Origin: Actinomycetota bacterium
GTDB lineage: Bacteria > Actinomycetota > Rubrobacteria > Rubrobacterales > Rubrobacteraceae
Direction of reading: 5' to 3'
Length of the DNA stretch: 32,356 nt
Assembly (NCBI GenBank): GCA_020200675.1
Contig: JAIVIG010000286.1
Location: 1-32,356 of the forward strand
Shown: positions 1 through 32,356 of the stretch, piece by piece
Position numbering within the stretch: position 1 is the stretch's first letter
Layout of the letters: every line of letters begins with the position of its first letter
Position numbers and translations under genes: made by a program
Notes under the pieces: generated by a model
The model's database searches: none
What the model was told of the DNA's origin: nothing
Seen by the model: only the letters and a program-made list of their open reading frames with translations

Positions 1-140
1 CGCCTGGCTCTTGGAGCTCCCACGTCCTACGGCAGCGACTATCTTCTCTCGAAGGTCTTCGGAATAACCATTCATGCAGCCATGTTGTCATCGGTTCACC
101 TTTGCTGCAACGTGCTGTCAGAGCCGGGTCGGTGGGCAAG

Positions 141-248
141 AGGTGCCAGATCGTCTCGCGCGAGCTCCCGCTCGACGAGGCCCCCGACGCCTACGACAAG
201 TTCGACAAGCACGTGGACGGGTATACAAAGGTCGTCCTCAAGCCTTAG
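141..248 (+). pseudogene. C-terminal remnant of a zinc-dependent alcohol dehydrogenase (MDR family)
   Basis: Frame ending TAG at 246-248 reads ...CQIVSRELPLDEAPDAYDKFDKHVDGYTKVVLKP*, the typical MDR/ADH C-terminus; the upstream sequence in the same frame does not look like ADH. Confidence 0.5.
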
Positions 249-291
249 CCGGACGAAGAGACCGGCATTCGAGAAGAAGGAGAGTGATCTC

Positions 292-786
292 ATGGCCCGC
301 GAAGAGAACATCGCCGCCCAGGAGCGGTTCGCGGAGGGCGTCAACAGCGGAAACTTCGACGTCTTCGACGAGGTCGTCGACCCGAACGTCGTCGACCACG
401 ACCCGGCGCCCGACCAGGGCCCGGGACCGGAGGGTTATAAGCAGCTCTTCGGGACGATGCGCGCCGGCTTCCCGGACCTCGAGGTCACGCCGGAGCACAT
501 GACGGCCACCGACGAAGACGTGGCCCTAGCCTACACGGTCACCGGCACGCACGAAGGCGAGTTCCTCGGGGTGGCGCCCACCGGACGGCGGATAACGGCG
601 CGGGGAGTCCAGATCGCACGCTTCCGCGACGGCAAGATGGTCGAGCGCTGGGGCAGCTCCGACGAGCTCAGCATCCTCCAGCAGCTCAGCGCAACCCCGC
701 AACAAGAGACACGGGAAGAAGACAAAGGACTCGTAGACAGGGTTAAGGATGCGATCTTGGGCGAGGAGGAGCGGGGAGGAAGATAG
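292..786 (+). CDS. SnoaL-like ester cyclase / polyketide cyclase family protein
   Basis: ATG at 292 (MAREENIAAQERFAEGVNSGNFDVFDEVVDPNVVDHDP...GEFLGVAPTGRRITARGVQIARFRDGKMVERWGSSD), a SnoaL-type pattern. Confidence 0.85.
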   Translation: MAREENIAAQERFAEGVNSGNFDVFDEVVDPNVVDHDPAPDQGPGPEGYKQLFGTMRAGFPDLEVTPEHMTATDEDVALAYTVTGTHEGEFLGVAPTGRRITARGVQIARFRDGKMVERWGSSDELSILQQLSATPQQETREEDKGLVDRVKDAILGEEERGGR

Positions 787-1143
787 ATCGAGTAGCGGCC
801 AGTAGGAATCGGCGAGGAACCCCGCGTTCGGGCCCGTAGGGGCGCACCAGGGTCACCCTCACACCGTAGAACGAGAGCAAAGCCGGGAAGCGGCGGACGG
901 GCGTCTTCGTCCTGTCCGCCGCTGCGGTAGTCTGTGCCAAGCGCCTCCGATCGGTAGAAGCGGGCCGTCCGAGAGGTCAAAGACCGGGCAGCCCCGTGCC
1001 CGGTGACGGCGTAGGGCCGGGTAGAGAGGGACCTGAAAATATCTATGATCCACCGTACCCTGGTTGTACCGGGCGCCGGGCGCGACGTGAACCCTCGCAC
1101 GCCCGTAAGATATAGTGGTGAGTAGTTTCGAGGGTACGGTGCG

Positions 1144-2739
1144 ATGCTGGGGCATTTAGAGCTCTGGGTTTTGGGACTGCTCGTGGCGGTGGCCGGGCTC
1201 GTGATGCTCTCTAACTATCTCAGGGTGCCATATCCGGTCCTCCTCGTCATTGGGGGGCTCGCTTTGGGCCTCGTCCCCGTCGTGCCCAACGTCGAGTTGC
1301 CGTCGGATCTGATCTTGCTGATCTTCCTCCCCCCGCTGCTCTATTCGGCGGCCTTTTTCTCCTCGCCGCGCGACCTCCGGGCGAACCTGAGACCGATAGC
1401 GTCCCTATCCATCGCCCTCGTGCTGCTCACGACCGTCACCGTCGCTGTGGTGGCGCACGCGGTCATCGGTCTTCCGTGGGCAGCGGCGTTCGTGCTCGGG
1501 GCGATCGTCTCCCCGACCGACCCGGCGGCGGCGACGGCGATAGCCGGCCGTCTGGGGGCGCCGCGCCGGATCGTGACGATCCTCGAAGGCGAGAGCCTGG
1601 TCAACGACGGCACGGCGCTGGTCTTGTCCCGCGTGGCCGTGGCGGCTGTCGTGACCGGAACCTTCTCGCCGCTGTATGCGGGGCTGGAGTTCGTGCTCTA
1701 CGGGGCCGGTGGGACCGCCATAGGTTTGTTGGCGGGGTGGGTGATCTCGCGGGTGCGACAGCGGATCGAGGACCCGCTGGTGGAGATCACCATCTCGCTC
1801 GTCACGCCCTACGCCGCCTACATCCCGGCGGAAGAACTCGGCGCCTCCGGCGTGCTCGCCGTGGTCGCGGCCGGTGTCTACCTCGGCTGGCGCAACCCCG
1901 AAACTACCGCGCCGCGCACCCGGCTTCAGGCGTTCTCCGTGTGGGAGGCGTTGCCCTTCTTGCTCAACTCGGTGCTGTTCATTCTCGTCGGGTTGCAGCT
2001 CCCAAACGTCCTCGAAAGTATCTCCGGTGAATACTCTGTTACGTCGGTGCTCCTCTACGCCGCGCTCGTGATCCTGGCGGTGATCGGGACACGCCTTGTG
2101 TGGACGCTCCCGGCGGCCTACCTCCCTCGCTACCTGAGCCGCCGCCTGCGCGAACGAGAGACGTATCCTCCCTGGCGGTACGCCGCCGTGGTCGCCTACA
2201 CGGGCATGAGGGGGGCCGTCTCTCTGGCGGCCGCCCTGGCCATCCCCCTCACCGTCCAGGATGGGAGCGCCTTCCCTGGGCGGGATCTGATCCTCTTCCT
2301 CACCTTCTGCGTCATCCTGCTCACCCTGGTGCCGCAGGGTCTGAGCCTGCCGTTCATCATCCGCCGTCTGGGCCTCTCGGGAGCAGGAGGCGACGAAGAG
2401 CGCGAGGAGATAGAGGCACGCCTGCAAGCGGCGGAGGCGGCGCTCGAAAAGATCGACGAGCTAGAGAACGAGGGCCGGGTGCGCAAGGACACTGCCGAGC
2501 GGATGCGCGACCTCTACGAGTACCGCCGCCGCCGTTTCCTCGCCCGCCTCGAAGGCCAAACCGAGAACGGCGAAGACTACGAGGAACGCTCCCAGGACTA
2601 CCAACGTTTCAGGCGCGACCTGCTCGGCGCGGAGCGGGCAGCGCTGCTCCAGCTCAGGAACGAGGGCCGCCTGAGCGAAGAAGCCAGACGCCGCGTCGAA
2701 CGGGACCTCGACCTCGAAGACGCGCGCCTCGAGATTTAA
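1144..2739 (+). CDS. CPA1-family Na+/H+ antiporter
   Basis: 531 aa multi-TM protein; motifs SPTDPAAATAIAGRLGAPRRIVTILEGESLVNDGTALVL and TGMRGAVSLAAALAIPL; acidic C-terminal tail. Confidence 0.92.
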   Translation: MLGHLELWVLGLLVAVAGLVMLSNYLRVPYPVLLVIGGLALGLVPVVPNVELPSDLILLIFLPPLLYSAAFFSSPRDLRANLRPIASLSIALVLLTTVTVAVVAHAVIGLPWAAAFVLGAIVSPTDPAAATAIAGRLGAPRRIVTILEGESLVNDGTALVLSRVAVAAVVTGTFSPLYAGLEFVLYGAGGTAIGLLAGWVISRVRQRIEDPLVEITISLVTPYAAYIPAEELGASGVLAVVAAGVYLGWRNPETTAPRTRLQAFSVWEALPFLLNSVLFILVGLQLPNVLESISGEYSVTSVLLYAALVILAVIGTRLVWTLPAAYLPRYLSRRLRERETYPPWRYAAVVAYTGMRGAVSLAAALAIPLTVQDGSAFPGRDLILFLTFCVILLTLVPQGLSLPFIIRRLGLSGAGGDEEREEIEARLQAAEAALEKIDELENEGRVRKDTAERMRDLYEYRRRRFLARLEGQTENGEDYEERSQDYQRFRRDLLGAERAALLQLRNEGRLSEEARRRVERDLDLEDARLEI

Positions 2740-2781
2740 GGAGATCGGCACACCTTCCTCGTAGAACCAGGATCGAGCGCG

Positions 2782-2984
2782 ATGCGCCGGTCCGACTACT
2801 CTGCCGGCTCGATCTTCTTCGTCGGCGCCGCGACGGTCATCCTGCGCTACGCGGGCTTCACTATCCTGACCGATCCCAACTTCCTCCACGCCGACGACCA
2901 CGCGCACCTCGGCTACAGGCTGACGGCGTAGCGCCTGACGGAGCCGGCGCTGGAGATCGAAGACCTGCCCCCGCTCGACCGGCC
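2782..2984 (+). pseudogene. MBL-fold metallohydrolase, truncated with in-frame stop
   Basis: MRRSDYSAGSIFFVGAATVILRYAGFTILTDPNFLHADDHAHLGYRLTA* then RLTEPALEIEDLPPLD in the same frame after TAG at 2929-2931; expected HxHxDH region absent. Confidence 0.7.
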
Positions 2985-3057
2985 GTCGCCCTATCGAAGG
3001 CAAAAGCGAATAGCTGAAAGCCGACAGCGGAGATGCTAAACTCTGGGCGTCTTCTTC

Positions 3058-3130
3058 GGGCCCGTAGCTCAGTTGGGAGAGCGCTGCCTTCGCATGGCAG
3101 AGGTCACGAGTTCGAGTCTCGTCGGGTCCA
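3058..3130 (+). tRNA. tRNA-Ala(CGC)
   Basis: GGGCCCG acceptor pairs with CGGGTCC; anticodon stem-loop CTGCC-TTCGCAT-GGCAG (anticodon CGC); T-arm ACGAGTTCGAGTCTCGT; no encoded CCA. Confidence 0.93.
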
Positions 3131-3131
3131 C
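3099..3131 (+). repeat. 33-bp direct repeat, copy 1 (tRNA-Ala 3' end; att-like)
   Basis: AGAGGTCACGAGTTCGAGTCTCGTCGGGTCCAC, identical to 4809-4841. Confidence 0.95.
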
Positions 3132-3168
3132 TCCGGTAAGCTGCATACCTAAGCAGGAAACGCAAATT

Positions 3169-3351
3169 ATGAGAGAAGGTCGAGAGCAAGTCCCAACCTT
3201 CTGTACACCAGTAGTCAGCCGCAGGTTTCTAATATTCTTGCTCGTAGTACTCGTAACAGCACTCTTCACAGCAGCCACGGCCTTGCTCAGGGACCACCAA
3301 GCCAAGCTTGTGCCAAGATCATCGAGAATGCTCCCAAAACGGCTGCAGTAA
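3169..3351 (+). CDS. putative small single-TM protein (60 aa)
   Basis: ATG at 3169 with AGGAAA upstream; MREGREQVPTFCTPVVSRRFLIFLLVVLVTALFTAATALLRDHQAK... contains one hydrophobic stretch; no family recognised. Confidence 0.35.
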   Translation: MREGREQVPTFCTPVVSRRFLIFLLVVLVTALFTAATALLRDHQAKLVPRSSRMLPKRLQ

Positions 3352-3368
3352 AGGCCGGATGTACTAAA

Positions 3369-3404
3369 GCGATTTGCGGAAGGTTCAACCCTTCCGCAAA
3401 TCGC
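3369..3404. repeat. perfect 15-bp inverted repeat (hairpin 1)
   Basis: GCGATTTGCGGAAGG-TTCAAC-CCTTCCGCAAATCGC. Confidence 0.9.
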
Positions 3405-3410
3405 GCCGTC

Positions 3411-3469
3411 AGCCATCAGCTTTCAGCGGTCAGCTTTTTGTTTTTGCTGACCGCTGAAAGCTGATGGCT
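3411..3469. repeat. perfect 24-bp inverted repeat (hairpin 2)
   Basis: AGCCATCAGCTTTCAGCGGTCAGC-TTTTTGTTTTT-GCTGACCGCTGAAAGCTGATGGCT. Confidence 0.95.
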
Positions 3470-3475
3470 AATGGC

Positions 3476-3504
3476 TTTGCAGAAAGGCACAGCCTTTCTG
3501 CAAA
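3476..3504. repeat. perfect 13-bp inverted repeat (hairpin 3)
   Basis: TTTGCAGAAAGGC-ACA-GCCTTTCTGCAAA; sequence-related to hairpin 1. Confidence 0.9.
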
Positions 3505-3752
3505 ACGCTCTAGCTAGAGCTGAGCAGGACACAGCACCGCGACGCAAAGACTCGCCACCGCTAGCCAGATTGGGAGGGTCCAGATCTTCGTAAAGGCCAC
3601 CAGGTAATCTGTCCGTCTTTCCTCTGCCCACTACCACTCTACCCGGGTCCCTTAACTCTCTTCCCGCTGGCCCTCCATCCTCTGCACCGGGAGCTTTCTT
3701 CCCCCCCGCCGCCGGGCCTCATCCCTCGCGCTACTCATCTTTGCTCGAAGGA

Positions 3753-4142
3753 TCAGAGCCGGTTGAAGAAGGCTTTTCGGGTGTCCCTCGGGCTCTCCTT
3801 GCTGGAGACCTCTACCTCGTTCGGCGCGAGGAGGAAGAGCCGGTCCACGACCGGGTGCATGGCGCCGTCCAGCGCGTAGACCAGGCCGGCGCAGAAGTCC
3901 ACCATGCGTTCGGAGAGATCCCGGTCAACACGCTGAAGGTTCAATAGGACCGGTCGGCGGCGTTTGAACTGGTCGGCCACGGCCTGGGCACCCTTGTCGA
4001 AGCTCCCCACCTCCACGACGCACATCCGCCGCGGCGAACCCCGAGCTTCGTCGGGGGGTGCCTCGTGCATCCTGCGGGCCGGAGCTCGCTCTTCGTATTC
4101 GTCATCCGCAGACCACGGCCCCACGCTCCCTAACGGCGTCAA
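3753..4142 (-). CDS. SepF-like cell division protein
   Basis: MCVVEVGSFDKGAQAVADQFKRRRPVLLNLQRVDRDLSERMVDFCAGLVYALDGAMHPVVDRLFLLAPNEVEVS matches the SepF/DUF552 core; start uncertain (4142 or 4025). Confidence 0.85.
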   Translation of the reverse strand: MTPLGSVGPWSADDEYEERAPARRMHEAPPDEARGSPRRMCVVEVGSFDKGAQAVADQFKRRRPVLLNLQRVDRDLSERMVDFCAGLVYALDGAMHPVVDRLFLLAPNEVEVSSKESPRDTRKAFFNRL

Positions 4143-4484
4143 GCATCACCTACCTCTCTCCCCCACGCTCCCACCAGGCGGCTAGCACAAGATGCAAGCT
4201 ACCCCATCGGCTACCCAAGCGCATCGGCCAAGTGGCACATCTTCACCAAAAAGGTCGGCGCCACAAAGGACCCCGGCCGCTGCTCCAGGGTAGCTGGTAG
4301 ATTGGAAACACCCGTGAAACTTAAGCCTCAAGGTTAGGTTTAGTCGTACAACATTCGAGTACCAGGGAGCTCCGTGCCGCCGGTAACTTGCTTCAAGGTG
4401 AGTCCGGTTGACATTGTCACGGCCGCCCGTATGTGCGAAGTTGGGGCAATGACCGCCGCCTGTAGAGAGTAGAAGGGGGACCAC

Positions 4485-4724
4485 ATGCGGCACTATTCGG
4501 GGCCAAGTCCGGAGAGCTTCGTTCTCTTTTCGAAGCGGATCGTCCTCGGGTGCGGGTGTGGGGAGAGGCTGATTCTCCTGGGCCTCGAAGAAGACTGGCG
4601 ATCGGAGAAGACCTTCTTCGAGTGCGAATGCGGGGCGCGACTCACCCTCGTCGACCGCGTCGAAGAAGAAGCCCCCGGAATCGGGGAACTGCTTCGCGGG
4701 AGCATCAAGGCTCCCGGCGCCTGA
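4485..4724 (+). CDS. small zinc-ribbon-like protein
   Basis: 79 aa, two CxC pairs (CGCGERL...CECGARL); GGGGGA upstream of ATG. Confidence 0.55.
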   Translation: MRHYSGPSPESFVLFSKRIVLGCGCGERLILLGLEEDWRSEKTFFECECGARLTLVDRVEEEAPGIGELLRGSIKAPGA

Positions 4725-4808
4725 CGGCAGAAGCCTCTCCCATCGTATAGAAAAGCCCCCTACATCCGCCCGGGTCCATCCTCCTTCCGGCACCCCCGCC
4801 ACCCGTCT

Positions 4809-4841
4809 AGAGGTCACGAGTTCGAGTCTCGTCGGGTCCAC
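4809..4841 (+). repeat. 33-bp direct repeat, copy 2 (displaced tRNA-Ala 3' end; att-like)
   Basis: Identical to 3099-3131; followed by sequence giving ...CGGGTCCACCA, i.e. an encoded CCA that copy 1 lacks. Confidence 0.93.
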
Positions 4842-4846
4842 CATCT

Positions 4847-5182
4847 CTACACGACCAGCGAGATCAGCCAATACGCCGTTACTCCGACGAGCACCGTGAG
4901 CCCTAGATTGCCGGAGCGCGTGGCGACGACGAGCGTCGGCAAGAGCGCGATCCCGACGCGGACCGATCCCGCCCCGTCACTAGCCTCGGGGAGTACCGAG
5001 GTTACCAGCAGCGCCACCACGACAGATGGCCCCACGAACGGCAGCAGCCCACCCAGCCCTCCACTCGCGGCGCCTCTCGTCTCCGCTTCTCCCCGCCGGA
5101 GCGCCCAGAGGAGCGGCAGAAAGCGCATCAGGTAGTTTCCCGTCCCGACGACCAGGAAAAGCAACAGGAGCTCACCCCGCAC
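4847..5182 (-). CDS. azlD: AzlD-family branched-chain amino acid transport protein
   Basis: GTG start at 5182 (VRGELLLLFLVVGTGNYLMRFLPLL...); overlaps the azlC end at 5172 by 11 bp. Confidence 0.82.
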   Translation of the reverse strand: MRGELLLLFLVVGTGNYLMRFLPLLWALRRGEAETRGAASGGLGGLLPFVGPSVVVALLVTSVLPEASDGAGSVRVGIALLPTLVVATRSGNLGLTVLVGVTAYWLISLVV

Positions 5183-5954
5183 CGTCCCTGCCCCTCCCGA
5201 GCAGTAAACCGGCGACCGGTCCGGCCGCGCCGGCCGCCGGCACGCTCCAACTCCCCAGGCCCACCAGATAGAGGACCGTGGCAACCGTCGCCGCCGTGAG
5301 GGTCGCTACGACGACGGGTCGCGACGCGCCTCCAAAAGCCACGTCTCCCGACCTCGTGAGCGAGACGAGCAGGGCGACGAAGAGGGCAGGCAGCGCGAAA
5401 GAGAGCGCGGGCGCGAGGGAGGGCAGCACGACCACCACGGCCGTACCGGCGACTGCCCCGAGCCAGGTCCCCAGAGCCCACGAAAAGTAGGCGCCCGTCC
5501 CGAGGCCCACAAGATAACCGAAGCCCGTCCCGGTTGTTCGCCCGGCCGGCCGCCTCTCGGACAGCTTAGTAGAGGCCACGGCGAAGACCTCATCGGTGAG
5601 GCCGAACGCGGCGGCGGCCGCGCGGCCGGTCGTCGTGCCACGAAGGTGCGGGGCGAGGGAGGGACCGTAGAGCACGTGGCGCGCGCCGAGGACAAGCGAG
5701 ATCGTCGCCATCACAAACCACGAAGCCCCCGTCGTCACGAGCCCCACGAGGGCGAACTGGCTCGCGCCGGAGAAGACAATGAGCGACATCAAGACCGCTT
5801 CGGTGGCGTTCAGGCCGGCGGCTCGTGCGGCGACCCCGAAGGCGACCGCCGCCGGCAGGTAACCGAGCACGACGGGAACCGACGCGCGCAGTACGTCCGC
5901 CAGGCCACCGTCGCCAGGTGCCTCCCCGGCCCGACCACGGCTCATCTCCCCCAC
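5172..5954 (-). CDS. azlC: AzlC-family branched-chain amino acid permease
   Basis: LGYLPAAVAFGVAARAAGLNATEAVLMSLIVFSGASQFALVGL and LVLGARHVLYG motifs. Confidence 0.9.
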   Translation of the reverse strand: MGEMSRGRAGEAPGDGGLADVLRASVPVVLGYLPAAVAFGVAARAAGLNATEAVLMSLIVFSGASQFALVGLVTTGASWFVMATISLVLGARHVLYGPSLAPHLRGTTTGRAAAAAFGLTDEVFAVASTKLSERRPAGRTTGTGFGYLVGLGTGAYFSWALGTWLGAVAGTAVVVVLPSLAPALSFALPALFVALLVSLTRSGDVAFGGASRPVVVATLTAATVATVLYLVGLGSWSVPAAGAAGPVAGLLLGRGRDGAG

Positions 5955-6077
5955 TCCCCGATTGTCCTCGCACCGGTCTTCAACGGCAAGACGATACCAC
6001 GCCTCTGCCGAAGTAATTCTGCGCCGACTACGCCATCCCGGGCGTGCCGCCGGCCTGCGGGAGATGGTGTTGAAGGG

Positions 6078-6274
6078 TTAGCGGGGATGCATCCCGCCGT
6101 CCACGGAGATCGTCTGGGCCGTGATGAACGGGTTCGTGACGAGCGCGTGTACTACCTCCGCGACCTCCTCGGGGCGTCCGAGTCGGCCCCGGCCCGCGAG
6201 AGACGGTAGGCGATCGCAGCCCCGATCCCACGGCTCGCCCCCGTCACCAAAGCCACGCGCCCGTCGAAGCTCAT
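6078..6274 (-). pseudogene. SDR-family oxidoreductase, internally deleted
   Basis: N-terminus MSFDGRVALVTGASRGIGAAIAYRLSRAG followed, in another frame, by GRLGRPEEVAEVVHALVTNPFITAQTISVDGGMHPR*; the central catalytic part is absent. Confidence 0.85.
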
Positions 6275-6310
6275 GTGCGCCCCCGAAGCCAACCGATCCG
6301 CACCGTATTC

Positions 6311-7294
6311 CTAGCGGTTGACGCTGCTCATGTCCGCGTAGCGCTCGCCGGCGGCAACGTCCTTCGGGGCGACCTCCTCGATGCGCCTCAGGTCCTCCTC
6401 CGTGAGCTCGATGTTCGTGGCGGCGACGTTCTCTTCAAGGTACTCGCGACGCTTGGTGCCTGGGATCGGGACGATGTCGTCACCCCCTTGGAGCAACCAG
6501 GCTAGGGCGAGCTGGCCGGGCGTCACGCCCTTCTCGGCGGCGATCTCATTCACTCGCTCCACCAGCTCGAGGTTCCTGTCGAAGTTCTCGCCCTGGAAGC
6601 GCGGCGAGGAGCGCCGGTAGTCGCCTTCCGGCAGGTCCTCGAACCTGCGTATCTGCCCGCTCAGGAAGCCGCGCCCGAGGGGGCTGTAGGCGACGAAGCC
6701 GATGCCCAGCTCGCGCAAGGTAGGCAGTATCTCGTCTTCGACGTCGCGGCTCCACAAGGAGTACTCCGTCTGCAAGGCGCTTATGGGATGCACCTCGTGC
6801 GCCAGCCTTATCGTCTCGGATGCCGCCTCCGAGAGCCCAAGATACCTGACCTTCCCCGCCTCGACCAGCTCCTTCATAGCCCCCACGGTCTCTTCGATCG
6901 GGGTCTCCGGGTCGACCCGATGCTGGTAGTAGAGGTCTATGTGGTCCACCCCTAGCCGCTGTAGAGAGGCGTCGCAGGCCGAGCGCACGTACTCCGGTCT
7001 GCCGTTGATGCCGAGCATCGCGCCGTCCTCTTCGCGCTGTATGCCGAACTTGGTGGCGACGTTCACCTCGTCGCGCCTGCCCTCTATCGCCTTGCCAACG
7101 AGCCTCTCGTTGGTAAAGGGGCCGTACATGTCGGCGGTGTCGAGAAGGGTCACGCCGAGATCTATGGCCCGCCTGATGGTGGCGATGGATTCGTCCTCCT
7201 CGCCGGTCCCATAGAACTCGCTCATCCCCATGCATCCGAGGCCAATCTCGGAGACGACCAATCCTTCGCTGCCGAGCCTCCGCTGATCCATCAT
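6311..7294 (-). CDS. aldo/keto reductase
   Basis: [29 protein letters not shown]...[35 protein letters not shown]...; complete AKR. Confidence 0.93.
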
Positions 7295-7426
7295 CGCTCC
7301 TTCCGGTACCACTGCTTGCCAGACTCAACGAGGTTAGCCGATTTCGAGAAGCCCTAAACAGGCTGCGAACCGGGCACTGAAAGTCGGGAGCTCCGTACAA
7401 TTCCGCCAGAGTGCTGGGGCGAATGC

Positions 7427-8002
7427 CTACGACACCACGGCGAAGGCGACCCAAGTCAACCCTCCCCCAGCGAGCGCGCCGAGCGCGAGCTCCGGGTGGG
7501 TATGACGGCCCAGCCTGACCCTCGCCCACCACACCAGCGGTAGGACGGAGGCGAAGAGCGCTCCGGGGAGTCCGAAGACGAGAAGCAGGCACACCAGGGT
7601 CCCGGCCGCGCCCGCCGCGTGCAGAGAGAGGTTGACGAACGGGGCGAGGAGCGCGAAGGCCGCGGTCGCCAGGGCGTAGGAGAGCAGGATCGCGCGTAGG
7701 GGGACGGTAGCGCCCAGGAGGGCGACGATGAGGAAGGCCCCGGCGTGCAAGCCCGCCACCACCCGAAGGGGTTGTACTCTCTCTTCTTGCGGGATCTTTC
7801 GGGGGTCTCGCACCCTGCCCACGCGCGTCAGGAAGGCGAGGTAGACGAGCGAGAGCCCGCTGGTGAGCAGCACGCAGAGCAGCGCCCAGAGTAGCCCCGT
7901 CCACCCGGCCGACGCCGCGCCGACCAGAAAGAAAAGCGGCACGGCCATCAGCGGCAGGCGGGTAGCGCCGGAGACGAGCCGGGCTACGCGTGCGAGATCC
8001 AC
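7427..8002 (-). CDS. PAP2-like integral membrane protein
   Basis: 191 aa, several TM segments, ...RLGRHTHPELALGALAGGGLTWVAF; GTG start at 8002. Confidence 0.55.
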   Translation of the reverse strand: MDLARVARLVSGATRLPLMAVPLFFLVGAASAGWTGLLWALLCVLLTSGLSLVYLAFLTRVGRVRDPRKIPQEERVQPLRVVAGLHAGAFLIVALLGATVPLRAILLSYALATAAFALLAPFVNLSLHAAGAAGTLVCLLLVFGLPGALFASVLPLVWWARVRLGRHTHPELALGALAGGGLTWVAFAVVS

Positions 8003-8010
8003 GGTCCGAG

Positions 8011-8020
8011 ATTGTACAAT
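8011..8020. promoter_or_regulatory. perfect palindrome ATTGTACAAT; candidate bidirectional -10 element
   Basis: TACAAT present on both strands between divergent starts at 8002(-) and 8032(+). Confidence 0.5.
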
Positions 8021-8031
8021 GCCCTCCCACG

Positions 8032-9114
8032 ATGGCGCGCGTAAGAGAGATAGCCGAGGCGGTAGAGAAGATAGCCCCAGGGGCTCTGGCGGAAGATTGG
8101 GACAACGTCGGGCTCCAGGTTGGAGAGCCCGGTGGCGAGGTCGACCGGGTGCTCGTCGCCCTGACGCCCCTGCCGGAGGTCTTCGAGGAGGCGGAGGAGG
8201 TCGGGGCGAACTTCCTGCTCTTCCACCACCCGCTCATCTTCCGGGCTCTTTCCAGCGTGAACACCGCGTCTTATCCCGGGGATCTCATCGCGCGTGCCGT
8301 AAGGGATAATCTGACCGTCTACGCCGCCCACACCAACTACGACGCCGCCCCCGGAGGTGTCTCGGTCGCCCTGGCGGAGTCTTTGGGGCTCTCGGGACCG
8401 CTGGGGATCGTGGCTCCGCGCGGAGGGTTGCGCAAGCTCGTCGTCTTCGTCCCCGAGGAGAACGCCGACGAGATCTCGGATGCCCTCACCGAGGCCGGCG
8501 CGGGCGTCATCGGGGACTACACGCACTGCACCTTCCGCGGGCCGGGGACGGGAACCTTCTTCGGCGGCGAGGCCACGGACCCGTACGCGGGCGAGAAGAG
8601 CCGCCTGGAGCGAGTGCCGGAGCTCCGCCTGGAAACCGTGGTCCCGGCACACGGTACCTCCCGGGCCGCCGCTGCCGTCCGCGCCGCCCACCCCTACGAG
8701 GAGCCCGCCTTCGACGTCTATCCGGTGGACGGACACCCGGAGGGATGTGGCTACGGTCGCGTAGGGATGCTGCCGGAGCCGCTCACGCCGGAGGAGCTGC
8801 GCGAGCACGTCTCGGACTCCCTGGGCTTCCCGGCTCGCCTCGTAGCGGAGCCAGAACCGGGCCGGAGGATAGAGCGCGTCGCGGTCCTCGGGGGTTCGGG
8901 CAGCTCTTTTCTCGGGGAGACAGCTGTCTCCGGCGCGGACGCCTACGTCACCGGTGATCTCGACTACCACGACGCGCTGCTGGCCGAGTCCCTGGGGCTG
9001 GTCGCTATCGACGCCGGGCACGCCGCAACGGAGCTACCGTCCCTCGAACCGCTCGCCCGGAGGCTTGCCGAGCTCGTGGACGTTCCGGTCTCGGTGAGCC
9101 GCGTCCAACGTTAA
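8032..9114 (+). CDS. Nif3-like dinuclear metal center hexameric protein
   Basis: AEDWDNVGLQVG, LLFHHPLIF, VYAAHTNYDAAPGGV, TGDLDYHDALLAESLGLVAIDAGHAATE motifs of the YbgI/YqfO family. Confidence 0.92.
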   Translation: MARVREIAEAVEKIAPGALAEDWDNVGLQVGEPGGEVDRVLVALTPLPEVFEEAEEVGANFLLFHHPLIFRALSSVNTASYPGDLIARAVRDNLTVYAAHTNYDAAPGGVSVALAESLGLSGPLGIVAPRGGLRKLVVFVPEENADEISDALTEAGAGVIGDYTHCTFRGPGTGTFFGGEATDPYAGEKSRLERVPELRLETVVPAHGTSRAAAAVRAAHPYEEPAFDVYPVDGHPEGCGYGRVGMLPEPLTPEELREHVSDSLGFPARLVAEPEPGRRIERVAVLGGSGSSFLGETAVSGADAYVTGDLDYHDALLAESLGLVAIDAGHAATELPSLEPLARRLAELVDVPVSVSRVQR

Positions 9115-9207
9115 CGGTCGCCGACGCTCTGGCTGCATTCAGCGCCCGCTCCGTGCGAGGCGAGCCTCCCTTACAACGGTTCCGTGGGTTGAGGGCGACC
9201 GGCGTGA

Positions 9208-10575
9208 TCAAGGAATAGACTCTACCTCCGATCGTGGTTCTCCGCCCTGCTCGACTATGTTCGCGATCTCCGCTTGGAGCGTGGACGTCACCTGTTCCGG
9301 GGAAGAGACGCCCCTGACCAAGGCGTTGAACTGTTCGCTCATCTTCAAAGACATTTCGGGATAGGAAGGGCTGGACGGCCGGGGCCGGGCGCTCTGGATG
9401 GCTTCTCTGCCCAGGGCGAGGATCGGCACCGTCTCGAGCACCTCGTCGTCTTCGTAGAGGGTTTCGAGGGTCGGTAGATAGGATCCCCTTAGCGCACGCG
9501 TCCTCTGTTGTTCGGGAGCGCTGAGGTATTGGATGAAGGTCCACGCCGCGTCCCGATTTCCGGAGGCGGTGTTGATAAAGAGGTTCCAGCCACCGAGGCC
9601 ACTGTAGGTACGGACCCCTTCGGCGATCACCGGGAGGGTTACAATCCCGACCTGCTCGGGCCGTATCCTGGATTGGGTAGGGTCGGTCGAAAGGGCGTAG
9701 GCGAACGGCCAGTTTCGCATAAAGACCGCGTCTCCGTCCCCGAAGACCGTGTACGACTCGAGCTCCTTGTAACTGGAGACCGCCTTCGGGGCCACCCCGT
9801 CCGTCACCATGCTCTGTTCCGTCCGGAGTCCTTCGAGGGCCTGCTCGCTCCCGACGACCACCTCATCCGGGTCTCGCGGGTCGAGCACGTCCCCGCCAGA
9901 GGTCCAGACGTACTCCAGCCCGTTCACCACCCCACCCTCGTAGTCGGCCCCCTGGAAGACAAACCCGTACTGCGTCCCGGAGTCTCTCTGCACCTTTCTG
10001 GCCTGCTCCTTTAGCTCGTCCCACGTCCCGGGCGGGTCCGAGAATCCGCTATCTTCGAGGAGGTCCTTGCGGTAGTAGAGCATGCCGGCATCCGTGAACC
10101 ACGGTACGCCGTACACCGCGTCTTCGTAGGTATTGGATTCGATGGTGTACGGGAGATACTGCTCGCGCGCTCCCCTGGTAAAAAACTCGGAGAGGTCGGA
10201 GATCCAACCTTGCGCCGCGAAGCGGGCCGGCCAGGTGACGTCGCCGCTAATTACGTCGATCTCCCCGCCGCCGGCCTGAAACTCGGTGCGGAGCTGCTCG
10301 TAGTACTGTCCGGTGTCCGCCGGCATCTCCCGGTAGCGCACCTCGATCTCGCCCGCGTGCAACCGGTTGAACTCCTCTACTTGCTGCCGGAAGGTCCCGG
10401 ACTCGTCGGGCCCGTGCGAGAAGGTCAGCCTGACCGGCGCCATACCCGACTGGCCTTCACCGGAACATCCCACTCCTCCTAGCAGCACCGCGCTCGCGAG
10501 CCCTCCCGCGCCCAGCCTCAGGAACTCTCTGCGGCTCAGTGCCCGCCTTCCCGCGCGGTTACCCAACGTCGCCAT
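9208..10575 (-). CDS. extracellular solute-binding lipoprotein of a sugar ABC transporter
   Basis: Twin-arginine/lipobox N-terminus RRALSRREFLRLGAGGLASAVLLGGVGC; SBP family 1 features (ERAWTFIQYLSAPEQQ-like region). Confidence 0.88.
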   Translation of the reverse strand: MATLGNRAGRRALSRREFLRLGAGGLASAVLLGGVGCSGEGQSGMAPVRLTFSHGPDESGTFRQQVEEFNRLHAGEIEVRYREMPADTGQYYEQLRTEFQAGGGEIDVISGDVTWPARFAAQGWISDLSEFFTRGAREQYLPYTIESNTYEDAVYGVPWFTDAGMLYYRKDLLEDSGFSDPPGTWDELKEQARKVQRDSGTQYGFVFQGADYEGGVVNGLEYVWTSGGDVLDPRDPDEVVVGSEQALEGLRTEQSMVTDGVAPKAVSSYKELESYTVFGDGDAVFMRNWPFAYALSTDPTQSRIRPEQVGIVTLPVIAEGVRTYSGLGGWNLFINTASGNRDAAWTFIQYLSAPEQQRTRALRGSYLPTLETLYEDDEVLETVPILALGREAIQSARPRPSSPSYPEMSLKMSEQFNALVRGVSSPEQVTSTLQAEIANIVEQGGEPRSEVESIP

Positions 10576-11908
10576 AGTTCCGGCCCGCTCTCTCCTGGAG
10601 GGTGAAGAAGAAGGTCGCCCCGCACTTCCAGGCGTTGCCCAACAGGTTCTCCAGCGCCACCTTCAGCAACCTCGCGTCTCCGTTCGCGGCGAGACCGGGC
10701 GTGATCTGGACTTCCACCTCGCGTTTGGGGTGCGCCCGTCGGAGGTCGTCCGAGATCTCGCCCGCCATCGCGCTCAGGTCGACGCTCTCCGAGCGCATCT
10801 CGCCTCGCGTGAGGCGCGAGAGGCTCAACAAAGCGTCGATAAGTTCTCCCATGCGTCCGGCCCCGGCCCGCACGCGCCACAGGTAGTCCCTGCCCTCATC
10901 GTCGAGTTCGTCGGCGTAGTCTTCGAGCAGCATGTGGCTGAAGCCGTCGATACCTCTCAACGGCGCCCTCAGGTCGTGAGAGACGGAGTAGCTGAACGTC
11001 TCGAGCTCTCTGTTTGTTGCTTCGAGCTCCTGGTTGGTCTCTTCGAGTTCCTTATTGGTTTCTTCGAGCTCCCGGTTGGCCTCTTCGAGTTTGGCGCCGA
11101 TGCGCTCGGCCCGGGCGCGGCTGTCGTCTAGCACCCGGACGACGCCGAAGAGGCAGGCGCTCACCAGGAAGCCACCGAAAAGCACGAGTAGCGGCAGCTT
11201 GCTCTGCCAGCCGCTCTCGAAACTCGGGAGCGAATCGAAGTAGAGGCTCCAGACCCTCCCCCCGACCTCGAGCGTGGTGAGGTCCGAGAAGCGGGGGGAA
11301 TAGGAGGCGTCGTTGGCGTGCAAGACCCCATCGTCGTCGTGCAGGAGATGCTCGTCGTCGAGGTCAGCCCCGTCGAAGATGGCGGCGCGCTGCGTGCGCT
11401 TGGCGAACGCATCGTACCCGAACAGGCGCTGGTTCGGTCCTTCGGAGGGCTCGATGTATTTGATGGGGAAGTACTCGTAGCGCTCGCCGTCGGGCAGCAG
11501 GGCATAGTCCGAGACCCCCTCTTCGTGGATTTCGGACTCGAATTCGTCCTTCTCCTCGGACCCCACGCGCTCCGAATAACCGACCGCCTGCACGCCTGGA
11601 TAGCGTTGCCGAAGATCCGTGCCGTCCACGTACTTGCTAAACTCGTCCCTCTCGACGGCCTCGCTGGCGGCAAAGAGCCCGCGCACGTCGAGCATCGCGT
11701 CCACATAAGCGCTCATGCGCCGATCTATGGCCCGCTGGGTCGTCTGCACCGCCCCGTCGAACCTGGTCTGCTCTTGTGCCCTGAGGTTCTGGGAGACGTA
11801 GTACCAGGCCAGGACCGTCAGGATCAAAGCCCCCAATAAAACGACGTGAGCAGCCGCGCGGCGCAAACGTCCCAGGGCAGCCGATAATCCCCACTTTCGC
11901 CCCTTCAT
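10559..11908 (-). CDS. CHASE-domain sensor histidine kinase lacking most of the HATPase domain
   Basis: N-terminal TM, CHASE-like region (YPGVQAVGYSERV), helix repeat LEETNKELEETNQELEATNRELE, H-box SYSVSHDLRAPLRGIDGFSHMLLEDY, N-box ALENLLGNAWK joined directly to GATFFFTLQERAG. Confidence 0.85.
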   Translation of the reverse strand: MKGRKWGLSAALGRLRRAAAHVVLLGALILTVLAWYYVSQNLRAQEQTRFDGAVQTTQRAIDRRMSAYVDAMLDVRGLFAASEAVERDEFSKYVDGTDLRQRYPGVQAVGYSERVGSEEKDEFESEIHEEGVSDYALLPDGERYEYFPIKYIEPSEGPNQRLFGYDAFAKRTQRAAIFDGADLDDEHLLHDDDGVLHANDASYSPRFSDLTTLEVGGRVWSLYFDSLPSFESGWQSKLPLLVLFGGFLVSACLFGVVRVLDDSRARAERIGAKLEEANRELEETNKELEETNQELEATNRELETFSYSVSHDLRAPLRGIDGFSHMLLEDYADELDDEGRDYLWRVRAGAGRMGELIDALLSLSRLTRGEMRSESVDLSAMAGEISDDLRRAHPKREVEVQITPGLAANGDARLLKVALENLLGNAWKCGATFFFTLQERAGRNYGDVG

Positions 11909-12317
11909 GTCAAGAGGCTACCTTCTCGTAGAGCGCTCGTCGAGGCGGCCAGCGACTCGTACCGGAATCGTGGTGCGCTGCCGGTGAGCAAGCGTTCAAC
12001 GCGATAGCCGGTGGGAACTCGAGAGCCGGGGGCGGCTTGTTGCACGGGCTCCTCCTTATCGCAGCTCTCTTTGGTGCGGGATCTCGCCGCCGTTCGCCGG
12101 CATGGTTCTCCAGAAGGGCACGTGACCTTGTCCGCCCATCTCGCGAGGAGCTGCCTCTATCGCAGCGCCAAAATACACCTCCCGTCACCCCGATTAATGG
12201 CAGCAAAAGCCGAGCGTGTCAAGTGTTGGCGGTAGGGCGGAAGGGTTTGCCTCGCTTTGCCGCGCGGCCTCCCGTGACGAGCGCTCCCGTATGCGCCGAG
12301 GAGAGCCTTCGGAGCGG

Positions 12318-13265
12318 CTAGCCGTCCATTGAACGCTCTAGCTCTTCCCTCGTAGGCAGGGCGCTCATCGCCCCGTAGGCCGTGCAGGCGATGGCGCCCG
12401 CAACCGTGCCCCGCCGGGTCGCCTCGCGCACGTTCTCTTCGTCCCACGCGCTCTCCGAGAGGTGCGTCAGCGCGGCTGCCAGAAAGGCGTCTCCGGCTCC
12501 GGTCGCGTCCAGGATCTCGTCGACCTCGAAGGCCGGTACATGGCCGCTGAACTCGCGGGTGACGTAGACCGCTCCGTCCGGCCCGAGGCTGATCAGGGCG
12601 AGCGTAGCGCCGCGGCCGAGTAGTATCTCCGCCGCCTCTTGCGGGTCTTCGGTCCCGAGCATCGGCGAGAGCTCGTCGTTGCCCATCTTTATTATGCGGG
12701 AGCGGTCGAGGAGCGGGTCCACGACCTCGCGGGCGGCTTCGGGACTTTTCCAAAGGTGCTCCCGGAAGTTGACGTCGAAGGACAGGGGTACGTCGAGTTC
12801 CTCCGCGAGATCTGCGGCGCGGTGTATGGCCGAGCGCGAGGGGTCCTTTATGAGCGGTATGCTCCCGAAGTTCACGAAGGAGGCCCCGGAGAGGACTTCT
12901 CGGGTGACATCCTCCGCGCTGAGAAGCTCGTCGGCCGCCGGGTCGGAGCGGTAGAAGGTGAAAGAGCGGTCTCCGTCCGCCGTTACCTCGACGAAGGCGA
13001 GTGAGGTGCGCGTGGGCGGCTCGCAACGACGGACCGCCGAGATATCCACGTCCTCGGCCTCCAGAGCCCGCAGGATGAAGTCTCCGAAGAGATCCTCCCC
13101 AACGCTCCCGATGAACGCCGCCTCCGACCCGAGCCTCGCGGCGGCCACAGCCACGTTTGCGGGCGCCCCGCCCGGCCGGGCGGTGAAGGGCAGCTCGACC
13201 TCGGACTCGCTCTCGTCCCGGTAGATGTCCGACACGACCTCGCCCAGAGTCACTATCTTCCCCAA
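12318..13265 (-). CDS. PfkB-family carbohydrate kinase (fructokinase-like)
   Basis: GGAPANVAVAAARLG, IGSVGEDLFGDF, DATGAGDAFLAAAL motifs. Confidence 0.9.
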   Translation of the reverse strand: MGKIVTLGEVVSDIYRDESESEVELPFTARPGGAPANVAVAAARLGSEAAFIGSVGEDLFGDFILRALEAEDVDISAVRRCEPPTRTSLAFVEVTADGDRSFTFYRSDPAADELLSAEDVTREVLSGASFVNFGSIPLIKDPSRSAIHRAADLAEELDVPLSFDVNFREHLWKSPEAAREVVDPLLDRSRIIKMGNDELSPMLGTEDPQEAAEILLGRGATLALISLGPDGAVYVTREFSGHVPAFEVDEILDATGAGDAFLAAALTHLSESAWDEENVREATRRGTVAGAIACTAYGAMSALPTREELERSMDG

Positions 13266-13292
13266 GGTTACCTCCGTTCCGTAACAGGGTGG

Positions 13293-14366
13293 CTAGATGA
13301 CGACTTCTCCCAACTCCCGTATCTCTTCGTCCGAGTACCCGGCCTCCCGCAAGGGCGCCACCACGTCCCGTTCGAGGTCCGGCACGTAGCAGACGATCAG
13401 GCTGGCTTCTCCTTCCGGGACGATGCGCGTCTCCCCGAGCGCCGCCGGCAGGACGCAGGACTCGCCAGTCTCCAGCGTCTCCGCCCCTCCCGCGTACTTG
13501 ATGCGCGCCGGGTCGCTCACGTTGGAGAGCGTCAGGCAGCGTCCGGGGTGGAAGTACTCCGTGTAGGGCTCCGTGAGGATCCAGCGTTCGAGGGCGAAGT
13601 AGGGGCCTGCGCAGCACAGGATGCGGCGGTTGGTGACGGCCCGGCCGTTCTCCAGGGCGAGTCCGGGGTTCGGGCGCGGGTGGTAGTCGGTGCGCAGCTC
13701 GTCCAGGGCGGCGTCGATGTTCGCGTTCCACGTCTCTTCGTCCAGGGGATTGCCGTAGAGGTCCTCCGGCATCACGCTCTGTCCGAGATCCGAGGTCTGC
13801 TGAACCTCGAAGATCAAAGTATCCGGGCCGAATGAGTGGATCACGCCGCCTGGGACGTAGACGGTGTCGCCCGGTCGTATAGGGTAGCGAAGCATCACGG
13901 CGTCGTAGTCCTGGGCCTTGAACGCCCGGTACAGGTCTTCCCGGTCCACGCCCTCCTTGACCCCGGCCAGGATAGACGCGTCCGGCGCCGCCCAGAGGAT
14001 GTGCCAGGCCTCGGTCTTCCCGTGGGGCTCGCCGTGTTTCCTGCGGGCCGTCTCGTCGTCGGCGTGGAGGTGGACGGGGAGCATGTGCGAGGCATCGAGG
14101 AACTTCTCCAGGAGCGGGAAGTGCGGGCCGCGCCAGCCCTTGCCGACCAGCTCGTCCGGGTACTCCTCCACCAGGTCGTGGAGCTTCTTACCGGCGTAGG
14201 GACCGTTCTCGACGTCGGCGGGCGCGTCGCGGTAGTCGCTGACCTCCCAGGTCTCGGCTACGATGCCCTCGGGCACGTCCCTCTTGTCGAGCATCTCGGG
14301 GATCAGACGCTCCCCGAAGGCATAGGCGCGAACGTGGTAGGTGAGTTTTATCGGGTACGGTTGCAT
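13293..14366 (-). CDS. class I mannose-6-phosphate isomerase-like protein
   Basis: MLPVHLHADDETARRKHGEPHGKTEAWHIL...GDTVYVPGGVIHSFGPDTLIFEVQQTSD. Confidence 0.9.
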   Translation of the reverse strand: MQPYPIKLTYHVRAYAFGERLIPEMLDKRDVPEGIVAETWEVSDYRDAPADVENGPYAGKKLHDLVEEYPDELVGKGWRGPHFPLLEKFLDASHMLPVHLHADDETARRKHGEPHGKTEAWHILWAAPDASILAGVKEGVDREDLYRAFKAQDYDAVMLRYPIRPGDTVYVPGGVIHSFGPDTLIFEVQQTSDLGQSVMPEDLYGNPLDEETWNANIDAALDELRTDYHPRPNPGLALENGRAVTNRRILCCAGPYFALERWILTEPYTEYFHPGRCLTLSNVSDPARIKYAGGAETLETGESCVLPAALGETRIVPEGEASLIVCYVPDLERDVVAPLREAGYSDEEIRELGEVVI

Positions 14367-14384
14367 GGCGCCCTCCGCATCGTT

Positions 14385-14900
14385 TTACGGCCCAAACCTG
14401 TCGTCCTGAAGTTTAGCTGTATCCGGGATCTCCGGGTACGCCCTGGCGCGCCGTGGGGCCAGGGCGACGGCGCCGTAGACCCCGGCGTCGGCCCCCAGGT
14501 CGGGCGGTACGATTGCCAGGTCTTCCTCGAAGACGGGCATCAGACCGGCGGAGACCGTCTCGCGCATCGGTTCCAGCAGAAGCTCTCCGGCGTTCGTGAC
14601 GCCGCCCCCGATCACCACGACCTGCGGGTTGAAAACGTGTACCAGGTTGATCACCCCGCACCCCAACCGCCGTCCCGCGGCTCGGATCAACTCTACGCCG
14701 AGCCCGGGCGATGGCCGTCCCCGACGCGAGCGCTTCGAGGCAGCCGTGGCCGCCGCAGCCGCACAGAGGGCCATCCTGCTCCATCACCATATGGCCCACT
14801 TCACCCGCTGCGCCCTTCTGGCCTTCGAGAAGCTTGCCGTCGACGATGACACCGCCGCCTATGCTCGTGCTGACGGTAATGTAGATCGGTACTCTTCACC
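14385..14900 (-). pseudogene. ROK-family sugar kinase, 5'-truncated and internally deleted
   Basis: VPIYITVSTSIGGGVIVDGKLLEGQKGAAGEVGHMVMEQDGPLCGCGGHGCLEALASGTAIAR, then a frame change to GLGVELIRAAGRRLGCGVINLVHVFNPQVVVIGGGVTNAGELLLEPM; the N-terminal ATPase motif is missing. Confidence 0.88.
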
Positions 14901-15053
14901 AAAATAGAGCGTTCCCGCCTCCGAGCCGTCCTGCGTCTGTTCGGCGCCGCAGCCGATCAGGAGCCCCATCGAACCCATCGCCCCCAGACCCAGAAAAGTC
15001 TTGCAGCTTATGCGCCTGCGGCTTAGCCCGGGCCTTGTCTTCGCGCCGTCCAC
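14898..15053 (-). pseudogene. N-terminal fragment of an ABC solute-binding lipoprotein
   Basis: MDGAKTRPGLSRRRISCKTFLGLGAMGSMGLLIGCGAEQTQDGSEAGTLYFGEE: Tat/lipobox signal only, then runs into the ROK fragment. Confidence 0.7.
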
Positions 15054-15136
15054 ACTCCTCCTGTATTCGCAATCCCTGGAACAAGTATAGACATCCTACA
15101 AACCTGGCGCTGATGAGATCCGGTTTTCTCCTGGAG

Positions 15137-15952
15137 CTAGGTACTCGCCAGGTGTCGGTCTAGCTTGTCGAGCAAGGCGGTCGGGAGCGGGAACGCGTGC
15201 CGAGCGGAGAGGTCGTCCATCAGCTCTCGCCCCCACTCCCAGGCGGATCGGTAAGCGCGCGTCAGCTGATCCGGCTCCAACGCCGCGGTACAAGTTTGGA
15301 ATCGCGCGTAGGAGGCCGGCGAGACGTCCTCTTCCAGACGCCGGGATGGGCTCAGCCAGTTGGCAGTGCTCCTCTCCGCGAGCCGCGCTGTATGGAGCAG
15401 GTGCCGGTGGACGAGGGCGAGGAACGCCAGGGATCGGGCGTACTCGCCCCGCATGAGGAGATTGCTGCCCATCAACGTCCAGTTGATCAGGCCATAACAC
15501 GAGGATCTGGCTTGCTCCGGCGTGTCCTGATCCGGCGGGCGACGGACGAGGTTGCTTACCAGTCGGGTCAATCCGCCGTCGCTGTCCAGTAGCACCGCCG
15601 ACTCGACCGACGGGAACCAGGCGGTACGCCACCCCTCGATCAGGTCGACGTCCGAGGCTTTCTCGAAGTGGAACTCGCCCCTGACGAGGTTCTCGAAGAT
15701 GGCGGTGCCGTTCCCGAACTCATTCACGTAGTAGAGCCCGACGGAGGCTATCCGGGCGACCCATGCTCCCTCGTCCACCTCGTCGAGCGCCTCGTCGAGC
15801 GCCTCGTCTCGAAAGAAGAAGTAGAACTCAATGTCCGAGAATCGGTCTCCTTCTCCCTGCGCGAACGAGCCATACATCAGCGCCGCCACCACGCGCTCGT
15901 CCCGTTCACAGGTCTCGCGGACCGCTTCGATCATGGCTTCTTGTTCGAGCAT
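15137..15952 (-). CDS. nucleotidyltransferase resembling lincosamide nucleotidyltransferases Lnu(B)/Lnu(F)
   Basis: MYGSFAQGEGDRFSDIEFYFF nucleotidyltransferase motif, IFENLVRGEFHF, LMGSNLLMRGEYARSLAFLALVHRHLLHTARLAERSTANWLSPSRRLEED. Confidence 0.82.
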   Translation of the reverse strand: MLEQEAMIEAVRETCERDERVVAALMYGSFAQGEGDRFSDIEFYFFFRDEALDEALDEVDEGAWVARIASVGLYYVNEFGNGTAIFENLVRGEFHFEKASDVDLIEGWRTAWFPSVESAVLLDSDGGLTRLVSNLVRRPPDQDTPEQARSSCYGLINWTLMGSNLLMRGEYARSLAFLALVHRHLLHTARLAERSTANWLSPSRRLEEDVSPASYARFQTCTAALEPDQLTRAYRSAWEWGRELMDDLSARHAFPLPTALLDKLDRHLAST

Positions 15953-16104
15953 TGGAGCCTCCTTACTTCCTCGGCGTCGTCCGGTAAGAGGGTTGCGCGG
16001 AGATGAGAGGTTAGCCGGTCCTGGGAAGAAACAGCGAACGCAGCGGGGATCTGTGTCGGACGGAGGCCTAGCTCATGGCCTCCAATCTAGCATAGGCCAA
16101 GAAG

Positions 16105-17040
16105 TCAAGAAAGCCGCGTTAGGTACACCTGGGGGAGCAGGTCATCCACCTCGTCGGGGCGAATCTCGCCGGAGGTTGGGGTGAGCGCGTTGGCGGCGGC
16201 GCAGGCGGTGCTGTAGACAGCGGCGTCGAGGACGGACGCGCCCCGGCTGAGGGAGAGCAGGGTACCCGCCGCCATAACATCTCCGGAGCCGATAGGGTTT
16301 ACCGCCTCCACCCGCGGCGGCTCGACACTCCACAGCCCGCCAGAGTCGTCGCCGAGCATAGACCCGGAAGCCCCCTCCGAGACGAACGCCCACCTGGCTC
16401 CCGCGTCGGTGAGCGCGGCGACGGCGGCGCGGGCGTCGGGCTCGCCGTTCGGGAGGTTCAGGGTGGCCGCGACTTCTTCCAGGTTCGGCTTGACCAGGAA
16501 GGGGCCCTCTTCGAGAGCGGCGCGTAACGGGGCTTTCTGGGCATCCACGAGCACCCGCACGCCGGCTTCGCGCGCAGCCTTTGCGAGCCGGGCGTAGAAG
16601 TCGTCGGGAACGCCGGGTGGGAAGGAGCCGATGAGGCAGAGAGCCCGGGCCTCCTTGAGGTTTTCGGCCACGATCTCTTCGAGTGCGGCGACGTCCCTCT
16701 CGGAGACGGGGAGCGCCTCTTCCACCAGCTCCGTCACTGGACCGTCGTCGGGGATCAAGGTCGCGCAGGTTCGCGTCGGAGCGTCGTCTTCCGTCCAGAC
16801 GACCTCGTGCGGCACGCCCTGCGCGTCGAGCTCTCGCGCTACGAAGCGCCCCGGATCTCCGCCCAGAAAGGTCGCGAGCAGCGCCCGGCCTCCGAGCACC
16901 GTGGCCGCCCGGGCGGCGTTGACCACCTTTCCCGACGCGGTGACACGCACCTCGTACGCCCGGTTTACGGCGCCGGGTTCGAGGCTCCCGAAGCGCAGCG
17001 TACGTTGCATCGCGGGCGTCCCGCCAACAAACAGGATCAC
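16105..17040 (-). CDS. PfkB-family hexose-phosphate kinase (1-phosphofructokinase/tagatose-6-phosphate kinase-like)
   Basis: GTG start at 17040; VILFVGGTPAMQRTL...SGKVVNAARAATVLGG...NPIGSGDVMAAGTLLSL. Confidence 0.88.
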   Translation of the reverse strand: MILFVGGTPAMQRTLRFGSLEPGAVNRAYEVRVTASGKVVNAARAATVLGGRALLATFLGGDPGRFVARELDAQGVPHEVVWTEDDAPTRTCATLIPDDGPVTELVEEALPVSERDVAALEEIVAENLKEARALCLIGSFPPGVPDDFYARLAKAAREAGVRVLVDAQKAPLRAALEEGPFLVKPNLEEVAATLNLPNGEPDARAAVAALTDAGARWAFVSEGASGSMLGDDSGGLWSVEPPRVEAVNPIGSGDVMAAGTLLSLSRGASVLDAAVYSTACAAANALTPTSGEIRPDEVDDLLPQVYLTRLS

Positions 17041-17105
17041 GACAGATCCGCCTTCAATCTCTTGGCTGACTGCTGATGGCTGACAGCTCCTCCCGAAGGG
17101 AGGAC

Positions 17106-18611
17106 TCACCCCAGGTGCGGCCAGACGGGCTCCAGGGCGCCTACGAGGCCCATGTAGGTCTCGTAGGCCCCGGCGTACCGTTCGCTGTTCCTCGCGTCGG
17201 GCTCGTGGATGCGGAACCTGCGGACCACGTTATCGGTGGCGTCGTTCAACGAGTCGTAGACGCCGATCCCGACCCCGGCGCACAGGGCCGCGCCCAGAGC
17301 CCCCGTCTCCCCGGCGCCGGTGACCTCGACGGTCTCGTTCAGGGCGTCGGCGAACATTTGGGACCAGACGTCGCTGCTGGATCCCCCGCCCGTGAGCCGT
17401 ACGCGCTTCACGTCGAAGGCGTCTCGCAACAGGTCGACGTGGGTCTTGTGGTTGAAGACGGTGCCTTCGAGGAGGGCGCGCAGCACGTGGCCTCTCGTGT
17501 GCCAGCCGCGCAGGCCAAAGAAACCACCGGATGCTTCGTCGCCGTGCGGGGAGGAGTAGAGGAACGGGTGATAGAAGACCCGCGGCTCCTCGTTCATCAC
17601 CCCTTGGACCTCCCGGTTCACGAACGCGAAGGGGGAAGCCCCGATCTCTTCGGAGGCTTTCATCTCCATCGGGCACATCCGCTGCACGAACCACTCCAGG
17701 TTCGTGGCGCTCGTCGGGGAGGCGGACATGTTGAGGTACAGGCCGGGCTGGACGAAGTTGCGGCAGGCCGCGCCCTCGACGAAGGTAGGCTCGTCGTTGA
17801 CGACCTCGTTGATGGACCAGGTCCCGGCGATCATGGTGAGGTCGCCCGGTTTCATGCAGCCGACGCCCACGGAGGAGCAGTCCACGTCGTGCGCCCCGGC
17901 GACGACCGGCGTACCGGCCTTGAGCCCCGTGAGCCGGGCCGCTTCTTTGGTCACCTCGCCGACCGTCTCGGTGCAGCCGGCTATGGGCGGAAGCATCCCG
18001 CGGACTTCCTCGAGGCCGTAGATGGAGAACGCCTCGTCGGAGTAGTCTTGCGTGCGGACGTCGGTGAAGCCGCTACTCGCTTCGGAGGGGTCGGTGGCCA
18101 ACTCGCCGGTGAGCTTGTAGCGGATCCAGTCCTTCGCGTACACAGCCCAGCGCGTCTTCTCCAACACCTCCGGCTGGTTCTCCTTGAACCACGCCAGGAG
18201 GACGGGCGGTAGCGCCGCGAAGGGACGCTGTCCGTTGAACTCGAGGACCTTGTCGCCCACTCCCGACTCGTTCCAGCGCGCGAGCAGCTTGTGCGCCCTG
18301 GAGTCCATGGACTGGATGCCGGCGCGCACCGGCTCCCCGTTCTCGTCCATCAGGTAGATACCGTCGCCGTGTCCCGACATGCCGACCGCCGAGATCTCGC
18401 CGCCCTCGATCTTGGCCGCCAGGATCGCCTCGCGCACCGCCGTCTGGGCGTTCTCCCAGACGGTGTTCATGTCCTGCTCGACCCAGCGCGGCTGCGGGTT
18501 CACCTGCTTGTTGTTGACGCTCCCCACGCCGCGCTCGTAACCTTCCTCATCGAACACGACCGCCTTCGTACTCGTGTTCCCACTATCTATCCCGAGCAAG
18601 TACCGGCTCAT
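17106..18611 (-). CDS. FGGY-family carbohydrate kinase
   Basis: MSRYLLGIDSGNTSTKAVVFDEEG...GMSGHGDGIYLMDENGEPVR...LTGGGSSSDVWSQMFADALNETVEVTGAGETGALGAAL. Confidence 0.92.
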   Translation of the reverse strand: MSRYLLGIDSGNTSTKAVVFDEEGYERGVGSVNNKQVNPQPRWVEQDMNTVWENAQTAVREAILAAKIEGGEISAVGMSGHGDGIYLMDENGEPVRAGIQSMDSRAHKLLARWNESGVGDKVLEFNGQRPFAALPPVLLAWFKENQPEVLEKTRWAVYAKDWIRYKLTGELATDPSEASSGFTDVRTQDYSDEAFSIYGLEEVRGMLPPIAGCTETVGEVTKEAARLTGLKAGTPVVAGAHDVDCSSVGVGCMKPGDLTMIAGTWSINEVVNDEPTFVEGAACRNFVQPGLYLNMSASPTSATNLEWFVQRMCPMEMKASEEIGASPFAFVNREVQGVMNEEPRVFYHPFLYSSPHGDEASGGFFGLRGWHTRGHVLRALLEGTVFNHKTHVDLLRDAFDVKRVRLTGGGSSSDVWSQMFADALNETVEVTGAGETGALGAALCAGVGIGVYDSLNDATDNVVRRFRIHEPDARNSERYAGAYETYMGLVGALEPVWPHLG

Positions 18612-19660
18612 GTCTTCTCCAGACTCTCAGCGTTGACCGTGTTCGTCGCGCCCCCGGTCTCCGCTATCTCCTTCACCGCCTCGGCGACCATCCTTACGGA
18701 GTTCTCCCAGGTGCTCGTGGTGCTTCCAGCTATGTGCGGGGTCAGGGTGACGTTCTCCAGCTCCACCCAGGGGTTCCCCTCGCCCAGAGGCTCGTCGTCG
18801 TGGACGTCGAGCGCGGCTCCCGCAATGCGGCCTTCCTTCAGTACCTCGTAGAGGTCGTCGTAGCGGACCATGCGGCTGCGAGCGTTGTTGATGAAGTAGG
18901 CGGTCGGCTTCATCAGCTCGAAGTGTTCCTTTCCGATGAAGCGCCGCGTCTCGTCCGTCAGCCGCGCGTGCAGGCTTACGAAGTCCGATTCGCAGAAGAT
19001 GCGATCCATGTCTTCGACCTTCTCGCCGCCGTAGGAGGAGATCGTCTCCTCGTCCACGTACGGATCGTAGACGAGGAGTTTGACGTTAAAGCCCGAGATG
19101 CGGGGCGCAAGCTGGCGGGCGACCTGGCCGAAACCGATCAAACCCACCGTACACCCGTACAGGTCGTAGGGCGTCTGCGGGAACTCCTTGGGCCACTTGC
19201 CGGCCCGGATGCCGCGATCCACCCGCGCTATGTCCCTCGTCTCGGCCAGCATCAGCGCGATGGCTTGCTCGGCGACCGCCGGGGCGTTCCGGCCCACCAG
19301 GTTCACGACCGCGATGCCACGATCCGAAGCGACCTCGACGTTCACGTTCTCGTAGCCCGCGCGGGCCACGACCACGGCCTTCAAGTTCGGACCGACCTCC
19401 AGAACCGCTTCCGGGATCGGGGCGAAATGGACCGCTATCACCTCGGCGTCGCCGACGGCCTCGACGATCTCCTCCGGCGTCGGCACGGCTTCGGGGCCGT
19501 CCTGCTCCATGATTTGCTGCAGGTGGTGCTGGTCCTCGGCCTTCTCGCCGGCCCAGGAGACCTCCCGGATCGTTCCGGAGTCGCCCCCCATCTCCTTCTC
19601 TATGGCCTCCTTGAACCGCTCCGAGGAGAGGAACAGGTCGCCGACACACAGGACCTCCAT
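18608..19660 (-). CDS. D-2-hydroxyacid dehydrogenase (SerA-like)
   Basis: GCTVGLIGFGQVARQLAPRISGFNVKLLVYDPY...MKPTAYFINNARSRMVRYDDL...DVHDDEPL...LTPHIAGST; ATGA overlap with the FGGY gene. Confidence 0.9.
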   Translation of the reverse strand: MEVLCVGDLFLSSERFKEAIEKEMGGDSGTIREVSWAGEKAEDQHHLQQIMEQDGPEAVPTPEEIVEAVGDAEVIAVHFAPIPEAVLEVGPNLKAVVVARAGYENVNVEVASDRGIAVVNLVGRNAPAVAEQAIALMLAETRDIARVDRGIRAGKWPKEFPQTPYDLYGCTVGLIGFGQVARQLAPRISGFNVKLLVYDPYVDEETISSYGGEKVEDMDRIFCESDFVSLHARLTDETRRFIGKEHFELMKPTAYFINNARSRMVRYDDLYEVLKEGRIAGAALDVHDDEPLGEGNPWVELENVTLTPHIAGSTTSTWENSVRMVAEAVKEIAETGGATNTVNAESLEKT

Positions 19661-19664
19661 GCCG

Positions 19665-20459
19665 CTACCTCCTCACCGAAACGCCGTGGACGACCTCCCG
19701 GAGGGAGGCGGACATCTTCGCCGGCTCGTCGGCCTGCCAGACGTTCCTCCCGAAGATGAGCCCGCGGGCGCCGGCCTCGATCGCGCCCCGGGCGTTCTCC
19801 AGGACAGCCTCCTCGGAGCCTCCCTTCGCCCCTCCCAGGGTGAGGACGGGAACCGGGCATTCCTCTACCACGGCGGCCATCGTCTCCGGGTCGCCGGTGT
19901 ACTCGGTCTTTATGGCGTCGGCCCCGAGCTCGGCGGCTATGCGGCAGCAGTACGCGAGCAGGTCCTGGTCCTTTTTGTCGGACATGCGCGAGCCCCACAG
20001 CGTCGCCTCCACGATCAGGGGCAGCCCGACCCGGCGCGCCTCGTGCGCGGCCCCGGCGATGGCTTGGGCGTTGTCGGCGAACATCGTGCCTTCTTCGGGG
20101 CCCATGATCAGATACATCACCATGGCCCCGGCTCCCAGGGCGGCGGCCTCTTGCGGGGAACATATGACCCGGTAGTGTTCCCCGATGTCTTTCATGCGTT
20201 CGTCCAGGATCGTCCAGTCCGCGCGCAGGACGGGGACCGGAGCCCCCCTGAAGGCGAACAGGTGATAAGCCTGCTTCAGTAGGCCGGGCGAGATCAGGAC
20301 CCCGTCCGGCTCGCCGGCTACTATGTTCTCGACCACCTCTAAGGGCTTTCCGGCCTCCGGCGACACCCTGAGGTTCGTCCCGTGATCGAAAGCAGTTATG
20401 AAAGATCGCCCACTCTCCCGGTCGAATAACCGGCCAAGCCTCAACTCCGCACCGCTCAT
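19665..20459 (-). CDS. class I (DhnA/LsrF-type) aldolase
   Basis: FITAFDHGTNL, PVLRADWTI, GADAIKTEYTGDPETM (putative Schiff-base Lys), VLTLGGAKGGSEEAVL, GLIFGRNVWQ. Confidence 0.85.
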   Translation of the reverse strand: MSGAELRLGRLFDRESGRSFITAFDHGTNLRVSPEAGKPLEVVENIVAGEPDGVLISPGLLKQAYHLFAFRGAPVPVLRADWTILDERMKDIGEHYRVICSPQEAAALGAGAMVMYLIMGPEEGTMFADNAQAIAGAAHEARRVGLPLIVEATLWGSRMSDKKDQDLLAYCCRIAAELGADAIKTEYTGDPETMAAVVEECPVPVLTLGGAKGGSEEAVLENARGAIEAGARGLIFGRNVWQADEPAKMSASLREVVHGVSVRR

Positions 20460-20529
20460 CTCTTTCCTTCCCTGGCTCCCGAGCCAATTATGCCTTCTTG
20501 CCGAAATTCGCCGCTACCTCGGGATTCCT

Positions 20530-21225
20530 TCAAGAGACGCCACGACTTGCCTGTCCGATAGCGCGACGTCCCGATTCGAGGATCTTGCGCATCTCCTGAT
20601 CCGGCTCGCCCTTATATACAGCCGATCCGGCGACCAACACCCGGGCGCCGGCCTCCGCCACGATCGAGGACGTCTCCTCGTTGATGCCGCCGTCCACCTC
20701 TATGGGCAGGTCGGTCATCTCTCTCAGACGACGGATCTTGTCCGCCATCTCCGTGATGAAGCTCTGGCCCCCGAAGCCTGGGTTGACGCTCATGACCAGG
20801 ATAAAGTCCAGGTAGGGTAGCGCCCACTCGACTATCTCCGGTGAGGTGGTTGGGTTCAGAGCTACCCCGGCCTCGGCGCCGCCGCTCCGGATCATCTCGA
20901 GCGTGCGGTGCAGGTGCGTGACCGCCTCTGGTTGGACCGAGATACTCGCCACGCCCGCGTCCAGGAAGGCGGGTATGAGGTTGTCCGGGTTCTCGACCAT
21001 GAGGTGGGCGTCCACCGGGAGGTCCGTCTCCGGGACGAGCGAGGCGGCGACCACCGGTCCGATGGTCAGGTTCGGGACGAAGTGGTTATCCATGGTGTCG
21101 AAGTGGATCAGCTCCGCCCCGCCCTCCTCGGCCTTTCGCACCTCGTCCGCCAGGTGGGCGAAGTTGGCCGCGAGGATCGAAGGCCCGCCGACCAGCCTGC
21201 CTCCCAGTTGGGAAAAGAGTCCCAC
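20530..21225 (-). CDS. rpe: ribulose-phosphate 3-epimerase
   Basis: GGPSILAANFAHLADEV, LIHFDTMDNHFVPNLTIGP, VDAHLMVENPD, ILVMSVNPGFGGQSFI, IEVDGGI. Confidence 0.95.
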   Translation of the reverse strand: MGLFSQLGGRLVGGPSILAANFAHLADEVRKAEEGGAELIHFDTMDNHFVPNLTIGPVVAASLVPETDLPVDAHLMVENPDNLIPAFLDAGVASISVQPEAVTHLHRTLEMIRSGGAEAGVALNPTTSPEIVEWALPYLDFILVMSVNPGFGGQSFITEMADKIRRLREMTDLPIEVDGGINEETSSIVAEAGARVLVAGSAVYKGEPDQEMRKILESGRRAIGQASRGVS

Positions 21226-21254
21226 GCGCTACAGACCTCCTTCTCTGGTACGGT

Positions 21255-22148
21255 TCAGTCCGGGATCTCGACCTTCTCCAGGCCCTCTTCGGCCGGGGGG
21301 AAGCGCGGGTCCATCGCTTCCAGGGTGTCGGCGATGGTACGGGCGATGACGAGGTTGCGGTACCATTTCTTGTTGGCCGGCACCACGTACCACGGCGCCC
21401 ACTCCGTCGAGCAGGCGCCGATCGCGTCCTCGAACGCCTCCTGGTAGGCGTCCCAGAACGCCCGCTCCTTTATGTCGTTGGAGGAGAACTTCCACCGCTT
21501 GTCCGGGTCGTCCAGCCGGCTCTCGAGCCGCTTTTTCTGCTCCTCTTTGGAGATGTGCAGATAGAACTTGAGCACGGTCATCCCGTTCAGGACCAGGCCG
21601 CGCTCGAAGTTGTTTATTAGCTCGTAGCGCTTCCTCCAAACCTCCTCGGGCACCAGATCCTTGACGCGCACCACGAGCACGTCCTCGTAGTGGGAGCGGT
21701 TGAAGATACCTATGCGGCCCACAGCGGGCGCGCTCTTGTGGTAGCGCCAGAGGAAGTCGTGGTTTCGCTCCTCGGCCGAAGGCGCCTTGAAGGAGGAGAC
21801 CCGGCACCCTTGAGGGTTAACGCCCTCGAAGACGTGCTTTATGGTGCCGTCCTTCCCCCCGGTATCCATCGCCTGCAAGACGATCAAGAGCCCCTGTTTG
21901 TTCTCCGCGTAGAGCTTCTCCTGGAGGTCCTGAATGCGCCGGCGCTGGACCTCGAGCTCCTTCCTGACGTCCTTCTTCCTCTCGTAGCGCCCGGACTCGT
22001 CGGGGTCTACGCTCGATAGCCTGAATCGCTTGCCGGGCTCGACTCGGTAGCGCGCGTAGTCGGGCTTCGGTGGCGGATCCTCGACCACGAACTTCTCCGG
22101 CGCCGCCGTCTTCTCCACGCCGATGTCCTGTAAGTTGCCCTGGCTCAA
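21255..22148 (-). CDS. polyphosphate kinase 2 (PPK2) family protein
   Basis: LLIVLQAMDTGGKDGTIKHVFEGVNPQG (Walker A), FNRSHYEDVLVVRV, KWYRNLVIARTI; likely TTG start at 22148 overlapping the rpiA stop. Confidence 0.9.
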   Translation of the reverse strand: MSQGNLQDIGVEKTAAPEKFVVEDPPPKPDYARYRVEPGKRFRLSSVDPDESGRYERKKDVRKELEVQRRRIQDLQEKLYAENKQGLLIVLQAMDTGGKDGTIKHVFEGVNPQGCRVSSFKAPSAEERNHDFLWRYHKSAPAVGRIGIFNRSHYEDVLVVRVKDLVPEEVWRKRYELINNFERGLVLNGMTVLKFYLHISKEEQKKRLESRLDDPDKRWKFSSNDIKERAFWDAYQEAFEDAIGACSTEWAPWYVVPANKKWYRNLVIARTIADTLEAMDPRFPPAEEGLEKVEIPD

Positions 22149-22843
22149 AACTGCTCCTTCACAGTAAAGGTCTCTACCCCATCCGCGCGCCCCACCACGG
22201 CGGCGCGGACCAGGCCGAGAAAGAGGCCGGTCTCTATCACGCCGGGGATACACTTCATCCGTGCCCCCAGCGCCTCGGGGTCCGGGATCTCATCGAAGAG
22301 GCAGTCCACCGTGTAGTGGCCTCCGTCGGTGACGAACGGCCGGTTCGGGGCCTCTGTCCTTAGCCTCGCGTTGCGGGCCAGCGAGACAAGGGCGTCCAGC
22401 GTCGCCTCCCAGCCGAAGGGCTCGACCTCGACCGGCAGGGTGCCTTCGCCCAGAGCGTCCACCAGCTTCGACTCCCCGGCGACGACGATGAGGCCGTTCT
22501 GTCCGGCGTGGGCGACGATCTTCTCCCGCAAGAGCGCGCCGCCGCGGCCTTTGATCAGGGCGAGACCCGGCCCGATCTCGTCCGCCCCGTCTATGGTCAA
22601 GACGGGCCGGGCCTCGGCGAGCGTGACGAGCGGTATCCCGACCTCCTCCGCCAGGTCTGCCGTCCGAGCCGAGGTCGGGATGCCCCGCACGTCCCGGAGC
22701 TCTCCACCGGCAAGTAGCTCTCCCAACCTTCTGACGGCGTGGGAGGCCGCAAAGCCCGTGCCCAGCCCCACGACCATCCCGCTCTCGACGTACTCGTCGA
22801 CCGCCTGTTTCGCGGCGCGCTCGGGAGCGTCGCCGCTAGACAT
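22145..22843 (-). CDS. rpiA: ribose-5-phosphate isomerase A
   Basis: MVVGLGTGFAASHAVRRL, TIDGADEIGPGLALIKGRGGALLREKIVA, FVTDGGHYTVDC. Confidence 0.95.
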   Translation of the reverse strand: MSSGDAPERAAKQAVDEYVESGMVVGLGTGFAASHAVRRLGELLAGGELRDVRGIPTSARTADLAEEVGIPLVTLAEARPVLTIDGADEIGPGLALIKGRGGALLREKIVAHAGQNGLIVVAGESKLVDALGEGTLPVEVEPFGWEATLDALVSLARNARLRTEAPNRPFVTDGGHYTVDCLFDEIPDPEALGARMKCIPGVIETGLFLGLVRAAVVGRADGVETFTVKEQF

Positions 22844-25256
22844 CGAAAGTATGCTTTTCGCCGGCCTTCAGCTCCTCGACCGCGCCGTTGACGCCGACCT
22901 TGACGCACTCGTTCAAGCCATCTGCCTGGGCGACGACCGTCAGCTCGTTCCCTTCCAGCGACAGCTCCATCGGGGTCTCGCGGAAACGCATGGAGAACGA
23001 GAGACCCTCCAGCTTGTCGCGCAGCTTCGGGTCCAGGTGAAGGACGCCGTCCCGGATCTCACTGGACATGTAGCCGCGTTGGATGAGGTCCAGGGTCCCG
23101 GCCATCACCCCCATGTGGATACCCTCGCTGGTGGTGCCGCCCTGCACGTCCCCGATGTCGCTGTTCAGGGCCGTCTGGTACATCTCCCAGGAGGCTTCGG
23201 GATCGAAGTCGGCCAGGACGTGGGCGTGTACGACGAAGCTCAACGTTGATCCGTGAGTGGTCCGGGGCTCGTAGTACTCGACGTTCTTGCGCAGGGTCTC
23301 GGGACCGAACTCGTAGCCCAGCCGCTCGAAGATTCGCTCCAGCTCCTCCAGGGGGAACAGGAAGAACAGCATCAAGACGTCGGGCTGTTTGGCGAGCTTG
23401 TACTTGTCCGGGTCGTCGCCCTCGGCCTTCAGAATACGGTCGAGGCGTTGTATCTTGCCGTACTTCTCGCGGTAGTGGTCCCAGTCCAGCTCTTCGAGGT
23501 CCTCGTAGCCCTCGAACTGGCTGATGATGCCATCGTCGTGGAACGGGACGAACATCTTGTGGCTCATGTCTTCCCACAGCTCTATCTCGTCGTCGGAGAG
23601 CTCGATCTCCGCGCTCAGAGCCTCGCGGCGCCGCTCGGGGAGCAAATTCAGCACCTCCAGGGCCGTCTCCGACATCCAGGCGACCATCACGTTGGTGTAG
23701 GCGTTGTTGTTGAGGCCGCCCTCCTCGGCGCCCGGGTACTTCTCGTGGAACTCGTCCGGTCCCATGACGCCGTGGATCTCGTACCGGTCCCGCTCGGGGT
23801 TGAAGTGGGCGATAGAAGCCCAGAAGCGCGTGATCTCCAGCAGCATCTCGGCCCCGTTGTCCAGCAGGAACTCGAGGTCCCCCGTCGCCTGGTAGTAGTG
23901 CCAGATGTTGTAGAAAATTGCCGCGTTGATGTGCCGCTGGTTGTGACTTAGGTCCGGCTCCCACTTCCCCGAGTTGGGGTTGAGGTGCACCTTCTGCGTC
24001 TCCTCTTGGCCGTCCGATCCGCTCTGCCAGGGGAACATCGCTCCCCTGTAGCCGGACTCTTTGGCGGCCGCCCGGGCCTCGCCCAGCCTCCGGTAGCGGT
24101 ACATAAGCGCCCCGCGTGTGATCTTGGGCAGCCGGAAGTTGAGGAACGGGTAGATGTACAACTCGTCCCAGAAGATGTGCCCGCGATACGCTTCTCCGTT
24201 CAGACCACGCGCCGGTATGCCGGCGTCGAGGTCGGCAGTGTGCGGCGAGCAGACCGAAAGGATGTGATAGATGTGGATGCGCAAGAGGCGCTGGACTTCC
24301 TCATTGCCGGGGACCTGTACGTCGCACAAATCCCACAGCTCGTCCCAGGCGCGCGCGTGGCGCTCGAAGGCCTCCGCGAACGTCCCGTAGCGTCCGACCG
24401 ACTTCATGGCGTTCGCCAACGGCTCGTTTATGGCGCGGTCGCGCGAGGTGTAGAAAGCGACCATCTTCTCGACGCGCACGGGCGTCTTCTCCTCGACCTC
24501 GAAGGACAGGACCTCGTGGACGTAGTCCTCCATCCGGTAAAGGTCGCGCCCGACGTCTACTGGCTGCCCCCCTTCCCCGTAGACGCGCGTGCGGGCCGCC
24601 TCGGCGACGTAGATGCGCGACTGGCGGGTGCGCGCTTCGAGGGCTATCACGTCGCGGCCGGGCGTATCCACGACGTCGGGGCTGGACGTGTGGGTCGCCA
24701 CGGCGTCCAGGTGACGGCCTTCGAGGTCCTGGTAGCGGGCGACGCCCCTGTTGGTCACCCGGCCGTCGAGCGCGGAGACGATCTCCAACTTGCCGGACCA
24801 GTTCTCGGGGGTGATCTTCCACTTCATCGCCCCCAGATGCTTCTCGGCCATGCTCACGAAGCGGCGGGTCTCTACGGTGGTCTCCCGCTCCGCCCGGTCC
24901 CGAATCCTCAAGGTGCGCTTGAGCACGGCGTTGCGGACGTCCAGCTCGTGGCGGTAGGAGAGCAGCTCCACGTTGTCGGTCCCGACGGCCTCCTCACCCT
25001 CGATCCGCATCTCGAACAACAACCAGTTGGGGAGGTTTACCAGGTCCTCGTTTAGGACCGGCACGCCGGCCATGATCGTGGTCTCCCGGTTGAATCCTCC
25101 GTGGGTGTAGGTACCCGGATAGTGCACGTCGTCGGCCTCGGTCCACGAGAAGGACCCCCGCGTGCAGAAGTAGCCGTTGCCGAGCGAGGTCAGCGCCTCG
25201 CGCAGCCGCTCCTCCTCGGGCTCGAAGCTATCGTATGCTAGCGTCCAGCTCGTCAT
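22836..25256 (-). CDS. glycoside hydrolase family 65 protein (trehalose/kojibiose/glucosyl-polyol phosphorylase type)
   Basis: 806 aa; LGNGYFCTRGSF, GHIFWDELYIYPFL, YEIHGVMGPDEFHEKYPGAEEGGLNNNAYTNVM (catalytic Glu region), KQPDVLMLFFLF. Confidence 0.93.
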   Translation of the reverse strand: MTSWTLAYDSFEPEEERLREALTSLGNGYFCTRGSFSWTEADDVHYPGTYTHGGFNRETTIMAGVPVLNEDLVNLPNWLLFEMRIEGEEAVGTDNVELLSYRHELDVRNAVLKRTLRIRDRAERETTVETRRFVSMAEKHLGAMKWKITPENWSGKLEIVSALDGRVTNRGVARYQDLEGRHLDAVATHTSSPDVVDTPGRDVIALEARTRQSRIYVAEAARTRVYGEGGQPVDVGRDLYRMEDYVHEVLSFEVEEKTPVRVEKMVAFYTSRDRAINEPLANAMKSVGRYGTFAEAFERHARAWDELWDLCDVQVPGNEEVQRLLRIHIYHILSVCSPHTADLDAGIPARGLNGEAYRGHIFWDELYIYPFLNFRLPKITRGALMYRYRRLGEARAAAKESGYRGAMFPWQSGSDGQEETQKVHLNPNSGKWEPDLSHNQRHINAAIFYNIWHYYQATGDLEFLLDNGAEMLLEITRFWASIAHFNPERDRYEIHGVMGPDEFHEKYPGAEEGGLNNNAYTNVMVAWMSETALEVLNLLPERRREALSAEIELSDDEIELWEDMSHKMFVPFHDDGIISQFEGYEDLEELDWDHYREKYGKIQRLDRILKAEGDDPDKYKLAKQPDVLMLFFLFPLEELERIFERLGYEFGPETLRKNVEYYEPRTTHGSTLSFVVHAHVLADFDPEASWEMYQTALNSDIGDVQGGTTSEGIHMGVMAGTLDLIQRGYMSSEIRDGVLHLDPKLRDKLEGLSFSMRFRETPMELSLEGNELTVVAQADGLNECVKVGVNGAVEELKAGEKHTFDV

Positions 25257-25272
25257 AGCTATTCTCCCTCCT

Positions 25273-26096
25273 CTACGTCACCGTCAGCTGGTGGCCCTGC
25301 TCCCTGTAGCGGGACGCCATCTCCTCCAGGGTGATCGGCCAGTAGTCGCCGGCGTGGCCGGCCTGTCCGAACTCTTGCATCCTCGCCTTGACCACGGCCT
25401 GCATCGCGGCGCGGGCGGGCTTCAGGTAGTAGCGCGGGTCGAACTCCCCAGGCTTCTCGGCGAACGCCTGGCGGATAGCGCCGGTAGCGGCGAGCCGCAG
25501 GTCGGTGTCCACGTTGATCTTGCGGACGCCGTGCTTGATGCCTTCCTGGATCTCCCTCACCGGCACGCCCCAGGTCGGCCGGATCTCACCAACTCCACCG
25601 CCTGGTCTGGGTCCGTCAAACTCACCTCGCCCGAACCGTGCCCGTCCTCGATGCCGCCTAAAGTGCCGAGCTCACCTTCGACCGTCACGCCGCGCTCGTG
25701 GGCCATCTCGACAACCTCGCGCGTGACGCGCACGTTGTACTCGAAGTCCGCGGGCGTCTTGCCGTCCTCCATCAAAGATCCATCCATCATCACGCTCGTG
25801 AACCCGAGGTCTATGGCGCTCTTGCAGGTCTCGGGACCGTTGCCGTGGTCCTGGTGCAGAGCGACCGGTATCTCCGGGTACACCTCGGTCGCGGCGAGCA
25901 TGAGGTGGTAGAGGAAGCGGTCGTTGGCGTACTTGCGCGCCCCGCGGCTCGCCTGGATTATTACCGGCGAGTTGGTCTCGCTGGCGGCCCCCATGATCGC
26001 CTGGACTTGTTCCAGGTTGTTGACGTTGAAGGCGCCGACCCCATATCCGCCCTTCGCCGCCTCGTCCAGCAACTGCCGCATCGTCACTAATGGCAA
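25273..26096 (-). pseudogene. fba: class II fructose-bisphosphate aldolase, internally deleted and frameshifted
   Basis: AAGGAGG + TTG start at 26096; N-part ...[31 protein letters not shown] then a frame change to [36 protein letters not shown]...; central IGTSHGAYK/HGSS region absent. Confidence 0.88.
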
Positions 26097-26211
26097 GGTT
26101 GATCCTCCTTCTTGTGTCCGGTTCCAATACTTAATGGCGCAAGGGTACAACGAAACGAACGTTGCTTCCTCCGATCCTGGTGAAGTCGGCACCGTCCCCC
26201 GAGCCGCTCTG

Positions 26212-26484
26212 TCACGAGACCGCTCCCCCGAGCAACTGCTTCCTGGCAGCGTAGCAGACGAAGGCGGCCCTGCCGTCCGGGAGCGTCGCGCGACAGGGCC
26301 CGAGAGCCACCACGCCGTCGAGAGCGTGACCTTCGGCGGAGTGGCACGTCTCGCAGCACCCCGCGGTGTCCAGCAATCCCATCTTCTCCAGGTCCAGGCA
26401 ACTCAACGCGCTCGTCCCGGTGTTTTTCCTGGCGATCCGCACGCGTTCCCCCCTCTTTCGTTGGTCCTGCTCCGCGCCGGTCAT
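26212..26484 (-). CDS. Cys-rich small protein of unknown function
   Basis: 90 aa, [51 protein letters not shown]; start overlaps the otsB stop (ATGA). Confidence 0.65.
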
Positions 26485-27296
26485 CGCGCGAGCCCATCCA
26501 GAAACTTCTCTACCTCCGGTATCGTGTAGAGAACGTAGTCGGCGGAGGTGGTGCGCCCGGCCACCTCCGGATCGTCGGCCTCGCCCACAAAGATGCCGAG
26601 GCCCCGGCCTTCGAGGGCTTCGAAGGCGTCCTCGTCCGTCACGTCGTCGCCCACGTAGATGGGTACCACGTCGTCGCGGTCCAGCTCCAGCGTCTCCAGC
26701 AGGTACAGGACGGCCTTGCCCTTATCCCAGTCGATCTTGGGCTGCACCTCGTAGACCATCTTGCCCGGCGTAACCTTCAGGTCATCCGGGTGCTCGTCGA
26801 GCACCGCGTCCACGATCTCCTTTATCTTCGGCCTGTTCTCCTCGGAGACCAGCCGGTAGTGGACCGCGACCGAGGCCTTCTTCGGCTCGACCGCGGCGCC
26901 TTCGAAGGGTTTTATCTCTTCCTGAAGACGCGCTTTTACGTCGTCGAGCAGCTCTTCGGTCCCCTCGCCGGCGTCGTGCTGGATCCTGCCCTCGTCGGGA
27001 CTCCAGATGTCGAAGCCGTGGCTGCCAGCGACGATCAAATCGTCCAGCCCCATGAGCTCTTGCACCACCTGCCTGTCGCGCCCGCTGACCACGCAAACGG
27101 GGCACCTGCTCGCCAGCCCGCTGACGGCCTCGCGCATGCTCTCCGAGATTACCGCATCCTCGGGCCGGTCCACTATCGGCGTCAGCGTGCCGTCGTAGTC
27201 GAGGAAGACGGCGGGCCGCTTGCCGGAGAGGCGCTCCTCCAACTCCTCCTGGTGCTCGACCGCGTGTGACAGATCGCCTATGTTCCTGGGCATCAT
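26481..27296 (-). CDS. otsB: trehalose-6-phosphate phosphatase
   Basis: AVFLDYDGTLTPIVDRPEDAVIS, VVSGRDRQVVQELMG, YVGDDVTDEDAFEAL. Confidence 0.92.
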   Translation of the reverse strand: MMPRNIGDLSHAVEHQEELEERLSGKRPAVFLDYDGTLTPIVDRPEDAVISESMREAVSGLASRCPVCVVSGRDRQVVQELMGLDDLIVAGSHGFDIWSPDEGRIQHDAGEGTEELLDDVKARLQEEIKPFEGAAVEPKKASVAVHYRLVSEENRPKIKEIVDAVLDEHPDDLKVTPGKMVYEVQPKIDWDKGKAVLYLLETLELDRDDVVPIYVGDDVTDEDAFEALEGRGLGIFVGEADDPEVAGRTTSADYVLYTIPEVEKFLDGLAR

Positions 27297-27317
27297 CTCC
27301 CTCCCTCTCGGATCGCC

Positions 27318-28124
27318 CTACACTTGCGCCTTGTCGTAGCGGACGAAGCGCTCGAAGGCCGGGTAGATCTCGCTAGTCGTAACCGCCCGCCTGGAGAACC
27401 GCGCGAGCGTCTCCTCCTCGCCGCCCGGCTGGCGGAGGGTAACCTCTACCTTCTCGGAGTCGAACTCGATGACGTTGTAGGTGGGGGCCATAATGCCCCG
27501 GACCCTCAAGCTCGATACCGTACCGGAGTGGATGACCCGGACGCCGGAGATGCTCCACACGTAGGGAACGTGCCGGTGCCCGGAGAGCACCATGTCGACC
27601 TTGAGTTCCCGCAGCAGGGCCATCACGTCCCCCGAGTCCCTGAGGTTGTTGCGGTCGCGCCCGGTGCCGGGCACGGCGAGGATGTGGTGGTGGACCATCA
27701 CGATCTTCGGCCCCCGATCCCAGCCGCGCAACTCGGAATCGAGCCAGGGGTAGTGCTCGCGTCCGATCTCCCCTTCGGCGAGGTCCGGCTCGCTGGAGTC
27801 GAGCGCCACCACCTTGGCCTCGCCTTCGGGGACGGAGAGGGTCATCGAGCACGACCGAGAACCGAAGAAGTCCTCGAAGTGCCGGTAGCCGACGTTCTTG
27901 GCGTCATGGTTGCCCATGATCACGACGACGTTCTCGCACTCCAGCCGATCTAGGTACCGCTTGGCCTCCTCGAACTCCCACCGATAGCCCTCCGTCGTGA
28001 GGTCCCCGGCTACGGCGACGAGGTCCGGCGCTAGGGCGTTGGTCTCCTCTATCGCCGCTTTCAGAAGCTCGGGCCTGAAGAGCGGCGTTCCCGTGTGTAT
28101 GTCCGACATTTGAACGATGCGCAC
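27318..28124 (-). CDS. metallophosphoesterase (CpdA/Icc-like)
   Basis: MRIVQMSDIHTG, AVAGDLTTEGY, VVIMGNHD, VHHH, SGHRHVPYV. Confidence 0.9.
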   Translation of the reverse strand: MRIVQMSDIHTGTPLFRPELLKAAIEETNALAPDLVAVAGDLTTEGYRWEFEEAKRYLDRLECENVVVIMGNHDAKNVGYRHFEDFFGSRSCSMTLSVPEGEAKVVALDSSEPDLAEGEIGREHYPWLDSELRGWDRGPKIVMVHHHILAVPGTGRDRNNLRDSGDVMALLRELKVDMVLSGHRHVPYVWSISGVRVIHSGTVSSLRVRGIMAPTYNVIEFDSEKVEVTLRQPGGEEETLARFSRRAVTTSEIYPAFERFVRYDKAQV

Positions 28125-28137
28125 CTTCTCTACCCTC

Positions 28138-28908
28138 CTAAAGCATAGGCTGCGTGTGTGCCTCTCGTTTTCCTCCGGCCTCCTCTATCCGCTGGCGCAC
28201 GACGTCGGACAATGACTCGGGGTCCTCGACCACCCAACGGGGTTCCAGGAGGTTGGAGGCGCGCACTCCTTTGGACGTGATCTTCGTCGGCACCGCGACG
28301 ACGACCATCCCGGCCGCGACACCAGCCCCAACCCCGGCTGGGGAGTCTTCGATGACCAGGAACTCCTCGGGCGGCACGCCCAGCTTCTTGGCCACGAGCA
28401 GGTCTATCTCGGGGTCGGGCTTACCGTGTTCGACGTCGTCCATCGTCGCTACCACGTCGAGGTCGTCCTCGAGGCCGAGTACAGAGAGCACGCGCTGGAC
28501 CTGGGGGCGGTGGGACATGGTGGCGCACGCCGTAGGATAACCTTCGCCCCGCAGCTGGTGCAGCAGCTCGATGTTGTGTGGGTATCGCTGCTCCAGGAGC
28601 AGATCGGTGTCTCCGAGAATCTCGTCGTAGATGCCGCGGCGGATGCTCACGAGCACCTGCCACGGCTCCTCGCCCCCGAGCTCCTCCATGCGCTCGCGGG
28701 CCGCCTCCTCCAGCCCGAAGCGCTGCACGAGGGTCTCGGCGACCTCCTGGCGCGAGTGGCCTACGAGCTCGTCGGTGTAGGCGGAGACCACCTCGTCTTC
28801 GGAGACGTCGGGCTTGAGCTCGGAGACGGAGCGGGCGTGGGAGACGGCTTTCAGCTCTTCCGTCTCCACCAGCGTGCCATCCAGGTCGAAGAGCACGGCG
28901 GAGATCAC
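28138..28908 (-). CDS. HAD-family phosphatase/phosphomutase (beta-phosphoglucomutase-like)
   Basis: MISAVLFDLDGTLVETEELK..., GKPDPEIDLLVAKKLGVPPEEFLVIEDSPAGVGAGVAAGM. Confidence 0.85.
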   Translation of the reverse strand: MISAVLFDLDGTLVETEELKAVSHARSVSELKPDVSEDEVVSAYTDELVGHSRQEVAETLVQRFGLEEAARERMEELGGEEPWQVLVSIRRGIYDEILGDTDLLLEQRYPHNIELLHQLRGEGYPTACATMSHRPQVQRVLSVLGLEDDLDVVATMDDVEHGKPDPEIDLLVAKKLGVPPEEFLVIEDSPAGVGAGVAAGMVVVAVPTKITSKGVRASNLLEPRWVVEDPESLSDVVRQRIEEAGGKREAHTQPML

Positions 28909-28909
28909 A

Positions 28910-30703
28910 TCAGCCTCCCTCCGCGCCCGGCGCTCCGGCCTCCTCGCGCTCGCGCATCGCTCTGGGCGTGTAGCGCCGGATGTACTCGCGGTAGTCCTCG
29001 ACCTCTTTGCGCGCGCGCTCCTCCGACCAGCCGAGGTGCTTGACCGCGACCTCGGCGGCGGCCTCGTCTACGTCGAGGGCGACGTTGGGGCCATATGCCG
29101 CCATCGTGCGCCTGAGGAGTACGTCGGCGAGCTTCTGGGCCATCTCATGCCGGAAGGCGTAGAGGATCTCGCAACCCATCAGTCCGGTCTCCACGGTGGG
29201 AGAAGAGACGAGGGACTCCTTGAGGGAAGGGTCGTCTCCGGCCTCGGCGAGCACGTCGTAGGCGCGGGCGCCGTAGAGCTTGAGGAGCCTGCTGGCCAGC
29301 ACGTCCGAGAGGTCGCTCCTCGCCTTGAACTCCGTTGCGAAGGCATCGAGATCCCGGACGGCGCCGCCGGGGAGGGGAACCCTGTCCGTGGCGGACTTCG
29401 GCGGCTTCGTGCCCAGCTTCTTGTAGACGGTGTCCACCGTCTGGCGGCCGAGGTTACGATAGGTAGTGAGCTTGCCGCCGATGATGGAGATCAAACCCTC
29501 CGCCTTCTTGGGGCCGCCCGCGATCTTGACCCGGCCGCCCGCCACGGACTTGCCCTTGGCGTGATCGAAGACCACGTGGGCACGCGTGATCGAGGACTCC
29601 GAACCCGCCGGCTTGAACGGCAGCGGCCTCACGCCGGAGTAGGTGAAGAGCACCGAGTCGCGGGTGAGGTTGGCCTCCGGGATCACGGCGTTGGTCTCGT
29701 CTATGAGGTAGTCGATCTCGTCCTGACCCGCCGAGACGTAGTCGAGGTCGTCCTCGTAGCGGAAGTCGGTGGTGCCGATTAGATAACGACCGTTCCACGG
29801 CACGATGAAGTAGGGACGTCCGTCCTTCCTGGCCTCGACGTAGAGGGCGCTCTTCGGGGCGCCGGGGAACGGGTCCACGACGAGGTGCGAGCCCTTCGTC
29901 GGCCCGATCATGCGCCCCTGCTCGTTCTGTCCGGCGGAACCGTTGGGGCTACCCTCCTCCGTGCCGAAGGATCCCGCACCGCCGAGCACCCGGTCCACCC
30001 ACGGCCCGGCGACGTTGACGGTCACCGCCGCGCGCGCCTGGTACGCGCCACCCTCGAGCTTGTCTTCGATCTCTACACCCGCCACCCGGGGCAGGCCGGA
30101 GCCGTCCGGCGAAGGCTCGAAGATGAGGTTCTTGACCTCGGCGTAGGTGATGACGGTCGCGCCGTTCTGGACGGCCGACACCGCGTTCTCCACAGCGATG
30201 CGCTCGGCGTACTCGACCTGCCCGTCGTAGTAGGTGGCCGCGCCCAACAGCCCATCGGGGTTGATGCCCGGGTACTCCTCCAGAACCTCATCGCGCGAGA
30301 GCATCTTGTGGTTCGGCACCGACTTGTCGAAGGAGAGCACATCGTAGCCAATCATGCCGAGGCGGATCATGCGCGGCCCCCGGCTGCTGCTCTCGTAGAT
30401 CGGCACGACGAAGCGCAGCGGCTTGACGAGATGGGGAGCTATCTTAAGCAGCTTCTCGCGCTCGGCTAGAGACTCCCGCACCAGATGGAACTCGTAGTAT
30501 TCCAGGTAGCGCAGTCCTCCGTGTATGAGGCGTGTCGCCCACTGCGTCGTACCGTTGGAGATGTCGCCCTTGTCGAGCATCAGCACCCTCAACCCGCGCA
30601 TGGCGGCGTCGCGAGCGATACCGGCGCCGTTGATGCCGGCGCCGATCACGATCAGGTCGAACGGCCGCTCCCCGACACTCTCCAACAACCTCTCACGGTT
30701 CAT
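28910..30703 (-). CDS. GlpD-like FAD-dependent glycerol-3-phosphate (or polyol-phosphate) dehydrogenase
   Basis: MNRERLLESVGERPFDLIVIGAGINGAGIARDAAMRGLRVLMLDKGDISNGTTQWATRLIHGGLRYLEYYEFHLVRESLAERE; ATGA overlap with upstream gene. Confidence 0.93.
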   Translation of the reverse strand: MNRERLLESVGERPFDLIVIGAGINGAGIARDAAMRGLRVLMLDKGDISNGTTQWATRLIHGGLRYLEYYEFHLVRESLAEREKLLKIAPHLVKPLRFVVPIYESSSRGPRMIRLGMIGYDVLSFDKSVPNHKMLSRDEVLEEYPGINPDGLLGAATYYDGQVEYAERIAVENAVSAVQNGATVITYAEVKNLIFEPSPDGSGLPRVAGVEIEDKLEGGAYQARAAVTVNVAGPWVDRVLGGAGSFGTEEGSPNGSAGQNEQGRMIGPTKGSHLVVDPFPGAPKSALYVEARKDGRPYFIVPWNGRYLIGTTDFRYEDDLDYVSAGQDEIDYLIDETNAVIPEANLTRDSVLFTYSGVRPLPFKPAGSESSITRAHVVFDHAKGKSVAGGRVKIAGGPKKAEGLISIIGGKLTTYRNLGRQTVDTVYKKLGTKPPKSATDRVPLPGGAVRDLDAFATEFKARSDLSDVLASRLLKLYGARAYDVLAEAGDDPSLKESLVSSPTVETGLMGCEILYAFRHEMAQKLADVLLRRTMAAYGPNVALDVDEAAAEVAVKHLGWSEERARKEVEDYREYIRRYTPRAMREREEAGAPGAEGG

Positions 30704-31791
30704 ACCTCTGTCCTTTCTTGCTCTCGCTTCTGTGGCTCGCCCCCGAAGAACTTTTGCCAGGGCATGTTCAAAGGCTCGTCCAGGACGACCACGGCGTAGA
30801 GGTGACGCATCAGCGGGAAGTCCTCGGGCCCCACGACGCCACGCTCCGCAAGCCTGACCAGGGCGCCGCCGATGACCCTGATGGCCGCAACCCCCTCCAG
30901 CGTCACCCCCTTCATCCGCTCGTTCTGGACCTCGGAGAACGGCACGCCCGCCCCGACGAACCTCCCCGCCTTCACGTTGCGCCCGCCCATGGTGGTGACG
31001 AACATGTCCCCGACCCCGGGCAGCCCGTTGGGCGTGTCGGGGTCCCCACCCAGAAGCTCCATCCACTGCCCGAGCTCGCGCGTTGCCTGTCCGAAGAGCG
31101 CCGCTCCATAGTTGTACCTGCGGTACTTCGCCTCCGACTTGCCCTCCTTGTCCAGCAACCCCTCCATGAACCCGCCCCCGAAGGCGTAGCAGTTCTTGAC
31201 CGCCGCGCACACCTCGCACCCGACGAAGTCCGTGCTGGTCCAGACGTGATAGTAATCCGTGCGGAAGGTCTCCGCCAGCTTCTCCAACACGTCCGCGTCG
31301 CGGCCCGTGAAGACCACGCAGGTCTCGTGGCGCACGGCGACCTCGCCCGCGATAGCCGGGCCGGTGATCGCCGACCACGAGACCTGATTCCTCAAGTCCT
31401 CAGGTACCTCCGAAGCCAGCACCTCGGGGAGGATACGCAGGTTGCCTTCATCGTCGGCCTCCATCCCCTTGGTGACGGCTATGACCATCATCCCGGGCTT
31501 CAAGAGCGACGCGAAGCGCTCGCCGGCCCAATGCACCCCGAACGAGTTGACCCCGCTCATGGCTACTTGCGCGCCCTCGAACGCCTCCTCGGCCTCCTCG
31601 AGCTGGTACGCGCGCACTCCTTCGGGGACCTTCAGGTCGAGGTTGGGGTGAACGCCAGTCTCCTTGATGCTGTCGATGATGTCGCGGTCGAGGTGGGTGC
31701 CCACCAGGCGCACCTCGTGACCATTATCGGTCAGCGGCCAGGCGAGAGCCGTCGCCATTATCCCCGAGCCCAGGACCGTTACCGTAGCCAT
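30700..31791 (-). CDS. GpsA-like NAD(P)-dependent glycerol-3-phosphate dehydrogenase family protein
   Basis: MATVTVLGSGIMATALAWPLTDNGHEVRLVGT...SGPA-like SAITGPAIAGEVAV...CAAVKNCYAFGGGF...GVGDMFVTTMGGRN. Confidence 0.88.
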   Translation of the reverse strand: MATVTVLGSGIMATALAWPLTDNGHEVRLVGTHLDRDIIDSIKETGVHPNLDLKVPEGVRAYQLEEAEEAFEGAQVAMSGVNSFGVHWAGERFASLLKPGMMVIAVTKGMEADDEGNLRILPEVLASEVPEDLRNQVSWSAITGPAIAGEVAVRHETCVVFTGRDADVLEKLAETFRTDYYHVWTSTDFVGCEVCAAVKNCYAFGGGFMEGLLDKEGKSEAKYRRYNYGAALFGQATRELGQWMELLGGDPDTPNGLPGVGDMFVTTMGGRNVKAGRFVGAGVPFSEVQNERMKGVTLEGVAAIRVIGGALVRLAERGVVGPEDFPLMRHLYAVVVLDEPLNMPWQKFFGGEPQKREQERTEV

Positions 31792-31850
31792 CGTTCTCCT
31801 TCCTCGATGTCAGGAATAAAAGGTCGGCCGCTTGACCCCGGCCGTGCAGC

Positions 31851-32356
31851 CTAGGATTGCGCCGCCTGCTTTTCGTCGGCCTCGTGCTTCACGGTCTTGT
31901 GCATCAGCTCCTTCATCTGCGGGTAGGTCTCGACGTAGCGGTCCACGTAGAACTGGTATGCCTCGTGGGCCTCCGGGTTCGGCTCGATGGTGCGCTCGGT
32001 GTGGACCATGTGCTCGGCGGCTTCCTGTACGTCCGCGTAGATCCCCGCTCCGACGGCGGCCAGCATCGCCGATCCCAGAACGGGGCCTTCGCTCACTTTG
32101 GTAAACGAGATCGGGACGTTGGAGACGTCGGCGTGCATCTGCATCCACAGCTCGCTGTTGGCCGGACCGCCGGAGACGACGTTTATCCTGGGTTCGAAGT
32201 CCTGACCGCGCATGGTGCGGAAGATGTGCTCGGTGCCGTAGCAGATCCCCTCGATGATCGCCCGGAACAGGTGCCCCTCGGTGTGCGAGAGCGAGAGCCC
32301 CCACATCATGCCACGCACCTGGGAGTCGGTGTGGGGCGTCCTGTTGCCCTGGAAGT
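31851..32356 (-). CDS. FGGY-family carbohydrate kinase, C-terminal part (5' end outside window)
   Basis: FQGNRTPHTDSQVRGMMWGLSLSHTEGHLFRAIIEGICYGTEHIF...VVSGGPANSELWMQMHADVSNVPISFTKVSEGPVLGSAMLAAVGAG. Confidence 0.88.
   Translation of the reverse strand, partial: FQGNRTPHTDSQVRGMMWGLSLSHTEGHLFRAIIEGICYGTEHIFRTMRGQDFEPRINVVSGGPANSELWMQMHADVSNVPISFTKVSEGPVLGSAMLAAVGAGIYADVQEAAEHMVHTERTIEPNPEAHEAYQFYVDRYVETYPQMKELMHKTVKHEADEKQAAQS

Follow-up and report, generated by a model that had tools for sequence, protein, structure and literature searches.

The window (the whole 32,356-nt stretch of DNA that was analysed) is contig C212 of a Rubrobacteraceae-like draft genome of 3.96 Mb, which is 87% complete with 5.6% contamination and is spread over 543 contigs. 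The locus of interest runs from an intact tRNA-Ala(CGC) gene, 93-100% identical to the tRNA-Ala(CGC) of most family genomes, to azlD (Table 1). The last 33 nt of the tRNA (AGAGGTCACGAGTTCGAGTCTCGTCGGGTCCAC) recur downstream with 100% identity at a spacing of 1710 bp, in agreement with an earlier note on this DNA, which had proposed a small island integrated at this tRNA. A whole-genome search (<=3 mismatches) for the further copies that the note suggested looking for returned the 33-mer at the window's two places only and a reversed control at none, and chance is therefore excluded as the source of the repeat. The distal copy lies downstream of the intact tRNA gene and in its orientation, as does the displaced fragment that bounds a tRNA island. 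The note had also allowed that this copy could belong to a second decayed tRNA gene with its own 5' half, but only tRNA positions 42-74 are matched there.

Table 1. Features identified at the tRNA-Ala(CGC) locus (positions in the window).
Feature	Position	Strand	Evidence
tRNA-Ala(CGC), intact, putatively the restored target gene	3058..3131	+	ARAGORN; Rfam RF00005, 67.1 bits at 3058-3130
Proximal repeat copy, putative attL core (tRNA positions 42-74)	3099..3131	+	Repeat comparison; pair unique in genome
Putative attL-side arm of a tyrosine-integrase element	3132..3210	+	Alignment with C500 and C447 element ends; shuffles
Hairpin within the arm	about 3174-3202	+	Alignment with C500/C447
TACACCA motif within the arm	3204-3210	+	Position equals that in integrase elements
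Inverted hairpin from a dispersed heptad repeat (GCTGANN), not element-specific	3405..3475	.	Genome search
SepF core-domain paralogue, 129 aa at most from a putative TTG start	3753..4142	-	PF04472, E=4e-20
79-aa zinc-ribbon-like protein (CxC...CxC), transcribed divergently from the sepF paralogue	4485..4724	+	
Distal repeat copy (displaced 3' end of the tRNA), probable truncated attR	4809..4841	+	Repeat comparison
azlD, first chromosomal gene past the island, marking the conserved flank with azlC	4847..5284	-	PF05437

Between the two copies no ORF matched an integrase, and a tblastn search of the window with four integrases from the same genome gave nothing below E=0.1, which bears out the earlier observation that no recombinase ORF is visible inside. 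The interior is not empty, and contains an ORF with a SepF domain and another for the zinc-ribbon-like protein. The SepF paralogue scored 72 bits with PF04472 (cut-off 27), and is 75% identical to a copy on contig C16 and 51% identical to the main SepF of the genome, the gene for which is found near ftsZ on contig C298. It shares with the SepF cell division protein the FtsZ-binding core domain, but differs in its small size, in its location away from ftsZ and in the absence of the N-terminal membrane-binding helix described for SepF (PMC7118173); the alignment with the main SepF begins at about residue 75, and the helix (MGVRDRLERVAAWFGFG...) is missing. The zinc-ribbon protein had no Pfam or NCBIfam match, and relatives of it were found in 15 of the 40 family genomes. 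Its family is small, undescribed and multicopy; genomes of the genus carry as many as seven copies each, and it is rare outside the genus. As a multicopy genus family it was rejected as a marker of mobility. Extra SepF copies are far rarer than those of the zinc ribbon.

The same divergently transcribed pair occurs on C16, with about 75% amino-acid identity for both proteins, and in a more distant form in the related genome G003. Neither of these cassettes has a visible tRNA adjoining it or ends of the element type. On C16 (about 1052-2980), a transposase gene with 22-bp inverted ends (GGGATTATATACTTGACACAGC) directly follows this second sepF-like/zinc-ribbon cassette. An origin of the cassette in a known phage or plasmid was considered and rejected, the SepF matches in plasmids and phages being only distant; a search of viral contigs for SepF homologues found none. 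Pairwise dN/dS between the window and C16, as a rough two-sequence estimate, was about 0.31 for sepF and about 0.14 for the zinc ribbon, and both genes are apparently under purifying selection. The pair probably serves the cell rather than mobility, perhaps by modulating FtsZ/SepF assembly, which is a guess. A SepF paralogue without its anchor that has been kept in such a place offers a small, testable lead on cell division.

The inverted hairpin at 3405-3475 is built of a heptad repeat for which 40 matches were found in the genome (<=3 mismatches) and none with the reversed control. The heptad GCTGANN occurs three to four times in succession, in many cases forming an inverted hairpin in which the 35-nt offset is the same, and was also seen at 3012-3031 of the window, C124:1604-1662 and C524:4379-4437. 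Matches to Rfam microRNAs at 3406-3475 were dismissed, as they are far below the gathering scores and are due to the near-perfect hairpin.

Two integrase elements of the same genome, one on contig C500 adjoining tRNA-Ala(GGC) and one on contig C447 adjoining tRNA-Ile(GAT), share a common order. Some 40 bp past the tRNA comes a hairpin rich in G+C, which is followed by a pair of short direct repeats (GACAGTTACCC or TGTACACC) and then by the 3' end of an integrase gene that points toward the tRNA. The stretch of the window just past its tRNA (3132-3210) gave local alignment scores of 45 with C500, 47 with C447 and 35 with the congener G006 at the same tRNA, none of which was reached in 1000 dinucleotide shuffles per comparison. 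The similarity to G008 was weaker (its score was matched by 21 of 1000 shuffles), and those to G007, G009, G016 and G001 were not significant by this measure, although the arm layout of G007 is readable by eye. At six loci (the window, C500, C447, G006, G007 and G008) the repeat motif starts 73-74 bases past the tRNA, and the match of the window to the integrase elements breaks off where the integrase gene would be expected to start. Judged from these alignments, the bases next to the tRNA represent the arm of an element, not random intergenic DNA. An arm shared with C500 and C447, together with the layout that congeners show at this tRNA, suggests that an integrase element was once present here and has lost its integrase. 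The arm and the congener layout likewise support the proposal of the earlier note that integration took place at the tRNA 3' end, with the tRNA restored on the proximal side. Of the integrase elements in this genome, that at tRNA-Ala(GGC) is likely represented by both its ends, the tRNA and integrase 3' end on C500 (L058) and a displaced 3' fragment on C537 (L117).

The same site was compared in relatives, the homologous loci in named records being those of Rubrobacter or Rubrobacteraceae MAGs. The azlDC genes are found downstream of it in G001, G007 and G009. In G001 and G007 the tRNA is followed downstream by azlDC and by yhfC-like and nif3-like genes, and in G009 these genes come after a displaced tRNA fragment. 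G009 has at its tRNA-Ala(CGC) an integrase that is 62% identical to the C447 enzyme over 378 aa, and its contig ends there. At the same tRNA, the integrase of G008 is frameshifted and that of G016 is present in scattered pieces, while G007 and G006 have kept the arm layout with a relic of an integrase or none. Stages of decay can thus be seen side by side at tRNA-Ala(CGC), from an integrase that is present to one that is frameshifted, reduced to a relic or lost, and this one tRNA gene appears to have been targeted for integration repeatedly in an actinobacterial family that has received little study. The comparison with relatives proposed in the earlier note also yielded an unoccupied allele in the genus, that of G001, which has the tRNA with azlDC downstream and neither displaced fragment nor arm. 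The genes between the tRNA and azlD differ among G001, G007 and G009, and this shuffling makes the exact empty junction unreadable. Orthologues of two such genes are found on contig C475 of the genome studied here (one by protein search, one by eye in L120). A loss of native genes between the distal copy and azlD is possible and is not claimed, as the orthologue of one such gene lies on C475.

This shuffling, with two of the orthologues now on C475, and the occurrence of the sepF/zinc-ribbon cassette on C16 and in G003 without a visible tRNA would be accommodated by two separate events, whereby the arm and the tRNA fragment stem from an old element, and the cassette came later by an unrelated rearrangement and was never cargo. 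We consider this unlikely, as one integration followed by deletions covers the same data in fewer steps. A misjoin of strains or genomes in a draft assembly of metagenome type, of which the contig number, completeness and contamination given above could be a sign, is hardly credible here, given that displaced tRNA-Ala fragments are common in the family, near-complete genomes included, and that the flank order from the tRNA to azlDC-yhfC-nif3 matches G001 and G007.

The distal copy differs from the other displaced fragments. Displaced tRNA-Ala fragments on contigs C537, C292 and C416 of this genome and in the relatives G009, G002, G015 and G034 start at tRNA position 26-33 (the starts for C416, G015 and G034 being taken from the scored run), which is in or just before the anticodon loop, and that of the window starts at position 42. 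The DNA to its left is homologous to C16 up to position 4807 (78% identity) and shows no attachment-site arm. With its start at position 42 and the C16-homologous DNA abutting it, the distal copy is read as damaged, and 4808/4809 looks like a deletion junction joining the cargo to a 33-bp stump, which would be the simplest reading. A core from position 42 is shorter than the anticodon-centred (A class) cores of the family and of sufficient length for a T-stem-type crossover (J class); since the latter would involve a smaller part of the tRNA, the distal truncation is one that we infer.

On C292 (L069), a tRNA-Ala gene (4515-4588) and a 3' fragment ending at about 7547 delimit a second island of about 3 kb without recognisable integrase, which has a 43-bp core and, by appearance, a toxin-antitoxin-like gene pair inside. 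On C416 (L118), a tRNA-Ala 3' core lies between ACTGCAAC arm repeats on both sides, with integrase-like sequence beyond, and the arrangement resembles an attP or elements arrayed in tandem.

Read past the repeat, the distal copy ends in ...TCCACCA and the proximal one in ...TCCACTC, from which the earlier note had argued that the original CCA-bearing end of the tRNA was pushed to the far side. This part of its argument does not hold. In the family tRNA-Ala(CGC) genes that were read, the terminal TCCAC is continued by T or C and no CCA is encoded, and the CCA of the distal copy was consequently rejected as proof of the original tRNA end. It amounts to just two extra matching bases, with a chance of 1 in 16, and the copy is only 6 bp from the azlD stop codon, while G009 and G001 have further genes before azlD. 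The orientation is right without the CCA, with the restored tRNA proximal and the displaced fragment distal.

Taken together, it is probable that the locus is an eroded integrative element of integrase-type origin at tRNA-Ala(CGC). A tyrosine-integrase element of the C500/C447 group would have entered the tRNA gene by recombination in its 3' half, leaving the tRNA restored, and later deletions would have taken away the integrase, the second arm and that end of the distal site which reached into the anticodon loop, with one deletion fusing the cargo directly to the 33-bp stump. The SepF paralogue and the zinc-ribbon gene would then be the surviving cargo, and the element is probably immobile now. 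The lower G+C content of the element, 0.52-0.66 versus 0.64-0.71 in the flanks, was counted in favour of this reading; the occurrence of the cargo pair away from tRNAs on C16 and in G003 counts against it, as its arrival with the element is an assumption. Also counted against it were the arm comparisons with G007, G009 and G016, which fell short of significance in the shuffles, and the fragmented state of the draft. No complete ancestor of the window element was found.

There is still full identity between the two 33-bp copies, one of the arms persists, and the genome encodes related integrases. For these reasons a live mini-element without an integrase of its own was weighed, in which both att sites work, an integrase encoded elsewhere (e.g., that of C500 or C447) excises the unit in trans and the sepF/zinc-ribbon pair is cargo. 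For a crossover of the T-stem type, which is known from about half of tRNA islands (PMC4383910), the 33 bp would be enough. The locus, however, has neither a second arm nor the anticodon-loop portion of the core, the other tRNA cores of the genome differ in sequence, and the unit does not recur with two ends, the 33-mer being confined to the window and the cassettes of C16 and G003 lacking such ends. We therefore regard a live mini-element as quite unlikely. Still further from expectation is a tiny element moved in trans whose soluble SepF core and zinc-ribbon partner interfere with or tune the division of the host, which we consider very improbable. Of the two possibilities left by the earlier note, a remnant or a trans-mobilised satellite, the remnant is thus favoured and the satellite is not, in view of the distal copy without its anticodon-loop segment and the lack of a second two-ended unit. 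Prokaryotic genomes are expected to be pervaded by tRNA-gene fragments that integration has left behind (PMC9897764), and the eroded element is accordingly counted as an ordinary relic with mildly interesting cargo. It illustrates that short perfect repeats of a tRNA, where no integrase accompanies them, can be stumps and not working mobile elements.

Of the described classes, the locus most invites comparison with the tRNA-gene islands of the anticodon-centred (A) class found by Islander (PMC4383910), with which it shares ends marked by an intact tRNA and, in the same orientation, a displaced 3' fragment. Other islands of the window's family have cores that start from the anticodon loop, whereas here the distal core is without that part and there is no integrase gene. 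The 1710 bp between the repeat starts are also below the lower limit of the 2-200 kb length filter applied by Islander (PMC4383910). A second comparison is with the cis-mobilizable element, or CIME, which keeps attL and attR (PMC5704250). As in a CIME, the ends remain after the loss of integration and transfer genes, although no ancestor of the window element with transfer genes was found. The locus differs in that its attR is probably truncated and has lost its arm, with the arm of attL kept, and, compared with a trans-mobilised satellite, a relic that at most resembles a CIME is the better fit.
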